A stretch of DNA of 64,000 nucleotides, taken from Hyphomicrobiales bacterium. Lineage in GTDB: Bacteria > Pseudomonadota > Alphaproteobacteria > Rhizobiales > Rhizobiaceae. This document shows, one piece after another, positions 1 through 64,000 of the stretch. A model generated the notes under the pieces. It ran no database searches. It had not been told where the DNA came from and saw only the letters and a list, made by a program, of their open reading frames with translations. Every line of letters begins with the position of its first letter. Position 1 is the first letter of the stretch. The stretch lies in NCBI GenBank assembly GCA_900466575.1, contig UBMP01000007.1, forward strand, positions 62,001 through 126,000, given 5' to 3'. Made by a program: the position numbers and the translations under genes.

Positions 1-543
1 CGATCCTTCACCGGGCACAACCAGCCGCTGATCCGCCCGCCGGAAAGCCCGCAGCTCGACTATGAAGGCGAAGTCACCATCGTCATCGGCAAGGGCGGAC
101 GCCGGATTTCGGAAAGCGAAGCGCTCGACCATATCGCGGCGCTGACGCTGTGCAACGAAGGCACGATCCGCGACTGGGTTCGTCACGCCAAGTTCAACGT
201 CACGCAGGGCAAGAATTTCGACCGCACCGGCTCCATCGGCCCGTGGATCGTGCCCTATACCGACGAAAGCCAGATCGCAGATATCAAGCTGGAGACCCGC
301 GTCAACGGCGAAGTGCGCCAGCAGGATCGCACCAGCCGCATGATCTTCTCGTTCCGCAAGATCATCAACTACATCTCGACCTTCACCACGCTTGTACCGG
401 GCGACGTCATCGTTTGCGGTACGCCGACAGGCGCCGGTGCCCGTTTCGACCCGCCGATCTGGCTGAAGCCTGGCGATGTCGTGGAAGTCGAGGCCGAGGG
501 GATCGGCATTCTGCGCAACACGATTGCCGACGAGGTTCTGTGA
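1..543 (+). CDS. FAH-family isomerase/decarboxylase (HpaG-like), 5' truncated
   Basis: Reading frame 1 is open from the first base, so the N-terminus lies outside the window; 180 C-terminal residues are visible. The fumarylacetoacetate hydrolase fold shows in the stretch YEGEVTIVIGKGG (an acidic metal-binding strand), the TLCNEGTIRDWVRHAKF region and the C-terminal VICGTPTGAGARFDPPIWLKPGD loop. In homoprotocatechuate degradation such enzymes decarboxylate or isomerise the ring-cleavage product ahead of HpaH. Its TGA shares one base with the hpaH ATG, so the two are translationally coupled. The pathway assignment rests on the neighbours; 2-oxo acid or acylpyruvate hydrolases share this fold. 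Confidence 0.85.
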   Translation, partial: RSFTGHNQPLIRPPESPQLDYEGEVTIVIGKGGRRISESEALDHIAALTLCNEGTIRDWVRHAKFNVTQGKNFDRTGSIGPWIVPYTDESQIADIKLETRVNGEVRQQDRTSRMIFSFRKIINYISTFTTLVPGDVIVCGTPTGAGARFDPPIWLKPGDVVEVEAEGIGILRNTIADEVL

Positions 544-1349
544 TGCTGACAAAGACACAAATCGAGGCCGCGGCCGCCGCACTCGACCAGGCGGAAAAGA
601 CGCGCGAGCAGATCGGTCTCCTGACCCTGCAGCATCCGGACATGACCATGGACGATGCCTATGGGGTTCAAGCCGCCTGGGTCAACAAGAAGATCGCGGA
701 TGGCCGCAAGGTCATCGGCTGGAAGATCGGCCTTACCTCCAAGGCGATGCAATATGCGCTGAACATCAACATTCCGGATTCCGGCGTGCTCTTTGACAAC
801 ATGGTGTTCGAGGATGGCGCGACGGTTCCCAAGGACCGCTTCATCCAGCCCCGCATCGAAGCCGAGATCGCCTTCGTGATGAAGAAGGCGCTCAAGGGTC
901 CGAATGTCACGGTCTTCGATGTGCTGAACGCCACGGACTACGTCACCCCGGCCTTGGAAATTCTCGACACACGCATCGTCCGCGTCGATCCGCAGACCAA
1001 GAAGGCGCGCACCGTCGTCGACACGATTTCCGACAATGCCGCCAATGCCGGCATCGTCACCGGCGGCCGGGCGATGAAGCCCGATGCCATCGACATGCGC
1101 TGGATGGGCGCCATAGTGACGCGCAATTCCGAGGTTGAGGAGACGGGACTGGGCGCAGGTGTGCTCAACCAGCCGGCCCGCGGCATTGCCTGGCTCGCCA
1201 ACCGTCTTGCCCAATATGGCGAGGAAGGCATCGAGGCGGGGCAGATCGTGCTGGCCGGATCGTTCATTCGACCGATCGAAGCCCGCCATGGCGACACGAT
1301 CTTCGCCGATTTCGGACCCTATGGGTCCGTGGGCCTCTATTTCGAATAA
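543..1349 (+). CDS. hpaH: 2-oxo-hept-4-ene-1,7-dioate hydratase HpaH
   Basis: A 268-residue protein, the usual length for HpaH/HpcG (about 267). It hydrates 2-oxohept-4-ene-1,7-dioate to 4-hydroxy-2-oxoheptanedioate in homoprotocatechuate meta-cleavage. The expected magnesium ligands E106, E108 (in RIEAEIAF) and E139 (in ALEILD) are present, as is the [12 protein letters not shown] segment near residue 60. The ATG at 543 overlaps the upstream TGA; an in-frame extension back to 150 is only an open frame over the preceding gene. It is followed after 39 nt by the aldolase that uses its product. Related hydratases such as MhpD and XylJ act on shorter chains, so the exact substrate is inferred from context. 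Confidence 0.9.
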
Positions 1350-1388
1350 GACTTCCCGCTCAACATCCCCGCAAAGCCGAGTGACACC

Positions 1389-2168
1389 ATGCCCGCACCG
1401 AAAAACACGTTCAAGACCGCGCTTTGCGAGGGCAAGCTGCAACTTGGCCTCTGGCAGGCCCTGACAAGCCCGACAACGGTCGAGATTTGTGGCCATGCCG
1501 GTTACGATTGGCTGCTGATCGATGCCGAACATGCGCCCAACGATCTGCCGCTTCTGGTCGAGCAGCTGCGTGCGCTCAAGGGGTCTTCGAGCCACGCCAT
1601 CGTGCGCCCGCCGATCGGCGAAGCCTGGATCATCAAGCAATTGCTGGATATCGGCGCGCAGACGCTTCTGATCCCGATGGTGGAAAGCGGGGAGCAGGCG
1701 AAGAATCTGGTGCGTGCGATGTTCTATCCACCGCATGGCGTTCGCGGTGTCGGCGCGGCACTCGCGCGCGCCTCAGGCTACAACAGCATTCCGGATTATC
1801 TGAAAACGGCCAATGACGAGGTGTGTCTTCTCCTGCAGATCGAGAGCCGTGCCGGGATCGAAGCCCTCGACGCGATCACGTCGACACAAGGCGTGGACGG
1901 GGTGTTTATCGGACCTGCGGACCTCGCGGCCGATATGGGGCATCTCGGCAACCCCGGCCATCCCGCAGTTCAGGCTGCGGTCGAAGACGCGATCCGACGG
2001 ATCGTCGGCCATGGCAAGGCCGCCGGCGTGCTGACGGGCGACCTCGGTCTTGCCCGCCGCTACGCCGAGATCGGCGCAACCTTTGTCGGCATCGGCAACG
2101 ACGTGACCTTGCTCGGTAATGCCGCCCGAAAACTGCTGGCGGATTTCGGCGCCACCGCACAGGGCTAG
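1389..2168 (+). CDS. hpaI: HpcH/HpaI-family aldolase (4-hydroxy-2-oxoheptanedioate aldolase)
   Basis: A 259-residue class II pyruvate aldolase. It would cleave 4-hydroxy-2-oxoheptanedioate to pyruvate and succinate semialdehyde, the last step of the homoprotocatechuate pathway. Key residues align with HpaI at a constant offset of three: H48 in DAEHAPND, R73 in AIVRPP, E152 in LLQIES and D178 in FIGPADLAAD. The ATG at 1389 lies 39 nt after hpaH with only a weak ribosome site. The same family includes 2-keto-3-deoxy sugar acid aldolases; the HpaH neighbour argues for the aromatic role. Confidence 0.88.
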   Translation: MPAPKNTFKTALCEGKLQLGLWQALTSPTTVEICGHAGYDWLLIDAEHAPNDLPLLVEQLRALKGSSSHAIVRPPIGEAWIIKQLLDIGAQTLLIPMVESGEQAKNLVRAMFYPPHGVRGVGAALARASGYNSIPDYLKTANDEVCLLLQIESRAGIEALDAITSTQGVDGVFIGPADLAADMGHLGNPGHPAVQAAVEDAIRRIVGHGKAAGVLTGDLGLARRYAEIGATFVGIGNDVTLLGNAARKLLADFGATAQG

Positions 2169-2291
2169 CACCAGCAGCGGGCGCCTCTACGAGACGGTCG
2201 CGAATTACACGATCAGTCAACAGGATGTGCACAGCTGGGCAAGACCCGGCATCCGGAATGACGCATGCTTGCCTCATCCAAGGAGGAGACC

Positions 2292-3083
2292 ATGACACGT
2301 TTCAAAGGCAAGACCGCCATCATCACGGGCGGGGGAACAGGCATAGGCGCAGCTGTCGCCCGGCGCATCGCAGCCGACGGTGGACAGGTTGCCCTGATCG
2401 GTCGCAGGCCGGCGCCGCTGCAGGCGGTGGCGGAAGAGACCGGAGCGGCGATCTTCGCGGCGGATGCCGCTGACACCAGCAGCATGAAGAGCGCCGTCGC
2501 CGGCATCGTCGACCGCTTCGGCGGCATCGACATTCTGATTGCCAATGCCGGCGGCCACGGCGTCGGACCGACGGTGACGATGAGCGACGAGACCTGGGAA
2601 CAGTCCGTCCGCCTCAATCTCAACACGGCCTTCGTCAGCGCGCGCGAAACCCTTCCCGAGCTGATCGCCCGCAAGGGCAATATCGTCGTTCTTGCCTCGA
2701 TCGCCGGACTTTTCGCCGGACCGGATGCGGCGGGCTATGTCACCATGAAGCATGCGTGCATCGGGCTCGCCAAATCGCTGGCGCGCGATTACGGCCGCAA
2801 GGGCGTGCGGACGAACACGGTCTGCCCCGGCTGGGTCACGACCGCCATGGCGGACGAACAGATGGCCCATCTCGTTACGAAATTCGGCCTTGCCTCCATC
2901 GAGGAGGCCTATCGCATGGTCACGAAGGATGTACCGCTCGGCCGTCCGGCGAGTGCGGAAGATGTCTCGAACGCCGTGTGTTTCCTCGCCTCCGCCGAGG
3001 CCTCGATGATCAACGGCGCGATCCTCACCGTCGACGGCGGTGCCGGCACCGTCGATCTGCCCACCCTCGCCTTCGTTGAATAA
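2292..3083 (+). CDS. SDR-family oxidoreductase
   Basis: A 263-residue classical short-chain dehydrogenase/reductase. It has the TGGGTGIGAAVA nucleotide-binding turn at the N-terminus, NAGGHG near residue 90, and a catalytic Ser-Tyr-Lys set (ASIAGLF, then YVTMK). The start at 2292 is chosen because AAGGAGGAG sits just upstream; an in-frame start at 2265 would place that site inside the gene. It follows hpaI after 123 nt and precedes moaF by 11 nt. It probably oxidises or reduces a hydroxy or keto intermediate, but the substrate cannot be told from sequence. Confidence 0.88.
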   Translation: MTRFKGKTAIITGGGTGIGAAVARRIAADGGQVALIGRRPAPLQAVAEETGAAIFAADAADTSSMKSAVAGIVDRFGGIDILIANAGGHGVGPTVTMSDETWEQSVRLNLNTAFVSARETLPELIARKGNIVVLASIAGLFAGPDAAGYVTMKHACIGLAKSLARDYGRKGVRTNTVCPGWVTTAMADEQMAHLVTKFGLASIEEAYRMVTKDVPLGRPASAEDVSNAVCFLASAEASMINGAILTVDGGAGTVDLPTLAFVE

Positions 3084-3094
3084 GGAGCCCGATC

Positions 3095-3877
3095 ATGGCG
3101 GTAGAAAATCCGAAAGACTGGAAAACCTACGACGAATTCGCCTATGGCATCGCGACGAACCGCTTGCCGGCGACGGATGCGCTTGACGGTTCCTCACACA
3201 CCATCCATTTCGAGGATGGCCGAGACCTCTCTCTCGCCTTCGAGCGGAACACGGTTTCGTGGTCGGACAAGTCCTCGAGCGGCAAGGATGCCTGCGAGGT
3301 GATCCAGGTCGCGCCTTCCACCTACTTCATCGAGATCGTCTTTGCCGAAAAGCCGGCCGAGGCGGAAACGATCATCCTCGACACCAAGACGCGCCGCGCG
3401 CTCTCCATCCTCTCCATCGTTCGGTCGAAGGACGAAACGGTGGGCGAACCGCAGGTGGGCCAGGTCTTCGTGCCGGGCGTTCTCGACGGCGGAGAGGCGA
3501 CAGGCCCGGTCCCGCACGAGACGCGCGACCTGATCGGGCTGCGGGCCCATTTCACCTACAGCCCCAACCACACTTACGAGCACACCTACCTCTCATCGAA
3601 GCGCTATGCATGGCAGTGCCTGGTCGGCGTGCAGCGTGGCCACGGCGACGTGGACCTCGCCACCACCTACAAGTTCGCGGAAAACCAGTACGTCTTCACC
3701 TTCCGCGAATTCAAGATCGCTGTCGCCTCGACCTTTTTCTACAATTTCGACGAGATGCGTTCGACCGGCAAATTCCTCGGCATCACCGGCGAGGGTCGAA
3801 TCCAGAACAGCCCAGCGGGCGCCTTCATTCGCAAGGCATCCATGACCTATTACCTGCCGGGCCAGGACCCGGTGTGA
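3095..3877 (+). CDS. moaF: MoaF-family protein
   Basis: A 260-residue protein that I recognise as MoaF family. The N-terminal half (LPATDALDGSSHTIHFEDG) and the C-terminal half (YEHTYLSSKRYAWQCLVG) match the MoaF_N and MoaF_C patterns, a predicted calycin-like beta-barrel pair. The name comes from the molybdenum-cofactor cluster of Arthrobacter plasmid pAO1; I know of no firm biochemical function. Here it sits in a meta-cleavage operon, 11 nt after the SDR and 17 nt before an NTF2-fold gene, with AAGGAG before the ATG. A ligand-binding or aromatic-substrate role seems as likely as cofactor synthesis. No signal peptide is visible. Confidence 0.7.
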   Translation: MAVENPKDWKTYDEFAYGIATNRLPATDALDGSSHTIHFEDGRDLSLAFERNTVSWSDKSSSGKDACEVIQVAPSTYFIEIVFAEKPAEAETIILDTKTRRALSILSIVRSKDETVGEPQVGQVFVPGVLDGGEATGPVPHETRDLIGLRAHFTYSPNHTYEHTYLSSKRYAWQCLVGVQRGHGDVDLATTYKFAENQYVFTFREFKIAVASTFFYNFDEMRSTGKFLGITGEGRIQNSPAGAFIRKASMTYYLPGQDPV

Positions 3878-3894
3878 CGAAGGAGATCAGAACC

Positions 3895-4284
3895 ATGCGC
3901 ACGGCCTACGAGATCGTGAAGGCGCATTACGACGCCAATGACCGAAAGGATATCGAGGGCATGCTGGCGGACATCGCGCCGGATTGCCGCTGGACGGAAA
4001 TGGACGGCTTCCCCTGCGCGGGCACGTATGTGGGAAGGCAGGAAGTGTTCGAGAACGTCTTCGTCGCGCTCGGCAAGGAGTTCGACGACTACAAGTTCAC
4101 GCTTGATCGGTTACTCGACGCCGGTGACGACGTCGTGGCCACCGGAACGTATACTGCCGTTCACAAGCAGACGCGCAAGCCCATGCACGCTCGTGTCGCG
4201 CATGTCTGGGGTGTCAAGGACGGCAAGATCCATCGGTTCGAGCAGTTCACCGATACGCTGCGCGTCGCGGAAGCCATGCGCTGA
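3895..4284 (+). CDS. NTF2-fold (SnoaL-like) protein
   Basis: A 129-residue protein of the nuclear transport factor 2/SnoaL fold, typical of small ketosteroid-isomerase-like enzymes or binding proteins. The pattern WTEMDGFPCAGTYVG followed by the strands VVATGTYTA and HVWGVKDGKIHRFEQFTDT is characteristic. It ends the operon, starting 17 nt after moaF behind a GAAGGAG site. It is clearly a paralogue of the protein at 27262-27651, sharing the WTE-x2-GFP-x-AGTYVG core. No catalytic role can be assigned. The gene is convergent with the AraC gene that ends at 4312. Confidence 0.82.
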   Translation: MRTAYEIVKAHYDANDRKDIEGMLADIAPDCRWTEMDGFPCAGTYVGRQEVFENVFVALGKEFDDYKFTLDRLLDAGDDVVATGTYTAVHKQTRKPMHARVAHVWGVKDGKIHRFEQFTDTLRVAEAMR

Positions 4285-4311
4285 GCGGCACAAGAGCTTC
4301 GATGCTACAAG

Positions 4312-5295
4312 CTAGAGCGCCAGTCTCCGATTATCGGATTGGCGCTCCGGTTCGCGGGCCGACCTGCTCCATTCGGTCGGGCTCTGCTGATATCGGCTCC
4401 GGAAGGCGCGCGAGAAATGCGCGCTGGAGGAAAAGCCGAGGCTGAAGGCGATGTCGCTGACGAGCCCGGCTGAAAGCGGCTGCCTTGACAGACGTTCGGC
4501 AGCAATACGCAGACGCTCGGACCAGATATATTCCGCCGGGGTCACCCCTTCGATCTCGAACGCCTTGTAGACATAGCGAAGCGAGCACCCGACGCGCCGC
4601 GCGATGTCCGGTGCCCCAAGCGCGGGGCGGCCAAGGTTTGCCGCGACATAGTCCTTGATCCTCAGATTGAGTAGATCGAGCGAATGCGGGACGTCCCGCG
4701 CCAGGGGATCGACGTCTAACATCCCCCGAACTATCTGCAGCATCCCGCGGCCCACGCTCAGGCGGGCGCTCTCGTCCAGGCTGTCGATATCGGCCATCGT
4801 GGCTTCCATCATCGAGGAAAGTACGCGGAGCGCACTCCCAGGCGTCAGCGCCGCCTCGACCGAGTGGCCGCCTGCGCCGCGCCTCGCAGGCGGGAGGTCG
4901 CCGCGGGGGATCTGCAGCATCAGGAGATCGACCGCTTCCGGATTGACCAGCAAATAAGGAACAACAGGATCGTAGAGAACGACGGATGTCGGTCCCAGCT
5001 TCAGCTGCCGGCCGGACTGGTGAAGCTTCGAATACCCCTTCTTCTGGACAATGAGCTTGACCATGTCCGGCGCATCGCCCGCCGAGACCCGCTCGCCGTG
5101 AACGCTGTGGCGGCCGGCACTGAGATGGCTCAAGCGGCACGGGCCGAGGCTCGCCGAAACCAGCCGGCTCCCGACGCTTTCAGCCTTTGCAAAATCGAGG
5201 CGAACGTTGCCGAACAGCCGACGTGCCAGTAGCGGGAAATCCGCGCCGGCCGCCTTGTCGATCCGGCCACGGGAAAGATTGGCCGCAACACTCAT
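4312..5295 (-). CDS. AraC-family regulator (FeaR-like)
   Basis: A 327-residue regulator. The C-terminal 100 residues carry the double helix-turn-helix of AraC/XylS (GAPDIARRVGCSLRYVYKAFE, then SDIAFSLGFSSSAHFSRAFR). The N-terminal part resembles the AraC-binding-like domain seen in FeaR-type activators (KLGPTSVVLYDPVVPYLL). It is the last gene of the minus-strand importer operon, 10 nt after the LivF-type ATPase, so it is probably co-transcribed and autoregulated with the transporter. The effector is likely the imported compound or a derivative, which is inference. Confidence 0.88.
   Translation of the reverse strand: MSVAANLSRGRIDKAAGADFPLLARRLFGNVRLDFAKAESVGSRLVSASLGPCRLSHLSAGRHSVHGERVSAGDAPDMVKLIVQKKGYSKLHQSGRQLKLGPTSVVLYDPVVPYLLVNPEAVDLLMLQIPRGDLPPARRGAGGHSVEAALTPGSALRVLSSMMEATMADIDSLDESARLSVGRGMLQIVRGMLDVDPLARDVPHSLDLLNLRIKDYVAANLGRPALGAPDIARRVGCSLRYVYKAFEIEGVTPAEYIWSERLRIAAERLSRQPLSAGLVSDIAFSLGFSSSAHFSRAFRSRYQQSPTEWSRSAREPERQSDNRRLAL
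4315..4347. terminator. Convergent hairpin terminator overlapping an AraC 3' end
   Basis: GAGCGCCA (4315-4322) pairs with TGGCGCTC (4340-4347), and the interior TCCGAT-T-ATCGGA pairs as well, giving a long two-part stem. It lies between two convergent genes, its left arm starting right after the TAG-complement at 4312-4314, so it occupies the last codons of the minus-strand AraC gene. There is no clear U tract on either side. Confidence 0.55.
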
Positions 5296-5305
5296 GCATC
5301 ACTCC

Positions 5306-6025
5306 TCAATGGGCAAGGTATGCCCCGTGCAGGATGCCGGGGTTGGATTTCAGTTCGGCCGATGTCCCTGCAAATGCCAGGCGGCCCCGCTCCATCACCA
5401 TCGCGCGGCTGGAGAGAGACAGTGCCAGATTGGCGAACTGTTCGATCAGAAGGACGCCGATGCCCTTGTTCGCCGCAAGCGTCAGGGCTTCCCCCAGGCG
5501 CTTCACGACGGCAGGCGCCAGCCCGAGCGACAACTCGTCGACGATCATGAACCGGGGTCTGGCAATAAAGGCCTGCCCCATGGCGACCATTTGTTTCTGG
5601 CCGCCGGAGAGATTGCTTGCGAGCTGAAGCCGGCGTTCCTTCAATTCCGGGAAAATCTCGAAAACCTGATCGAGACCGGATTTTCGACCCGCGACGGTCC
5701 GGTCAAGGGCGGCGACCAGAAGATTGTCTTCTACCGACATCTGCCCGAGCACCCGATGGCCTTCAGGAACGAGCGCAATGCCCTCTCTACGGATCCTGTC
5801 GGGCACAAATCCGCTCAGCCTTGCGCCATTCAACCGCACCTCCCCGCCGCTTAAGGGAATTGCGCCGGCCATGGCCATCACGGTCGATGATTTGCCGGCG
5901 CCATTGGCACCGAGAAGGGCCGTGATTTCGCCGGAAGGCACGGAAAAGCTCACGCCATGAATGACGCGCTTGCCGCCCCTGTCGACAACCAGATTTTCAA
6001 CGTCGATGGCAGATGTCGATGGCAT
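5306..6025 (-). CDS. HAAT-type ABC importer ATPase, LivF-like
   Basis: A 239-residue ABC ATPase of the LivF type. Walker A is GANGAGKSS, the signature LSGGQKQMV, and Walker B FMIVDELSLGLAP. The ATG at 6025 overlaps the TGA of the LivG-like gene; a longer in-frame extension to 6133 runs antiparallel over nothing useful and is rejected. Energises import through the LivH/LivM-like permeases next to it. Although the family is named for branched-chain amino acids, the aromatic catabolic neighbours suggest an aromatic or related acid. Confidence 0.92.
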   Translation of the reverse strand: MPSTSAIDVENLVVDRGGKRVIHGVSFSVPSGEITALLGANGAGKSSTVMAMAGAIPLSGGEVRLNGARLSGFVPDRIRREGIALVPEGHRVLGQMSVEDNLLVAALDRTVAGRKSGLDQVFEIFPELKERRLQLASNLSGGQKQMVAMGQAFIARPRFMIVDELSLGLAPAVVKRLGEALTLAANKGIGVLLIEQFANLALSLSSRAMVMERGRLAFAGTSAELKSNPGILHGAYLAH

Positions 6026-6729
6026 CAGATCTCTCCGAGATAGGCGCGGCGCACGCTTTCGTTCTCGAGCACCTCCGCGGTGGGGCCGACGACAAGCAGC
6101 CGTCCGTAGTCGAGAACCATGGTCTCGCTGCACATGGCGCGGATCAGTTCCACGTCGTGATCGATCACCAGCACCTGGGCGCCGAATGCCTGAGGAATTG
6201 CAAGCACAAGGTCCTTGAGGACAGCGCCCTCCTCATCCGTCAGCCCTGCCGCCGGTTCGTCCAGCAGAATAAGCTTCGGCTTACCCACCAGGCACTTGCC
6301 GAGCTCCACCAGACGCCGCTGGAAGAGATTGAGCCGCGCGCCCATGACATCGGCGACAGCGGTCAGTCTCACAAAGGACAGCGCCGTCTCCACGGATTGC
6401 GTTCGCTCTGCGGCAGGCAGGACATGGTCGGCGATGGCATAAAGATTGTCACGCGCCGACATGTCCTCAACGACCTGCTCGGTCTGGAACGATCGCCGCA
6501 GGCCCGCCTTCACGCGGTTGAGCGGAGACAGAGAAAGAAGCGGGACGCCGGAAACCAGAACGGAGCCCTCTTCCGGCTTCACGAAACCGGAAAGCACGTT
6601 GAGCAGCGTCGTCTTTCCCGCGCCGTTCGGCCCGATGAGGCCGGCCACCGGAGCCTTCAAGGTTGCCGTCAGCTGGTCGATCGGCTTGATCCCGCCGAAA
6701 CGGACGGTGATGTTCGTCAACTCGATCAT
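6025..6729 (-). CDS. HAAT-type ABC importer ATPase, LivG-like
   Basis: A 234-residue ATPase. Walker A (GPNGAGKTT) and Walker B (LILLDEPAAGL) are intact, but the signature motif is not LSGGQ; it reads LNLFQRRLVELGK. The same kind of degenerate signature is present in the other two LivG-like proteins of the window, so it seems a subfamily trait rather than damage. The start overlaps the LivM-like stop by 4 nt and its stop overlaps the LivF-like start by 1 nt. Confidence 0.92.
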   Translation of the reverse strand: MIELTNITVRFGGIKPIDQLTATLKAPVAGLIGPNGAGKTTLLNVLSGFVKPEEGSVLVSGVPLLSLSPLNRVKAGLRRSFQTEQVVEDMSARDNLYAIADHVLPAAERTQSVETALSFVRLTAVADVMGARLNLFQRRLVELGKCLVGKPKLILLDEPAAGLTDEEGAVLKDLVLAIPQAFGAQVLVIDHDVELIRAMCSETMVLDYGRLLVVGPTAEVLENESVRRAYLGEI

Positions 6730-7775
6730 GCCGCCTCCCTCCCCGAAAACAACCGGCCAACGCGCGCAATGAGCGCGGAGATCTGGCCGGCAATGCCGGT
6801 CGGTGCGGTCGCCAGCGCGTGAAACAGCGCGACACCGAAGATGCCGATGGTCACGTAGCCATCGATACCGAGGTCGGTGAGAAGCGCGGGCACGGCCCGC
6901 AGCAGCAGCCCGGCAATGAGTGCGCCGAACCAGTTGTAGCTTCCGCCGACAATGGTGAGCGCGAAGAGGTTCAGGCTCTCGAAAGCCGAAAAGGCGCGGC
7001 CGTCGAGCTGTCCGACATTGCCCGCCAGCAGCGCGCCCGCAATGCCCGCGAAGAAGCCCGAAAGCGCGAAGGCCCAGGCTTTATAGGTCAGCACGTTGAC
7101 GCCGGATGCCACCGCCACGGTTTCACCCTTGCGGATGAGGGCCCATGCGCGCCCCGGCTTTGCCAGCTTGTGCCATTGCATGACCACGAAGCCGAGCGTT
7201 GCCATGGCGCAGACGTAGAGAAAGTAGGCGGTTGCGCCAGTCGCCATCGAAGGACGGGCCAGCATGGCGCGTCCGGCGCCATCGGCGCGCCCGAGAAATC
7301 CCGGTCCGCCGTCGGGAAAACCCCAGGCGCTGATGATCGTCTGGAACGTACCAGCCAGCATCAGCGTAACAAGCGCGAGATAGAGCCCGCGAAGTCGCAA
7401 GGCGGGAATGCCGAAGACGAGGCCCACCAGCGCGGCAACGACGCCACCAGCCAGCATGCTCAATTCGAACGGCGGATGATAGGCATGCCCGATGCGAAGA
7501 GCGACCCAGCCGCCTACCCCGACGAGTGCGAACTGGCAGAGCGATACGAGACCAAGCTGGCCGTAAAGCACGGCAAGGCCGGTGACCGACAGCGAGAGCG
7601 CGACCGCCGAAGTGCAGGCCGAAAGCCAGAAGGCATTGGACAGGAAGGCCACCGCGACGGAGAAGATCGCCATGGTCAGCACAATCAACAGAAGCGGAAA
7701 CGCGACGGTCGGCCGTCTGATCGTATCAGACATCGAATGTTGCGGTTGGGTCATCGGCACGGCCTCGGCGTTCAT
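6726..7775 (-). CDS. HAAT-type ABC importer permease, LivM-like
   Basis: A 349-residue inner-membrane protein with about ten hydrophobic segments, beginning after a short polar N-terminus at FPLLLIVLTMAIFSVAVAFL. The LivM family signature is visible around FQTIISAWGFPDGGPG and LFALTIVGGSYNWFGALIAG. It overlaps both neighbours by 4 nt and pairs with the LivH-like permease to form the translocation channel. Confidence 0.92.
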   Translation of the reverse strand: MNAEAVPMTQPQHSMSDTIRRPTVAFPLLLIVLTMAIFSVAVAFLSNAFWLSACTSAVALSLSVTGLAVLYGQLGLVSLCQFALVGVGGWVALRIGHAYHPPFELSMLAGGVVAALVGLVFGIPALRLRGLYLALVTLMLAGTFQTIISAWGFPDGGPGFLGRADGAGRAMLARPSMATGATAYFLYVCAMATLGFVVMQWHKLAKPGRAWALIRKGETVAVASGVNVLTYKAWAFALSGFFAGIAGALLAGNVGQLDGRAFSAFESLNLFALTIVGGSYNWFGALIAGLLLRAVPALLTDLGIDGYVTIGIFGVALFHALATAPTGIAGQISALIARVGRLFSGREAA

Positions 7776-8638
7776 CGGTCCCTCAGAGTGGTTATCGACA
7801 TGGCGCCGAGGATCATCACGGCAGCGAGCGCAATGACGAAGGGCGCGGCTGCGCGGTAGGAAGATACCCAGTCGATGGGCGTCAGCGCCGCTTCCACAAC
7901 GCCGACCGATATTCCGGCAATCGCAGTCACGGTCAGCGAACGCAACTGACCCAGAATGGCCGCGGCAATCGCGGGGATGACCAGGAAGGTCAGGAAAGTT
8001 CCCTGAAGACGCACCAGATCGGCCAGCAGCAACCCCGCCAGGCCCGCAAAGACCCCGGTGATCACCCAGGCCGCCGTCTCGGTGTAGCGAATGCGCACGC
8101 CGAGAATTGCGGACAGGTCGCGGTCATTGGCAAGCGCGCGCATGTCGAGGCCCAGCCGGGTACGATTGAGAAGCAGCGTGATGGCCACCACCATCAATAT
8201 GGCAAGCGCCAGCGCAATGAGCCGCGTGGCGGTGAGGCGCACCCCAAACAGGGTGAGAAACATCTGGTCGGTCGGCAATTGCAGGCGGCGCGGCAGCTCG
8301 CCCCAGATCACGCCCATCACGGCGATCAGGAAAAGCGCAGGTGCCACGGTCCCGACTGCCTGCACGACCGTATCGCGATGGGAAAGTAGCGGCGCAAAGA
8401 CCCGGCCGTAAAGGAAGCTCACCGCCGTAGCCACGGCGACCGCAGCCAGGATCGCGACGGCAAGCGGCTGCTGCCATTGCTGGAGCTGCCACGCCACGTG
8501 GGCTCCCAGCGCACCAATGGCGCCAAAGGCGAAATTCAGGACGCCGGTCGACCGGTATAATATCACAAGGCCCACACCGGACAGCGCATAAACCGCTCCG
8601 ATGCCAAGGCCGGAAATCAGGAATGGCAGAAGATTCAA
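7772..8638 (-). CDS. HAAT-type ABC importer permease, LivH-like
   Basis: A 288-residue membrane protein of the LivH family, with the typical opening GLGIGAVYALSGVGLVILYR and NFAFGAIGALGA. No ATG is available at the 5' end. A TTG at 8638 is preferred because AAAGGGAGAAA lies 8 nt upstream; another TTG at 8659 would add seven residues and engulf that site. It is separated by about 90 nt, including a strong hairpin, from the solute-binding protein gene upstream. Confidence 0.9.
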   Translation of the reverse strand: MNLLPFLISGLGIGAVYALSGVGLVILYRSTGVLNFAFGAIGALGAHVAWQLQQWQQPLAVAILAAVAVATAVSFLYGRVFAPLLSHRDTVVQAVGTVAPALFLIAVMGVIWGELPRRLQLPTDQMFLTLFGVRLTATRLIALALAILMVVAITLLLNRTRLGLDMRALANDRDLSAILGVRIRYTETAAWVITGVFAGLAGLLLADLVRLQGTFLTFLVIPAIAAAILGQLRSLTVTAIAGISVGVVEAALTPIDWVSSYRAAAPFVIALAAVMILGAMSITTLRDR

Positions 8639-8678
8639 GCGCGTTTCTCCCTTTATCAATCCCGCTGAACGGGTGTTC

Positions 8679-8705
8679 GGAACGGCCAGCCGAAGCGGCC
8701 GTCCC
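8679..8705 (-). terminator. Hairpin after solute-binding protein gene
   Basis: On the minus strand ACGGCC and GGCCGT arms enclose GCTTCGGCT, which itself can form a GC-UUCG-GC tetraloop, and the outer GG/CC pairs extend it. It lies between the solute-binding protein gene and its permeases. No U tract follows, so partial termination or mRNA stabilisation is more likely than full stop. Confidence 0.5.
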
Positions 8706-8729
8706 TTTTGGAGATCGTCGAGACGACGA

Positions 8730-9977
8730 TTACTTCATGGTAGCTTCGAAGGCGCGGACGTCCTTCAGTTCCGGATCGGGCGACGGCGCGCAATCCGACA
8801 CGACCTTCCATTTTCCGCCTTCGGAGACCGCCATGCGTGTCGACGAGTTGGCATTGTGGCGCGGCTGACCGTCGCCGAAATACCAGGGCGCGCAGAAGAT
8901 ATCGCTCTGGAAGCCCTTCACCTGGCGCACGGCCGCAGACACGGTTTCGCGGGTGATGTTCTTGGGATCAAGCGTCATGAGCGCTTTTTCCGCAATGCGG
9001 GCGGCGAGATAGCCAGCCTGTGCGAACGTGTCGCGCGGGTCGCTCTTCTGGCCATACTTGTCCATCACGGCGAGCCAGTTCTGGTTGTCGGGCGTAGTCG
9101 CCTGGAGGTCGTTGAACTCCATGTTGACGAAGAACTTGCCATCCCAGGCCGGCCCGATCGTTGCGGGAACCGAAAGGTCATAGGCAGAGGCAGCCGACAG
9201 GAAGGTGATCGTCTGGTTCAGGCCCTGTTCTTCGGCGGCCGTCAGCAGCGGCACGGCCACGCCCTTCGACATGCCGAGCACGATCACGTCGGGCTTGCTG
9301 GCAGCGGCCTTCAGGATGATCGACGTCGCGTCAGCAGAGCCCGGATCCATAAGGATGGTCTCGGCCTTGAAGCCCTTTTCCTTCGCCAGCGACACAACGC
9401 CATCGCAGGACCATGTGCCGACATTGGGAATGTTCGGCCCGATGCAGGCGACAGACTTGGCATTCAGCTTGTCGAGCGCGTATCCCATCGCGCCGAGCAT
9501 GGAGACGCGGGGGCCGGCATTGGTCGGGGCGTAGTTCTGGGCAAAGAAGCATTCGCGCGGAACGCCGACGCCGGCGATCACCTCGATGCCGGCCTTCTTG
9601 TAAAACTCGGCGTTCGCGCCGCATTCCACATAGCTCGAATTGCCGACCATCAGCACGGCCTTCTGGTCGTTGACGAGCTTGGCGGCGAGCTGGGCTGCGG
9701 TTTCCGGATTCCACTGGTCGTCTTCAACCAGATACTTGACCGGCCGGCCCTTGATGCCGCCATTGGCGTTCAGGCAGTTGAAATAGGCGAGCGCCGATTT
9801 CGTCGAGTTGGAAAAATCGTCCGGCCCTGTCTTACCGGTAATGGCGCCGATGATGATCGGTTCGCCCGTTGCCGGCTTGCCGGAATTGTCACCGCAGGAT
9901 ACGGCGGCATGCGCGCTCAGGGCCGACAAGAGGCCCAAGGTGAGGCTCGCGGCCATCACCTTCAAGATTTTCAGCAT
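8730..9977 (-). CDS. HAAT-type periplasmic solute-binding protein
   Basis: A 415-residue LivJ-like binding protein (type I periplasmic fold). It has a Sec signal peptide (LKVMAASLTLGLLSALSAHAA), then GEPIIIGAITGKTGPDDF, typical of this family. The ATG at 9977 follows GGAGGAGAAGAC. It is the first gene of the importer module; LivH-, LivM-, LivG- and LivF-like genes follow. The ligand is unknown; the GMC oxidoreductase and aldehyde dehydrogenase immediately upstream on the same strand suggest an alcohol, aldehyde or derived acid. Confidence 0.92.
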   Translation of the reverse strand: MLKILKVMAASLTLGLLSALSAHAAVSCGDNSGKPATGEPIIIGAITGKTGPDDFSNSTKSALAYFNCLNANGGIKGRPVKYLVEDDQWNPETAAQLAAKLVNDQKAVLMVGNSSYVECGANAEFYKKAGIEVIAGVGVPRECFFAQNYAPTNAGPRVSMLGAMGYALDKLNAKSVACIGPNIPNVGTWSCDGVVSLAKEKGFKAETILMDPGSADATSIILKAAASKPDVIVLGMSKGVAVPLLTAAEEQGLNQTITFLSAASAYDLSVPATIGPAWDGKFFVNMEFNDLQATTPDNQNWLAVMDKYGQKSDPRDTFAQAGYLAARIAEKALMTLDPKNITRETVSAAVRQVKGFQSDIFCAPWYFGDGQPRHNANSSTRMAVSEGGKWKVVSDCAPSPDPELKDVRAFEATMK

Positions 9978-10058
9978 GTCTTCTCCTCCAAAATGAGCGC
10001 CGGACCCACTGTTCCGCGCCCTCCTCCATGGTTCCGGACCCGACGGGCCGGTCTTTCG

Positions 10059-11654
10059 TCACCTCGCCGAAGCACTCCCTGCTATCAGCGAGGCAGCCTT
10101 GGCGCCGATCATCATGGATGGCGCGTTGGTGTTGCCGGACACGAGAGTCGGCATAATCGATGCGTCCGCGACGCGAAGCCCCTCCACGCCCTTGACCTTC
10201 AGGTCCGGGGTCACGACGGCAGAGACATCGTCGGCACGCCCCATCCGGGCGGTTCCTGCGGGATGAAAGACGGTCTTGGCGGTCTGCCGGATATAGTCGC
10301 GCAGCGCCTGCGGGTCGTTCTCCACGCCCGGGCGCGGCAGCACGCGGCGCTTGACGATGCGCGCCAGAGCCGGCTGCTCAAGGATGCGGATGGCGGCTTC
10401 CACGCCGCGCACCAGCGTCTCGATATCCGCCGGATCGGACAGGAGATTGGCATCGAAATCGACCGGCGCTCGCGGATCCTTCGAGGTAATCCGGATCGAG
10501 CCCCGCGAGCGCGGGCGCAGGTAACAAGGGCCGATGGAAAGACCATGTCCGGGCTCCGGCTCGCGGTCGACGAACCCGATCAACACCGGAAGAACATGGA
10601 ACTGCACATCCGGCTGGCCGGTCCCCGCCGTGTCCATGAAGCCCCCGCATTCCACCACGTTGGAAGCCAGCAGTCCCCGCCGCGTCGTCAGATAGCGCAG
10701 CATGTGAAGGGCCGCCTTGATCCCCTTGTCCTCGCCGAGGATGGAAATCGGGTCCTTCGTCTCCGCCTGAACCGGCACTTCCAGATGGTCCTGATAATTC
10801 TCGCCGACACCCGGCAGGTCCGCAACAACGTCGATGCCCAGCTCTCTCAGGCGGGACGCGTTGCCGATGCCGGACTGCTGGAGAATGCGAGGCGTTGCGA
10901 TCGCGCCCGCCGACAGAACGATCTCCTTGCGCGCGCTGTAGACGGTGCCATCGAGAAGTTCGATGCCCTTGGCCTGTCGGCCTTCAAACAGAATACGGGC
11001 GACCTTTCGCTCGGTCAGCACCGTTACGTTCGGTCGCTTTTCAGCCTCTCGCAGGAAGGCTTGTGCCGAACTCCAGCGCCGTCCGCCCTTGGTCGTGCTC
11101 TGGTAAAAGCCGGCGCCTTCCTGATCCGCGCCGTTGAAGTCGTCGTTTGCGGGCAGGCCCGCCTCGTGCGCTGCCTTGACGAAGGCTTCGGAGAGCGGAT
11201 GGCGATGGCGCGGGTCGGACACCGCAAGCGCGCCCTGCTGTCCGTGATACGTGCCGTTCAGGCGTTGATTGTTCTCCAGACTGCGGAAGAGCGGCAGCAC
11301 TTCGTCATAAGACCAGCCGGGGCATCCCATCTGGGACCAGGTGTCGTAATCGTTGCGATGCCCGCGAACGTAGATCATGGCGTTCAGCGAAGACCCGCCC
11401 CCCAGGACATTGCCCTGCGGAACGATGCTTGGTCGGCCATTCAACCCCTTCTGCGGATTGGAAGCATAGGGGTGAATATCGATGCCCTTTTCCAGGACCT
11501 TGAAGAAGGTCGCAGGGATGTGGATCCAAGGGTCACGGTCCCGCCGACCTGATTCGATCAGCAGCACTGTCGTGTCGGGCCGCTCCGACAGCTTGTTGAC
11601 GACAACGCAGCCCGCCGAGCCCCCGCCGATGACGATGTAATCGAACGTATTCAT
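10059..11654 (-). CDS. GMC-family FAD oxidoreductase (alcohol/choline dehydrogenase-like)
   Basis: A 531-residue flavoprotein of the glucose-methanol-choline family. It shows the FAD-binding turn DYIVIGGGSAGC at the N-terminus, GMC signature 1 (NVLGGGSSLNAMIYVRG), signature 2 (LSAGAIATPRILQQSGIG) and the C-terminal HPAGTARMG and NTNAPSMMIG with the catalytic His region. It oxidises a primary alcohol to an aldehyde. It starts 3 nt after the aldehyde dehydrogenase stop, so the pair could take an alcohol to a carboxylic acid. No signal peptide, so it acts in the cytoplasm. Choline, polyethylene glycol and aromatic alcohols are all possible substrates. Confidence 0.92.
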   Translation of the reverse strand: MNTFDYIVIGGGSAGCVVVNKLSERPDTTVLLIESGRRDRDPWIHIPATFFKVLEKGIDIHPYASNPQKGLNGRPSIVPQGNVLGGGSSLNAMIYVRGHRNDYDTWSQMGCPGWSYDEVLPLFRSLENNQRLNGTYHGQQGALAVSDPRHRHPLSEAFVKAAHEAGLPANDDFNGADQEGAGFYQSTTKGGRRWSSAQAFLREAEKRPNVTVLTERKVARILFEGRQAKGIELLDGTVYSARKEIVLSAGAIATPRILQQSGIGNASRLRELGIDVVADLPGVGENYQDHLEVPVQAETKDPISILGEDKGIKAALHMLRYLTTRRGLLASNVVECGGFMDTAGTGQPDVQFHVLPVLIGFVDREPEPGHGLSIGPCYLRPRSRGSIRITSKDPRAPVDFDANLLSDPADIETLVRGVEAAIRILEQPALARIVKRRVLPRPGVENDPQALRDYIRQTAKTVFHPAGTARMGRADDVSAVVTPDLKVKGVEGLRVADASIMPTLVSGNTNAPSMMIGAKAASLIAGSASAR

Positions 11655-11657
11655 GGG

Positions 11658-13064
11658 TCAGCTCAACACCGTCTGGGACACTGTGAACTCCTTCAGGCCC
11701 TCGGCACCGAACTCCACACCGATGCCCGATTGCTTGACGCCGCCGAAGGGGGCATTCGGCTGGATCGCGCCATGCTTGTTGATCCAGACCGACCCGCATT
11801 CCAGCTGCAGCGCATAATGCCGGGCACGCTCGGCGTCCGCGGACCAGACGGAACCGCCCAGTCCGAAAGAGGTGGAATTCGCCCGCTGAATGACCTCCTC
11901 GACATCGGAATAGCGGATGATCGGCAGAACTGGGCCGAACTGCTCTTCATCGACAAGCCGCGTACCATGATCGACGTCGGCGACCAGCGTGACAGGATAG
12001 AAGTAACCGGGACCTTCCTGCGGGTCGCCCCCAAGCAGGATGCGGCCGCCCTTCGCTTTCGCATCGTCCACCAGTTCCCGGAGCTTGTTGAACTGCATCG
12101 CGTTCTGGACCGGGCCGAGCACGCTCTTCTCGTCCAGGCCGTCACCGACCGTGATCTTCGATGCATAGTCGGTCAGGGCCTGGCAGACCTGGTCGTACAG
12201 GCTGTCATGGACGTAAAGCCGCTTCAGCGCCGCGCAGGTCTGCCCGTTGTTGATGAATGCGCCCCAGAAGAGCCCTTCCGCAATGCGGCCGGGATCGGCA
12301 TCCGGTAGCACGATGCCGGCATCGTTGCCGCCCAGCTCCAGCGTCAGGCGCTTCAGCGTCTCCACTGCGGAAGCCATGACCTTCTTGCCCGTCTCCGTCG
12401 AACCGGTGAAGCTCATCTTGGCAATGCCGGGATGGGCGGAAAGCTGGGCGCCGATCTCATTCTCGCCGGTGATCACATTCACCACCCCGGCCGGCAGCAC
12501 CTCATTCATGACCTCGATGAGGCGGATCGTCGACAGGGGCGTGAGCGGCGACGGCTTGATGACCACAGTGTTCCCGGCACGAATGGCCGGGATCATGTGC
12601 CAGCAGGCAATCATCACCGGCCAGTTCCACGGCGTGATCGAACCCGTGACGCCGATCGGCTTGCGGTGCAGCTCAACACGACCCTCGTTGTCGTCCTGCA
12701 GCACCTCGACCGGCAAAGACAGTTCGGCGGTATAGCGGGTCCAGGCCAGAGCGCCGCCCAGCTCGAAGCGCGAGCCCAGCCCGTTGAGCGGCTTGCCCTG
12801 CTCCAGTGTCAGGAGATACGCGATGTCCTCGGCATGTTCGGCAATCTTGTCTGCAACGTTACGGCAGGCCTGCGCCCGCTCCCCGTCCGGCACACGCGAC
12901 CATTGTGCAAAGGCCGCAGAGGCGGCCGCGACGGCGCGATCGAGCTCGGCCTTGCCTGCCAGCGGCATCTGTCCGACGACTTCGCCGGTGGACGGATTGC
13001 GAATGTCTGCATGGCGTTCGGTCGCGACACGTTCGCCCCCGATGAGCAGAGTGTACTGCTTCAC
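11658..13064 (-). CDS. Aldehyde dehydrogenase
   Basis: A 468-residue NAD(P)-dependent aldehyde dehydrogenase with catalytic C277 in NNGQTCAAL and general base E243 in LTLELGGN. It starts with GTG at 13064, preceded by GGGAGGAGTTTATC, and there is no ATG nearby. It is first in the pair with the GMC oxidoreductase. The AraC gene upstream on the same strand ends 98 nt before it and probably controls it. It belongs to the broad betaine/succinate-semialdehyde-like branch, unlike the two salicylaldehyde-type enzymes at 14421 and 21429. Confidence 0.93.
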   Translation of the reverse strand: MKQYTLLIGGERVATERHADIRNPSTGEVVGQMPLAGKAELDRAVAAASAAFAQWSRVPDGERAQACRNVADKIAEHAEDIAYLLTLEQGKPLNGLGSRFELGGALAWTRYTAELSLPVEVLQDDNEGRVELHRKPIGVTGSITPWNWPVMIACWHMIPAIRAGNTVVIKPSPLTPLSTIRLIEVMNEVLPAGVVNVITGENEIGAQLSAHPGIAKMSFTGSTETGKKVMASAVETLKRLTLELGGNDAGIVLPDADPGRIAEGLFWGAFINNGQTCAALKRLYVHDSLYDQVCQALTDYASKITVGDGLDEKSVLGPVQNAMQFNKLRELVDDAKAKGGRILLGGDPQEGPGYFYPVTLVADVDHGTRLVDEEQFGPVLPIIRYSDVEEVIQRANSTSFGLGGSVWSADAERARHYALQLECGSVWINKHGAIQPNAPFGGVKQSGIGVEFGAEGLKEFTVSQTVLS

Positions 13065-13162
13065 GATAAACTCCTCCCGTAGTTTCTGGGAGGACTATGG
13101 CGAAACTGTCATACCTTCGTCTTGGGCGGGAACGCGGGCCGGATTGGACCGGAACGCGACGG

Positions 13163-14152
13163 CTATGATTTATCGGATTTTCCCGCGGCGTCCGGGCGCA
13201 GAATATCGGTCGGCGCGCAATCGAACAGCTCCTTGAAGGACCGATTGAAGTAGGAAATGTCGTTGAAGCCGGCGGAATAGGCCACTTCCGCGATGGTTCC
13301 GCAACTCTTCTCGATCTTCAGCTGCTCGATTTTCTGGCGGGCGAAATGCAGCCGCCGGTCGCGGATGACCGTGGTGCAGGTCACGCCCATGCCTTGGAAA
13401 TCCTGCTGCAACGTGCGGATCGAAACGCCGAGCTGCGTTGCGAGCCACCGGGCGGAAAGATCGCTCTCCGTCAGATGCCGGTCGATCAGAAGTTCGACCA
13501 TCTGGATGCGCTTGCTCGCGCTGTCCGGCAGGGCGTGAAGCGTTTCGTCCCCTTTCCCATCCGAGAGAAACGCTTGGCGCGTGGCGTTATACACCAGGTC
13601 GCGCAGATGCGACGCACCGCTCTGGCTCTCGGGCGTGTTCATGATCTTTGCAACAAGCGCCCGCAGCATCACCGCCATCGGGTCGTCGGCCAGCAGTTTG
13701 CGTGAGATGTCGAAATCGACCTTGCTCTCGGTATACATCAACTGGCGCGGCAGATGCAGCGAGAGGTGATTGGAGAACTTGCCATTGAAATAGAAGGTCG
13801 TCGGACGCGTGCTGTCGATCAGGATGCATTCGCCGACATCCAGCACATTCTGGCGGCCGAAATGCTCGACACCGCAAGTCCCCTCCATCTGCAGGATCAG
13901 GAAAAGGTGCTCGGCCGCATCCTGGCGAATGTCGTCCCAGTCACGCCGAACGTAGTCGAGGTCGTTGGAAATATGCGCGAATTCCATTCCGCAGACGTCG
14001 ATGCGCCGCGCCGCGCCGAAAACCTTGTCGTCTTCCTGCACCAGATGAGGATTGAAGGCGCCGCAAATACCCCTCAGGTCGTGCCGAAAGGACTCGTAAG
14101 GCTGCGCGCTGAATTCCTGTCTGATCAGGCCTGTGGTGCTGAGTGGTTCCAT
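13163..14152 (-). CDS. AraC-family regulator (FeaR-like)
   Basis: A 329-residue regulator. The N-terminal part matches the AraC-binding-like domain of FeaR (VLDVGECILIDSTRPTTFYF and HLSLHLPRQLM), and the C-terminal part carries two helix-turn-helix units (LSARWLATQLGVSIRTLQQDF; EVAYSAGFNDISYFNRSFK). The start at 14152 is preferred because GGGAGG lies 6 nt upstream; a start at 14191 lacks one. FeaR activates an aromatic aldehyde dehydrogenase and amine oxidase in E. coli; here an aldehyde dehydrogenase directly follows. It is a likely activator of the 13064-5306 genes. Confidence 0.9.
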   Translation of the reverse strand: MEPLSTTGLIRQEFSAQPYESFRHDLRGICGAFNPHLVQEDDKVFGAARRIDVCGMEFAHISNDLDYVRRDWDDIRQDAAEHLFLILQMEGTCGVEHFGRQNVLDVGECILIDSTRPTTFYFNGKFSNHLSLHLPRQLMYTESKVDFDISRKLLADDPMAVMLRALVAKIMNTPESQSGASHLRDLVYNATRQAFLSDGKGDETLHALPDSASKRIQMVELLIDRHLTESDLSARWLATQLGVSIRTLQQDFQGMGVTCTTVIRDRRLHFARQKIEQLKIEKSCGTIAEVAYSAGFNDISYFNRSFKELFDCAPTDILRPDAAGKSDKS

Positions 14153-14366
14153 CGCATGCCTCCCAACATACTTTCGAACTCCGCGAAGCATCTAGTGGAT
14201 GGCGACACCAGTCAAGTGCGCCGTTGCCAACACGTCGCTCTCCTGCAGAGCGCCACCAGTCGCGGAATGGGCGGCACCCGATCAGGAAATCATCGGCAGC
14301 AGTGGACGCCCGGCCTTTTCCTCACCTCTGGCAAAAATGGTGATGGGGACGCCCTGCGATCAAGTG

Positions 14367-14395
14367 CCGGCGGAAGACAAAAAGGCTTCCGCCGG
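14367..14395 (-). terminator. Hairpin at the end of the second importer operon
   Basis: CCGGCGGAAG (14367-14376) is perfectly complementary to CTTCCGCCGG (14386-14395) around a 9-nt loop. It lies 25 nt past the stop of the aldehyde dehydrogenase that ends the minus-strand operon and before the AraC gene. There is no downstream U tract, so the hairpin is sure but termination is inferred. The rest of the 14153-14420 gap shows no gene. Confidence 0.55.
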
Positions 14396-14420
14396 GGCAT
14401 CTCTCAATGTCGCACGAGTC

Positions 14421-15866
14421 TCAGAACGGATAGTGCTGGTTCGCGTCTTCGATGGTGATCCAGCGCAGGTCCGTAAACTCGGCAATCGCCGCCTTGCCGC
14501 CGAAGCGGCCATAGCCGGAGGCCTTGACGCCGCCGAAGGGCATTTGCGGTTCGTCGTTCAGCGTCGGGCCGTTGATGTGGCAAATGCCGCTCTCGATCCG
14601 GTCGGCAACCCGCATGGCGCGCTGCACGTCGCGGCTGAAGACCGCCGAGGAAAGACCATACTCGGTATCGTTGGCGACACGGATCGCCTCTTCCTCGCCG
14701 TTGACGCGGATGACCGGCTTGACGGGACCGAAGGACTCTTCCTCATAAATGGTCATGCCAGCCTCTACATGATCGACCACCGTCGCCTCGACGATCGCGC
14801 CATTGCGCTTGCCGCCGGCAACGATCTTGGCGCCCTTTGCGGTGGCGTCGGCCATGATCCGGTCCATCTTTTCCGCCGCCTGCGGGGTAACCAGCGCGCC
14901 GAGCACCACATGTTCGCGCGGATTGCCGGCCGGAAGGGCGGCAGCGCGGGCGGAGAGCTTCGCGACGAATTCGTCGGCGATCTTCTCGTCGACAATAATG
15001 CGCTCGGTCGACATGCAGATCTGGCCCTGGTTCATGAAGGCGCCGAAGATGGCGGCATTCACCGCGCCGTCGATATCGGCATCGTCCAGAACGATCAGCG
15101 GGGCCTTGCCACCAAGTTCCAGCAATGCCGGTTTCAGGTTCTCGCCGGCCAGGCGACCGATGATGCGGCCGACGCGCGACGAGCCGGTGAAGTTGACATG
15201 CTTGACAGCCGGGTTGGCGATCAGCGCCTCGACGATGGAGGCAGCATCTTCCGGTGCATTGGTCACGACGTTGACGACGCCCTTCGGCAGGCCGGCCTCG
15301 TTGAAGCATTCGCCGATGAGGCGGTGCACGGCCGGGCAAAGCTCGGAGGCCTTGAGGACGACGGTATTGCCGCAGGCGACGGCCATGGCAACGGCGCGGG
15401 TGCCGAGAATGACCGGCGCGTTCCACGGAGCGATCCCGAGGCACACGCCCTTCGGCTTGTAGACGCCCATGGCGAGCGTGTTCGGCTTGTTGGACGGGAT
15501 GATCTCGCCGCCGATCTGGGTCGTCATGGCGGCGGCTTCGCGGATGATGCCTGCGGCCAGCATGACGTTGAAGCCCGCCCATCCACCGGTCGCGCCGGTT
15601 TCCGTGATCATCGCGGCGATGAAATCGCCTGCCTTGGCGTCCATGATGTCGGCGGCCTTCATCAGCAGCGCGCGGCGCTCGCCGGGGCCGGTCTTCGACC
15701 AGCTTTCGAAGGCAACCGCAGCGGATGCAACGGCGGCATTGGCGTCCTCGATACCCGCAGCGGCCGATTTCGAGGCGACCGCGCCAGTGACCGGGTCGAG
15801 TCGGTCGAAAGTCCGCCCGCTGGCAGCAGCCTTGGCCTCGCCATCGATAAGAAGATTGATGTTCAT
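14421..15866 (-). CDS. Aromatic (salicylaldehyde/vanillin-type) aldehyde dehydrogenase
   Basis: A 481-residue aldehyde dehydrogenase with catalytic C284 in NQGQICMSTERI and E250 in LLELGGKAP. The GGWAGFNV and TQIGGEIIPSN segments, and the C-terminal HINGPTLNDEPQMPFGG, are typical of salicylaldehyde, benzaldehyde and vanillin dehydrogenases. It is the last gene of the operon that begins at 22880 with a close paralogue. The upstream SDR could supply coniferyl-type aldehydes. It is cytoplasmic and presumably NAD-dependent. Confidence 0.92.
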   Translation of the reverse strand: MNINLLIDGEAKAAASGRTFDRLDPVTGAVASKSAAAGIEDANAAVASAAVAFESWSKTGPGERRALLMKAADIMDAKAGDFIAAMITETGATGGWAGFNVMLAAGIIREAAAMTTQIGGEIIPSNKPNTLAMGVYKPKGVCLGIAPWNAPVILGTRAVAMAVACGNTVVLKASELCPAVHRLIGECFNEAGLPKGVVNVVTNAPEDAASIVEALIANPAVKHVNFTGSSRVGRIIGRLAGENLKPALLELGGKAPLIVLDDADIDGAVNAAIFGAFMNQGQICMSTERIIVDEKIADEFVAKLSARAAALPAGNPREHVVLGALVTPQAAEKMDRIMADATAKGAKIVAGGKRNGAIVEATVVDHVEAGMTIYEEESFGPVKPVIRVNGEEEAIRVANDTEYGLSSAVFSRDVQRAMRVADRIESGICHINGPTLNDEPQMPFGGVKASGYGRFGGKAAIAEFTDLRWITIEDANQHYPF

Positions 15867-15890
15867 GGGAAATCTCCGTTCAAAAAGATG

Positions 15891-16676
15891 TCAGAAGCCG
15901 AGAACTTCGGCATTGATCGAGGCTTCAAGCCCGCCGTCGCAGGGAATGTTGGCGCCGTTGATCCAGCGCGCGGCATCCGAGCAGAGGAAGAGGACCGGCG
16001 GCGCAATGTCTTCAGCCGTACCGGCCCGCCCCACGCGTTCGATATCGCTGTCGACACGGGGATTGCCGAGGACTTCGCGGAACTGCGTGAGGATCGGCGT
16101 TTCGACAGGACCAGGGCTGACCGCATTCACGCGGATGCCCCGATCCTTGAAGACGGGTTCGTGGGCAGCCTGCATGGTCCACAGAAGCAGGAGTTCCTTC
16201 GACAGCGGATAGCCAAATTCGTTATGCAGCCCCTCCGTCCGCAGAACGGCGTCGACATCCGGAAAGCCCTTGACGGCAACCAGCTTCTTCGCGCGCTCCA
16301 GATTGGCGCGCCAGCCATAGCCCGCGATGGAGGCGACGTTCACGATGGAGCCGCCCTCGCGGATCTTGGCCGAAACGGCATGGGAAAGCTCGCGCAGACC
16401 GTAGAAATTGATCGCGAGCGTTGGCACGATACCGGCCTTGCCGGAAATGCCGGCGACATTGCAGAGCGCATCGATCCCGCGCGGCAGGGCGGCGGCAATC
16501 GCCTCAACGCCCGCCGCCGAGCCGATGTCGCCCTCAATGAAATGGCCGACCGTAACGTCGGGCTTCTTCAGGTCGATGCCGATGACATCCGCACCCAGTT
16601 GTGCAGCGAGTTCCGCGGTGCGCTTGCCGATCCCCGACGCAACGCCGGTGATGACGATCTTCTTGCCGAATAGCAT
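15891..16676 (-). CDS. Coniferyl-alcohol dehydrogenase-like SDR
   Basis: A 261-residue short-chain dehydrogenase. The N-terminus KKIVITGVASGIG, the LCNVAGISG segment, NVASIAGYGWRA and the late YPLSKE (catalytic Tyr-x3-Lys), together with WINGANIPCDGGLEA, resemble the coniferyl-alcohol dehydrogenase CalA of Pseudomonas. That enzyme oxidises coniferyl alcohol to coniferaldehyde, which the neighbouring aldehyde dehydrogenase could take to ferulate. The start at 16676 follows AAGGAGGATTGCACC; the open frame continues upstream to 16832 but without support. Other hydroxysteroid or alcohol substrates cannot be excluded. Confidence 0.88.
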   Translation of the reverse strand: MLFGKKIVITGVASGIGKRTAELAAQLGADVIGIDLKKPDVTVGHFIEGDIGSAAGVEAIAAALPRGIDALCNVAGISGKAGIVPTLAINFYGLRELSHAVSAKIREGGSIVNVASIAGYGWRANLERAKKLVAVKGFPDVDAVLRTEGLHNEFGYPLSKELLLLWTMQAAHEPVFKDRGIRVNAVSPGPVETPILTQFREVLGNPRVDSDIERVGRAGTAEDIAPPVLFLCSDAARWINGANIPCDGGLEASINAEVLGF

Positions 16677-16719
16677 GGTGCAATCCTCCTTGATTATGGT
16701 GTGTTCGAAGCCGCCGCGA

Positions 16720-17718
16720 TCACTCGCGCACGACATAGCCGACCGGCAGAAGCCGAAGCCCCGTGCGGTCCGCGAAATAGCCCCAGAGCCCCTTGGGCAG
16801 GACGAGGGAGAAGATGAGCGCCACCGCGCCAAGCCCGATCAGGTACCAGACGCCGGCGGCCGCGAACCATGTCTCGATCAGGAAGAACAGGATCGCGCCG
16901 AGAATCGCGCCCTCGAACTTGCCGATCCCCCCGACGAGCACCATGAAGATCATGTAGGCCGTCCACTGCACCGAGAAATAGGTCTTGGGCTGAAAGGAAA
17001 TGGCGGAAGCGAGCCACAGCGCACCTGCCGCTGCAATGCCGCCGGCCGCGATCACGAAGATCAGCCGCTTGGTGCGGATGGCGTCGACGCCCAGCGATGC
17101 GGCCGCCTCCTCACTATCGCGGATCGCCTGGATGGCAGCACCCGTCCGGCTGCGCAACAGGAAGAAGAGTGCGGAAAGAAGGCCTGCCATCGTGGCCAGC
17201 GCCAGCCAGTAGATGAGGTTGCGACGCAGGCCGATATCATAGGCGTTGAGCGAAATGAGCGATGTGCCCGTTTCTCCCTGGATGAGCGTATCGAGGTTCA
17301 CCAACAGATGGGCGAGTTCGGCCAGAACCCACATGCCGATGGCAAATTCTCCACCCTTCAGCTTCAGCATGAAACGCCCGACCGGATAGGCAATGACGGT
17401 CGTCACGATGGCGCCCAGCGCCATGGCGATGAACGGATCGACACCAAGATTGGCGATGCGGATGGTGAAATAGGCGCCGAGCCCGAAGAAGAGCTGCTGT
17501 CCGATGGAGACAAGCCCGCCATAGCCGGCCAGCGCATTCCACATCGCGGCGAGCACGATATAGATGAAGAGCGCTGTGAGGCGATCAACGGCCCCTGCCC
17601 CGAGCACGGCGGGCGCGACGGCAAGCGCCACGATGGCGGCGACGCAGAGGCTGACGGCAACGACGGAGGCCGTGGTCCAGCGTTCGATGCGGATGGAGGT
17701 GAGGTTGGTCGTGGTCAT
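16720..17718 (-). CDS. HAAT-type ABC importer permease, LivM-like
   Basis: A 332-residue membrane protein with about ten hydrophobic segments, starting with SVVAVSLCVAAIVALAVAP. The family core GYGGLVSIGQQLFFGLGAYF and the FMVLVGGIGKFEGAILGA loop are present. It overlaps the LivH-like gene by 4 nt and is followed after 43 nt by the SDR. It closely resembles the LivM-like protein at 37468 (FFLIETWFAAAGVWYLIGLG against YFALRETLADLGTIYLIALG), so the two modules are related by duplication. Confidence 0.92.
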   Translation of the reverse strand: MTTTNLTSIRIERWTTASVVAVSLCVAAIVALAVAPAVLGAGAVDRLTALFIYIVLAAMWNALAGYGGLVSIGQQLFFGLGAYFTIRIANLGVDPFIAMALGAIVTTVIAYPVGRFMLKLKGGEFAIGMWVLAELAHLLVNLDTLIQGETGTSLISLNAYDIGLRRNLIYWLALATMAGLLSALFFLLRSRTGAAIQAIRDSEEAAASLGVDAIRTKRLIFVIAAGGIAAAGALWLASAISFQPKTYFSVQWTAYMIFMVLVGGIGKFEGAILGAILFFLIETWFAAAGVWYLIGLGAVALIFSLVLPKGLWGYFADRTGLRLLPVGYVVRE

Positions 17719-18611
17719 TTCGCGAGCCCCGCAATGCGTCTCAGCCGATAGGTGAATTCGCCCGGAAGGAAGAAGAAGCGGGCAAAGAGAACCAGGATGA
17801 AGGCCAGATGCCCGCCGATCAGAAAGCCCTGCGGATGGATGGCCGCTCCCGCCGTCTGCGCCAGCGCCAGCACGATGCCGCCGATGAGCGTGCCCCAGAG
17901 AGAACCCGCGCCGCCGATGATCGTGGCCTCGAATGCGAAGAGCAGCTGCGCGCCGCCGGCATAGGCATCGAACGTGGCCCGCATGCCGAGCGCTGCACTT
18001 GCAATGCCGATGGAGCCGACGGCAATCGCCGAGGCAATCGCGCTCGCCTTGCGCGCGTCGATCCCGACGATGCCGGCTGTATCCGCGTCTTCCGCCGTCG
18101 CCCGTATGGCCTTGCCGGTGCCGGTGCGGCTGAGGAAGAGCTGCAGCCCGCCGAGAAGGACAATCGCCGCCACAAGCGTCAGCACGCCGACCTTGCCGAC
18201 GAAGATGCCAGCGGGCAATTCATAGCTGTCCCAGGCCATGTCGCCGATATAGGGGGCGAGCGAGCGCGTATCCGCGCCAAACTGCTCGAAGAGGAGATTG
18301 TCGAGCACGATCGACAGACCGAAGGTTGTGAGGATCGGCAGAAGCTCGCCACCGCGGGCGCTGCGGGCCAGCAGGAAGCGCTGCAAGGCCCAACCGATCA
18401 GTGCCAAAAGCGGCACCAGAGCGAGAAGACCGACAAAGGGCGAGACCTCATAATTCTCGCCGAGATACCACAGGAAGTAGCCGCCAAGGACCAGCAGGCT
18501 GCCATGCGCCAGGTTGATGACGCGCATCACCGACAGCATGAAGGAAAGCCCGCAGGCGATCAGCGCATAATAGCCACCGAGGACGATGGCTTGAGCGATC
18601 TGGTTCAGCAT
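17715..18611 (-). CDS. HAAT-type ABC importer permease, LivH-like
   Basis: A 298-residue membrane protein of the LivH family with GGYYALIACGLSFMLSVMRVINLAHGSL at its start and IGGAGSLWGTLIGGIVLALAQT in the C-terminal third. The start shares one base with the LivF-like stop. It forms the channel with the LivM-like protein. Confidence 0.92.
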   Translation of the reverse strand: MLNQIAQAIVLGGYYALIACGLSFMLSVMRVINLAHGSLLVLGGYFLWYLGENYEVSPFVGLLALVPLLALIGWALQRFLLARSARGGELLPILTTFGLSIVLDNLLFEQFGADTRSLAPYIGDMAWDSYELPAGIFVGKVGVLTLVAAIVLLGGLQLFLSRTGTGKAIRATAEDADTAGIVGIDARKASAIASAIAVGSIGIASAALGMRATFDAYAGGAQLLFAFEATIIGGAGSLWGTLIGGIVLALAQTAGAAIHPQGFLIGGHLAFILVLFARFFFLPGEFTYRLRRIAGLAK

Positions 18612-19339
18612 CAGTGCGCTCCCCCAAGGTTCTGGCCGCGCTTGAGGCCGAAATAGGCCTCGGTGATTTCGTCGCGGGACGTGTGCGCCATCGGCCGGTC
18701 CAGCACGACCTGCCCTTCCAGCATGCAGATCGCCCGGCCGGCCACTGCCATGGCGCGCTTCAGGTCCTGCTCGACCAGCACGACCGTGACGCCGGATTTC
18801 AGCAGTTCAGCGAGCGAGGCATAGACCTGGTCGATCACGAGTGGCGAAAGCCCCAGCGAGATTTCATCAAAGAAGATAATATCCGGATTGGTCATCAGCG
18901 CGCGGCCGATGGCTGTCGCCTGCTGTTCACCACCCGACAGCGTGCCCGTCTTCGCATGGCGGCGCTTCACGAGATTGGGGAAGATCGAGAAGATGCGATC
19001 GACGGACCAGTCGCCGCCGCGCTTGACGAGCCCGCCGAGCTGCAGGTTTTCCTCGACCGTCATGCGGGCAAACAGCCGCCGTCCTTCCGGGACAAGAACC
19101 ATCCCGGATTTCACGCGCTGATGTGCCGAGAGCCCCGTCACGTCCTTGCCCTTGAACAGGATGCGGCCGCTTGCGGGCCGGATCGCGCCGGCAAGCGTCC
19201 GCAGAAGCGTCGTCTTGCCCGCACCGTTGGCACCGATCATCGCGACGACCTCGCCCGCGCCGACCTTGAGGCTGACCGAGCGCACCGCGTTGAACTGTCC
19301 ATAACGGACATCGAGATTTTCAATCGACAGAAGCGTCAT
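18611..19339 (-). CDS. HAAT-type ABC importer ATPase, LivF-like
   Basis: A 242-residue ATPase with Walker A GANGAGKTT, signature LSGGEQQAT and Walker B IIFFDEISLGLSP. The gene overlaps the LivG-like gene by 4 nt. It forms a heterodimer with that subunit to drive the importer. Confidence 0.92.
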   Translation of the reverse strand: MTLLSIENLDVRYGQFNAVRSVSLKVGAGEVVAMIGANGAGKTTLLRTLAGAIRPASGRILFKGKDVTGLSAHQRVKSGMVLVPEGRRLFARMTVEENLQLGGLVKRGGDWSVDRIFSIFPNLVKRRHAKTGTLSGGEQQATAIGRALMTNPDIIFFDEISLGLSPLVIDQVYASLAELLKSGVTVVLVEQDLKRAMAVAGRAICMLEGQVVLDRPMAHTSRDEITEAYFGLKRGQNLGGAH

Positions 19340-20076
19340 TCCGGCGATCCCCCGATATAAGCCTTGACCACTTCCGGGTGGCTCATCACCGCCTGTGGGT
19401 CGCCATCGGCAATGATCCGCCCTGCATCCATGCAGATGAGCCGCCGGGCAATCCTCAGAAGCACATGGACGATATGCTCGATCCAGATGATCGAGATGCC
19501 GCGCGCTGTCAGCTTGGCAATGGTCGCGACAAGCTCTTCCGCCTCGCTCTCCGTCAGCCCGCCGCCGATCTCGTCGAGCAGCAGCAGCTTCGGGTCGGCC
19601 GCGAGTGCGCGGGCAAGCTCCAGACGTTTGCGGTCGAGCAGGCCGATCGTGTCGGCCTGCCGGTTGGCGATGGGCAGCATGCCGCAGAGGTCGAGCGCCT
19701 CGAGCGTTGCCTGATAGGCGGCTTCCCTGCCGCGGTCGCCATTATGGACAGCCGCGACATGGACGTTTTCGAAAACGGTCATGCCGGAGAAGGGACGCGG
19801 GATCTGGTGCGTGCGCACCAGCCCCATATGGCAGCGTTGCATGGCGGGGATCGCGGTGATGTCCTTGCCGAAGAAGGCTATGCGACCTTCGCTTGCCGCA
19901 TGCGCGCCGGAAAGCACGCTGAGGAAGGTGGTCTTGCCGGCCCCGTTGGGGCCGACGATGCCGACCGCCTCGCCTTGCCTCATCGTAAAGTTGACACCGC
20001 TCAGCACTTGGAGTGCGCCGAAGCGTTTGGCAACGCCCTTCGCCTCCAGCAGCATCGGTCCCGTCATCTCTGCCAT
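19336..20076 (-). CDS. HAAT-type ABC importer ATPase, LivG-like
   Basis: A 246-residue ATPase with Walker A GPNGAGKTT and Walker B LLLLDEIGGGLTE. The signature is degenerate, IGLLDRKRLELARAL instead of LSGGQ, as in the LivG-like proteins at 6025 and 40045. It begins 17 nt after the solute-binding protein gene. A second ATG seven codons in is possible. Confidence 0.92.
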   Translation of the reverse strand: MAEMTGPMLLEAKGVAKRFGALQVLSGVNFTMRQGEAVGIVGPNGAGKTTFLSVLSGAHAASEGRIAFFGKDITAIPAMQRCHMGLVRTHQIPRPFSGMTVFENVHVAAVHNGDRGREAAYQATLEALDLCGMLPIANRQADTIGLLDRKRLELARALAADPKLLLLDEIGGGLTESEAEELVATIAKLTARGISIIWIEHIVHVLLRIARRLICMDAGRIIADGDPQAVMSHPEVVKAYIGGSPE

Positions 20077-20093
20077 CGTCCTGATCCCGCGTA

Positions 20094-21386
20094 TTAGCCG
20101 TTATAGGGCTGCAGCTTCGCAGCCACCGGCACGTTCTTGTCGGTCGCGTTCTCGGTAATCACGAAGTCGTACTTGAACTTCGGGTTCTGCGACTTAACCC
20201 ACTGGCCGCCGATGATCGGGCCGGGCGACACGTTCGGGAACGGACCGCTGGTAAAATCGACCTTGCCGATCATCGTCTCGGTGTTCAGCCCGGCAAGCGC
20301 CTTGGCGACCGACGCCTTGTCCTTGGCATCGCTGGCCTTGTTGAGCGCGGCAAAGCCGGCGTCGAAGAGCGACATCGTGGCACCGAGCTGCTGTGTCCAT
20401 TCCTTGCCGCTCTTGGCTTCGTAGCCGTCGGCAAGGTCGGTGCCGCTGAGGCCGGTCAGGGGCGACTTGTAGGGGAAGGCCTTGTGCCAGTAGCAGGCAC
20501 CGGCGATCTTGTTGCCGAGGCTGCCCAGCGCTTCGACGTCGGAGGGGAAGAGGCCGGTCTTGGCCACCTGGACGATCTTGACCTGCTTGTGCAGGCCCTG
20601 CTGGGCGGCCTGACGCCAGAAGGCGGCGAAGTCCGGCGGGATCGGGAAGCTGTTGAAGATCTCGACCTTCTCCTTCTTGAACAGCGCGATCTGCGAAGAA
20701 TAATCGGTCGTGCCGTCTTCATACGGACCCGGATCGACGATGGTGAAGCCGGCAGCGGCAAGCTTCGGCGCGAGTGCGGCGCGGATGGCGTTGCCGTCGG
20801 CATCGTTCGGATACATGACGCCGACCTTCTTGTTGGTCTCGATCAGCGACCATTGCGAGACATAGGTCTTGTAGAACTCGTCGACGCCGAAGCCGAAATG
20901 GTAGCTCCACTTGAAGGGTGACGGCTGGCCGGGCTTGGCGCCACGGCCGAAATACCAGGCTTCCCATGGCATGACGGTCGACAGGCAGGGCACACCGGCA
21001 GCTTCGCAGGCATCGGAAACGGGATTGATGACTTCCGGCGTGGAGATGACCAGCATCATGTCGATGCCGTCATTGTTGATGAGGTCCTTGGCAAGCTGGC
21101 CGGCGCGCGAGGGATCGGACTGCGTGTCGCGATCCAGGATTTCGACCGCATAGGCCTTACCACCGAGCGTCACGCCCTTGGCAAGCGTCTCGCGGACCTT
21201 TTCCAGCACATAACCGTCGGTCTGGCCGAAGCCGGCAAGCGGGCCGGTGCGCGGGCTGATGAAGCCGACCTTGAGCTTGGGCGCATCGGCCGCAAGGCCT
21301 CGCCCGCCAAGTGCCAGCGCCGCCGTACCGGCAATCGAGGCCGACACGAAGCCGCGCCGGCTGATGTTCAGGATATTCGTCGTCAT
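20094..21386 (-). CDS. HAAT-type solute-binding protein with twin-arginine signal
   Basis: A 430-residue type I binding protein. The N-terminus ISRRGFVSASIAGTAALALGG is a twin-arginine export signal, and the mature part opens KLKVGFISPRTGPLAGFG. It is plainly paralogous to the binding protein at 40835: SPRTGPLAGF, a shared D-x-QS-x-P region and FGRG-x-KP. The gene follows the first aldehyde dehydrogenase by 42 nt. The ligand is probably an aromatic alcohol, aldehyde or acid handled by the flanking dehydrogenases. Confidence 0.92.
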   Translation of the reverse strand: MTTNILNISRRGFVSASIAGTAALALGGRGLAADAPKLKVGFISPRTGPLAGFGQTDGYVLEKVRETLAKGVTLGGKAYAVEILDRDTQSDPSRAGQLAKDLINNDGIDMMLVISTPEVINPVSDACEAAGVPCLSTVMPWEAWYFGRGAKPGQPSPFKWSYHFGFGVDEFYKTYVSQWSLIETNKKVGVMYPNDADGNAIRAALAPKLAAAGFTIVDPGPYEDGTTDYSSQIALFKKEKVEIFNSFPIPPDFAAFWRQAAQQGLHKQVKIVQVAKTGLFPSDVEALGSLGNKIAGACYWHKAFPYKSPLTGLSGTDLADGYEAKSGKEWTQQLGATMSLFDAGFAALNKASDAKDKASVAKALAGLNTETMIGKVDFTSGPFPNVSPGPIIGGQWVKSQNPKFKYDFVITENATDKNVPVAAKLQPYNG

Positions 21387-21428
21387 GGTTTCCTCCCAGT
21401 TTGAAGACGCATGTTGCAGATGGCCGGC

Positions 21429-22880
21429 TCAGATCGGATAGGCGGATGGCCCCGTTTCGATTGAAATCCAGCGAAGTTCGGTAAATTCGTCGAGGGCGGC
21501 GGTACCGCCGAACCGGCCGTAACCGGAGGCCTTCACGCCGCCGAACGGCATTTGCGGCTCGTCGGCGACGGTGGCGCCATTGATGTGGCAGATGCCGCTC
21601 TCGATGCGTTTGGCAATCGACAGCGCCCGCCCGATATCGCGGCTGAAAATGGCCGATGACAGGCCGTATTCGGAGGCATTGGCAATCGTCACGGCCTCAT
21701 CGTCGGAGCTGGCGCGCAAGAGGCTGACGATCGGGCCGAAGGACTCCTCCTCATAGATGCGCATGGCCGGCGTGACCCGGTCCAGGACAGTGGCGTCGAG
21801 GAAATTGCCGTGCACGTCGCCGCCGCACAGGATTTCCGCACCCTTCGAAACTGCATCGTTTATCAGCGCTCGGATGCGGGCGGCCGCGAATTCATTGATC
21901 ACGGGACCAAGCTGAAAATGCTCTCGGCGCGTATCGCCAGCGACGATCCCGCGCGCACGCTCCACGAACTTCGCGATGAAGCTGTCGGCAACCGCCTCAT
22001 GCAGGATGATGCGCTCCGTCGACATGCAGATCTGCCCCTGGTTCATGAAGGCCCCGAAGGCGGCGGCCTTCACAGCCTCGTCGATGTCGGCATCATCCAG
22101 GACGATCAGCGGCGCCTTACCGCCGAGTTCCAGCAGGCAGCGCTTCAGATGCCGGGCCGCCTTCTCAGCGATCTGCCGGCCTACGCGTGTCGAGCCGGTG
22201 AAATTGATCCGCCGCACGGCCGGATGTTCGATCAACGCATGGACGATCCGCTCGGCCTTGGTCGGTGCGTTGAGAATGACATTCAGAACACCGGCGGGAA
22301 GCCCTGCCTGCTGCAAGACCTCGCCAATGAGCCGATGGGTGCGCGGGCACAGTTCCGAACCCTTGAGCAGAACCGTATTCCCGCAGGCAAGTGCCATGGC
22401 AATGGCCCGGACACCCAGAATGACCGGCGCATTCCAGGGGGCGATACCCAGACAAACCCCCACGGGCTGCCGGTACGCCATGGAAAACGATCCCGCCCTT
22501 GACGTAGGCACGACCTCGCCCGAAACGGACGTCGTCATCGAAGCCGCCTCGATGAAGATATTCCGGGCGATGGTCACGTTGAACTCTGCCCATTCCCGCG
22601 TGGCGCCGAGTTCGTCATACATCGCCTCGTAGAACGCGGACTGCATCTCCTCGAGCTTATCGGCCGCTTTCATGAGGATGTCGCGGCGATAGGAAGGGCT
22701 GGCTTCGGACCAGGCCGGAAAGGCAGAGGCGGCAACATTGGCGGCATGGCGTGCATCCGTGACGGTCGCGGCAGAGGCAATCGTCACCACATGGTCGGAA
22801 ATGGGGCTACGACGCTCAAATACGGCAGACCCCGTCGCATCGACGTCCTTGGCATTGATCAGCAATTTTGCATCAAACAT
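21429..22880 (-). CDS. Aromatic (salicylaldehyde/vanillin-type) aldehyde dehydrogenase
   Basis: A 483-residue aldehyde dehydrogenase with catalytic C285 in NQGQICMSTERI and E251 in LLELGGKAP. It is the first gene of the minus-strand operon. The start at 22880 is taken because GGGAGGCAG lies just upstream; the open frame to 22961 is unsupported. It is a close paralogue of the enzyme at 14421-15866, for example in HINGAT-x-ADEPQMPFGG. Two such enzymes in one operon suggest either two aldehyde substrates or dosage. Confidence 0.92.
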   Translation of the reverse strand: MFDAKLLINAKDVDATGSAVFERRSPISDHVVTIASAATVTDARHAANVAASAFPAWSEASPSYRRDILMKAADKLEEMQSAFYEAMYDELGATREWAEFNVTIARNIFIEAASMTTSVSGEVVPTSRAGSFSMAYRQPVGVCLGIAPWNAPVILGVRAIAMALACGNTVLLKGSELCPRTHRLIGEVLQQAGLPAGVLNVILNAPTKAERIVHALIEHPAVRRINFTGSTRVGRQIAEKAARHLKRCLLELGGKAPLIVLDDADIDEAVKAAAFGAFMNQGQICMSTERIILHEAVADSFIAKFVERARGIVAGDTRREHFQLGPVINEFAAARIRALINDAVSKGAEILCGGDVHGNFLDATVLDRVTPAMRIYEEESFGPIVSLLRASSDDEAVTIANASEYGLSSAIFSRDIGRALSIAKRIESGICHINGATVADEPQMPFGGVKASGYGRFGGTAALDEFTELRWISIETGPSAYPI

Positions 22881-22932
22881 CGCCTGCCTCCCAGCCCGGG
22901 AGAGGGGGTTGGCGCAGAAGCACACAAACCCT

Positions 22933-22983
22933 GATCTGCCGCCGCGCTCGCATTCGCGCATGTCAGGCAGATCGGCCTCCTCC
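22933..22983. repeat. Inverted repeat in the AraC/aldehyde dehydrogenase divergent region
   Basis: GATCTGCC (22933-22940) and GGCAGATC (22976-22983) are perfect 8-nt arms separated by 35 nt, inside the 207-nt divergent gap 22881-23087. It could be a looping operator for the AraC regulator or a leader hairpin of the aldehyde dehydrogenase transcript. Confidence 0.4.
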
Positions 22984-23087
22984 CATAAGGCTCCCCAACC
23001 TTAGTCGCCGGCGGCATTTTGCGGAATGTTGTTTATTGGTATAAGTTTGATATTTTCTGGGTAATTGCAATCCCCTTGGAGGGTGCC

Positions 23088-23993
23088 ATGAACGGTCAAC
23101 CTGGGATCGGCGTCGAACAGTTTCGCGGCGAAGCCTTCACCCCGACGCTCTTCAGGCGGATCGTCAGACCGGGTCGTCCGCCCTATGGGCAGTTCTTTCA
23201 CATTTTCGTGCTGATCGACGGTCGTGCGGTGGCCGAATTCTCGCAGGAATCGCATGTGTTGTCGGAACAGGCCGCCTTCACGTTCCCTGCCTCGGTCGCG
23301 CCCACGCTGTCGATCGATCCGGGTGCTGAAGCACTCCTTGTGGGCGTGTCCCAGGAGCTTATGATCGACGCGATCGGCAACAAGGCGGAGTCGGTCCTGC
23401 TGCGCACCTTTTCGCAGCGGCCCGCTATCGTGACCCTTGATGCCGCATCGGCTGAGACATTCACCGATCTGATCAACCTCGCGAAGGGCTTTCTCAAGGA
23501 GTTGAGGGTGCCCGGTCGCGGGTCGGACCTGGCGATTGCCGGATATGCGAGGCTGCTGATGATGACGCTGTGGCGGACCGGTGAGTGGGAAAAGCCCGCG
23601 GCCACAGGACACGGGCTCGACGTCGCGATCCTGCAACGCTTCCGCCAGCTGGTCGAACTGCACTTCCGCGAGCGCCGTCCCATCGCCTTCTACGCCAAGG
23701 CTCTCGGGCTCAGCCACGATCGGCTGCATGCCATCTGCACGCGCACGCTGGAGCGGACACCCAAGGCCTTGATCCAGCAGCGCATCATGCAGGAGGCGAA
23801 CCTTCGGCTGGAACGCTCTGCCAGTTCGATCCAGGACATTGCCGCACAATTGGGCTTTCCCGATCAGACCTATTTCAGCCATGCGTACAAGCGGATCACC
23901 GGGATATCGCCCCATGAGTACCGGCGCCGGACCATGGGTCCGGAAAGCCGCGCAACGCGCGCCGTGACAGCGGAATATTTCGATTGGCCCTGA
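23088..23993 (+). CDS. AraC-family regulator (HpaA/PobC-like cupin type)
   Basis: A 301-residue AraC/XylS regulator. A cupin-like sensor domain fills the first half (FFHIFVLIDGRAVAEFSQESHVL) and the C-terminal double helix-turn-helix is clear (FYAKALGLSHDRLHAICTRT; DIAAQLGFPDQTYFSHAYKR). The layout matches activators of hydroxyphenylacetate and hydroxybenzoate genes. The ATG at 23088 follows TTGGAGGG; an in-frame TTG at 23019 is rejected. The gene is divergent from the operon beginning at 22880, which it very likely controls. Confidence 0.9.
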   Translation: MNGQPGIGVEQFRGEAFTPTLFRRIVRPGRPPYGQFFHIFVLIDGRAVAEFSQESHVLSEQAAFTFPASVAPTLSIDPGAEALLVGVSQELMIDAIGNKAESVLLRTFSQRPAIVTLDAASAETFTDLINLAKGFLKELRVPGRGSDLAIAGYARLLMMTLWRTGEWEKPAATGHGLDVAILQRFRQLVELHFRERRPIAFYAKALGLSHDRLHAICTRTLERTPKALIQQRIMQEANLRLERSASSIQDIAAQLGFPDQTYFSHAYKRITGISPHEYRRRTMGPESRATRAVTAEYFDWP

Positions 23994-24211
23994 CCCCCAA
24001 ACGGTACGTGCTGCACCGAAGTGTGCCTTCCGGACACGCCGGCTGGGCCAAACTGCGCCGGCGGGATGCTCAGCCCAAGGCGGGAGACCGAACGCCATGG
24101 CCCGTCCGAGATTGTGCGCTTTCACATGACAGTTTGTGCTCCGAAGCGATGTTTTTCGATCCGCGCGAACGATCTAGGCTTCCTTATTCGTATCCAAAAG
24201 GAGACCAAGAT

Positions 24212-25348
24212 ATGGAAGGCAATAACGCCCTCGTTCAACGGCGGACGCTGGTGAAGCTTGCATTGGCGGCGCCCGTGATCGCCGCCGCCGGCCGCTCGCT
24301 CGCCGCGGACACGCCTCTCGTTCCCGCCTCCGATGTGGAAACGCGCAGTCTTGATGAACTGCACAAGGCAGCGCTCGCCGAAGGCGGCAAGGTGATCGTC
24401 TATTCGGGTGGCGACATTCCCAATGCCTATGCAGGCATCGAAAAAGCATTTGCCGAGCGCTTCCCCGGCATGTCGGCCCGCGTTTTCACCGACCTCAGCA
24501 AGTATCACGACGCCCGCATCGACCTGCAGCTACAGAAGGGTCGCCTCGAAGCCGATGTAGCGATCCTCCAGACCCTTCACGATTTCGACCGTTGGAAGGA
24601 AGAAGGACAGCTTCTGGCCTACAAGCCGCTCGACTGGGATGCCGTGCTGCCGGAATACAAGGATCCGGACGGGGCCTTCCTTTCCATTGGCATCATCGCC
24701 TTCTCCAACAGCTACAACACGGCGAAACTGACCGAGGACACCGCTCCTCGGGACGCTGTGGACTATCTCGATCCGAAGTGGAAGGGCCAGCTCGTGCTGA
24801 CCTATCCGCACGACGATGATGCCGTGCTTTACCAGTTCGACCGGATCGTTCAGGCCCATGGCTGGGACTACATGGACCGCCTGCTCACCCAGGATGTCCA
24901 GTGGGTCCGCGGCACCGTGCCGTCGCGTCTGGTTGTGGCCGAGGGAAAGAAGGCTGCGACATTTACAGCGTCCGGCACCTTCGCGCCCGCGCCCAACGCC
25001 ACGTCCCACTTCATTCTTCCGCGCGAGGATATCTTCCATTCCTGGCCGCAAACCGGCGCAATCCTGAAGGAAGCGCCGCACAAGGAAGGCGCGCGGCTCT
25101 TCATGAGCTGGATGAACTCCAAGGAGGCAACGGTGGCGCGCACCGGCCAATGGTCGGTCCGGCGCGACGTTCCGGGTGCCGGCAAGATCGGCCCGATCGA
25201 AAACTTCAATACCGATCCGTTCCGGTTCCGCACCTTCATGAAGGACCGGGCCCGCATCGAGCGGCTGAGAATCGAATTCGAGCATGTCATCGGGCCGGCC
25301 GCAGGGCCTAACCCGACCAATACGAAGGGCGTCTATCTGCTCGGCTGA
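24212..25348 (+). CDS. Orphan periplasmic solute-binding protein (iron/phosphonate type)
   Basis: A 378-residue extracellular solute-binding protein. The N-terminus VQRRTLVKLALAAPVIAAAG reads as a twin-arginine-type signal, and KVIVYSGGDIPNAYAGIEKAFAERFPG is typical of the Fe(III)/thiamine/phosphonate binding class. The start at 24212 follows AAAAGGAGACC; the open frame extends back to 23984 without support. No permease or ATPase gene of this class lies nearby, so it may work with a distant transporter or in sensing. A hairpin terminator follows directly. Confidence 0.88.
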   Translation: MEGNNALVQRRTLVKLALAAPVIAAAGRSLAADTPLVPASDVETRSLDELHKAALAEGGKVIVYSGGDIPNAYAGIEKAFAERFPGMSARVFTDLSKYHDARIDLQLQKGRLEADVAILQTLHDFDRWKEEGQLLAYKPLDWDAVLPEYKDPDGAFLSIGIIAFSNSYNTAKLTEDTAPRDAVDYLDPKWKGQLVLTYPHDDDAVLYQFDRIVQAHGWDYMDRLLTQDVQWVRGTVPSRLVVAEGKKAATFTASGTFAPAPNATSHFILPREDIFHSWPQTGAILKEAPHKEGARLFMSWMNSKEATVARTGQWSVRRDVPGAGKIGPIENFNTDPFRFRTFMKDRARIERLRIEFEHVIGPAAGPNPTNTKGVYLLG

Positions 25349-25378
25349 TCGAACATCGGATGCACGCCGTACGACAGG

Positions 25379-25408
25379 AAATTCGCCCGCGCTATGCCGG
25401 GCGGATTT
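25379..25408 (+). terminator. Hairpin terminator after the orphan binding protein
   Basis: AAATTCGCCCG (25379-25389) pairs with CGGGCGGATTT (25398-25408) with one G-T wobble around an 8-nt loop. The right arm ends in TTT. It lies 30 nt after the stop codon. Confidence 0.65.
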
Positions 25409-25547
25409 CGACGCCGCGTTCTAACCAATATCTCGTGTTTAGTCGCGATGAACTTCGCCAGTTAAGTCCTCATGTCGCGCAATGATCGATGGGCTGAATG
25501 CCCGACGTTGCGTGATCCATCAGACCGAACGCAAGGGAGTGTAGTCC

Positions 25548-26585
25548 ATGAATACTCGACAGCAAGGCGGTTCGCCGTTCAAGGCAGAGGAAGTCACGCT
25601 CGGCAGACGCCGTTTCCTGTCGCTGGGTTGCGCCTGTTGCGCCATGGTGACACTCCAGGGAGCGGCCGCGTTTGCGCAGCAATCCCCGGAGATCGAGGCG
25701 CATCTCGACACCGCGACAAAGGCGGCCGGCTCCGATCTCAAGTCCTACCTGCGGCTGGCCGATCAAGTGAAGTCGATCTCGGGCCTGGCTCCCGTTTCCG
25801 TCGATACGCTGAGAGCCATGCCGACGCCGGCGCCCGCCCAAGTCTTCGACAACCTCTATTTCGTCGGCAATCATTGGGTCAGCTGCTGGGCCATCAAGAC
25901 CTCCGAAGGCATCATCCTGGTGGACTCGATGGACAATGACAGCGAGGCGAAGCAGATCGTCGAGGGCGGCCTGCGCAAACTGGGCCTCGATCCCGCAACG
26001 ATCAAGACCATCGTGGTCACGCATGGACACGGCGACCATTACGGCGGCGCGAACTATCTCAAGACCAAGTACGGTTCGAGGATCGCCATGGCCGAACCCG
26101 ATTGGGTGATGACCGAGACGAAGCTCGACTTCGATGTTCCCGACTGGGGCCGGCCGCCAAAGCGGGACATCTCGCTGAAGGACGGCGACGTCGTTTCCCT
26201 CGGTGACACGAAGGTGGATATCCTCCTGACCGCAGGTCACACGCCCGGCACGATCAGCTTGGGCTTCGATGTCAAGGATGGCGACAAGACGCATCGGGCC
26301 ATTCTCTGGGGCGGAACCGCGTTCAACTTCGCCGATCGTCCGGACCGGATGGAGAGGGTCAAGGCCTATATCGCCTCAACGGAGCGGGTTCGACAGCTCG
26401 CCGCACAGCAATCCGTCGATGTCTTCATCTCGAACCACGATCTGTTCGACGGCTCCATCGCCAAGATTGCTTCGATGAAAAAGGGGGCGCCGATCCCGTT
26501 GATCGGCGGCACGGAAACGACGCAGCGTGCGCTAACTGTCATGAACGAATGCGCCAAGGCCACTGCGCTCTCGTGGCAGGCCTAA
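25548..26585 (+). CDS. Exported MBL-fold metallo-hydrolase (B3 beta-lactamase-like)
   Basis: A 345-residue metallo-beta-lactamase-fold enzyme. The N-terminus LGRRRFLSLGCACCAMVTLQGAAAFAQ looks like a twin-arginine export signal. The metal site is complete: H159-x-H161-x-D163-H164 in VVTHGHGDHYGG, and H231 in TAGHTPGT. The arrangement, and the long N-terminal extension before VGNHWVSCW, resemble subclass B3. It hydrolyses an unknown ester, lactone or amide in the periplasm. It stands alone between two hairpins, so it is a single-gene unit. Confidence 0.88.
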   Translation: MNTRQQGGSPFKAEEVTLGRRRFLSLGCACCAMVTLQGAAAFAQQSPEIEAHLDTATKAAGSDLKSYLRLADQVKSISGLAPVSVDTLRAMPTPAPAQVFDNLYFVGNHWVSCWAIKTSEGIILVDSMDNDSEAKQIVEGGLRKLGLDPATIKTIVVTHGHGDHYGGANYLKTKYGSRIAMAEPDWVMTETKLDFDVPDWGRPPKRDISLKDGDVVSLGDTKVDILLTAGHTPGTISLGFDVKDGDKTHRAILWGGTAFNFADRPDRMERVKAYIASTERVRQLAAQQSVDVFISNHDLFDGSIAKIASMKKGAPIPLIGGTETTQRALTVMNECAKATALSWQA

Positions 26586-26610
26586 GATCCAGATCGCCAT
26601 ATATAGAAGA

Positions 26611-26654
26611 ACGAAAAACAGCCGCTCGCGCTCTGCGATGCGGCTGTTTTCGTT
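26611..26654 (+). terminator. Strong hairpin terminator after the MBL gene
   Basis: AAAACAGCCGC (26615-26625) is perfectly complementary to GCGGCTGTTTT (26640-26650), extended by ACG/CGT around a single bulged A. The right arm ends in a T run on the plus strand, and the left arm gives a T run on the minus strand, so it can work in both directions between convergent genes. Confidence 0.85.
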
Positions 26655-26701
26655 TGGGTGTGAAACCCTGGCGCATTCCTCAGTTTCCCGAAGAAGGCAA
26701 A

Positions 26702-26734
26702 GCATCGGCCGCCGCTACAGGAAGCGACCGATGC
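26702..26734 (-). terminator. Hairpin near the end of the SnoaL-like gene
   Basis: GCATCGG (26702-26708) pairs with CCGATGC (26728-26734), with an inner CGC/GCG pairing. It lies just past the minus-strand stop at 26745. No U tract. Confidence 0.45.
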
Positions 26735-26744
26735 CATTTCGGGA

Positions 26745-27236
26745 TCAATACATCTTGCGCTTGTTGACGGTTTCGGCCGGAACGGCCTGCATGACGTCCC
26801 AATGCTCGGCGATCTTGCCGTTCTCGACGCGGAAGATATCGATCACGACCATTTCGGGCGTGGCGTCCGTCTTCGGCTGCACGACCTGAAGCATGACCAT
26901 ATTGCCTTCGGCAATGACGCGCTTGAACTCGACCTTCTGCTTCGGCCAATGGGTGATGCCCATCTTCTCGAGGAACTGCTTCACGGCCTCGCGCCCGTCG
27001 GTCATGGTCGGGTTGTGCTGGATGTAGTCCTCGGTCCAGTAACGATCCACCGCCGTCAGGTCATGGTCACCGAACAATTCCTGATAGGCCTTCATCACCA
27101 GAGCCTTGTTGGCCTCGGTGAGCTTGTGCTGTTGCACGATCGCCTTGTCGTCCTGCTTCTTGTCGGCAGCGACTGCACCCGTTGCAGCAATTGCGGATAC
27201 CAGCAGTGCGCCAGCAAGTGTCTTCATAATCACCAT
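26745..27236 (-). CDS. Secreted SnoaL/NTF2-fold protein
   Basis: A 163-residue protein with a Sec signal peptide (MKTLAGALLVSAIAATGAVAAD) followed by an NTF2/SnoaL-like domain of the ester-cyclase type (YWTEDYIQHNPTMTDGREAVKQFLEKM). Homologues are annotated as predicted SnoaL-like aldol condensation enzymes. The start at 27236 follows CAAGGAGGAAATC; the longer frame to 27299 lacks a site. It ends the three-gene operon with an NTF2 protein and an MBL-fold protein. The location is periplasmic; the substrate is unknown. Confidence 0.85.
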   Translation of the reverse strand: MVIMKTLAGALLVSAIAATGAVAADKKQDDKAIVQQHKLTEANKALVMKAYQELFGDHDLTAVDRYWTEDYIQHNPTMTDGREAVKQFLEKMGITHWPKQKVEFKRVIAEGNMVMLQVVQPKTDATPEMVVIDIFRVENGKIAEHWDVMQAVPAETVNKRKMY

Positions 27237-27261
27237 GATTTCCTCCTTGTGGTGTGGTTGG

Positions 27262-27651
27262 TCAGGAAAGGGCCTTCGCCACCAGGACGGTGTCGACATA
27301 TTGGGTCATCCGGCGAATCTTGCCGTCCTTCACCTCGTAGAGATGGGCGAAGGGGGAGCGCATCGATTTGCCGGTCGCGTTGTAAGTTCCGGAATAGACC
27401 CCGAAGGCTGCCACGCGGTCGCCGTCGGCGATGTAGGTATGAACCTCCGCCTTGTAGCCCGTCCACTCGCTGCCAAGACGGGCGAAAACGCCCGCCATCA
27501 GGGCATCGACACCCACATAGGTGCCGGCATAGGGAAAGCCTTCCGCTTCCGTCCACTCCACCTCGGGATGAAGAACGGCCATCAGATTGCGGCCGTTTTC
27601 TTCGGACGAGCCTTCATAGGTCGCGCGGATCAGATCGAGATTGCTGGTCAT
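27262..27651 (-). CDS. NTF2-fold (SnoaL-like) protein
   Basis: A 129-residue cytoplasmic NTF2-fold protein. Its core WTEAEGFPYAGTYVG and AHLYEVKDGKIRRMTQYVDTV repeat the pattern of the protein at 3895-4284, and the two have the same length, so they are paralogues in separate operons. It starts 1 nt after the MBL stop and ends 25 nt before the secreted SnoaL protein. Its role is unknown. Confidence 0.82.
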   Translation of the reverse strand: MTSNLDLIRATYEGSSEENGRNLMAVLHPEVEWTEAEGFPYAGTYVGVDALMAGVFARLGSEWTGYKAEVHTYIADGDRVAAFGVYSGTYNATGKSMRSPFAHLYEVKDGKIRRMTQYVDTVLVAKALS

Positions 27652-27652
27652 G

Positions 27653-28477
27653 TCAGCCCCACTTCATCTCGCCCTTGGCGACCTTCGAACCGACATCGAG
27701 CGCAACGCCCATGCCGAGGTTGGGGAAGCGAGCTTCCATGGCGGCCTTCAGCGCGGCGGCGTCCGCAGCCTTGCCCAGTTCTTCCTCGAAAGCAAGGAGA
27801 TAAGACTTGGTGTGGGCAATCGCGCTCAGATCGGTCGCGGCCTGCGGGTCGAGGTGACCGGGCACGACGACGGAAGGCTTGAGAGCCGCGATCTTGTCGA
27901 GATTGGCAACCCAGGCCGCGCGTGCCTCAGCCGTCTGCGTGTCGGCCGTCCAGACATGGACGCCGGAGAAGATCAGCACGCCGCCGAAGATCGCATCGAG
28001 CGATGCGGCGCGCAGATAACGGCGATTGGCAAGTCCCTCTGCGGCGACAATGTCGATCGTCTCGCCATCAACCGTCAGGGCCGGGCCGTCGAAGGCTTCC
28101 GGCAACACGATATCGGCGAGCGTCTGCGGACCGTTTTCCTTCAGCTGCGGACCCCAGGCGGCGAGCTTCTTCTCCACATTGCCCTTGATGGCGGCAATCG
28201 TGTCCGAGGCGGCGATGACCTTGGCGTTCGGGAAGGCTTCGCGCACGGGCTTCAGGCTGAAATAATAGTCGGGGTCGGACTGGCTGACATAGATGGCGGT
28301 CAGCGTCTTGCCGGTCGCCTTGATCTCTTCGGCAAGCGCACGACCGTCGGGAAAGGTGAAGCCGCCGTCGATGAGAAGCGCTTCGGTCGGGCCGGTCAAC
28401 AGGACCGGGGCGCGGAAGAAGCCGTTCTGCCCGGCGGGAAAGTGCTTCCAGCTCAGTTTGGAAGATGTGTTGGTCAT
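27653..28477 (-). CDS. MBL-fold protein with degenerate metal site
   Basis: A 274-residue protein of the metallo-beta-lactamase fold. The place of the usual HxHxDH motif reads VSQSDPDYYF, so the ligands become Q66, D68, D70 and Y71; only the Asp remains. The later PGHLDP histidine is kept. The enzyme may bind metal differently, use one metal, or be non-catalytic. The start at 28477 follows GTGGAGATCGAC; a TTG at 28498 is an alternative. It is the first gene of an operon with two NTF2-fold proteins and is divergent from a LysR gene. Confidence 0.85.
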   Translation of the reverse strand: MTNTSSKLSWKHFPAGQNGFFRAPVLLTGPTEALLIDGGFTFPDGRALAEEIKATGKTLTAIYVSQSDPDYYFSLKPVREAFPNAKVIAASDTIAAIKGNVEKKLAAWGPQLKENGPQTLADIVLPEAFDGPALTVDGETIDIVAAEGLANRRYLRAASLDAIFGGVLIFSGVHVWTADTQTAEARAAWVANLDKIAALKPSVVVPGHLDPQAATDLSAIAHTKSYLLAFEEELGKAADAAALKAAMEARFPNLGMGVALDVGSKVAKGEMKWG

Positions 28478-28534
28478 GTCGATCTCCACGATGTCCAAGG
28501 TGCAATTGTTATGACCCCAACATAAGCCGAACGG

Positions 28535-28579
28535 ATTGCAGAGAGTATGACGGCAATCTATATAGCTCTGTGTGCTATA
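28535..28579. promoter_or_regulatory. Candidate LysR operator pair
   Basis: Two dyads lie in the 124-nt gap between divergent genes: ATTGC-N13-GCAAT (28535-28557) and TATAGC-N7-GCTATA (28561-28579). Position and form fit recognition and activation boxes for the LysR protein encoded at 28602. Confidence 0.45.
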
Positions 28580-28601
28580 CGCTTACAATCGAGGTCATGG
28601 G

Positions 28602-29495
28602 ATGGAGTCAATCAACCTCAATCGGCTCGCCTATTTCGTGGCCGTGGTCGATGCCGGCTCCTTCACGGGTGCTGCCGCCGTACTGGGAATTACCAAGACG
28701 GTCGTCAGCCAGCAAGTGGCGCGGCTGGAGGCGGACCTGCAAACGAGCCTTCTTCTGCGGACAACCCGTCGCGTCGAGCCCACGGAGGCCGGTCGTTTGC
28801 TGCATGCCCGGGCAGTTAACATCCTGCGAGAAGCCGAAGATGCGTTCGGCGAAGTCACCGAGGTTACGGCCAGTCCGACGGGAACGCTGCGCATCGCCGC
28901 GCCGAACGATTTCGGCACATTGACCATCGCGCCGCTGCTCTCGAAATTCCGCCGGACCTATCCGGCCTGCACGGTGGATCTGATCCTGTCGGATGCCAAG
29001 ATCGACCTGATCGCCCATCATGTCGACGTCTCGATCCGGGTCGGTTGGCTGGAGGATTCCAGTCAGCAGGCCCGCCGCATCGGAATGTTCCGACAATTGC
29101 TCGTCGCCGCTCCGGATGTAGCGCGCGCACTTTCCCTCGATGTCCCGGACGATCTTGCCCTGCAGCCTTTTATCGCCAATGGGGCGCTCCGCGAACCGCT
29201 GGTCTGGCACTTCTCACGCGGAGACGCCGAACGTCGCACTGTGCGCATGCTGTCTGCGATGACGATCGACGCAACGCCGGCCGTCCTTGCCGCAACGCTG
29301 GCCGGCAGTGGCCTTACGGTGTTGCCTGATTTTCTGATCGGCGAACAGCTGAAGAGCGGTGCGCTCGTTGAGGTTCTACCTGAGTGGTCCCTGCCCTCTG
29401 GCGGCATCCACGCGGTTTTTCCCGCAGCCCGCTTTCGTCCGGCAAAAGTCACTGCCTTCGTCGCCATGCTCGCCGCCGAGATGAAGCTCGCATAG
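28602..29495 (+). CDS. LysR-family regulator
   Basis: A 297-residue LysR-type regulator. The N-terminal winged helix is clear (SFTGAAAVLGITKTVVSQQVARLEADL), followed by a periplasmic-binding-protein-like effector domain. The start at 28602 follows GAGGTCATGGG; the GTG at 28572 would extend the protein through the operator region. It is divergent from the MBL/NTF2 operon, which is its probable target. The gap 29496-29684 to the convergent TetR gene shows no gene. Confidence 0.92.
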   Translation: MESINLNRLAYFVAVVDAGSFTGAAAVLGITKTVVSQQVARLEADLQTSLLLRTTRRVEPTEAGRLLHARAVNILREAEDAFGEVTEVTASPTGTLRIAAPNDFGTLTIAPLLSKFRRTYPACTVDLILSDAKIDLIAHHVDVSIRVGWLEDSSQQARRIGMFRQLLVAAPDVARALSLDVPDDLALQPFIANGALREPLVWHFSRGDAERRTVRMLSAMTIDATPAVLAATLAGSGLTVLPDFLIGEQLKSGALVEVLPEWSLPSGGIHAVFPAARFRPAKVTAFVAMLAAEMKLA

Positions 29496-29684
29496 ACGAG
29501 CCCTCGATGGCAAACACAGCTTCAGCAGCCTAAATCTGACTCGGCGCGCTTGCAAAGAGGCCGGGAAGTGGATGCTTCAAAACCTGACATGGCCATCGGC
29601 CTGTCCATGTACCGATAAGCGTGGCGATGGACCATCAATCCGAAAGGAATGGGCCTGGAAGAATAGCTGCACGCTTTCTACGGC

Positions 29685-30470
29685 TCAGTAATCAGCGATT
29701 TCGGCAGCCTGGTACTGGATGGGTTGCAAGGGAGCCGTTGCGATCTTCATTGCTTCGGCCTCGTCTATACCGAGGATGGTCAAGACGAGGGTCGCAGTTC
29801 GTTCGGGTAGCGCTTCCGTGAGTTTCGCGTCCTTTTCGTCAGCCATTGCGTCCAGTTCGGCCACGATGGCGCCGAGCACGGTGGCTCCGACGGATATGAA
29901 TGTCACGAAGCTATCATTCGTTTTGAACCGGCCGATCTTGAGCCCTTGGGCAATATCTCGGTTCAGGCGACCGGCCAGGCCTGCGCCGCCTCTCATGCTG
30001 CGCGCAGACATGCCTTCCCGCACCAGAAAGCGCCCCCAGAGAGGGTCTTCCTTGGCCCGATTCATGGTGTGACGAATGCTGGCCGATATGATCTCCGCGC
30101 TGTCGGATACGGTGTCGAGGCTCCGCTCCAGCGCGTCCGCAAACGCCTCGAAAACCCAGTTGACGATGCAGGTGTAGATTTCCTCCTTGGAGGAAAAGTG
30201 ATTGTAGAACGTGCCGAACCCGACATCGGCGGCTTCCGTGATCTCGTTGATGGCAACCGCCTCGAGACCTCGCTCGGCCATCAGGCTCATGGCGGCTCTC
30301 AGCAGCTTCGTGCGCGTCTCGCGTTTGCGCCTCTCGCCGCGCGGCGCCCGTTCCGAACGCGGGCGTGCAGAGGCATCTGCATCTTCGCTCCCCGTGTCTC
30401 GCTCACGCGTTTTCATCGTCTGCTCTATCTTGCGGTCCGAAACCCGGACGGTTGATTCTGACATTTCCAT
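29685..30470 (-). CDS. TetR-family regulator
   Basis: A 261-residue TetR-type regulator. After a charged N-terminal extension of about 50 residues comes the helix-turn-helix INEITEAADVGFGTFYNHFSSKEEIYTCI, then a variable ligand domain. The start at 30470 (MEMSEST) is uncertain; a second ATG lies two codons on, and the longer frame to 30629 runs into the divergent promoter. It is divergent from the hydroxylase operon, and a perfect dyad overlaps that operon's -10 box, so repression is likely. Confidence 0.88.
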   Translation of the reverse strand: MEMSESTVRVSDRKIEQTMKTRERDTGSEDADASARPRSERAPRGERRKRETRTKLLRAAMSLMAERGLEAVAINEITEAADVGFGTFYNHFSSKEEIYTCIVNWVFEAFADALERSLDTVSDSAEIISASIRHTMNRAKEDPLWGRFLVREGMSARSMRGGAGLAGRLNRDIAQGLKIGRFKTNDSFVTFISVGATVLGAIVAELDAMADEKDAKLTEALPERTATLVLTILGIDEAEAMKIATAPLQPIQYQAAEIADY

Positions 30471-30622
30471 CCCGCCTGCGGAAACCCGGCAAGTCAATGG
30501 CCAAGTGACGCACCCGTGCACAAACCGATGATTCCGCTTCGATTTCCAGCAACTTTGCCCGCAGGAAACGAAGCTGTTCTTCGCTCGATTTTCTAAATCT
30601 TTCGAACGCATTTGCATCCCTG

Positions 30623-30652
30623 TTGACAAACTGCCATTTCTAAACTGATAAT
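30623..30652 (+). promoter_or_regulatory. Sigma-70-type promoter for the hydroxylase operon
   Basis: TTGACA at 30623-30628 and GATAAT at 30647-30652 are spaced by 18 nt, about 60 nt upstream of the ATG at 30713. The boxes are near-consensus. The TetR dyad at 30642-30663 covers the -10 box. Confidence 0.6.
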
Positions 30653-30663
30653 ATCATCAGTTT
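30642..30663. promoter_or_regulatory. Candidate TetR operator
   Basis: A perfect dyad AAACTGAT-N6-ATCAGTTT overlaps the -10 region of the hydroxylase operon promoter. Size and position fit a TetR-family operator. Confidence 0.65.
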
Positions 30664-30712
30664 CGATAAATTAATCCATTATCGTTGCGAGCTCGTGGGA
30701 GGAGCTTTCCAG

Positions 30713-32356
30713 ATGAATATTCAAGTCACGTCGCCTTTGGCGGCGGATGCGCTTTCGCGCGTCCCTTTGCAGGTTGATGTTCTGGTCGTCGGGCTGGGGC
30801 CGGTGGGGGCGGTCATGGTCAATCTGCTGGGCCGGCAGGGGATCAAGACGCTCGTCATTGACAAAGCCGCCGAGATTTTCCAGGCACCCCGCGCCATCGC
30901 GCTGGACAACGAAGCGCTGCGCATCCTTCAGCTCGCTGGGCTTTCAGAAGACGCCTTTGACACGATCGCGATCCCCTTCGTGCAGATGCGCTGCCCGATC
31001 GTCGGGGACTTTGCGCGGATCAACACGCTCGGCACCATTGACGGCTTCCCCAAACAGGTCACCTTTTATCAGCCGCAGCTCGAGACCGTGCTGCGGGGTA
31101 TGCTGCCAACCCTTCCCTCCGTCACCGTGGCTCTCGAAACAGAGCTTGCCGGCTTCACCGAAGATGACGGCGGCCTGATCGGGCATCTGCGCAGCGGCGG
31201 CCGGAATATCGACGTGCGGGCGCGTTTTCTCGTCGGTGCGGATGGCGCGGCATCGATCGTCCGCCAGCTGATCGGCGAGCAGTTCGAAGGCAAGACCTAT
31301 GCCGAGGACTGGCTGGTGGTGGACGCGCAGCGCGAGCCACCCGGCATCGACCATATCGAATTCCTGTGCGACCACAGGCGCCCGGTCCCTCACATGGTCG
31401 CGCCCGGCAACCGCGAGCGCTGGGAGTTCATGCTGCGCAAGGGCGAGCGGCGCGAAGATGTCGAGCGCGAGGACAATGTGCGCAAGCTGCTCGGACGCTG
31501 GGATGGTTCAGGCCAGATGATGCTGGAGCGAAAGGCCGTTTACCGCTTTCATGCCCGCGTCGCCCGGCAGTTTTCCAAGGGCTCCGCCTTCCTGATCGGC
31601 GATGCCGCACACATCACGCCGCCCTTCGTGGGGCAGGGTCTGGTCGCAGGCCTGCGTGACGCGGCAAACCTCAGCTGGAAGCTCGCCTGGGCGGTCAAGG
31701 GCCTCGCCGGTCCGTCAATCCTTCAGACCTACGACACGGAACGCCGGCCGCACGCGATTTCGATGATCAATCTCGCCAAGCTGATGGGCAAGCTGATCAT
31801 GCCGCGCAATGCCGCAATCGCCTTCCTCAACCACGGCCTTATGCGGGTCGTCCATTACATCCCTGTCATCCGCAATCTTTTCGAAGAGCTGGAGATCAAA
31901 CCGCAGAACCGTTTCAAGGCCGGGCTTTTCCAGAAATCCAAGGCCAGAACAAAGCTCGTCTGCGGCGCGCTGCTGCCGCAGGGCTGGGTCCGCGCCTCCG
32001 ACGGGCGGATTGCCCTCAGCGACGAAGCACTCGGCTCCGGCTTCGCGCTGATCGGCTTCGGCTGCGACCCCTGCGCAAAGCTCGATCCCGAGATGGCGCG
32101 ACGCTTTGCGGCCATCGGCGGCAAGGCGATCCAGATCGCCTATCGCGGCCAGCGGCTCGGCCTGACCTCCGGCGACACCTACGAAGACCTGGAAGGCGCA
32201 TTCCTGCCGCGTATCGCCAAGGCCGGCGCGGTCGCCATCATCCGTCCCGACCGGATCGTGATGCATGCCGGCGCTGCCAGCGAGGTCACCCGGCTGGTCG
32301 CGGAATGTCTTGACCTGATGCAGGCGCCGGTTCGCGCCGCTCCCGAATTCGCCTGA
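30713..32356 (+). CDS. FAD-dependent aromatic hydroxylase (MhpA-like)
   Basis: A 547-residue class A flavoprotein monooxygenase. The FAD/NADPH motifs are VVGLGPVGAVMVNLLGRQG (GxGxxG near residue 27), VGADGAASIVR, and GDAAHITPPFVGQGLVAGLRD. Length and layout match 3-(3-hydroxyphenyl)propionate hydroxylase. It adds an ortho hydroxyl group to a phenol to make a catechol for the dioxygenase next door. The start at 30713 follows GTGGGAGGAG. It is the first gene of a four-gene operon. The exact phenolic acid is unknown. Confidence 0.9.
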   Translation: MNIQVTSPLAADALSRVPLQVDVLVVGLGPVGAVMVNLLGRQGIKTLVIDKAAEIFQAPRAIALDNEALRILQLAGLSEDAFDTIAIPFVQMRCPIVGDFARINTLGTIDGFPKQVTFYQPQLETVLRGMLPTLPSVTVALETELAGFTEDDGGLIGHLRSGGRNIDVRARFLVGADGAASIVRQLIGEQFEGKTYAEDWLVVDAQREPPGIDHIEFLCDHRRPVPHMVAPGNRERWEFMLRKGERREDVEREDNVRKLLGRWDGSGQMMLERKAVYRFHARVARQFSKGSAFLIGDAAHITPPFVGQGLVAGLRDAANLSWKLAWAVKGLAGPSILQTYDTERRPHAISMINLAKLMGKLIMPRNAAIAFLNHGLMRVVHYIPVIRNLFEELEIKPQNRFKAGLFQKSKARTKLVCGALLPQGWVRASDGRIALSDEALGSGFALIGFGCDPCAKLDPEMARRFAAIGGKAIQIAYRGQRLGLTSGDTYEDLEGAFLPRIAKAGAVAIIRPDRIVMHAGAASEVTRLVAECLDLMQAPVRAAPEFA

Positions 32357-32389
32357 TCGAAACCCCTTTCAAGAGACCGGAGACGCACG

Positions 32390-33463
32390 ATGAAGCTCTC
32401 GACACCCCAACCCACCCGTCACGCCAACCCGACGACCAGGGCCAGCGAACTCGCCTACCTGATCTTCGAGCGCCCCGATATTGCCAAGGCGGAGGCCTTC
32501 CTGATGGATTTCGGCCTTCTGCCCGCCAAGCGGGAGGAGAATGTCTCCTTCCTGCGCGGCACGGGCACGGCGGCCTGCTGCTATGTCATCCGCAAATCGC
32601 AGACGCCGCGCTTCGCCGGCTTTGGCGTGACCGTCGATACGGAGGCGGAGCTGAACGCGCTGGCCGCATTGCCGGAGGCAAACGGACCCATCGTGCAATC
32701 CACCTATCCGGGCGGCGGCAGGATGGTGCGGCTCACCTGCCCATCGGGCTTCGAGGTGCATGCGGTTTACGGCAGAACGCCTGTCGAGCCGCTGCCGCAC
32801 CGGTCACCCTTGCAGCTCAACTCGGCGGACGGGATCACGCGCATCAACGAGACACAGAGGCTGACGGTTACCGCGCCCGAGATCATCAAGCTCGGCCATG
32901 TCGTGCTCGAGGTTCCGGACTACCAGCGTACGGCCGCCTGGTACACGCGGCATTTCGGCTTCATTCCGACCGACATCCAGGTCTTCCAGGATGGTTCCCC
33001 GGCCGTCGCCTTCATGCGTGTCGACCGCGGCGATATGCCGGTCGATCACCACACACTGGTCCTGGCGCAGGGTGTTGTGCCGAAATACAGCCACAGCGCC
33101 TTCGAATTGATCGACCCGGACGCGGTGGCCATGGGCCAGCGGGTTCTGCGCGAGCGTCAGTGGCATCATGCCTGGGGCATGGGACGGCATCTGCTCGGCA
33201 GCCAGATCTTCGACTACTGGAGCGATCCCTGGGGTTGCCATCACGAGCATTATTGCGATGGCGATCTTTTCACCGCCGACAATCCGACCGGCATCCACCC
33301 CGTGTCGCGACAGGCCATGTCACAATGGGGGCCGGAACTGCCGCGCAGCTTCACCAAGCCGAAGCTCACCATCGCCTTCCTGCGCAGCGTCATTCACAGC
33401 CTGCGCACCAGCCCCGACCTCACCTTCGGCAAACTCCGGACGCTGATGAAGCTGTTCGGCTGA
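32390..33463 (+). CDS. Extradiol ring-cleavage dioxygenase (VOC family)
   Basis: A 357-residue type I extradiol dioxygenase of the vicinal oxygen chelate fold, with two repeats. The iron ligands fit H170 (LGHVVLEV), H235 (YSHSAFEL) and E286 (CHHEHYCDGD). It cleaves a catechol next to the hydroxyl pair. The C-terminal tail after residue 300 is longer than in the short forms. It follows the hydroxylase by 33 nt and precedes the FAH-family hydrolase by 35 nt, the order expected for meta-cleavage. Confidence 0.88.
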   Translation: MKLSTPQPTRHANPTTRASELAYLIFERPDIAKAEAFLMDFGLLPAKREENVSFLRGTGTAACCYVIRKSQTPRFAGFGVTVDTEAELNALAALPEANGPIVQSTYPGGGRMVRLTCPSGFEVHAVYGRTPVEPLPHRSPLQLNSADGITRINETQRLTVTAPEIIKLGHVVLEVPDYQRTAAWYTRHFGFIPTDIQVFQDGSPAVAFMRVDRGDMPVDHHTLVLAQGVVPKYSHSAFELIDPDAVAMGQRVLRERQWHHAWGMGRHLLGSQIFDYWSDPWGCHHEHYCDGDLFTADNPTGIHPVSRQAMSQWGPELPRSFTKPKLTIAFLRSVIHSLRTSPDLTFGKLRTLMKLFG

Positions 33464-33498
33464 ACTTTCCACTTTCAAGACAGATCGGACCCGCCCCT

Positions 33499-34452
33499 AT
33501 GGCTCTCAATGTCATCCGCTTTCAAATTCAGGGCGTCCCACAATGGGGCGTCATCCGGAACGGGCAGATCACGCCCGTTCCGGGAGATTTTCCGACAACC
33601 GGAGCGTTCCTCGCGGCGCACACGGTCGAAACGCTGGCGTCCCTTCAGGGCGACCAGATTTCCGAAGACAGCGTCGAACTCCTGTCACCCGTCACGGAGA
33701 ACCAGCAGTTTCTCTGCCAGGGCGCCAATTATCGCCAGCACATGATCGAGTCGGGCATGAACCCGGACGACAAGCATTTCAACATGATCTTCACGAAGGC
33801 CCAATCCTGCATCTCACCCGCCAATTGCGATGTGATCCGTCCAGGCCGCGTGAAGTTTCTCGATTACGAGATTGAACTGGGTCTCGTGCTGAAGAAGAAC
33901 ATCACCGCCGCCTGTACCGTGCGCGACGACAATCTGCATGAGTATGTCGCCGGTCTCGTCATCGTGAACGATTATTCCGCTCGCGATATCCAGATCCCGG
34001 AAATGCAGTTCTACAAGGGCAAGAGCTTCCGCACTTTTGGCCCAGTCGGCCCCTATCTCTGCCTGCTGGACCGTCAGGAGATGAGCAAGCTTTACGACAT
34101 GAACCTCACGCTCACCGTCAATGGCGACGTGCGCCAGCGCGACACGACACGAAATCTCGTGAACCGGCCGCCGGAAACCATCACGGAGCTTTCCGGCGTG
34201 CAGGACATGTTCATCGGCGACCTGATCGCGACCGGCACGCCAAGCGGCTGCGCGCTCAGCGTCCCCTCACCCACCAAACAGAAGATCGCCGCGCTTTTGC
34301 CACCTGCGGCCAAATGGAAGATGTTCATGAAAATCCAGTCGCAACGGCCGCAATATCTGAAACCCGGAGACCGCGTGGAGGCGCGCATCGTCAGTGCCGA
34401 TGGCTCGATTGACCTCGGCGTCCAGCGCAATCGTATCGTGGGAGGCGCATGA
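33499..34452 (+). CDS. FAH-family hydrolase
   Basis: A 317-residue fumarylacetoacetate hydrolase-family protein. The metal ligands are E124 and E126 in DYEIELGLV and D158 in VIVNDYSARDI. It would hydrolyse a C-C bond in the ring-cleavage product. In the classical Mhp pathway this step is done by an alpha/beta hydrolase, so this is a different solution. The start at 33499 lies 35 nt after the dioxygenase; the open frame to 33160 is antisense-like overlap with the preceding gene. Its TGA overlaps the next ATG. Confidence 0.88.
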   Translation: MALNVIRFQIQGVPQWGVIRNGQITPVPGDFPTTGAFLAAHTVETLASLQGDQISEDSVELLSPVTENQQFLCQGANYRQHMIESGMNPDDKHFNMIFTKAQSCISPANCDVIRPGRVKFLDYEIELGLVLKKNITAACTVRDDNLHEYVAGLVIVNDYSARDIQIPEMQFYKGKSFRTFGPVGPYLCLLDRQEMSKLYDMNLTLTVNGDVRQRDTTRNLVNRPPETITELSGVQDMFIGDLIATGTPSGCALSVPSPTKQKIAALLPPAAKWKMFMKIQSQRPQYLKPGDRVEARIVSADGSIDLGVQRNRIVGGA

Positions 34453-36338
34453 TGACCGGGATCGCAGGACTGCATGACATCGAAACGGTCGAACGGGATG
34501 GAGCGTTCACGCACGCGCCTGCCAGCACCTACGAGCTGATCCGCAGGAGCGCGGAAAAGCATGCCGATTTGCCGGCGCTCAGCTTCTTCCTCAGCGTTGC
34601 AGCCCATCGGACCCCCGAGCGCTGGTCCTATGCGGAACTGCTGCGCGACGTTAACAGGACGGCCAACATGTTTGCGCGCATGGGCGCGAACAAGGATACG
34701 GTCATCGCCTATATCCTGCCGAACCTGCCGGAAACGCATTTCGTCATCTGGGGCGGGGAAGCAACCGGCATCGTGATGGCCATCAATCCGTTGCTCGAAG
34801 GGCCTTCCATCGCGGAACTTCTGAGTGAAGCGGGCGCGACCGTCCTCGTCACGCTCGCCCCCTTCCCCGGAACCGATCTCTGGCAGAAGGTGCAGCCGAT
34901 CCTCGCAGACGTGCCAAGCCTGAAGGATCTGGTCCTTGTCGATCTCGCCAACCATGTGCCCGGCATGAAGGGAATGCCCGTTGAGGGCGTTCCGGACCAT
35001 ATCCGTCTGCACGATTTTGAGACCGCGATGCAGGCGGAAAGCGGCGCCGACCTCATGGCCCCGCGCATGATCGGCAGCGCGGACAAATCCTCGTTCTTCT
35101 GCACCGGCGGAACGACGGGCGCGCCGAAGATTGCGATGCGGCGGCACGGCAACGAGGTCGCCAATGCGCTGATGAACGCCATCGTCTTTGGGCCCTCGAT
35201 GGGGCCGGGCAAGGTGATCTTCTGCGGCCTGCCGCTTTTCCACGTCAACGGCGCGATGGTGACGGGCCTCGTGCCCTTTTCGCAAGGGGCACATGTCATC
35301 CTCGGAACGCCGCAAGGCTATCGCGGCACAGATGTCGTGAAACGCTTCTGGGAACTGGTGAGCGTCCACCGGATCAACTTCTTCAGCGGCGTGCCGACGC
35401 TCTATTCGTCGCTTCTCGATGTGCCGATTGGCGAGAACGACATAAGTTCGCTGGAATTCGGAATCTGTGGCGCGGCCCCCATGCCGGTCGAAGTCTTTCG
35501 CACGTTCGAAGCGCGCACGGGCCTGCGCATCCTCGAAGGTTACGGATTGACTGAAGGCACCTGCGTCAGCGGCGTCAACCCGCCCGGTGGCGAACGCCGG
35601 CTCGGCTCGATCGGCATCCGCCTGCCGGGGCAGAAGATGAAGGCCGTCGTTCTGGACGAAGCGGGGCGTTATCTGCGCGATTGCGCGCCGGATGAAGCGG
35701 GCCTGATCGTCATTTCCGGCCCTAACGTGTTCGACGGCTATCTTCGGCCAGAACACAACAGGGGGCTCTGGATCGATCTCGGTGATGGCGAGAAATGGCT
35801 GAACACCGGCGATCTCGGGCGCGCGGATGCGGATGGATATTTCTGGCTGACGGGTCGCAAGAAGGACATCATCATTCGCGGCGGCCACAACATCGATCCC
35901 TCCGTCATTGAGGAAGCCCTGCATCGGCATCCCGACGTCCATCTCGCTGCGGCTGTCGGACGGCCGGACGCCTATGCGGGCGAAGTTCCCGTCGCCTATG
36001 TCCAGTTGAAGGATGGGGCTGCACGCGACGAAGGCAGCCTTCTCGCCTTCGCTCACACCGCGATCAGCGAACGGGCCGCAGTGCCAAAGCACATCGCCAT
36101 CATCGACGTGATGCCACTGACGGGCGTCGGTAAGATCTTCAAGCCGGAACTGCGGCGGCGCGAGATCGGGTCCGCCATCTATGACGAACTCGCAACGGCC
36201 GGCATCGAAGCCACCGTTCAGGTGGAAGATAGCCAGGCACGGGGCATTGCATTGTCGGTAAAGATTGCCGATCCTTCCAGACATGCCGACGCCGCAGGGA
36301 TTATCGGGCGCTTCCCGTTTGCCTTTTCCCTCGCCTGA
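34452..36338 (+). CDS. AMP-forming acyl-CoA synthetase
   Basis: A 628-residue ANL-superfamily ligase. The motifs are CTGGTTGAPKIAMR (phosphate loop), GYGLTEGT, LNTGDLGRADADGYFWLTGR and the hinge-plus-lysine GVGKIFKPELRR. It makes an acyl-CoA from an acid, ATP and CoA. GGAGG sits 6 nt before the ATG at 34452, which overlaps the upstream TGA; an ATG at 34449 has a worse spacing. The substrate may be the starting aromatic acid or the acid released after ring cleavage. Confidence 0.9.
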   Translation: MTGIAGLHDIETVERDGAFTHAPASTYELIRRSAEKHADLPALSFFLSVAAHRTPERWSYAELLRDVNRTANMFARMGANKDTVIAYILPNLPETHFVIWGGEATGIVMAINPLLEGPSIAELLSEAGATVLVTLAPFPGTDLWQKVQPILADVPSLKDLVLVDLANHVPGMKGMPVEGVPDHIRLHDFETAMQAESGADLMAPRMIGSADKSSFFCTGGTTGAPKIAMRRHGNEVANALMNAIVFGPSMGPGKVIFCGLPLFHVNGAMVTGLVPFSQGAHVILGTPQGYRGTDVVKRFWELVSVHRINFFSGVPTLYSSLLDVPIGENDISSLEFGICGAAPMPVEVFRTFEARTGLRILEGYGLTEGTCVSGVNPPGGERRLGSIGIRLPGQKMKAVVLDEAGRYLRDCAPDEAGLIVISGPNVFDGYLRPEHNRGLWIDLGDGEKWLNTGDLGRADADGYFWLTGRKKDIIIRGGHNIDPSVIEEALHRHPDVHLAAAVGRPDAYAGEVPVAYVQLKDGAARDEGSLLAFAHTAISERAAVPKHIAIIDVMPLTGVGKIFKPELRRREIGSAIYDELATAGIEATVQVEDSQARGIALSVKIADPSRHADAAGIIGRFPFAFSLA

Positions 36339-36406
36339 ACTCCGAAACATCGGGCGCAGCCGCAAGCGCGCTTCTGGAAGGCGCCGAGCGAAATCATTGA
36401 AAAGGA

Positions 36407-36437
36407 AAGCCCCGCCAAGCCAGCCTCGGCGGGGTTG
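36407..36437 (+). terminator. Hairpin terminator between convergent operons
   Basis: CCCCGCC (36410-36416) pairs with GGCGGGG (36428-36434), extended by AG/TT pairs. It lies in the 185-nt gap between the acyl-CoA synthetase and BKACE stops. The rest of that gap shows no gene. Confidence 0.6.
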
Positions 36438-36523
36438 CCAAAAGATGGCTCTGGCCTCCCGCTGACCTCAACGATCGGTGGACCAAAGCAGGCTGCGGGA
36501 CATTCGCGCCAACTATCACCCGC

Positions 36524-37453
36524 TTAGAAATTCACCTGCGTCCCGCCCTTCAAATCCAGAATGTCCCGAGCCTCGTCCGGTGTCGCGACCTCACATCCGA
36601 GTTCCTCGACAATGCGACGCACCTTCGCCACCTGCTCGGCATTGCTCGACGCAAGTTTTCCCCGGCTGATGAGGAGACTATCCTCCAGGCCGACTCGGAC
36701 ATTGCCGCCCATCTGGCTTGCGGTGGCGGCGAGCGGCATCTGTGCGCCGCCGGCCCCAAGCACCGACCAGCGGTAATCGTCGCCGAACAGCCGGTCGGCC
36801 GTGCGCTTCATGAAGATGAGGTTGTCCACCTCGGGACCGATGCCGCCGAGGATGCCGAAGATGAACTGGATGAAGATCGGCGCCGTGAAGAGGCCGATAT
36901 CCATGCAGAACTTCAGATTGTAGAGATGGCCGACATCGTAGCACTCGTGCTCGAACTTGATGCCGTGCGGCGCCAGCTGGCCCGCCGCATTGCGGATATC
37001 GGCAAAGGTGTTGCGGAAGATGTAGGTGTCGGAATTGGCGATATAGTCCTTCTCCCAGTCGAACTTGAAGGTGGAATAGCGATCGGCGAGCGGATGGAAG
37101 GAGAAGTTCATCGATCCCATGTTCATCGAGCACATTTCGGGCGAGAATGCGAGCGCCGGGCCTATGCGCTCCTCGATCGTGTTCTTCAGGCTTCCCCCGG
37201 TCGAGATATTGATGACCGCATCGGTCGCCTGCTTGATACGCGGCAGGAAGGCTGCAAAATCCTTTGGATCGATCGAGACGCCGCCGTCATGTGGCCTGCG
37301 CGCATGCAGGTGGAGGATGGAAGCCCCCGCCTCCGCCGCCTCGACGGCCTGGCGGGCGATGTCGTCCGGCGTATAGGGCAGCGCATCCGACATAGTCGGC
37401 GTGTGGATTGCACCGGTAATGGCGCAGGTGATGATCGTCTTCTGTCTGGCCAT
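36524..37453 (-). CDS. Beta-keto acid cleavage enzyme (BKACE, DUF849)
   Basis: A 309-residue BKACE-family protein. These zinc enzymes condense a beta-keto acid with acetyl-CoA to give acetoacetate and a new CoA ester, as in 3-keto-5-aminohexanoate cleavage. The zinc-binding HLHARRPHDG and the VINISTGGSLKNTIEERI segment are clear, as is FEHECYDVGHL. It is the last gene of the ten-gene operon from 45121. The keto acid is likely made by the 3-hydroxyacyl dehydrogenase in the same operon. The exact substrate is unknown. Confidence 0.9.
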   Translation of the reverse strand: MARQKTIITCAITGAIHTPTMSDALPYTPDDIARQAVEAAEAGASILHLHARRPHDGGVSIDPKDFAAFLPRIKQATDAVINISTGGSLKNTIEERIGPALAFSPEMCSMNMGSMNFSFHPLADRYSTFKFDWEKDYIANSDTYIFRNTFADIRNAAGQLAPHGIKFEHECYDVGHLYNLKFCMDIGLFTAPIFIQFIFGILGGIGPEVDNLIFMKRTADRLFGDDYRWSVLGAGGAQMPLAATASQMGGNVRVGLEDSLLISRGKLASSNAEQVAKVRRIVEELGCEVATPDEARDILDLKGGTQVNF

Positions 37454-37467
37454 GTCAGGCTCCTTTT

Positions 37468-38481
37468 TTAATCGAGGCCGCGGATGCGGCGGCTGATGGG
37501 GAAGAGTTCCAGCCCGCGCCGGCCGCGAATGAGACCCCAGACGCCGGAGGGCGCTTTCAGCATGATGACAATGGCGACGATGCCGAGGGCGATGAGATAG
37601 ATCGTGCCGAGATCGGCGAGCGTTTCGCGCAGGGCAAAATAGATCAGTGTCCCAATGATCGGCCCCTCTATGGTGCCCACACCACCGATCACGACGATGA
37701 AGATGACGAAGGCAGTCCAGTCGTTCGAGGAGAAGGCCGCGTCTGGCGAGACGCGCAGCTTCTGAAGGAAGATGAGCGCGCCGACCAGAGTCGTGAGGCC
37801 AGCGGTGACCAGGTAGACGACGAATTTCGTGACCCAGATATCGATGCCAAGCGATTTGGCCGCAAGTTCGTTGTCACGGATCGCCATCAGTGCCACCCCG
37901 CGCCGTGACCGAAGAAGGAAGAAGACCGCTGCGGTGACGAGGACCGCGACGCCCAGCGCCAGCCAATAGGCCAGCGCCTCGCGCAGGAAGCGGCCTTGCG
38001 CCAGCGCATTCACCACGGAGACCGGCAGCGAAATTCCGGATCCTCCGCCCAGCGCCGAGACCTGTGCTGCCGTCAGGCGGAAGACTTCGGAGACGACCCA
38101 TGTGCCGATGGCAAAATAGGCGCCGCGCAGCCGGAAAATCAGAACCGCGACGGGTGCCGCCACGACCACCCCGATGAGCGGTGCGATCAACAGAGCGGCG
38201 ATGGGGTTCAAGCCGGCGAGCAACGTCAATCCAAAGAAGACGTAGCCACCCAGCCCGACATAGGCCTGCTGGCCCACCGACACCAGGCCCGCATAGCCCG
38301 CAAGCAGGTTCCAGAGCGAGGCCAGCGCGATGTAAAGTGAGATCTCGCCGAAGAGGCGGATATCGGCGCGGCTCGCCCACCATGGCGCGCAGGCAAGAAC
38401 AAGCACGACGACGAACATAAGCGTCATCGAAATCGTGGAGAGCCGCGTGGTGCGGGAGACGTGAAGCTTCGTATCCGGCAT
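37468..38481 (-). CDS. HAAT-type ABC importer permease, LivM-like
   Basis: A 337-residue membrane protein of the LivM family, with LFGEISLYIALASLWNLLAGYAGLVSVGQQAYVGLGGY near the N-terminus and FVIFIVVIGGVGTIEGPIIGT later. It is similar to the protein at 16720. It shares one base with the LivH-like gene; BKACE follows after 14 nt. Confidence 0.92.
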   Translation of the reverse strand: MPDTKLHVSRTTRLSTISMTLMFVVVLVLACAPWWASRADIRLFGEISLYIALASLWNLLAGYAGLVSVGQQAYVGLGGYVFFGLTLLAGLNPIAALLIAPLIGVVVAAPVAVLIFRLRGAYFAIGTWVVSEVFRLTAAQVSALGGGSGISLPVSVVNALAQGRFLREALAYWLALGVAVLVTAAVFFLLRSRRGVALMAIRDNELAAKSLGIDIWVTKFVVYLVTAGLTTLVGALIFLQKLRVSPDAAFSSNDWTAFVIFIVVIGGVGTIEGPIIGTLIYFALRETLADLGTIYLIALGIVAIVIMLKAPSGVWGLIRGRRGLELFPISRRIRGLD

Positions 38482-39344
38482 CAGTCGATCCTCGGGAAAA
38501 GGCCGCGCGGGCGGATGGCAAGAATGATGAGGAAGACGAGATGGCCGGCCTGCACCTGGAAGCCGGGATCGATCTTCGCGCCCAGCGTCTGGGCAATGCC
38601 AAGAATGACGCCGCCGGCCAGCGTTCCCCAGATATTGCCGAGCCCGCCAATGATCACCGCCTCGAACCCGAAGATCAGGCGCGAGCCTCCGACGGCCGGA
38701 TCGAACGACGTGCGGATGCCGAGGAAGACGCCCGCCAGCGCCGTGACCGCCAGCGCCAGCGCCATGGCGAGCCCGAACACATGCGCCCGGTTGATCCCCA
38801 TCAGCTGGACGATATCCTGCCGGTCAGACGTGGCGCGGAAGGCGCGGCCGAGAGCCGTGTGGTAGAACATCCATTGCAGCAACCCGATCACCACGACGGC
38901 GGTGACGAAGAGGATGAGCGGCAGGACGCCGACCGACACAGGACCGGCGGCAATGCTCGCCGTTTCCAGCGCCCCCGCCTTGAGTTTCTGCGGATCGGCG
39001 GAATAGCCCATCAGCAGCGCGTTCTGGATGATCACCGAGAGGCCGAAGGTGACGAGCAGTGGCGGCAGGAGATCGCCGCCCATCGTATGGTTCAGGAGGA
39101 AACGCTGGAGCACATAGCCGACCACCGCCATGAAGGGGACGACAAGGACCAGCGCTGCGAGCGGATGCAGCCCCAGCGTGACCGAGGTCGTCAGCGCCAT
39201 GTAGGCGGAGAGCACGATCAGATCGCCATGGGCAATGTTGACCAGCCGCATGACACCGAAAATGAGGCTCAGACCCGCTGCGAACAGCGCGTAGAGCCCG
39301 CCGAGAAGAATGCCCTGAACAAGGGGGTCGAGCCAGAAATCCAT
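38481..39344 (-). CDS. HAAT-type ABC importer permease, LivH-like
   Basis: A 287-residue membrane protein of the LivH family (GGLYALFAAGLSLIFGVMRLVNIAHGDL; GFEAVIIGGLGNIWGTLAGGVILG). It starts 3 nt after the LivF-like gene ends. It pairs with the LivM-like protein to form the channel. Confidence 0.92.
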   Translation of the reverse strand: MDFWLDPLVQGILLGGLYALFAAGLSLIFGVMRLVNIAHGDLIVLSAYMALTTSVTLGLHPLAALVLVVPFMAVVGYVLQRFLLNHTMGGDLLPPLLVTFGLSVIIQNALLMGYSADPQKLKAGALETASIAAGPVSVGVLPLILFVTAVVVIGLLQWMFYHTALGRAFRATSDRQDIVQLMGINRAHVFGLAMALALAVTALAGVFLGIRTSFDPAVGGSRLIFGFEAVIIGGLGNIWGTLAGGVILGIAQTLGAKIDPGFQVQAGHLVFLIILAIRPRGLFPRID

Positions 39345-39347
39345 GAT

Positions 39348-40052
39348 CTAAACCCCGAAATAGGCGCGGCTGATTGCGTCGCGGGAGACGTCCGCCGAGT
39401 TGCCGGACAGTGAAATACGGCCCTCCTGCAGGCAGAAGACACGCGTCGAGACGGCCAGCGCTTTCGTGATGTCCTGCTCCACAATGATCGCCGTCATTCC
39501 CTCGCCGACAATGCTGGGCAAGGCCTCGTAGATCGACTTGATGATCACCGGCGCAAGCCCGAGGCTGATCTCGTCCATCATGATCAGTTCCGGGTTGGAC
39601 ATGAGCGCACGGCCGATCGCCACCATCTGCTGCTGGCCGCCGGAAAGCGCGGTTGCCGGAACATTTCGGCGCTCTTCCAGAATGGGGAACAGGCTGTAGA
39701 GCCGCTTGAGGTTCCACGGGCCCTTGCGTTTGAGCTGGCCGCCGATAATCAGGTTTTCCTCGACGCTGAGTGACGGAAACAGCAGCCGCCCCTCCGGCAC
39801 CAGCGCGATGCCGAGGCTTGCAATCTGGTCGACGCGCAGCGCCCCGATCGCCTGTCCCTTCCAGCGGATTGCCTCCGCGCGACTTTTGAGAAACCCCGTG
39901 ACGGCGCGCATCAGCGTCGTCTTGCCAGCCCCGTTCGCCCCGATGACGGCGATCACGTCGCCTTGGGAGACCTGCATATCCACGCCATAGAGCGCCTGGA
40001 AGTCGTGATAGAAGGCGTCCAGCCCGTTAATGTCGAGAAGCGCATCAGCCAT
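39348..40052 (-). CDS. HAAT-type ABC importer ATPase, LivF-like
   Basis: A 234-residue ATPase with Walker A GANGAGKTT, signature LSGGQQQMV and Walker B LIMMDEISLGLAP. The gene overlaps the LivG-like gene by 8 nt. Confidence 0.92.
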   Translation of the reverse strand: MADALLDINGLDAFYHDFQALYGVDMQVSQGDVIAVIGANGAGKTTLMRAVTGFLKSRAEAIRWKGQAIGALRVDQIASLGIALVPEGRLLFPSLSVEENLIIGGQLKRKGPWNLKRLYSLFPILEERRNVPATALSGGQQQMVAIGRALMSNPELIMMDEISLGLAPVIIKSIYEALPSIVGEGMTAIIVEQDITKALAVSTRVFCLQEGRISLSGNSADVSRDAISRAYFGV

Positions 40053-40773
40053 GGGCTTCGATCCCCAGATAGATCTCCCGCACCTCCCGGCTGTCCATGA
40101 CTGTCTGCGGATCGCCCTCGGCGATCTTGCGGCCGAAATCGATGACGATCAGCCGGTCGACCACGGCCAGAAGCGCATGGACGACATGCTCGATCCAGAC
40201 GATGGAAACCCCGGTCTGCCGGACGTCACGAATGGTCCCGATCAGCGCCTGGCACTCGTTTTCAGTGAGCCCACCCGCAATCTCGTCGAGAAGAAGAACA
40301 CGTGGCCGGGCACAGAGTGCGCGGGAGAGTTCCAGCCGCTTGCGCTCCAGAAGCGTCAGGCTGCCCGCCATGACATTGCCCTTGCGCAGAAGCCCCGTCC
40401 GTTCGAGCACATCCAGACACAGATCCTCCGCTTCTCCCGCCGACAGGCCCGCACCCTGCGTGGCAGCCACATAGGCATTTTCGAAGACCGTCATGCCCGA
40501 AAACGGCTGTGGCACCTGAAAGCTGCGCGCAATACCCGCCCGGCAACGCCGCGCGGCAGACCAGTGCGTGATATCCTGTCCGGCGAGCCTGATCGTGCCT
40601 TGATCGACGGGCAGCGCTCCAGTGATCAGGTTGAACATAGAGGTCTTGCCGGCGCCATTGGGACCGATGACGCCCAGTGCCTCGCCCTGTTGCAGCGACC
40701 AGCTCTGGTGCTCGGCAACCACCACGGCGCCAAAGGCCTTGCCGACCCCCTCAAGTTCCAGAATGGCTGTCAT
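40045..40773 (-). CDS. HAAT-type ABC importer ATPase, LivG-like
   Basis: A 242-residue ATPase with Walker A GPNGAGKTS and Walker B VLLLDEIAGGLTE. The signature is SLTLLERKRLELSRAL rather than LSGGQ, as in the two other LivG-like proteins here. A 61-nt gap with a possible GC-rich hairpin (about 40793-40814) separates it from the binding-protein gene. Confidence 0.92.
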   Translation of the reverse strand: MTAILELEGVGKAFGAVVVAEHQSWSLQQGEALGVIGPNGAGKTSMFNLITGALPVDQGTIRLAGQDITHWSAARRCRAGIARSFQVPQPFSGMTVFENAYVAATQGAGLSAGEAEDLCLDVLERTGLLRKGNVMAGSLTLLERKRLELSRALCARPRVLLLDEIAGGLTENECQALIGTIRDVRQTGVSIVWIEHVVHALLAVVDRLIVIDFGRKIAEGDPQTVMDSREVREIYLGIEAHG

Positions 40774-40834
40774 CCCGTTTCCTTCTGTGAGACCGGACGG
40801 CGAGCGTCGCCCGGCATGTCTTGAGCAGCCGAGA

Positions 40835-42109
40835 TCAACCCAGCAATTGCAGCTGGCCGGTCACCGGGATTTCGGGAGCGGGCTTGTTGGTGACGATCTT
40901 CAGCGCAACGCCATCGCCCTCCTTCTGCCATTGGCCGGCCACAAGAGGTGTCTTGCTGACATTCTTGACGGGCCCCTTCGACCAGTTCACCGGCCCGACA
41001 ATCGTCTTCATGTCGGTCTCGGCAATCGCCTTGACGATGGCGGGATGATCTTCGAGATCCTGCGTCCGCGAAACGACATTGGCGACGACCTCGAAGAGCG
41101 CGTGCTTGAAGCCGATGGGCTGGGTCCAGGGGCGACCCGTTTCCTTCGTGTAGCCGCCCGCCAGATCGGCGGAACTGATGCCGGTCAGCGACGACTTGAA
41201 GGGATGCGACGGCGACCACCAGACTTCCGAGCTCAACCCGATACCGCGCGTACCCAGGCCCTTGATCACGGAGGGGAAGAGCAGTGCCTTGCCGATCGTG
41301 ACGATCTTCGGCTTGAAACCCTGCTGCGCCGCCTGGCTCCAGAAGGTGCCGAAATCGGGCGGGATCATGTTGCCCGTCACGATCTCGCACCCGGCTTTCT
41401 TGAAGGCGTTGATCTGGTTGGTGAAATCGTCCGACATCGGCTGATAGCGGCCGGGATCGGTCAGCGTGTAACCGGCGGCCGCGAGCGGCTTGGGCAGGCC
41501 GAGCGCGGGATCGCCCCAGGCATTGCCATCGGCATCGTTGGGGAAAAGGCCCGCGACCGACTTGCCGGTGCCCGCCCCGTCCCACATCGCCAGAAACGCG
41601 GCAATGACGTCTTCCAGCCCCCAGAAGAAGTGATAGGTGCTCTCAAAGCCCTTGTCCGGCTTGCCGCCGCGCCCGAAGAAATAGGGCTGCCAGGGGCAGT
41701 CCGTGGTCACGCAGGGCACCTGATTGACCTCCGCCTGATCGGAGACCGGATTGACCGTGTCAGGCGTAGAGGCGGCGACGATGATGTCGACCTCTTCCTT
41801 CAGGATGAGTTCGGATGCCACTTCCGCCGCGCGGTTCGGGTTCGACTGGCTGTCCTTGGAGATGATTTCGACCTGCCAGCGCTTGCCGTTGTTCTCTATG
41901 CCCTCGGCGAAGCGCTTGGAGATCGCGGACAGGATGTAGTCGTCCGCCTCGGCAAAGCCCGCCAGCGGGCCCGTGCGCGGGCTGACATGGCCGACCTTCA
42001 GTTTTGGCGTCGCGGCATAGGCCCGCGTGCGGGTCAGGATGGCCGGCGCTGCCAGAAGCGCCGTTGCGCCGACCATGAAGGACCGGCGGCTTGTCAGAAT
42101 GGTTTTCAT
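40835..42109 (-). CDS. HAAT-type solute-binding protein with twin-arginine signal
   Basis: A 424-residue type I binding protein. LTSRRSFMVGATALLAAPAI is a twin-arginine signal, and the mature protein opens KLKVGHVSPRTGPLAGFAEAD. It is a paralogue of the protein at 20094. The start at 42109 follows GGGAGGAGACGAC; a longer frame to 42187 is rejected. It probably recognises the acid processed by the co-transcribed dehydrogenases and BKACE. Confidence 0.92.
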   Translation of the reverse strand: MKTILTSRRSFMVGATALLAAPAILTRTRAYAATPKLKVGHVSPRTGPLAGFAEADDYILSAISKRFAEGIENNGKRWQVEIISKDSQSNPNRAAEVASELILKEEVDIIVAASTPDTVNPVSDQAEVNQVPCVTTDCPWQPYFFGRGGKPDKGFESTYHFFWGLEDVIAAFLAMWDGAGTGKSVAGLFPNDADGNAWGDPALGLPKPLAAAGYTLTDPGRYQPMSDDFTNQINAFKKAGCEIVTGNMIPPDFGTFWSQAAQQGFKPKIVTIGKALLFPSVIKGLGTRGIGLSSEVWWSPSHPFKSSLTGISSADLAGGYTKETGRPWTQPIGFKHALFEVVANVVSRTQDLEDHPAIVKAIAETDMKTIVGPVNWSKGPVKNVSKTPLVAGQWQKEGDGVALKIVTNKPAPEIPVTGQLQLLG

Positions 42110-42183
42110 GTCGTCTCCTCCCAAAGACACATTCAAAACGTCGCATTTTCCCGACGCCTTCGGCAATAGGCCGAGAGGCGGGT

Positions 42184-43113
42184 TCATTCAGGCAAAATTC
42201 TCTCCAGTTTCTGCAGATGGTGCGAAACGCGCGCGCGCACGGCAGCGGCTTGCTCCGGCGTCCAGGCGTAGAAGCCCCGGCCGGATTTCATGCCGAGTTC
42301 CCCCCGCTCGACCATGGCTTCCAGCAAGGGCGACGGCCCCGGGCGAGTCTCGAGATCGGCCAGCACCTGTGCATGAATATCCAGCGTCAGATCGAGCCCG
42401 ACGAGATCGGCATTTTCCAGCGGTCCGAGCACCGCCAGGCGCCGCCCGAAACAGGCTTTGATGACCGTGTCCACCGAGGATGCGTCGCAGATGCCGCGCT
42501 CCACAAGGCTGATCGCCTCGCGCCAGAGGGCATGCTGCAGCCGGTTGCCGATGAAGCCCGGCACGTCCTTGGCCACGCGCACAGGCGTCTTGCCCGCGTC
42601 GCCCAGGAGCGCCATCATCGTCTCAAGCGCCGTTTCGTCGGTCCATTCCGTCCGTATGACTTCAACCAGCGGAATGAGATGCGGCGGGTTCCACCAATGG
42701 GTTCCGAGCCCGCGCTCTTTGCGCTGAAGTCCCGTCATGATCTTCGTGATCGGCATGACGGATGTATTCGAAGCGAGAATGGCATCAGCGGGCGCATGCT
42801 TCTCGATCTCGGCGAAGATCGCCTGCTTGAGTTCCATCTTCTCCGGCGCGGCCTCGAAGACGGCGAAAGCATTCTGCACCGCCGTTTGCATCGTCTCGCA
42901 GACGACGATTCTGGCCAGTATCGCCTCGATATTCGCCTCGTCCGTCCCGACCAGCCGCAGGCTTTCGGCGATCCGTGCCTTCACGCCGGCGCGGGCGGCC
43001 TCGATCGGATCGTGGATGGTCACGCTATGGCCCGCGCGCGCCATGACGAGCGCAATGCCGTGACCCATGAGGCCGGCGCCGATGACGGCGATGTTTCGGG
43101 ATGCGGTTTCCAT
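42184..43113 (-). CDS. 3-hydroxyacyl-CoA dehydrogenase-family protein
   Basis: A 309-residue NAD-dependent dehydrogenase. The N-terminal Rossmann turn is NIAVIGAGLMGHGIALVMARAGH. The catalytic His-Glu pair fits GTHWWNPPHLIPLVEV. This single-module form includes 3-hydroxybutyryl-CoA, carnitine and L-gulonate dehydrogenases, so the substrate may be a free hydroxy acid. Oxidation would give a beta-keto acid or CoA ester, the right kind of input for BKACE. It lies 3 nt after the SDR. Confidence 0.9.
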   Translation of the reverse strand: METASRNIAVIGAGLMGHGIALVMARAGHSVTIHDPIEAARAGVKARIAESLRLVGTDEANIEAILARIVVCETMQTAVQNAFAVFEAAPEKMELKQAIFAEIEKHAPADAILASNTSVMPITKIMTGLQRKERGLGTHWWNPPHLIPLVEVIRTEWTDETALETMMALLGDAGKTPVRVAKDVPGFIGNRLQHALWREAISLVERGICDASSVDTVIKACFGRRLAVLGPLENADLVGLDLTLDIHAQVLADLETRPGPSPLLEAMVERGELGMKSGRGFYAWTPEQAAAVRARVSHHLQKLERILPE

Positions 43114-43116
43114 CGA

Positions 43117-43911
43117 TTACCCTGCCGTATACCCGCCGTCGGCATAGAGAATATGCCCGGTGTAGAAATCGGATGCGCGCGAGGCGAGAAAGAGAAGCGG
43201 CCCCGCCAGATCTTCCGGCTCGCCGAGACGTCCCTTCGGCACACGCTGGAGGAACCCCTGCCGCACAGCCTTCGCATTCTCGGTGTCCTCAAACATCCAG
43301 GCCGTGAGCGGCGAACGGAAAACGGTCGGCGCGATGGCGTTGACGGTTATGCCGGTCGGGCCCAGTTCGCAACCGAGCGCCTTGGTGATGCCATCCACCG
43401 CCGCCTTGGAGGCGCAATAGGCGGTGTAGCCGGCCGGATGGCCGAGCAGACCGCGGGCCGAGCTGACCAGCACGATTTTCCCGCCTACGCCCCTCGCCTT
43501 CATGTGTTTCGTGGCGGCCCGCGCCATCAGCCAGCTTTGCGTAACATTGGCATCCATCACCGAAGCGAAGGCTTGCGGCTCCATGTCCTCGATCTTGGCG
43601 ACCTTGTTCATGCCCGAGGCGACGACGAGGATATCCAGCGCGCCGAAGGACTCGACGGCCTTGTCCGCCAGCGTCGCGCAGGCCGCTTCGCTGTCAGGCC
43701 TTGCATTCGCCTCGACGACCTCAGCCCCGTTCGCCCTGCATTCCGCGGCAATTTCCGTGAGTGCAGCCGCATTGCCTGCGGCCAGGACCAGCTTGCAGCC
43801 GGCGCCCGCCAGCGTGCGGGCGGCGACCATGCCGAAGGCCCCGGAGGCTCCGGTGATCAGCGCGACCTTGCCTCTGACATCGAACATCGAAAGCGGATCG
43901 GAGAGCGACAT
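43117..43911 (-). CDS. SDR-family oxidoreductase
   Basis: A 264-residue short-chain dehydrogenase with the nucleotide turn VALITGASGAFGMVA and a catalytic YCASK after SSARGLLGHPAGY. The usual NNAG motif reads VVASGMNKV, a divergence. The start at 43911 overlaps the cupin stop by one base. It probably acts on a hydroxyl or keto group of the operon substrate before or after the 3-hydroxyacyl dehydrogenase step. Confidence 0.9.
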   Translation of the reverse strand: MSLSDPLSMFDVRGKVALITGASGAFGMVAARTLAGAGCKLVLAAGNAAALTEIAAECRANGAEVVEANARPDSEAACATLADKAVESFGALDILVVASGMNKVAKIEDMEPQAFASVMDANVTQSWLMARAATKHMKARGVGGKIVLVSSARGLLGHPAGYTAYCASKAAVDGITKALGCELGPTGITVNAIAPTVFRSPLTAWMFEDTENAKAVRQGFLQRVPKGRLGEPEDLAGPLLFLASRASDFYTGHILYADGGYTAG

Positions 43912-44258
43912 CACTTGGCTTCCTTCGGATAGGGGATCACGACCAGCATGGAACAGACGTGGTTCGAGCGGTTCTCGATCTTGCGCAGCTCGCCGGGTGC
44001 AATCGTGCAACTGTCGAATTTGCCGAGCACTGTCTCCGTCCCATCGACGATCACCGTCATCTCGCCTTCCAGTACGACATAGACCTTCTCGAAGGGTGTG
44101 CTGTCCGGACCCGCGCCGCCGCCGGGCAGGAATTGGCTGAGCCCGACCCATTGATTGGTCGGCCCACCCTCTTCGAAGCCCTGCAGACGGAGACCGACGA
44201 CATCCCAGTGATTGGGCGCCTGATAGGGTCTCGCGTCCTCGAACCGTTTCAGATGCAT
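43911..44258 (-). CDS. Cupin-domain protein
   Basis: A 115-residue single cupin barrel (STPFEKVYVVLEGEMTVIVDG, then KFDSCTIAPGELRKIENRSNH). The first cupin motif has Glu but lacks the usual paired histidines, so metal binding is doubtful. It sits between the cyclase and SDR genes, with GGGAGG before the ATG. It could be a small isomerase, a lyase or an accessory binding protein; the function is not assignable. Confidence 0.82.
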   Translation of the reverse strand: MHLKRFEDARPYQAPNHWDVVGLRLQGFEEGGPTNQWVGLSQFLPGGGAGPDSTPFEKVYVVLEGEMTVIVDGTETVLGKFDSCTIAPGELRKIENRSNHVCSMLVVIPYPKEAK

Positions 44259-44284
44259 GACATGCCTCCCGTCGCTCGCTTGCT

Positions 44285-45121
44285 TCAGAACGCCTTGCCG
44301 GCTTCGATGCGATAGTTCTGTCCCTTGTCGATCATGGCGACGAGGCGGATGATGCAGCCGTCGCCGCGATCCCAGTTCCAGGGGAAGAATGCGAAGGTGC
44401 AGCGCTTGCCGGTGACGGCATCAAGGTCGCCGCCGACATTTTCGATGCCGAGAATGCCGTTCTTGAAGAGGATGTTGTGCACCGGCTCCCATTCCGGGAA
44501 ATCGTCCTTCCAGTCGCGACCGCCGGACCATTCCTTGTATTCCTCGGCGAGATGCGGCAGCAGCGGGCCGTTGCGCTGCGGGCCAATGGCGGTGGCGAGC
44601 GGATGATCGTTTGCCTGCGTATCGTGGCCGACGACCTTGACGCCCTTCTCGACCATCCATTCGCCGGCGGACGGCACGAAGCCGGGGCAATAGGCGAAAT
44701 AATCGCCGTCTTCATACTGCTTGTGCCAGCCGGTATTGATGATCAGGACATCGCCCTTGCGGATCGCATGGCCGCAGGCCTTTTCCAGATCCTCCCCGGT
44801 GATCGGTTCCCACTTCTTCTTGGGCAGGCTGACAACGATGCCGGAGCCGAAGAAATGCGGCAGCGGCACCTCGTCGATGAAGGGCGTGCCCTGCACGACA
44901 TGCGCCGGCGCGTCGATATGGGTGGTCGCATGCATTGTGGTGGTGATGCGCTGCGAGAGCACGCCGGACTTGGCCATGTAGTGAATACGCTCGATATGGA
45001 CATCCTGGAAATAGGGCCAGTTGGGATGCTGGAAGCCGAAGCGATGGCTGAGATTGTAGAATTCCAGCCCCATCGAGTTTTCAGTGTTGGATTCGAATTC
45101 GATCCCGCGGATTTTCACCAT
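44285..45121 (-). CDS. Cyclase-family metal hydrolase (kynurenine formamidase/isatin hydrolase fold)
   Basis: A 278-residue protein of the cyclase family that includes bacterial kynurenine formamidase and isatin hydrolase. The metal-binding motif HxGTHxDxPxH is present with an Ala for Gly as MHATTHIDAPAH. The family hydrolyses amides or lactams. The start at 45121 follows GGGAGGAGTGCGTC. It is the first gene of the operon, directly behind the candidate IclR operators, so it probably acts on the imported substrate first. Confidence 0.88.
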   Translation of the reverse strand: MVKIRGIEFESNTENSMGLEFYNLSHRFGFQHPNWPYFQDVHIERIHYMAKSGVLSQRITTTMHATTHIDAPAHVVQGTPFIDEVPLPHFFGSGIVVSLPKKKWEPITGEDLEKACGHAIRKGDVLIINTGWHKQYEDGDYFAYCPGFVPSAGEWMVEKGVKVVGHDTQANDHPLATAIGPQRNGPLLPHLAEEYKEWSGGRDWKDDFPEWEPVHNILFKNGILGIENVGGDLDAVTGKRCTFAFFPWNWDRGDGCIIRLVAMIDKGQNYRIEAGKAF

Positions 45122-45205
45122 GACGCACTCCTCCCGTGGCCCGAACCGCCTCCGGTCCGTGCTCATAAGATTTCAGATTTCCTCTTGGATGTTCCTCCCA
45201 TCCAT

Positions 45206-45282
45206 ACCGCATTATGATGCATGCGCACCGTATTGTGGTCAACAACTTTTTGCGATACGGTTCAATCGTACCGCATTGTGGG
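45206..45282. promoter_or_regulatory. Candidate IclR operator cluster
   Basis: Three direct repeats fill the divergent gap: ACCGCATTATG (45206-45216), ACCGTATTGTGG (45227-45238) and ACCGCATTGTGG (45271-45282). A dyad TGCGATACG-N7-CGTACCGCA (45252-45260 and 45268-45276, one mismatch) overlaps the last repeat. They lie between the cyclase operon and the IclR gene. Confidence 0.6.
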
Positions 45283-45317
45283 ATATAGAAGTCAGATGAG
45301 ATTCGGGTGGGAGCAGC

Positions 45318-46082
45318 ATGGCTGACATCGACAAAGACGACGCAGGCCTTGCGCGCAACGGCATTCAGGTGATTTCGCGCGCGGCCGCCGTGCTGCGGGC
45401 ATTGCGCGAGGATCCGAACGGCCTGTCGCTAGGGCAGATCGCCGAGCGGGTGGGGCTCGCCCGCTCCACGGTACAACGCATCGTGGCGGCGCTTCAGGAG
45501 GAGAGGCTGGTTTTCGCGACGGGAAGCGGAGGCATCCGGTTGGGTCCGGAAGTCACGGCCCTTGCGGAAGCAGCCAAGTTCAACGTTGTCGATCTTTGCC
45601 GCCCGCTGCTCAACGAGATTGCCCAGCAGACCGGGGAGACGGCCGATTTGTCGGTCCTGCGCGGCCACCAGATGATCTTTCTGGATCAGGTCCCGGGAAC
45701 GCACCGGTTGCGGGCAGTCTCAGCAGTCGGTGATGTCTTTCCGCTGACGGATACGGCCAATGGCCGCGCCGTGCTCGCCGAGATGCCGCCGGAAACGGCC
45801 GAACGTCTGGTTCTTGAGGAGTTTCGCAAGCGTGGCCTGGCAGAGCCATGGACGCGCTTTGCGCCGATTCTCGACGACGTACGCCGGACCGGCATCGCCT
45901 ATGACCTTGATGAACATACGGTCGGCATCTCCGCAGCCGGGATCGCTTTCAGTGACTGGAAAGGCGCGCTCCACGCCGTTTCCATCCCTGTCCCCTCCTC
46001 CCGGTTCGAGAGCCAGAAGCCCGCCGTCGTTCAAGCGCTCCTGCGTGTCAAGGCTGACGTCAGGCGACTTTTCGGCGGGTAA
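45318..46082 (+). CDS. IclR-family regulator
   Basis: A 254-residue IclR-type regulator with an N-terminal winged helix (LSLGQIAERVGLARSTVQRIVAALQEERLV) and a C-terminal effector domain (DLSVLRGHQMIFLDQVPG; TGIAYDLDEHTVGISAAG). It is divergent from the ten-gene operon starting at 45121 and is probably its regulator. The ATG at 45318 follows GGTGGGAG. The 184-nt gap to the TPR gene shows no gene. Confidence 0.92.
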   Translation: MADIDKDDAGLARNGIQVISRAAAVLRALREDPNGLSLGQIAERVGLARSTVQRIVAALQEERLVFATGSGGIRLGPEVTALAEAAKFNVVDLCRPLLNEIAQQTGETADLSVLRGHQMIFLDQVPGTHRLRAVSAVGDVFPLTDTANGRAVLAEMPPETAERLVLEEFRKRGLAEPWTRFAPILDDVRRTGIAYDLDEHTVGISAAGIAFSDWKGALHAVSIPVPSSRFESQKPAVVQALLRVKADVRRLFGG

Positions 46083-46266
46083 GCGAGGCGCCTTGCGTGG
46101 AACCGCGTTGTTGAAAGCCAGTGCAGCTCTCTGTTTCCACCGTGTAATTCCGTAAAATTGAAATGGGGGTAGCGAAAACTTCTTAAGGTTGTCGTTGCAT
46201 ATTGCGCGTCGCATGATCGGGTCGGTGACTGCCCGTTCCAGTTTCCGCAACCTGCGAGGGGCACCG

Positions 46267-48021
46267 ATGCGCAATACCTTCCGGCATATGAGAGCATTTC
46301 TTCTCGCTCCAGCCTTCGTGCTTCTGGCGGGAATATCGTCGAACGCACAGCAAGTCGACGCTGCGATAACGCCCGTCGAAAATGCCCGCCTGACGCGAGA
46401 GGCAATGAAGCGCGGAGACTTCGTGGCGGCACGCGACATCGTCGCGCGCATGATCTCGCAAGACCCTTCCGTCGTCTGGACCGCCTACCCGACCGAGGCC
46501 TTCATGCTGGCCGTCTCCGATCCAACGGATGCAGACCTTCGCAAGGCGGTTTCGACCTGGGTGGAGAAGAGCCCCATCGATCCGATTCCCTATTATGTTC
46601 GAGCGCAGCTCGGCTATGACTTCGGCTGGTTCCAGCGCGGGCACGACTATGCCAACGAAACGGAGACGGCCCGCCTTCAACAGTTCGCCGACATCATACA
46701 GTCCGCTCAGAAAGATATCGAACAGGCACAGGCGCTGGGGGAGCACGATCCGTACAGCCACCAGCTGCGCATTCGCATTCTAGCGAGCGACGGCTATGGC
46801 GATCAAGTGCAGGCTGCCGTCAATCAGGCCGCATCGCAATATCCTGATTTCGTGCGGCTGCAGGATATCGCCTTGTCCAGCCTTCAGCCAAAATGGGGCG
46901 GAAGCTACGAGGCGATGTATGATTTTGTCGGCAAGGCCACCGCCAACGCGCCGTCGGCCGCACCGATCCGCCTTCTGGAGATCGACCTGTATCGTTTTCT
47001 GCTGACGAATGCCTGGACCGATTGCTGGTATCAGGAGAAGACGCAGGACGGCATCCGCTACTGCGTCCAGACGTTCATGAAGACGCAGGTGAGGGACAAT
47101 CTCGACACCCGCGTGACAGCCACCCTTTCGGCATTCGGCGCGAAGAACGCCTATGGCACCAATGTCGCTGTCGAGGCGCTGTTGTCCGAAATGATCGATA
47201 ATTACGGCGGGGAAGCCTTTGCCGCGCCGCTTTTGGAGGTCGCGGCCACGGCGTACAAGAGCGACACACGTTTGCGCCCGGACAAGCCGGTCGACAACAA
47301 TTACCTGATCGACGCGCTCGTGGCGCGGTCCTGGTATCACCAGGGAGGTTATGAAAACGCCGCGACCAAGTACGAGGATGCGCTGAAGCATCTGACCTCG
47401 GCAGCCTTCCCTGGCGAGGGACAAAGGAACATGGCCGAGGGGGCGCTGCAAGATCGCCTCGCCGAGAGCTATTTCCAGCTCAAGAGGACACCGGACATGC
47501 TGGCCGCCGCGACCAAGGCCGTCGAGCTCAGCGGCAGTGCAGCCAGCGCGCTCTATCTCTGCCACAACGCCTTTCTGCAAAAAGACTACGAGGCTGCGAT
47601 CAGGCTTTGCACGCCCGCGACCACCGATGCCACGAAAGGCATTGCCGCCCGCTATTGGCGTGGCGCCGCCTTCCATGAACTCCACCGCTATGAAGAGGCA
47701 GCGCGGGACATGACGGTTGTCGCCGAATCGACCGATGCCTGGCGCGTCAGCGCGGCCATCGAGTTGTCGATGATCTATTTTGACCGCAAGGACAACAGGG
47801 GCGCTCTCGATGTCCTGAACAAATATCGCTACCTCTACGATTCGAAGATAACGGAAGCGCAGAGCGTGGCCATCGCGTTCAACAATCGCTGCTATGCCTA
47901 TATGGAGTTAGGTGAACTGCAGAAGGCGCTCGACGATTGCAACGCTTCGCTTGCCAACGGCAATATTCCGGATGCGCTGAAGAAGCAGCAGGAGCTGCTC
48001 AAAATGCTGGGCAAGAAGTAG
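46267..48021 (+). CDS. Secreted tetratricopeptide-repeat protein
   Basis: A 584-residue exported protein. A signal peptide (MRAFLLAPAFVLLAGISSNAQQ) precedes a long helical body. TPR-like helices are clearest in the C-terminal half, for example LAESYFQLKRTPDMLAAATKAVELSG and RYWRGAAFHELHRYEEAARDM. The start at 46267 follows GAGGGGCACCG; an in-frame TTG at 46189 is rejected, and an ATG at 46288 is possible. It stands alone between two regulator genes. Such proteins scaffold envelope complexes; no partner is visible. Confidence 0.82.
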   Translation: MRNTFRHMRAFLLAPAFVLLAGISSNAQQVDAAITPVENARLTREAMKRGDFVAARDIVARMISQDPSVVWTAYPTEAFMLAVSDPTDADLRKAVSTWVEKSPIDPIPYYVRAQLGYDFGWFQRGHDYANETETARLQQFADIIQSAQKDIEQAQALGEHDPYSHQLRIRILASDGYGDQVQAAVNQAASQYPDFVRLQDIALSSLQPKWGGSYEAMYDFVGKATANAPSAAPIRLLEIDLYRFLLTNAWTDCWYQEKTQDGIRYCVQTFMKTQVRDNLDTRVTATLSAFGAKNAYGTNVAVEALLSEMIDNYGGEAFAAPLLEVAATAYKSDTRLRPDKPVDNNYLIDALVARSWYHQGGYENAATKYEDALKHLTSAAFPGEGQRNMAEGALQDRLAESYFQLKRTPDMLAAATKAVELSGSAASALYLCHNAFLQKDYEAAIRLCTPATTDATKGIAARYWRGAAFHELHRYEEAARDMTVVAESTDAWRVSAAIELSMIYFDRKDNRGALDVLNKYRYLYDSKITEAQSVAIAFNNRCYAYMELGELQKALDDCNASLANGNIPDALKKQQELLKMLGKK

Positions 48022-48336
48022 GATACCGACACCCTAAGTTAACCGAAGGCGGGGCATGGCCGCCAATGTTGGGTTCCACGCGGAACCGGGGCGGGTCATT
48101 CTGTTTAGCGGGTCGCTGGAGGCACAACCGGGTGGTTTTGGCGCAGAGCGCCAGGCGAAAACGGGAACAATGCCTGGCTGTCGACCTCCGTTAAGGCGAG
48201 GATAGTGGAACATGTTCGATCACCAAATCTGAGGGATCGATAGAACATAATTGACATGGCCGCTCATGTTCGCTTCTATCCCTCTGAACATAAAGGCGAT
48301 TTATGCAGGGCTGCACAGCCAGAGGGTCACGGTTGC
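48022..48336. other. 315-nt gap upstream of the LysR gene
   Basis: No gene is seen. The segment has two similar stretches around CATGGCCGC (48056 and 48256 regions) and, in its last 130 nt, four GAACAT/ATGTTC half-sites described separately. It probably holds the LysR promoter. Confidence 0.5.
48208..48291. promoter_or_regulatory. GAACAT half-site cluster
   Basis: A perfect palindrome GAACATGTTC (48208-48217) is followed by GAACAT (48243-48248), ATGTTC (48266-48271) and GAACAT (48286-48291). The cluster ends 45 nt before the LysR start codon and suggests autoregulation or binding of another factor. Confidence 0.5.
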
Positions 48337-49251
48337 ATGAACACGCTGGGTCTTGATATCCGGATTTTGCGTACGCTCCAGATCGTCGCAGAAACCGGAA
48401 ATGTTACCGAGAGTGCCCGGCGGCTGGGGCGGACACAGCCTGCAATCACGCTGCAGCTACAGAGATTGGACACCATTTGCGGGTTCAATGTCTTCCGCAC
48501 GGAAGGGCGCAAGCTGGTTCTGACGCCAGACGGCGAACTCGTTCTTTATTATGCGAGTTCCATCCTGCGGCTTCATGACGAACTGCTCTCCCGGCTGGAA
48601 TCACCCGATGTCGAGGGGCACGTCGTTCTGGGAACGCCGGACCTCTACGCAGCGTTTATTCTTCCGTCCATCCTGGCGCTCTTCCGCCAGGCGTTCCCGC
48701 GTGTCCAGGTCCAGCTCCAGTGTTCGCTGTCGACGCCGCTGGTCCGGCTCGTTCATCGCGGCGAAGTCGATCTTGCGCTGGTGACGCGGATGAACGACTT
48801 CTCGGGCGGTCAGCTCGTGCGGCAGGAACAGCTGATCTGGATGACCGGCGAAAACTCCACCGCCCACACCGAGACACCGGTGCCGCTGGCACTGCTGCCG
48901 CAAGGCAATATCTACCGCGACCATGCCATCGAATGTCTGGAAAACGCACGCCATGCGTGGCGGATTGCCTGCGTGAGCGAAAGCGTCAGCGGCCTGCAGG
49001 CGGCAGTCTTCTCCGGCATGGCCGTGACGGTTCTCGGCCGCAGCGCGTTGGTCCCGGGCATGCGCGAGATCGTGCACGGACCGGACTTTCCCGAGCTGCC
49101 CAAGGTTGATCTGCTGCTCTACAAGGCGCCGGGCACAAAATCGGCCGCCGCCAATGCGCTGCATGACTATCTCGCGCACTATCTGGCGCTCGATCGCACC
49201 TCCGATCTATCGGGCACCGCGCCTCCGCGCTTTGTTGCGCAGGTGCCCTAA
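48337..49251 (+). CDS. LysR-family regulator
   Basis: A 304-residue LysR-type regulator with the N-terminal helix-turn-helix NVTESARRLGRTQPAITLQLQRLD and a C-terminal effector domain. The start at 48337 (MNTLGLDIR) matches usual LysR N-termini; an ATG at 48256 would add 27 residues through the operator cluster. It lies upstream of the importer-hydroxylase operon on the same strand and is the probable regulator. Confidence 0.9.
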   Translation: MNTLGLDIRILRTLQIVAETGNVTESARRLGRTQPAITLQLQRLDTICGFNVFRTEGRKLVLTPDGELVLYYASSILRLHDELLSRLESPDVEGHVVLGTPDLYAAFILPSILALFRQAFPRVQVQLQCSLSTPLVRLVHRGEVDLALVTRMNDFSGGQLVRQEQLIWMTGENSTAHTETPVPLALLPQGNIYRDHAIECLENARHAWRIACVSESVSGLQAAVFSGMAVTVLGRSALVPGMREIVHGPDFPELPKVDLLLYKAPGTKSAAANALHDYLAHYLALDRTSDLSGTAPPRFVAQVP

Positions 49252-49579
49252 TCGCACCGAAGCCGTGCGCCCTTGTGAACAAGCCGGCAAGCAGAGACGA
49301 CGGTCGCTCCCTACCAATAAAAACTCTAAAATTTTTTCTCGCGTCGCAGGACACGCGCACTGCCCGTCTCGACGGCAGAATGCGCGCTCGGTCGCTGAAT
49401 TCTCCCCTAAAATGACGGCTTTGCGACGAAATTGTGCAGCGCATGATCAATTTTGCAGCGCATTGCAAACCCTTATGAACGAAATAAAAATTTCTGATTT
49501 TGCATTTTCTGGAAATAATAATCTATTCGATTGCAGGGCGAGGGCCCACTTCGTTGTTCAAGCAGGAAAGAGCTGAAGA
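49252..49579. other. 328-nt AT-rich gap before the importer operon
   Basis: No gene is seen. The segment is unusually AT-rich for this region, especially 49470-49540. It contains two TGCAGCGCAT repeats and a TTTGCA-N6-TGCAAA dyad and is the likely promoter of the operon starting at 49580. Confidence 0.6.
49435..49469. promoter_or_regulatory. Candidate LysR binding sites before the importer operon
   Basis: TGCAGCGCAT occurs at 49435-49444 and 49454-49463, 19 nt apart, about two helical turns. The second copy is the centre of a perfect dyad TTTGCA-N6-TGCAAA (49452-49469). They lie 111-145 nt before the start codon. Confidence 0.55.
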
Positions 49580-50887
49580 ATGACCAAAGCAACAAAGCAT
49601 TCGAAGATCAGCAGACGCAATTTTCTGAAGGCAGGCGCGGCGGTGGCGGGTGCGGCAGCCGGCTCCGGCACCATTACCGGGTTTCCCACCATCTGGGCGC
49701 AGGAGATTAAGGATATCGAGCTGAGGCATGTCGGCGTTTCCTACTCGGTGGTCAAGGCCATCGGCGATCAGGCCGCCAAGGACCTTGGATTCAAGGTGAC
49801 GATGCAGAACCTCGATACGTCAGCCGCCATCAATCGCTTCATCACCCAGCCCGACACCGTCGACATCTGCGACCTGGAAGGCTGGCAGGCCAAGCTCGCC
49901 GCCAAGCGCGGCGTCATCCAGGGGATCGAGGCCAAGAAGATCAAGCAGTTCGACAACTTCCTGCCGATCTTCACGAAGGGCGAGCTGAATGGCGTCAAGA
50001 TCGCCAACGAAGGCATCTCGCCCTATGCGGCGCTCTATCTTGAGAAGAAGGACTCCACCGAGCTGCACAAGGGCATGGCGGATTGGCTGACCAACGTGCC
50101 GCAGGTCTACAACGCCGACTCCATCGGCTATCGGCCAGACCTCGTCGACCACCCGGTCACCGAGTGGAAGGACCTCATCGACCCCAAATACAAGGGCAAA
50201 GCGGCCATCCTGGATGTTCCGGCGATCGGCATCATGGACGCCGCGCTCTGCATGGAGAGCGCCGGTCTCATCAAGTATGGCGACAAGGGGAACATGACCC
50301 GCGAGGAGATCGACAAGACGATCGACAAACTCATCGAGCTCAAGCGAGCCGGCCACTTCCGTGCGACCTGGACAACGTTCGACCAGTCCGTGCAGCTCAT
50401 GGCGGCCGGCGAAGTCGTCATCCAGTCCATGTGGTCGCCTGCAGTCGCCGCCGTCCGCGTGAAGCAGATCCCTTGCGTCTATGCGCCCGTCAACAAGAAG
50501 GATGGCAAGGAAGGTTATCGCGGCTGGTGCAACGGCATGGGTCTCATGAAGCACCTGACCGGCAAGAAGCTTGAGGCGGCCTACGAATACATGAACTGGT
50601 ATCTCGAAGGCTGGCAGGGCGCCTTCGTGTCCCGCTACGGCTATTACAGCCCCGTTCCCTCGACCGCCAAGAAGTTCATGACCGCGACCGAATGGGCCTA
50701 CTGGTATGAAGGAAAGCCCGCTCCGGAAGGGATCACCGATCCTTTCGGCGTTCCCATGGAAAAGGCCGGCACTGTACGCGACGGCGGTTCCTTCAGCGAC
50801 CGCGTCACCAATATCTCCTGCTGGAACACCCTAATGGATGAAGCCGCCTACATGAACAAGCGGTGGAATGACTTCAAGGTCGCCTGA
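49580..50887 (+). CDS. PotD-like solute-binding protein with twin-arginine signal
   Basis: A 435-residue extracellular binding protein of the spermidine/putrescine (PotD) class. ISRRNFLKAGAAVAGAAAGSG is a classic twin-arginine signal. The mature part has GFPTIWAQEIKDIELRHVGVSY and the later IQSMWSPAVAAVRV. It is the first gene of the operon. PotD-type proteins bind many ligands besides polyamines; the molybdenum hydroxylase downstream suggests a heterocyclic or aromatic compound. A hairpin separates it from the permeases. Confidence 0.9.
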   Translation: MTKATKHSKISRRNFLKAGAAVAGAAAGSGTITGFPTIWAQEIKDIELRHVGVSYSVVKAIGDQAAKDLGFKVTMQNLDTSAAINRFITQPDTVDICDLEGWQAKLAAKRGVIQGIEAKKIKQFDNFLPIFTKGELNGVKIANEGISPYAALYLEKKDSTELHKGMADWLTNVPQVYNADSIGYRPDLVDHPVTEWKDLIDPKYKGKAAILDVPAIGIMDAALCMESAGLIKYGDKGNMTREEIDKTIDKLIELKRAGHFRATWTTFDQSVQLMAAGEVVIQSMWSPAVAAVRVKQIPCVYAPVNKKDGKEGYRGWCNGMGLMKHLTGKKLEAAYEYMNWYLEGWQGAFVSRYGYYSPVPSTAKKFMTATEWAYWYEGKPAPEGITDPFGVPMEKAGTVRDGGSFSDRVTNISCWNTLMDEAAYMNKRWNDFKVA

Positions 50888-50903
50888 TCAGGTCATGCAT
50901 CGC

Positions 50904-50928
50904 GCCCGGACGGCAGCGCCGCCCGGGC
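50904..50928 (+). terminator. Hairpin between binding-protein and permease genes
   Basis: GCCCGG (50904-50909) pairs with CCGGGC (50923-50928), continuing inward with CGGC/GCCG across one A-C mismatch and a 3-nt loop. No U tract, so it may attenuate or protect the binding-protein message. Confidence 0.5.
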
Positions 50929-50985
50929 TCCCCCACAGTCTTCTTCGTCCTTGACCACCAGTGCCAGAATTCCGGAGACAGGTTC

Positions 50986-51849
50986 ATGAAATTGAGCAGG
51001 AATGCGATCGGTTGGCTCAACACCATCCCACTGCTTGCCGTGCTGATCCCCTTCTTCGTCGTGCCGATCCTCGTCGTCCTGATGGCGAGCTTCATGCAGA
51101 CCGACGGCTTCGGCGGCATGTTCATGGATTTCACGCTCAGCAATTACGCCGGCATTTTCACGTCGTCGCTGACCTACAGCCTCTACTACGAGACGATCAA
51201 GTTCGCGGTTCTCACCCTGATCTTTTCCTCCGTCATCGGTTTCTGGGTCGCCTATTTCCTCGTTTTCCATGTCCGCAACCCGCTGATCGCCATGGGTCTT
51301 TTCCTGGTGTGCACGGTTCCTTTCTGGACCTCCAACATCATCCGGATGATCTCGTGGATACCGCTTCTGGGGAAAGAAGGACTGATCAACCGCGCGCTGC
51401 TGGAGCTTGGGCTGATCAACCATCCGCTCGAATTCCTTCTCTATTCGAGCTTCGCGGTTGTGGTTGCCTACGTTCATCAGCTGACGATCTTCATGATCGT
51501 GCCGATCTTCAACTCCATGGCCAGGATCGACAAGCGGATCATCGAGGCCGCGCTCGATGCCGGCGCCAGCCGTCTGGACATCATGCGCCTGATCATTCTG
51601 CCGATGTCCAAGAGCGGCATCGCGCTCGGAGCCATCTTCGTTGTTTCCATCGTCATGGGTGACTTCTTCGTGGTGAAGGTGATGTCCGGAGGCGGTTCGG
51701 CCTCGGTGGTCGGCGCCTTCTATGAGGATGTTGGCGTGCTGCAATATCCAAACGCCGCGGCCAGCGCGGTCGTGCTGACCGTCCTCGTCATGCTGATGGT
51801 CGCGCTCATACTCAGGATCGTCAATATTCGCCGGGAGATCGCACGATGA
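50986..51849 (+). CDS. PotB-like ABC permease
   Basis: A 287-residue inner-membrane permease with about six segments (TIPLLAVLIPFFVVPILVVLMA at the N-terminus). The cytoplasmic EAA loop reads EAALDAGASRLDIMRLIILP, where the ATPase docks. The gene overlaps the next permease by 4 nt. It forms the channel with the PotC-like protein. Confidence 0.92.
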   Translation: MKLSRNAIGWLNTIPLLAVLIPFFVVPILVVLMASFMQTDGFGGMFMDFTLSNYAGIFTSSLTYSLYYETIKFAVLTLIFSSVIGFWVAYFLVFHVRNPLIAMGLFLVCTVPFWTSNIIRMISWIPLLGKEGLINRALLELGLINHPLEFLLYSSFAVVVAYVHQLTIFMIVPIFNSMARIDKRIIEAALDAGASRLDIMRLIILPMSKSGIALGAIFVVSIVMGDFFVVKVMSGGGSASVVGAFYEDVGVLQYPNAAASAVVLTVLVMLMVALILRIVNIRREIAR

Positions 51850-52733
51850 CGAACGCCCCGTCCGTCCAGACCGTCAACCCTGCCAGGCCGCGCAAGAGGC
51901 GGAGCTCGGGCGACCGCCCCTGGACCTTCTACGTGCTGGCGAGCCTGTTTGCGCTCTACGTTCTGGCGCTCTACGGCCCGATGATCTCGATCTACATCCT
52001 ATCCTTCCAGGATGTCCGTGGCGGCCTTGTCTTCCCGATGCGCGGCTTTTCGTTCTACTGGTTCAACGAGCTGGTCATGCAGACACGGGCGGGCGACGTC
52101 GCCGGCGCATTCAAGCGCTCGATCTGTCTCGCGGCTCTCGTGACCGTCATCACGGTGGTCTTCTCCTTCATGGCCGGCATGGCCTTCCGCCGGCGCTTCC
52201 GCGGCGACACGATCGTCTTCTACATGATGATCGGCAGTCTGGTGGCGCCCGGTCTGGTTCTCGGCATCGGGATCGGCCTTGGCTTCCAGATGCTGGGAAT
52301 TCCCACCAACTGGTACACGTCCGCACTCGGCGCGCAGCTGTCCTGGACGCTGCCCTTCGGGATCCTCGTGATGTTCGCGGTCATGTCCCGCCTGAACGGC
52401 AACTGGGAAGAGGCGGCACGCGATCTTGGCGCGACGCCGGCACAGACGACACGTCTCGTCGTTCTGCCGATCCTGGCGCCCGGCCTGGTCGCGGTGGCTC
52501 TCTTCGGCTTCACGCTGTCTTATGACGAGTTCGCCCGGACGCTGCAGACCGCGGGATCCCAGAACACGTTGCCTCTGGAAATCTGGAGCATGACCCTCAA
52601 CGTGACGTCTCCGGTTCTCTATGCGCTGGGGACCGTCTCCACGATTGTTTCATTCGTCATCATCGGCATCAGTCTCGGCATGATCGTCCTGCTGCAGCGC
52701 CGCATCGCCGCCCGCAAATCTGGAAATCAATAA
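51846..52733 (+). CDS. PotC-like ABC permease
   Basis: A 295-residue permease with a basic N-terminus (PARPRKRRSSGDRP) and about six membrane segments. The EAA loop is EEAARDLGATPAQTTRLVVLP. The stop at 52733 directly abuts the ATPase ATG. Confidence 0.92.
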   Translation: MTNAPSVQTVNPARPRKRRSSGDRPWTFYVLASLFALYVLALYGPMISIYILSFQDVRGGLVFPMRGFSFYWFNELVMQTRAGDVAGAFKRSICLAALVTVITVVFSFMAGMAFRRRFRGDTIVFYMMIGSLVAPGLVLGIGIGLGFQMLGIPTNWYTSALGAQLSWTLPFGILVMFAVMSRLNGNWEEAARDLGATPAQTTRLVVLPILAPGLVAVALFGFTLSYDEFARTLQTAGSQNTLPLEIWSMTLNVTSPVLYALGTVSTIVSFVIIGISLGMIVLLQRRIAARKSGNQ

Positions 52734-53852
52734 ATGGAGAGCCGTGTGAGCAAGGGAAAAGGAGATATCGAATTGGCCGGCGTAGCCAAGAGCTACGACG
52801 AGCGGACCTATGCGGTTGACGGCATCAACCTGAAGATCCCGGATGGTGCCTATTGCTGCCTTCTCGGGCCTTCCGGCTGCGGCAAGAGCACGATCCTGCG
52901 CATGATCGCGGGCCACGAAGACCCGACGGTGGGTGAAATCCTCATCGGCGGCGAGGACGTGGTCGGTCTCGATCCGGTCGCACGCCGCACCGCCATGATG
53001 TTCCAGTCCTATGCGCTCTTCCCGCATCTGAGCGTTCGCGACAACGTCGCCTTTTCCCTGCGGGTCAAGGGCATGTCGAAGGCAGAGCGGGACAGGCGGA
53101 CCGAGGAGATGATGGAAAAGGTGCAAATCCTCGAATTTGCCGACCGCATCCCCTCCCAGCTGTCCGGTGGACAGCAGCAACGCGTCGCGCTGGCCCGCGC
53201 CGCCATCACTGAGCCGCGTGTGCTTCTCCTCGACGAGCCGCTGTCGGCACTCGACGAACACCTGCGGCTGAAGATGCGCGCCGAGCTCAGCCGGATGCAG
53301 CGCGCACTCGGGATTACCTTCATCCACGTCACGCATACGCAGCTGGAAGCGATTGCCCTCGCTGATATGGTCGTCGTGATGGACAAGGGCGTCATCCGGC
53401 AGGCGGGCTCCGCGCGCGAAATCTATGCCGCGCCGAAAGACCGGTACGTGGCGGAATTCATCGGTGGCCAGAACGTCATTTCCGGCAGGGTGAGAGGGCT
53501 GGGCGCCTCGGGCGCACGGCTGGAAGGGTCAGCCTTCCCCTCCGTCGACATCCCGATCCATGCCGGTCGGCGACTGGAGGACGGGCAGAGCATCGACATT
53601 GCGATCCGGCGCGACGAGATCAATCTTCTGCGGCCAGGACAAGCAGGCCTGCCCGGTGGCACCACCGGTGTCGAGGGCGCCATCGTCGGCGTCGAGTACC
53701 AGGGCAATTTCGTCAAGGTCTTGATGAATGCCGCCGGCGAGGACGAGTTCGTGGCCTATGTGCCGGAGCGGCGGTTCTTCGAGGATGACTTCCATGTCGG
53801 AGATCGTGTCTTTGCGGCCTGGCAGGTCGAGCATGCGCATCTATTGGTTTAA
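52734..53852 (+). CDS. PotA-like ABC ATPase
   Basis: A 372-residue ATPase. It has Walker [12 protein letters not shown], signature [14 protein letters not shown], Walker [14 protein letters not shown] and a C-terminal TOBE-like domain after residue 250. The annotated ATG abuts the permease stop. A GTG four codons in (52746) has a better-placed GGAG and may be the true start. It drives import together with the two permeases. Confidence 0.92.
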
Positions 53853-53869
53853 CAGGTGAGGTGGGTGTT

Positions 53870-54343
53870 ATGGAAATCGGGTTCACGTTAAATGGTCGGC
53901 ATGTCGAGGTTTCCTGCAAGCCTTCGACGCTTCTGAGCGATCTCATCCGCGAGCAGTTGTCGCTCACGGGCACGCATGTCGGTTGCGACACGAGCCAGTG
54001 CGGGGCCTGCGTGGTTCATCTCAACGGCGACTCCGTGAAAAGCTGTACGGTACTGGCCGTTGCTGCGGATGACGGCGAGGTGCGCACGGTCGAGGGTCTC
54101 TGTGCAGTCGATGGGACCCTCCATCCCATGCAGCAGGCGTTCCATGAGAACCATGGTCTCCAGTGCGGCTTCTGCACCCCCGGTATGTTGATGAGCGCCA
54201 TCGACCTGGTGAAGCACATTCCCGATCCCACCGAAGCCGAGATCCGTGAATGGCTGGAAGGCAATATCTGCCGCTGCACGGGTTACCAGAACATCGTCAA
54301 GTCCATCATCGCTGGTGCCGCCGCCATGCGAACCGCATCCTGA
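53870..54343 (+). CDS. Molybdenum hydroxylase small [2Fe-2S] subunit (CoxS-like)
   Basis: A 157-residue subunit carrying two [2Fe-2S] clusters. The plant-type cluster uses C39, C44, C47 and C59 ([18 protein letters not shown]), the second C99, C102, C134 and C136 ([18 protein letters not shown]). It relays electrons from the molybdenum site to FAD. The start at 53870 lies 17 nt after the ATPase stop, behind GAGGTGG. Subunit order here is small, large, medium. Confidence 0.93.
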
Positions 54344-54354
54344 AGGAGAACACC

Positions 54355-56742
54355 ATGTCTGAAGTGATCGGAATTGGCGCCTCACCGAAGCGCAAGGAGG
54401 ATGCACGCTTCGTGCGCGGGCGCGGTACCTATGTCGCCGACATCAAGCGGCCCGATATGCTGGTGGGGGCATTCCTGCGCTCGCCACACGCCCACGCCTA
54501 TCTGAAGTCCGTCGACGTCTCGGATGCGCTGGCTGCCCCGGGCGTTGTCGCGGTCTACACGGGTGAGGATCTCAAGAAGGACAATGTCGGCGGTCTTCCC
54601 GTCGGTTGGGGGATTTCCGGGAAGGACGGCAATCCCATGAAGGAGCCCCCTCACCCGCCGATTGCCGTTGGCAAGGTGCGCTACGTCGGCGATGCGGTCG
54701 CCTTTGTCGTGGCCGAAACGACCGATCAGGCCGAAGCGGCGGCGGAACTGATCCGCGTTGATTACGACGTGCTCCCGGCGGTCGTCGGTGTCGTCGATGC
54801 GCTGCGTGCCGGGGCACCCGCCGTCTATGACGACATCGAAGATAATCTGTGCTGCGACTGGGACCTCGGCGATGCGGCAGCCGTGGAGGCGGCGTTCCGC
54901 GAGGCCGCTCATGTGGCCAGCGTCGAACTGGTCAACAACCGGCTGATCGGTAATCCGCTGGAGCCGCGGGCAGCAATCGGCGAATACAATTTCGCCACAG
55001 GCCAGTACACGCTGTGGACGACCAGCCAGTTCCCGCATGTCGTGCGTCTGCTGATGGGCGAATTCGTCCTGCATATTCCGCAGCACAAGTTGCGCGTTGT
55101 CGCCCCGGACGTCGGCGGTGGTTTTGGCGTCAAGCAGTTCCATTATGCCGAAGAGGCGATTGTCACCTGGGCAGCGGGCAAGCTTGGTCGGCCGGTGAAG
55201 TGGGTGGCGCGGCGCTCCGAGGGCTTCATCTCCGATGCCCATGGACGCGATCACGTCACGGAGGCGGAGCTGGCCGTTGACGAGAACGGCAAGTTTCTGG
55301 CCATGCGCGTCAAGACGCTGGCCAATATGGGCGCCTATCTTTCGACCTTCGGGCCGAACATTCCGACGAACCTCTATGCGCCTCTGCTTTCCGGCGTTTA
55401 CCGCATTCCGGCCATCTATTGCGAGGTGAAATGCGTTTTCACCAATACCGTGCCGGTTGATGCCTATCGTGGCGCCGGGCGTCCCGAGGCCACCTTCGTC
55501 GTCGAACGGCTGGTCGACCTTGCGGCACGCGAGATGGGGATCGACAAGATCGATATCCGCCGCCGCAACATGATCCCCAAGGAGGCCTATCCCTACCAGA
55601 CCCCTGTCATCGTCGAGTATGACAGCGGCGATCCGATGGGTTGCCTGGATCGTGCCGAAGAACTGGCCGATGTTGCCGGTTTCGAAGCCCGCCGGGCCGA
55701 AGCGGCGGCGCGCGGCAAGTTTCGCGGTCTCGGCGTTTCCACCTATGTCGAGGCCTGCGGTCTGGCCCCGTCCCGTCTGGCGATCGGCCTCGGCGCGCGA
55801 AGCGGGTTGTACGAAAGCGCCACCGTCCGCGTCCACCCTTCGGGCGCGGTGACCGTCCTCATCGGTACCCACAATCACGGGCAGGGACACGAGACCACGT
55901 TTGCGCAGATCGTGTCGCAGCAACTCGGTGTCCCCTTCCAGGACATCGACATCGTCTTCGGCGATACGGACCGCGTTCAGCACGGTCTGGGCACCTATGG
56001 TTCCCGTTCGCTCGTCGTGGGCGGTGCGGCACTGTCGAGGGCAGGCGACAAGGTCATCCTCAAGGGCCGCAAGATCGCCGCGCATCAGCTCGAAGCCTCG
56101 GTTGATGACATCATCTTCGAAAACGGAGAGTTCTCCGTTGCCGGGACCGACCGGAAGAAGACCTTCAAGGAAATCGCCGGCTCCGCCTACGTGCCGGGCA
56201 ACTATCCGCTCGAGACCCTCGAACCGGGACTTGAGGAACAGGCCTATTACGACCCCATCAACTTCACCTATCCGGGAGGCGCACACTTTGCCGAGATCGA
56301 GATCGATCCCGACACCGGCATTGTCACTCTGGAGCGTTACACCGCGGTCGACGACGTCGGTACGATCATCAACCCGATGATCGTTGAGGGGCAGCTGCAC
56401 GGGGGCATCGTCCAGGGGATCGGTCAGGCGCTTTTCGAGCACGGCGTCTATGACCAGTCGTCCGGTCAGCTCCTGTCCGGCTCGTTCATGGACTATTGCA
56501 TGCCGCGGGCCGATAACATGCCCCAGATCGTCCTCGAACCGCATTCCACCCCGTGTGCACACACGCCCATGGGTGTGAAGGGTTGCGGCGAATGTGGCAC
56601 GATCGGCTCGCCAGCCGCCGTGATGAGCGCGGTTGTCGATGCGCTGAAGCCGCTCGGCGTCAGCCATGTCGATATGCCGGCAACGCCCAATCATATCTGG
56701 AACATCATTCGCAACTCACGCGCCCAGATCGCGGCCGAGTGA
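54355..56742 (+). CDS. Molybdenum hydroxylase large subunit (form-II CoxL-like)
   Basis: A 795-residue xanthine-oxidase-family subunit that binds the molybdopterin-cytosine dinucleotide cofactor. It has the N-terminal a/b-hammerhead (RKEDARFVRGRGTYVADI), GGGFGVKQ, the AYRGAGR motif at 370-376 and the catalytic E746 in GVKGCGECGTIG. AYRGAGR, not AYxCSFR, marks a form-II protein, so it is not a true CO dehydrogenase; it should hydroxylate a carbon next to nitrogen or an aldehyde. It follows CoxS by 11 nt behind GAAGGAG. Confidence 0.93.
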   Translation: MSEVIGIGASPKRKEDARFVRGRGTYVADIKRPDMLVGAFLRSPHAHAYLKSVDVSDALAAPGVVAVYTGEDLKKDNVGGLPVGWGISGKDGNPMKEPPHPPIAVGKVRYVGDAVAFVVAETTDQAEAAAELIRVDYDVLPAVVGVVDALRAGAPAVYDDIEDNLCCDWDLGDAAAVEAAFREAAHVASVELVNNRLIGNPLEPRAAIGEYNFATGQYTLWTTSQFPHVVRLLMGEFVLHIPQHKLRVVAPDVGGGFGVKQFHYAEEAIVTWAAGKLGRPVKWVARRSEGFISDAHGRDHVTEAELAVDENGKFLAMRVKTLANMGAYLSTFGPNIPTNLYAPLLSGVYRIPAIYCEVKCVFTNTVPVDAYRGAGRPEATFVVERLVDLAAREMGIDKIDIRRRNMIPKEAYPYQTPVIVEYDSGDPMGCLDRAEELADVAGFEARRAEAAARGKFRGLGVSTYVEACGLAPSRLAIGLGARSGLYESATVRVHPSGAVTVLIGTHNHGQGHETTFAQIVSQQLGVPFQDIDIVFGDTDRVQHGLGTYGSRSLVVGGAALSRAGDKVILKGRKIAAHQLEASVDDIIFENGEFSVAGTDRKKTFKEIAGSAYVPGNYPLETLEPGLEEQAYYDPINFTYPGGAHFAEIEIDPDTGIVTLERYTAVDDVGTIINPMIVEGQLHGGIVQGIGQALFEHGVYDQSSGQLLSGSFMDYCMPRADNMPQIVLEPHSTPCAHTPMGVKGCGECGTIGSPAAVMSAVVDALKPLGVSHVDMPATPNHIWNIIRNSRAQIAAE

Positions 56743-56754
56743 AGGAGGAACTCC

Positions 56755-57561
56755 ATGCAGTCGTTCAGTTATCACAAGCCCGGGACGGTCACGGATGCTG
56801 CCAGCCTGCTCGCCGCCCGCGACAATGCCGCTCTGCTCGCCGGGGGGATGACTCTGCTCCCGACCATGAAGCAGCGTCTGGCAGCACCGGACGATATCAT
56901 CGATCTTGCGGCAATCCGTGAGCTTTCGGGTATCACGATGGAGGGCGAGGACCTCGTTATCGGGGCTATGACCCGGCACGCCGATGTGGCGGGCTCGGAT
57001 CTCGTAAAAGAGGTCTTGCCGGCCCTTGCGGGGCTTGCCTCGCGTATCGGCGATCAGCAGGTGCGCCACCGTGGCACCATTGGCGGATCGATCTCCAACA
57101 ACGACCCGGCGGCGGATTATCCCGCTGCAATCCTGGCGCTTAACGCGACGATCGTCACGAGCCAGCGCGCCATTGCGGCAGACGATTTCTTCGTCGGTCT
57201 GTTCGAGACGGCCTTGCGCCCCGGCGAGATCGTAACAGCGATCCGGTTTCCGCGGGCCAAGCGTGCCGCTTATGCCAAGTTTCCCAACCCTGCATCCCGT
57301 TATGCCATCGCGGGTGTCTTCGTGGCGCAAACAGGCGGCGCGGTGCGTGTGGCGGTGACCGGCGCTGCTCCATTCGTCTTCCGGGCGACTGACGTGGAAG
57401 CGGCTCTGTCGGCCAACTACGCGGTCGAGGCGCTGGAGCGCCTTTCGATCGATACGCAGGATCTCATGTCGGACATTCATGCCGACCGTGAGTACCGTGG
57501 ACATCTGGTGATGGTGATGGCACGCCGGGCCGTTGCCGAGAGCCTGAAGCGCTCCGGCTGA
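56755..57561 (+). CDS. Molybdenum hydroxylase FAD subunit (CoxM-like)
   Basis: A 268-residue FAD-binding subunit. The FAD motifs are LLAGGMTLLPTMKQRL near residue 30 and RHRGTIGGSISNNDPAADYPA near residue 105. It passes electrons from the iron-sulfur clusters to an acceptor. The ATG at 56755 follows AAGGAGG, 12 nt after the large subunit. The 146-nt gap downstream shows no gene. Confidence 0.93.
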   Translation: MQSFSYHKPGTVTDAASLLAARDNAALLAGGMTLLPTMKQRLAAPDDIIDLAAIRELSGITMEGEDLVIGAMTRHADVAGSDLVKEVLPALAGLASRIGDQQVRHRGTIGGSISNNDPAADYPAAILALNATIVTSQRAIAADDFFVGLFETALRPGEIVTAIRFPRAKRAAYAKFPNPASRYAIAGVFVAQTGGAVRVAVTGAAPFVFRATDVEAALSANYAVEALERLSIDTQDLMSDIHADREYRGHLVMVMARRAVAESLKRSG

Positions 57562-57707
57562 ATTCCGACCCCATCCACAGATCTGAATGCGCACCGGACG
57601 GTCCCCCGCCCGGTACGGATGGACTGTCATGCCCAAAAGGCAAGCTGCCAGACCTGCGCCCAGCAACCAGAGCCCGGCAGCGCCTGAACCGCGCAAAGGA
57701 AATTCCA

Positions 57708-58559
57708 GTGCAAGAACATGACGACGTGCCCTCGACCTTCTGGAGCATGGATCAGGCCGACAGGGACAGTGCCTACAACAATTCCAAAGCCGTCGCGGAC
57801 AGCGCGGAGCGGCTGGCCGACTGGGAGCGTCGCAGTCATGCATGCCGTGTAGCCGATGATGCCCGAACGGACATCCGCTATGGCGACCTGCCGAACAACT
57901 GCTTCGACTACTTCCCCTCCGGCGAGCAAGGCGCTCCGCTCTTCGTTTTCGTGCATGGCGGCTACTGGCAGAGAAACAGCAAGAACATCTTTGCCTTCGT
58001 ATCGAGCGGCCCGCGTGCCCGAGGCATCGACGTCGCCACCATTGGCTATACGCTTGCCCCTAAAGCCAGCCTCTCGGATATCGTGGCCGAGGTCTTTCAG
58101 GCGGTCGATAGCATTCGCAGTCACGCCGCGGCACTGAAATTCGACCCGGATCGTGTCTATGTCGGCGGATGGTCGGCGGGCGGGCACCTGGCAACGATGT
58201 GTGCGTCGCTTCCGGCCGTTAGGGGCGTCCTGTCGATCAGCGGCATTTTCGATCTGGCGCCGATCTCGCTGACCTATCTCAACGAGAACCTGCAGTTGAC
58301 CCGCGACGAAATCCTGCGGCTTTCGCCGATCAACATGCTGGCGGACCTGAAGGCGCCGGTATCCCTGTTCGTCGGCGGTGAGGAACTGCCCGAACTGCAG
58401 CGCCAGTCCCGCGACTATGCGCGCCGGGCGCAGGCCGAGGGCCACGCCGCGACCTTTACCGTCATTCCCGGATGCAACCACTACACCATCATGGAGCAGC
58501 TGGCATCGCCCGAGGGCGCTTTGACCGCCGCGCTCGCCGACATGGTCGCCATGCCCTGA
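57708..58559 (+). CDS. Alpha/beta hydrolase (kynurenine formamidase/esterase-like)
   Basis: A 283-residue alpha/beta hydrolase. The oxyanion-hole motif HGGYW (83-87) and nucleophile S156 in GGWSAGG are typical of the hormone-sensitive-lipase/arylformamidase group; H258 in GCNHY fits the catalytic histidine. The GTG start at 57708 follows AAAGGAAATTCCAG; no ATG is near. It probably opens an amide, lactam or ester made by the molybdenum hydroxylase. The exact bond is inferred from context. Confidence 0.88.
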   Translation: MQEHDDVPSTFWSMDQADRDSAYNNSKAVADSAERLADWERRSHACRVADDARTDIRYGDLPNNCFDYFPSGEQGAPLFVFVHGGYWQRNSKNIFAFVSSGPRARGIDVATIGYTLAPKASLSDIVAEVFQAVDSIRSHAAALKFDPDRVYVGGWSAGGHLATMCASLPAVRGVLSISGIFDLAPISLTYLNENLQLTRDEILRLSPINMLADLKAPVSLFVGGEELPELQRQSRDYARRAQAEGHAATFTVIPGCNHYTIMEQLASPEGALTAALADMVAMP

Positions 58560-58677
58560 CACCGCGACGACGCTGAACACTCACGCTCGGCAGCGACATT
58601 GGCCAACATTCGCTGGCGCCGGAATGGACGGTGGATGTCTCGGGACCGCCGACCTGCCGGAGAAACTAGGAAAGCAG

Positions 58678-59127
58678 ATGGAACTCAAGGACACTCTCAC
58701 CATAGCGGCACCGGTCGAGGCCGTGTTTGCGGCTCTCACCGATCCTGAAACCGTGCGGGCCTGCATCCCCGGTTGTGAGAGCCTGGTGCCCGTCACCGCG
58801 ACCGAGCTGCAGGCACGTGTTGCACTGAAACTCGGCCCCGTCAAAGCTCGCTTTTCCGGGCTTGTCGAACTCGATGTCAGCGCGGCGCCCCAGCGGATCA
58901 GGCTGTCTGGCAGAGGTGACGGCGGGATTGCCGGCTTTGCTCAAGGGGGCGCCGATGTGGAGCTTCTCGCCGACGGTCAAACGACGATCCTGACCTACGT
59001 CGCCAAGGCCGAGATCGGCGGCAAGATCGCCCAGATGGGCGCCCGCCTGATCGACGGCACTGCCCGCAAACTCGCCTCCGAGTTCTTCACCGACTTCAAA
59101 ACCATCGTCGAAGACGCCAGCCGATAA
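58678..59127 (+). CDS. CoxG-like SRPBCC protein
   Basis: A 149-residue CO-dehydrogenase subunit G-like protein of the START/SRPBCC fold (ELKDTLTIAAPVEAVFAALTDPETVRACIPGCESL; SGRGDGGIAGFAQGGADVEL). Proteins of this family accompany molybdenum hydroxylases and may recruit them to the membrane. The start at 58678 follows CTAGGAAAG; the frame extends to 58624. It ends the operon. The 145-nt gap after it shows nothing clear. Confidence 0.88.
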   Translation: MELKDTLTIAAPVEAVFAALTDPETVRACIPGCESLVPVTATELQARVALKLGPVKARFSGLVELDVSAAPQRIRLSGRGDGGIAGFAQGGADVELLADGQTTILTYVAKAEIGGKIAQMGARLIDGTARKLASEFFTDFKTIVEDASR

Positions 59128-59272
59128 TCGTCGGTAAATTGGAAAGGTTGCTTAGGGCGGTGTATATTCGCCTTGCGCGCCTTATCGCACATCGTGTCGA
59201 CATAGGCTTGTCGAGGCGAACCCAGTTGATCCCGTAGGTCGGTTTGCGGGGCTTTTGGACCTCTTTGCCGGC

Positions 59273-59674
59273 TCAGGATGTCCCGCTTCCAGGCGGCATC
59301 AAGGTCGAAAAATGATGAAGCGCGATGAGCCATTCGCCTTCGGTTTCCACCACGACAAGCGAAGAGCGGACCCTGTTGTGCACGATCCTGCCGTCCAGAT
59401 GACGATTGACGATGTCGCCGAAACCCTGCGCGATGAACACGCCCTCACCTAATGGACGGATATGCTGATCGACCAGCGACAGCGTTACCCCCTGGAGGAA
59501 GGTCTCATAGGAGCCGAAATACTCTTCAACCTCAGGGCGTCCGACATAGAGGCGCGGGAGCAACCCGAAAAAAACGGCGTCGCTGGTGTAGATCCGGGCG
59601 AGCGCCTTGCTGTCCCAGGACGCTGCCGCATCGTTCCATCGCTGCTGTATCTCAGTGAGAACCATATCATGCAT
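59273..59674 (-). CDS. NTF2-fold (DUF4440-like) protein
   Basis: A 133-residue NTF2-fold protein (ALARIYTSDAVFFGLLPRLYVGRPEVEEYF; VVVETEGEWLIALHHFSTLMP). It stands alone between two operons, on the minus strand, and carries no signal peptide. The ATG at 59674 or 59665 may be used; neither has a clear ribosome site. The function is unknown. Confidence 0.7.
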   Translation of the reverse strand: MHDMVLTEIQQRWNDAAASWDSKALARIYTSDAVFFGLLPRLYVGRPEVEEYFGSYETFLQGVTLSLVDQHIRPLGEGVFIAQGFGDIVNRHLDGRIVHNRVRSSLVVVETEGEWLIALHHFSTLMPPGSGTS

Positions 59675-59769
59675 TTGAAAACAGACGCTCTCGTACGAAG
59701 GAGGCGCTGCGGCCGCCGTCGTGGGTTATGTTGCGGGTTTGGTATCGGGTTACGACATGGCGGCGCCGG

Positions 59770-59795
59770 GCCGTCAGCGGTTGTCCGCTGACGGC
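59770..59795 (-). terminator. Perfect hairpin terminator
   Basis: GCCGTCAGCGG (59770-59780) is fully complementary to CCGCTGACGGC (59785-59795) around a TTGT loop. It lies 17 nt past the stop of the lactonase-like gene. There is no U tract, but the 11-bp stem is strong. Confidence 0.7.
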
Positions 59796-59811
59796 AGCGT
59801 GCCTTTAAGGA

Positions 59812-60600
59812 TCAGTCGTAATAGTCGGCGGGCGCCTTCTTGAACGTCTGCCAGGTTTCCATGTCGTGGCCCGGAACGACGATCGCGTTTTCCTTTTCGA
59901 CGATCCGCCGCAGCCGCCGCACGGAGGCTGCCGCTTCCCGTGCCGAGGTTAGCGCGCCGGGCAGGCACTTTTCGTTCCAGTGATCCATCGTGTAGGCCGC
60001 GTCGATCGCCAGCAGGATGGGACCGCTATTCGGCAGGCGAACCATGATCGACTGATGTCCGGGCGTGTGGCCCGGCGACAGGAACGTCTGCACGCTTCCG
60101 TCGCCAAAGACGTCGTACTGGTCTTCGTCTTCCATCACGTCCCAGGTGATGCCGTCCTTGGTCAGGTCTTTCTTGATATAGCCGCCCTGCATGAACCAGT
60201 CGGCGGAGAAAGCCCAGTCGATCTCGCGGCGTTGCACGAGATGGCGCGCCTTGGGGAAATTGCCGCAAGCGCCGGAATGATCGAGGTGCAGATGCGAATG
60301 GAGCACGAACTTGATGTCATCGGGCTTCATGCCGATCTTGGCGAGCTGGTTCACGCATCCTTCGGCCGGGTCCATGATCGGGTAGTATTTCTTGGTCGTC
60401 TCACCCCACCAGCCTTCCGGATCGTGAGCCGCCTCCACGGCCGTGCCGCCATCGATGACGATGTTGCCCTTCGGGTGAACGATCAGATACCACGGTATCG
60501 GTGTGAAGAACGGTTCCTGACTGTAGCCGAGCTTGATGTCGACTTCCTTCTGCCGGATCTGGCCGGTCTGGAACATGTAGAGCCTGATATCTGTGCTCAT
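59812..60600 (-). CDS. MBL-fold lactonase-like enzyme (AttM/AiiA family)
   Basis: A 262-residue MBL-fold hydrolase that looks like the N-acyl-homoserine-lactone lactonases AiiA and AttM/BlcC. The metal site is H103-x-H105-x-D107-H108 in HSHLHLDHSG, then H178 (SPGHTPGH), D200 (AIDAAY) and the C-terminal PGHDME. No signal peptide, so it is cytoplasmic. It is the last gene of the minus-strand operon with a ribose-type importer. The ligand may be a lactone, such as a sugar-acid lactone or gamma-butyrolactone, rather than a signal. Confidence 0.88.
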   Translation of the reverse strand: MSTDIRLYMFQTGQIRQKEVDIKLGYSQEPFFTPIPWYLIVHPKGNIVIDGGTAVEAAHDPEGWWGETTKKYYPIMDPAEGCVNQLAKIGMKPDDIKFVLHSHLHLDHSGACGNFPKARHLVQRREIDWAFSADWFMQGGYIKKDLTKDGITWDVMEDEDQYDVFGDGSVQTFLSPGHTPGHQSIMVRLPNSGPILLAIDAAYTMDHWNEKCLPGALTSAREAAASVRRLRRIVEKENAIVVPGHDMETWQTFKKAPADYYD

Positions 60601-60631
60601 GGGTATCCTCCTCTCGTGAATAGGCTGCGGC

Positions 60632-62134
60632 TTACGCCGCGGTTTTCGACTTGCCGCTAAGCGTCACAGCCAGAAGCTCATCGTATGTCCAATCGGTCTT
60701 CGGTGCTTCCGCGACGCGGTTGCCGTCGTGAATGACCATTACGCGATCTGCCAGTGCCAGCGTCTCGCGCAATGACGACGACACAAGCAACACCGCCGCG
60801 CCATCCTGCGCAAGCTGCAGGATGATGTCGTAGATTTCCTTGATCGCGCCGACATCGACGCCGTTCGTCGGCTCAACGATGATGTAGAGCGACGCGCCGG
60901 CGCTCATCCATTTGCCGATGACGACCTTTTGCTGGTTGCCGCCCGAAAAGAAGCGGACCTGGATGGCGGCGTTGCGCGGACGCACCGCAAGCTGGTCCAT
61001 CACATCATCGGCATAACGCCTCATCGCGCCGGGACGGATGGTCAGGAGACGCTCCAGCCTGTTCAGCACCGGCAGGCAGATATTCTCGGCAACGGAATGC
61101 GACGGAAAGAGCGCCTGCTTCCGCCGGTCCTCGGGGATGAGGGCGACGCCCGAACGGCGGGCAGCAATCGGGGTTCCGACGTCAATGGACTTGCCATGCA
61201 GGCTGACGGTGCCCGTATGGCGAACCACGCCACCGAGGGCGCGCGCCACATCTTCCATTCCACCGCCGACCGGCCCGGTGACGCCCAGAACTTCACCTGC
61301 GCGGATGGTGAAGGAGAGCGGCGAAAGGTTGGCCGTCGCGAGCTCCGTCACCTCCAGAAGCACCTCCGGGCGGACGCGGCTGCCGTCATTATGGGTCGTC
61401 AGCTCCGCGCGGTTGCGATCGACCATCAGCTCGGTCACCCGATCCTCGGTCACCTCACCCCGGTTGAGCGTGCCGGAGACGAGTCCGCCGCGCAGGATGG
61501 TCGCACGATCGCAGATCTCCTGCACCTCCCTGAGGCGGTGGGAAATGTAGACAATGGCAACGCCCTGTTTCTTGAAGCGCTCGATGATGCGGAAAAGGAC
61601 TTCCGATTCCGTGGCCGAGAGGCGGGCTGTCGGCTCATCCAGTACGATCAGCTTGTAGCGACGGTGGAACAGTGTCGCCAGCGTAACCAACTGCATCTCC
61701 GCTGCCGAAAGCGTGCCGGCTATGCGGTGCGCATCGAGATCAATGCCCATTTCGGCCAGGATCGCAGTCGCTTCGTCGTGGATCGCCCTGTTGCTTACGC
61801 CGAACCGACCCGGTTCGTTGCCAAGCAGGATATTCTGTCCGACGGTGAAGCTCGAAACGAGTTCGGCGTCCTGATAGACGGCGCCGAGACCCAGCCGGTG
61901 CGCTTCGGGCGGGCTGGAGACCCGTACCGGCGCGCCCTCAAGGAGGATTTCGCCGGCGCTCGGTGAGTAGACGCCGGTCAGGATCTTGATCAGGGTCGAC
62001 TTGCCGGCGCCGTTTTCACCCAGCAGGCCGTGGACCTCGCCGGCGAGAAAGCTGAGGCTCACGCCTTTCAGCGCCTTCGTGCCGGCGAATTCCTTCTCAA
62101 GGTTCTTCAGTTCGACAAGTGCTGTTCCGCTCAT
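60632..62134 (-). CDS. Ribose-type ABC importer ATPase (RbsA/MglA-like)
   Basis: A 500-residue double ATPase. The first half has Walker A GLLGENGAGKST and Walker B LIVLDEPTARL with the signature LSAAEMQLV. The second half lacks a Walker A (GPVGGGMED) as usual, keeps FSGGNQQKVV, but its Walker B reads LYIIVEPTNGVDVG, with Val where Asp is expected. The start at 62134 is chosen over 62188 as it matches the family N-terminus. It lies 10 nt after the permease. Confidence 0.9.
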   Translation of the reverse strand: MSGTALVELKNLEKEFAGTKALKGVSLSFLAGEVHGLLGENGAGKSTLIKILTGVYSPSAGEILLEGAPVRVSSPPEAHRLGLGAVYQDAELVSSFTVGQNILLGNEPGRFGVSNRAIHDEATAILAEMGIDLDAHRIAGTLSAAEMQLVTLATLFHRRYKLIVLDEPTARLSATESEVLFRIIERFKKQGVAIVYISHRLREVQEICDRATILRGGLVSGTLNRGEVTEDRVTELMVDRNRAELTTHNDGSRVRPEVLLEVTELATANLSPLSFTIRAGEVLGVTGPVGGGMEDVARALGGVVRHTGTVSLHGKSIDVGTPIAARRSGVALIPEDRRKQALFPSHSVAENICLPVLNRLERLLTIRPGAMRRYADDVMDQLAVRPRNAAIQVRFFSGGNQQKVVIGKWMSAGASLYIIVEPTNGVDVGAIKEIYDIILQLAQDGAAVLLVSSSLRETLALADRVMVIHDGNRVAEAPKTDWTYDELLAVTLSGKSKTAA

Positions 62135-62144
62135 GGCTCTCACC

Positions 62145-63185
62145 TCAGATGAACTTGAGATGGACTTCTTCGCGGTTGAGGAGCGCATTTGCGCCGACCG
62201 CGATGATCAGAACCAGTCCCTGGAAGATGTGGCGGGCAGCAAAGGGGAAGCCGACCATGTTCATGCCGGAATCCACCATATAGAGGAAGAACACGCCGAC
62301 AAGCGTGCCCAGCAGATGCGGCTTGCCCTTGCCGAGAACCGTTGCGCCAAGGAACACCGCCGCGAAAGCCTCCAGCAGATAGCCCTCACCGCCGACGGGT
62401 TGCGCCGAGGACGAAATGGATGTCACGATCACCCCGGCAATTCCCGACATGAGCGCCGACAGCACGAAGGCGAGGATGACCCAGCGATAGACGTTGATGC
62501 CGGAATAGAACGCCGCCATCGGGTTGTCGCCGACAGCCGCGATGTAGTGGCCGATACGCGTGCGGGTCGCGGCGATCAGGGCGACGAGGAACACGGCGAG
62601 CAGGATGACGACCGGAACGCCGATAATGCCGAGCTTGCCCTGCCCCAGATAAAGGAAGGCCGTCTCGTCATAGCCGACAGGCACCTGATAACCGCCTGTG
62701 ATGAAGATGTTGATGCCCGACAGGACAAACATCACCCCAAGCGTGACCACGATGCCGGACAGGCGGCCATAGGTAACGAGAACCCCGTTGACCGCACCGA
62801 TCAGGCACGCCGCAAGAAGCGCAACCGCAATGGCCGCCCACGGTCCGAGAACGGGAATGAGGAAAGCGACGAGGATCGAGGACGTGGTCACCGTCAGGCC
62901 GATCGACAGATCGAAGCTGCCGGCAATGACGACCCATGTGAGGCCGAGCGAGACAAGCGCGCTGACGATCATCGAGAAGAGAATGTTGTTGAGGTTCGAC
63001 ACGGTCGCGAAATAGGGCGAGGCGATGGAAAAGCCGACCGCTGCCAGCACCAGCACGATGATCGTCCCCCAGCGCCGCAGAAAGCGCATGGCGGCGGATT
63101 CCTTGCGTCCCTCGCTCTGTGTCTTCGTCACGGCGTTCTGCGTTGTCTTTGCCTGGGCGGGACTTTCGTGCTCAGCTTGCGTCAC
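62145..63185 (-). CDS. Ribose-type ABC importer permease (RbsC-like)
   Basis: A 346-residue permease. After a polar N-terminus of about 35 residues come about ten membrane segments (TIIVLVLAAVGFSIASPYF; GLTWVVIAGSFDLSIGLTV). The loop GDNPMAAFYSGINVYRWVILAF is typical of the RbsC family. The start is GTG at 63185; a later ATG at the RFLRRWG segment is possible. Confidence 0.92.
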   Translation of the reverse strand: MTQAEHESPAQAKTTQNAVTKTQSEGRKESAAMRFLRRWGTIIVLVLAAVGFSIASPYFATVSNLNNILFSMIVSALVSLGLTWVVIAGSFDLSIGLTVTTSSILVAFLIPVLGPWAAIAVALLAACLIGAVNGVLVTYGRLSGIVVTLGVMFVLSGINIFITGGYQVPVGYDETAFLYLGQGKLGIIGVPVVILLAVFLVALIAATRTRIGHYIAAVGDNPMAAFYSGINVYRWVILAFVLSALMSGIAGVIVTSISSSAQPVGGEGYLLEAFAAVFLGATVLGKGKPHLLGTLVGVFFLYMVDSGMNMVGFPFAARHIFQGLVLIIAVGANALLNREEVHLKFI

Positions 63186-63276
63186 TGTTCTGTTCCAGTC
63201 GTTCTTGATCGATAAAAGGCAAGCGCCGGTCGGAGCCGCGATCGTTTGCCTGTGTGTCGTGCCTTGAGAGAGGGAT

Positions 63277-63310
63277 GCGGCGGGCAGGGAGAATTATGTC
63301 CGCCCGCCGC
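63277..63310 (-). terminator. Hairpin after the ribose-type binding protein gene
   Basis: GCGGCGGGC (63277-63285) pairs perfectly with GCCCGCCGC (63302-63310), 17 nt past the binding-protein stop and before the permease. No U tract follows on the minus strand; partial termination is likely. Confidence 0.6.
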
Positions 63311-63326
63311 TTGCGAGGCTGCCGCC

Positions 63327-64000
63327 CTAACCGCCGAATTGCTTGAGCAATGCGATCGCCTGCTCGTCCATGTTCTTGAGCTCGGCGAGGGCCTCGGCTG
63401 CCTGGTCCGGCGTCTTGGTGATCACCGGAATGCGGTAGACGAGGTTTGGCACGTCCTCTCCGCGGGCCAGTTTGACGGCCAGTTCGCCGGTCTTGCGGCC
63501 GATCTCCGGGAACGGCGAGTCGCAGCTGAAGACCACCGGAACCTGCTTGGCAGCCCAGGCTTCGAGGAACTGGGTCGAGAGGTAATGGTTGAACAGCGGC
63601 ACGTCGTTGCGGTTCATCTGCTTGAGCGCCTGCCCTGCCCCAAGGGTGAAGGGCCACCACCACGAAATGAAGCCGGCGAGCGAGCCCGGCGCGGGATTGG
63701 CCTGCAAAAGGGACAGCATGTTCTTGCGGCCCACGGAGATTTCGTCCGTTGTACCCTGGCCGCCATCGATGAAGGGAAGAACTTTCATGCGGGGCTCATA
63801 GCGGCACATCAGTTCGAACATGTCGACTTCCATGTCGAAGGGCGTGAAGTAGCCGCGCTGCTCCGCGGTCTGAGCGAATGTACCCTGACGCTTGCAGTAG
63901 TTCTGCACGAAATAGCCCAACGTGGTGGCGGTGCCCCACACGTCGTCCATCACGGCGGGCGAGTCCTTCACCGGGATGGTGAAGCCGACCGTCTTGATGC
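63327..64000 (-). CDS. Ribose-type solute-binding protein, 5' truncated
   Basis: The frame is open to the window edge, so the N-terminus and signal peptide are missing; 224 C-terminal residues are visible. The stretch DMFELMCRYEPRMKVLPFIDGGQGTTDEISVG and NPAPGSLAGFISWWWPF, then the importer genes downstream, mark a binding protein for a ribose-type (CUT2) system. It lacks the plain sugar-binding motifs I would expect for ribose, so the ligand may be unusual. It is upstream of the permease, ATPase and lactonase genes. Confidence 0.85.
   Translation of the reverse strand, partial: IKTVGFTIPVKDSPAVMDDVWGTATTLGYFVQNYCKRQGTFAQTAEQRGYFTPFDMEVDMFELMCRYEPRMKVLPFIDGGQGTTDEISVGRKNMLSLLQANPAPGSLAGFISWWWPFTLGAGQALKQMNRNDVPLFNHYLSTQFLEAWAAKQVPVVFSCDSPFPEIGRKTGELAVKLARGEDVPNLVYRIPVITKTPDQAAEALAELKNMDEQAIALLKQFGG

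Follow-up and report, generated by a model that had tools for sequence, protein, structure and literature searches.

We analysed a stretch of 64,000 nucleotides of contig UBMP01000007.1 from a Hyphomicrobiales bacterium (hereafter, the window), in which genes on the plus strand form one conserved operon encoding a solute-binding protein (SBP), two ABC permeases, an ABC ATPase, the CoxS, CoxL and CoxM subunits of a predicted molybdenum hydroxylase and an amide hydrolase, with a LysR-family gene linked to it. The features are as follows:

48337..49251, plus strand: LysR-family regulator (Pfam LysR_substrate, HTH_1)
49472..49500, plus strand: 29-base promoter element, CTTATG-N6-AT-N4-AYTTCYNATTT, the proposed operator of the LysR protein, a pairing that we infer
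49580..50887, plus strand: SBP, Tat-type, with a PotD fold (Pfam SBP_bac_8, TAT_signal)
50986..51849, plus strand: ABC permease, PotB/PotH type (best NCBIfam match PotB, 134.6 bits against a cut-off of 348)
51846..52733, plus strand: ABC permease, PotC/PotI type (Pfam BPD_transp_1; best NCBIfam match PotC, 107.1 bits against a cut-off of 326)
52734..53852, plus strand: ABC ATPase with a TOBE domain (Pfam ABC_tran, TOBE_2; best NCBIfam match PotA, 326.8 bits against a cut-off of 482)
53861..54343 (GTG start; ATG at 53870), plus strand: CoxS, [2Fe-2S] small subunit (Pfam Fer2, Fer2_2)
54355..56742, plus strand: CoxL, Mo-cofactor large subunit, form-II type (Pfam MoCoBD_1, MoCoBD_2, Ald_Xan_dh_C; AYRGAGR; alignment to CoxL, CutL and QorL)
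56755..57561, plus strand: CoxM, FAD subunit (Pfam FAD_binding_5, CO_deh_flav_C)
57708..58559, plus strand: alpha/beta hydrolase of the hormone-sensitive-lipase / kynurenine-formamidase group (Pfam Abhydrolase_3, BD-FAE)
58624..59127 (second ATG at 58678), plus strand: CoxG (Pfam COXG, 107 bits)

Every gene listed in a first-pass annotation of this DNA was found on the plus strand and in the order claimed there, including the small-large-medium arrangement of the [2Fe-2S], molybdenum and FAD subunits. The description of the genes as following without a break applies between the first permease and CoxM, where gaps run from -4 to 12 nt (counting CoxL from the ATG at 54355), but not to the SBP, whose gene is separated from that of the first permease by 98 nt, to the hydrolase (preceded by 146 nt) or to CoxG (preceded by 64 to 118 nt, according to which start is used). 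Likewise, the 17-nt gap given between the ATPase and CoxS is that from the ATG at 53870, and shortens to 8 nt from the in-frame GTG at 53861. Of nine MoCoBD_1 matches in this genome, only the one described here has an SBP and permeases of this type within the surrounding 17-18 kb; another (L142) has an ATPase match of 34% and sugar-type importer genes nearby.

The importer and the hydroxylase are inherited together

We examined the best 80 of 422 CoxL relatives; about 54 of these 80 are Bradyrhizobium by title, so that the counts are not independent. Under a strict test that demanded the SBP, both permeases, the ATPase, CoxS, CoxL and CoxM all in place, the complete set was present in 62 of the 67 loci with enough sequence; L063 and L071, which failed the test for position, had the same genes on inspection. 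The importer was absent from three distant loci (L082, L083 and L086), which are 62-64% relatives with room to tell. Across 297 genomes of the order, the eight that have an SBP at 83% or more are the same eight that have a CoxL at 74% or more, the two genes lying about 5 kb apart, and beyond these eight the matches listed reached at most 58% for the SBP and 62% for CoxL. Importer and hydroxylase are thus not usually apart, and the observation named with the first-pass annotation as one that would refute it did not appear. In 35 genomes of one family, a CoxL at 75% or more was found in 8/8 genomes with an SBP of at least 82%, compared with 0/27 of those with sister SBPs only, two of these 27 also being part of the 297-genome set. 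Distance matrices for importer and enzyme were also correlated (0.79-0.95). As the linkage is conserved across relatives, it is more than chance. The operon clade includes Bradyrhizobium, Rhodopseudomonas, Hoeflea, Mesorhizobium and others.

By eye, the recurrent neighbour families at 31 loci included, besides the core, CoxD-, CoxE- and CoxG-like maturation genes and an SDR gene near four loci, and families confined to the importer-less group; no further pathway gene linked to the operon was recognised among them. Labels for neighbours such as RutB-like, CoxD and CoxE were assigned by eye or taken from annotated records. A literature search found no description of this gene set as such, and none of such genes as a known homarine-type operon, a candidate that we set aside.

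The amide hydrolase has apparently been exchanged and CoxG is variable

While importer, hydroxylase and amide hydrolase form one unit, the exact set seen in the window is atypical. In 56 of the 62 complete loci, the place of the hydrolase is taken by an amidase-signature enzyme (Pfam Amidase, 362 bits), in which K94, an SGGSSGG stretch and S193 were invariant in 8/8 aligned sequences; Lys-Ser-Ser is the catalytic triad of this family. No close orthologue of the amidase was found in 3/3 genomes with the alpha/beta hydrolase, and the window's enzyme is apparently, judged from these sequences, a later replacement. At L034, L075 and L078 the operon is present with no hydrolase at that place. The window hydrolase shares the alpha/beta fold family and the aligned serine and histidine motifs with kynurenine formamidase (PDB 4e11; 60 bits, E 2e-15) and HSL-type esterases. 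It is, however, nearer to 'Lipase 1' (PDB 9n8r; 212 bits), and scores below the HaHSL cut-off (179.2 against 320). CoxG is present in the window as first described, but lies near only 6 of the 62 complete loci.

CoxSLM is a predicted form II molybdenum hydroxylase

Form I CO dehydrogenase is characterised by an AYxCSFR active-site loop, the cysteine of which binds copper. In alignment with the window CoxL, CutL and the CoxL of 1n5w have AYRCSFR, whereas the window protein, of 795 residues, has a single AYRGAGR, at residue 370; the motif is also present in 80/80 of the related loci (the best 80 of 422 CoxL relatives). AYRGAGR, already noted in the first-pass annotation, rules out a form I CO dehydrogenase, as does the score: the best NCBIfam match of CoxL, CO dehydrogenase large subunit, reaches 663.5 bits against the TIGR02416 cut-off of 991.15. 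We predict CoxSLM to be a molybdenum hydroxylase of the form II CoxL type. It shares its S-L-M order, AYRGAGR motif and domains with form II coxSLM clusters (putative CO dehydrogenase, xanthine dehydrogenase family), from which its coupling to an importer of its own and to an amide hydrolase sets it apart. Within the same superfamily, QorL (quinoline 2-oxidoreductase) and 6-hydroxypseudooxynicotine dehydrogenase act on N-heterocyclic compounds; the QorL active-site loop reads AYRGVGF rather than AYRGAGR, and a likeness of this kind does not reveal the window enzyme's substrate.

PMC8235418 and PMC12582533 call coxSLM with AYRGAGR a form II CO dehydrogenase, and one of the two considers it the probable agent of CO oxidation in the strain studied. 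An enzyme of this sort with an unrelated importer next door would fit that naming and the best NCBIfam match; yet the form I motif is replaced, the score falls below the cut-off, and the joint inheritance of importer, amidase and enzyme would have no explanation with CO as the substrate. We regard this reading as extremely unlikely.

The solute-binding protein has a PotD fold with altered ligand contacts

In PotD, the acidic residues E171 and D257 bind the amines. An AlphaFold2 model of the window SBP (pLDDT 86.4) has VcPotD1 as its best Foldseek match (TMt 0.82), indicating a PotD fold. In a profile alignment, PotD D168, W229 and W255 are kept as D220, W285 and W316, while E171 and D257 are replaced by Leu223 and Asn318. 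On these aligned contact residues we rejected a polyamine ligand, so that the first description of the importer as PotABCD-like stands for the fold and not for the two contacts. The importer shares its SBP fold and its permease and ATPase types with PotABCD and PotFGHI, but its proteins all fall below the NCBIfam cut-offs (for the SBP, 23.4 against 582 bits for PotD and 27.9 against 725 bits for YdcS), and its SBP has a Tat signal.

These residues bear on a reading that places CoxSLM in amine breakdown, as an oxidase of aldehydes or cyclic imines. An imported amine, or its cyclic imine, would be oxidised to a lactam or amido acid, which the amidase would then open; the sequence from 1-pyrroline through 2-pyrrolidone to GABA is one example. 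The PotD fold, the Pot-type permeases and ATPase, and the chemistry of a molybdenum enzyme with an amidase suit such amine breakdown, but leucine and asparagine at the two acidic positions speak against it, and no amine oxidase or transaminase was recognised by eye among the recurrent neighbour families of the 31 loci; we consider it improbable.

A PotD-class SBP can bind something other than a polyamine: RPA4648 of R. palustris (COG0687) bound p-coumarate, according to PMC3223731, the one paper on it that our literature search found. It would be consistent with this likeness, which is one of class only, and with the operon's presence in two Rhodopseudomonas loci (L034 and L076), that plant hydroxycinnamic compounds or amides are imported, the hydrolase splitting the amide and the molybdenum enzyme oxidising the freed aldehyde or the ring. 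Among the recurrent neighbours at the 31 loci, however, we recognised by eye neither a CoA ligase nor any gene of an aromatic pathway, and this reading seems very unlikely.

Sister importers lie beside putative genes for ureide and imide metabolism

Related importers consist of an ATPase, a PotD/PotF-family SBP and two permeases, often with a GntR regulator and an Asp/Glu racemase. Their SBPs belong to the same family as that of the window, to which most are 45-58% identical (34% at L129 and L130), but racemase, Rut-type or hydantoinase genes stand in place of CoxSLM; L114 alone among them has another molybdenum-hydroxylase gene near, on the opposite strand. At 29 sister loci, hand-picked without a background control (14 of 82 sister places, 13 plasmid loci and two from genomes with PF09663), an Asp/Glu-racemase-family match was found in 20, that at L114 being only 28%. 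Maleate isomerases and amino acid racemases belong to the same family. Other neighbours were RutA/RutF-like, hydantoinase B, dihydropyrimidinase, N-carbamoyl hydrolase and PuuE-like genes and, in line with the importer genes at L145, one of the barbiturase family; L146 had no convincing neighbour. Hydantoin-racemase-family genes were seen beside sister SBPs.

The oxidative pyrimidine pathway consists of uracil dehydrogenase, barbiturase and ureidomalonase. PF09663, the barbiturase family, which includes cyanuric acid hydrolase as well, was found in 36/80 genomes with SBPs of the window's family as against 18/217 others, and in 7/8 operon genomes of the order sample as against 47/289 others (kinship ignored in both comparisons). 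It was present in 3/12 operon genomes outside that sample and, overall, in 10 of 20. We rejected barbiturase as a necessary partner, as the other ten, Hoeflea marina included, lack it.

The genes around the sister importers speak for the suggestion that the compound is an N-heterocycle; for the window's own importer, the ligand class would follow by analogy. The same logic of uptake, hydroxylation and hydrolysis could serve an N-heterocycle that is not a cyclic ureide but of the nicotinamide, pyridine or purine type: one of the close solved relatives of CoxL is the quinoline hydroxylase QorL, and a side-chain amide would suit an amidase. The sister importers point instead to ureides and imides, and we judge this alternative rather unlikely.

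A LysR protein and a near-unique promoter element accompany the operon

A LysR gene with more than 60% identity is linked to the operon in 62/62 complete loci (downstream and on the opposite strand in 57), and its product is probably the switch of the operon. The 29-base element, at 0-1 mismatch, occurs once and only once in each of 11/12 genomes, ahead of the SBP gene; a looser pattern occurs in 47/66 upstream regions and not once in the other 2.33 Mb scanned on both strands. The pattern was drawn from alignments of the same loci, and the 12-genome scan speaks to specificity, not independence. We propose the element as the operator of the LysR protein.

In Bradyrhizobium DOA9, PMC13207237 reports coxS and the amidase of the operon as RpoN-dependent, with lower expression in rpoN mutants; we matched this operon to L049 through its listed site. 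The RpoN site named there is not conserved, and the best upstream scores equal those of shuffles (mean 13.87 for both). We therefore rejected an RpoN promoter as a conserved feature of the operon, and RpoN control may be indirect. Scans for sigma-70 promoters and terminators did no better than shuffles.

A candidate route for nitrogen scavenging

In light of these data, a plausible if still tentative reading is that the operon is a self-contained means of scavenging nitrogen, with a cyclic ureide or a similar N-heterocycle as candidate substrate. The ligand of the Tat-type SBP would be an uncharged or negatively charged N-heterocycle, a cyclic ureide, imide or lactam resembling hydantoin or a pyrimidine, and the ABC importer would carry it into the cell. 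CoxSLM would add a water-derived oxygen on a ring carbon adjoining nitrogen, after which the amide hydrolase (amidase-signature in most hosts, alpha/beta in the window's clade) would split a C-N bond. The LysR protein may control the operon by acting at a promoter element dedicated to it. In hosts that have CoxG, this protein may assist in docking the hydroxylase at the membrane.

In a more specific and doubtful version, CoxSLM would be a molybdenum-dependent dehydrogenase of the uracil/thymine (cyclic ureide) type with its own importer, the hydrolase acting on the opened ring. We know of no gene assigned to the first enzyme of the oxidative pyrimidine route; were this version true, the operon would be an oxidative pyrimidine-scavenging route with CoxSLM in that role.

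To our knowledge, form II coxL genes, which are often labelled CO dehydrogenase, have few known substrates, and the binding protein of this importer offers a handle on the substrate class of one clade of them. If the ligand class proposed here is true, it would correct the labelling of such genes in nitrogen-limited rhizobia as polyamine uptake and CO dehydrogenase, and the operon would show an enzyme swap, amidase for alpha/beta hydrolase, at one step of a pathway. It is a widely shared bacterial gene set that combines uptake, a molybdenum enzyme and amide splitting, probably to obtain nitrogen from a ring compound.

Importer and hydroxylase genes form a conserved unit

The operon and the linked LysR gene occupy the forward strand as follows:

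48337-49251, +, LysR regulator
49580-50887, +, Tat-type solute-binding protein (SBP)
between SBP and CoxG, +, two ABC permeases, ABC ATPase, CoxS, CoxL, CoxM, alpha/beta hydrolase
ending at 59127 (two possible starts), +, CoxG

The component genes are members of known families; among open PubMed Central papers, we found no description of the joined importer-hydroxylase-hydrolase system. Gaps from the first permease to CoxM are -4 to 12 nt, with 98 nt between SBP and the first permease, 146 nt between CoxM and the hydrolase, and 64 or 118 nt between hydrolase and CoxG, depending on the CoxG start. The 17-nt ATPase-CoxS gap given in the first-pass annotation is correct with the ATG at 53870, and shrinks to 8 nt with an in-frame GTG. 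The AYRGAGR motif that it read in CoxL is indeed there, at residue 370, and is shared with form II coxSLM clusters, which two papers label CODH of uncertain function or regard as the likely agent of CO oxidation (PMC8235418, PMC12582533).

The importer and hydroxylase genes are a conserved unit. From a scan of 84,980 species genomes for CoxL relatives, we kept the best 80 of 422, many from Bradyrhizobium; 13 of the 80 had too little flanking sequence. Of the 67 usable loci, 62 passed a strict test with SBP, both permeases, ATPase, CoxS and CoxM in place (complete loci). The importer was absent at L082, L083 and L086 (CoxL 62-64% identity), while L063 and L071 hold the genes and failed on position only, owing to a second CoxM upstream and a split CoxL match, respectively. 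Lichenifustis flavocetrariae (L063, 2-2700) has a second CoxL, 57% identical, and a 60% CoxM immediately before the operon. CoxL matches are split or shifted in the Bradyrhizobium loci L071 and L072, perhaps through frameshifts or assembly errors.

Across 297 genomes of the window's order, SBP matches of at least 83% and CoxL matches of at least 74% were confined to the identical eight genomes, the window's included, where they lie about 5 kb apart; the remaining matches listed reached at most 58% (SBP) and 62% (CoxL). Within one family, 40 of 248 genomes had an SBP match, 13 of them at 82% or more. When CoxL was compared with 35 of these 40, the other five being already covered by the order sample, it reached at least 75% in 8/8 genomes with an orthologous SBP versus 0/27 with sister SBPs only (same protein family, mostly 45-58% identical). 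For the window and those 63 of the 80 loci where each of the eight genes is well covered, pairwise distances for SBP, permeases, ATPase, CoxL, CoxM and LysR correlated at 0.79-0.98, a correlation reached by 0/200 permutations for each gene pair. Of the nine Mo-hydroxylase matches in the window's genome, a single one has SBP and permeases of the operon type nearby.

A further CoxM-CoxS-CoxL set (L138, G000:C20:31000-49000) sits on the operon's contig, some 77 kb upstream; it comes with a gene judged by eye to be MoxR-like and with a CoxG sharing 61% identity with that of the operon. The window itself carries an AttM-family quorum-quenching lactonase above the NCBIfam cut-off (59812-60600, -), adjoining RbsA/RbsC-type importer genes. 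At 43117-46082, upstream of a TPR gene, an SDR gene, a PF04199 cyclase and an IclR regulator may form a catabolic set of their own.

A linked LysR and a promoter element

A linked LysR with more than 60% identity occurs in 62/62 complete loci, and one element lies upstream of SBP:

49472-49500, 29-base element CTTATG-N6-AT-N4-AYTTCYNATTT

The pattern was derived from these same loci, so its counts show specificity, not independent discovery: a looser form occurs in 47 of 66 SBP upstream regions (19 lack it), a second looser form in 50 of 66, and no copy of the looser pattern was found in the remaining 2.33 Mb of these loci, a figure that includes both strands. In a scan of 12 whole genomes allowing up to two mismatches, 11 had one element with zero or one mismatch, each immediately before SBP; the twelfth (G303) had a single two-mismatch match, elsewhere, and three further genomes carry such an extra match. 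The element's position before SBP is fixed, whereas the side and strand of LysR vary. We infer that LysR binds it.

Apparent exchange of the hydrolase

An amidase-signature gene follows CoxM in 56/62 complete loci, and an alpha/beta hydrolase was scored in three: L009 (Hoeflea marina), L010 (an Oricola MAG) and L053, in which it is found on the far side of LysR. Neither is present in the other 3/62. L054 and L077 combine the amidase with an alpha/beta hydrolase of 39-40% identity, located upstream on the opposite strand, and L012, whose contig ends early, has an alpha/beta hydrolase after CoxM. In an unrooted CoxL tree, the window, L009 and L010 form one group (support 0.986) that adjoins the amidase-bearing L011, L013 and L074. 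No close amidase copy was found in genomes of the alpha/beta-hydrolase group (best matches 42% in the window's G000, 38% in G297, 35-37% in G298); for comparison, two genomes that carry the amidase gave 59 and 89%, and G309, whose site lacks both hydrolases, gave 37% at best. The amidase motifs do not vary among the 8 sequences aligned, and the alpha/beta hydrolase keeps its serine and histidine motifs. The hydrolase at the operon site was thus apparently exchanged, an alpha/beta hydrolase taking the place of the amidase-signature enzyme, and, with the motifs of both kept, the retained feature seems to be an amide- or ester-splitting step rather than a particular enzyme.

CoxG is a variable part of the operon, found near 6/62 complete loci (L010, L013, L055, L065, L070, L074). 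At some loci the neighbours include recurrent genes that we identified by eye as CoxD- and CoxE-like.

Clues to the SBP ligand

The SBP model has the PotD fold (AlphaFold2, 29 sequences, pLDDT 86.4). In a profile alignment PotD D168, W229 and W255 are kept, whereas E171 and D257, the acids that hold the amines in PotD, align with Leu and Asn, respectively.

We examined 29 sister-SBP loci of our own selection: 14 of the 82 sister places in the order sample, 13 from plasmid records, and two added afterwards. Of the 29, 20 have an Asp/Glu-racemase-family match nearby (at just 28% for L114; Pfam confirmed the family for L119 and L128). Other neighbours include RutA- and RutF-like genes at L112 and L124 (RutF below cut-off), hydantoinase B at L111, dihydropyrimidinase with N-carbamoyl hydrolase at L116 and L127, a PuuE-like gene below cut-off at L126 with weaker matches at L129 and L130, and, in line with the importer at L145, barbiturase-family and dihydropyrimidinase-like genes. 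By the L146 SBP there was no convincing neighbour gene. Around the L112 SBP are four RutA-like matches and flavin reductase, isochorismatase-family, amidase and nitrilase-like genes. At L114 another Mo-hydroxylase large subunit (MoCoBD_1/2) lies on the opposite strand, close to the importer and a dihydropyrimidinase-like match, possibly a second importer-hydroxylase pairing.

PF09663, the barbiturase / cyanuric acid hydrolase family, occurs in 36/80 genomes with the SBP family versus 18/217 without (297 genomes), in 29/72 sister-only genomes versus the same 18/217, and in 7/8 operon genomes versus 47/289 others in the order sample, kinship being ignored throughout. It is present in 3/12 operon genomes outside that sample, 10/20 overall, which counts against a strictly pyrimidine reading. 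A contrary datum comes from R. palustris RPA4648, which belongs to the same broad COG as the SBP and bound p-coumarate (PMC3223731). A barbiturase-family gene elsewhere in the window's genome (L135, G000:C32:232000-251000) has close by a 33% amidase and genes for a binding protein and an RbsA-type ATPase; this may be an oxidative pyrimidine cluster, with no dehydrogenase linked to it.

A possible link to nitrogen

In Bradyrhizobium sp. DOA9, coxS (BRADOA9_v1_42221) and 'amidase AF_1954' (42224) were lower in rpoN mutants and were assigned a single site at -188; the available text does not present them as one operon (PMC13207237). That site occurs once in the DOA9 locus, L049, where its final base falls 187-188 nt upstream of the SBP start, and a small gene adjoining the L049 amidase is consistent with 42225, which the paper gives as an ABM-domain protein. 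The genes measured are therefore those of this operon. The site is not conserved across loci and upstream scores equal those of shuffles, so the effect of RpoN may be indirect.

The reading we favour as most likely is uptake of a cyclic ureide, imide or lactam for its nitrogen, the ligand and step order being inferred, whereas what we observed is the gene set and its conservation, the element, the changed residues and the neighbouring genes. After import, CoxSLM would hydroxylate the compound beside a ring nitrogen, and amide cleavage would then release nitrogen to the cell. Because no further genes are linked, this suggests that the product joins general metabolism, or that later steps are encoded elsewhere.
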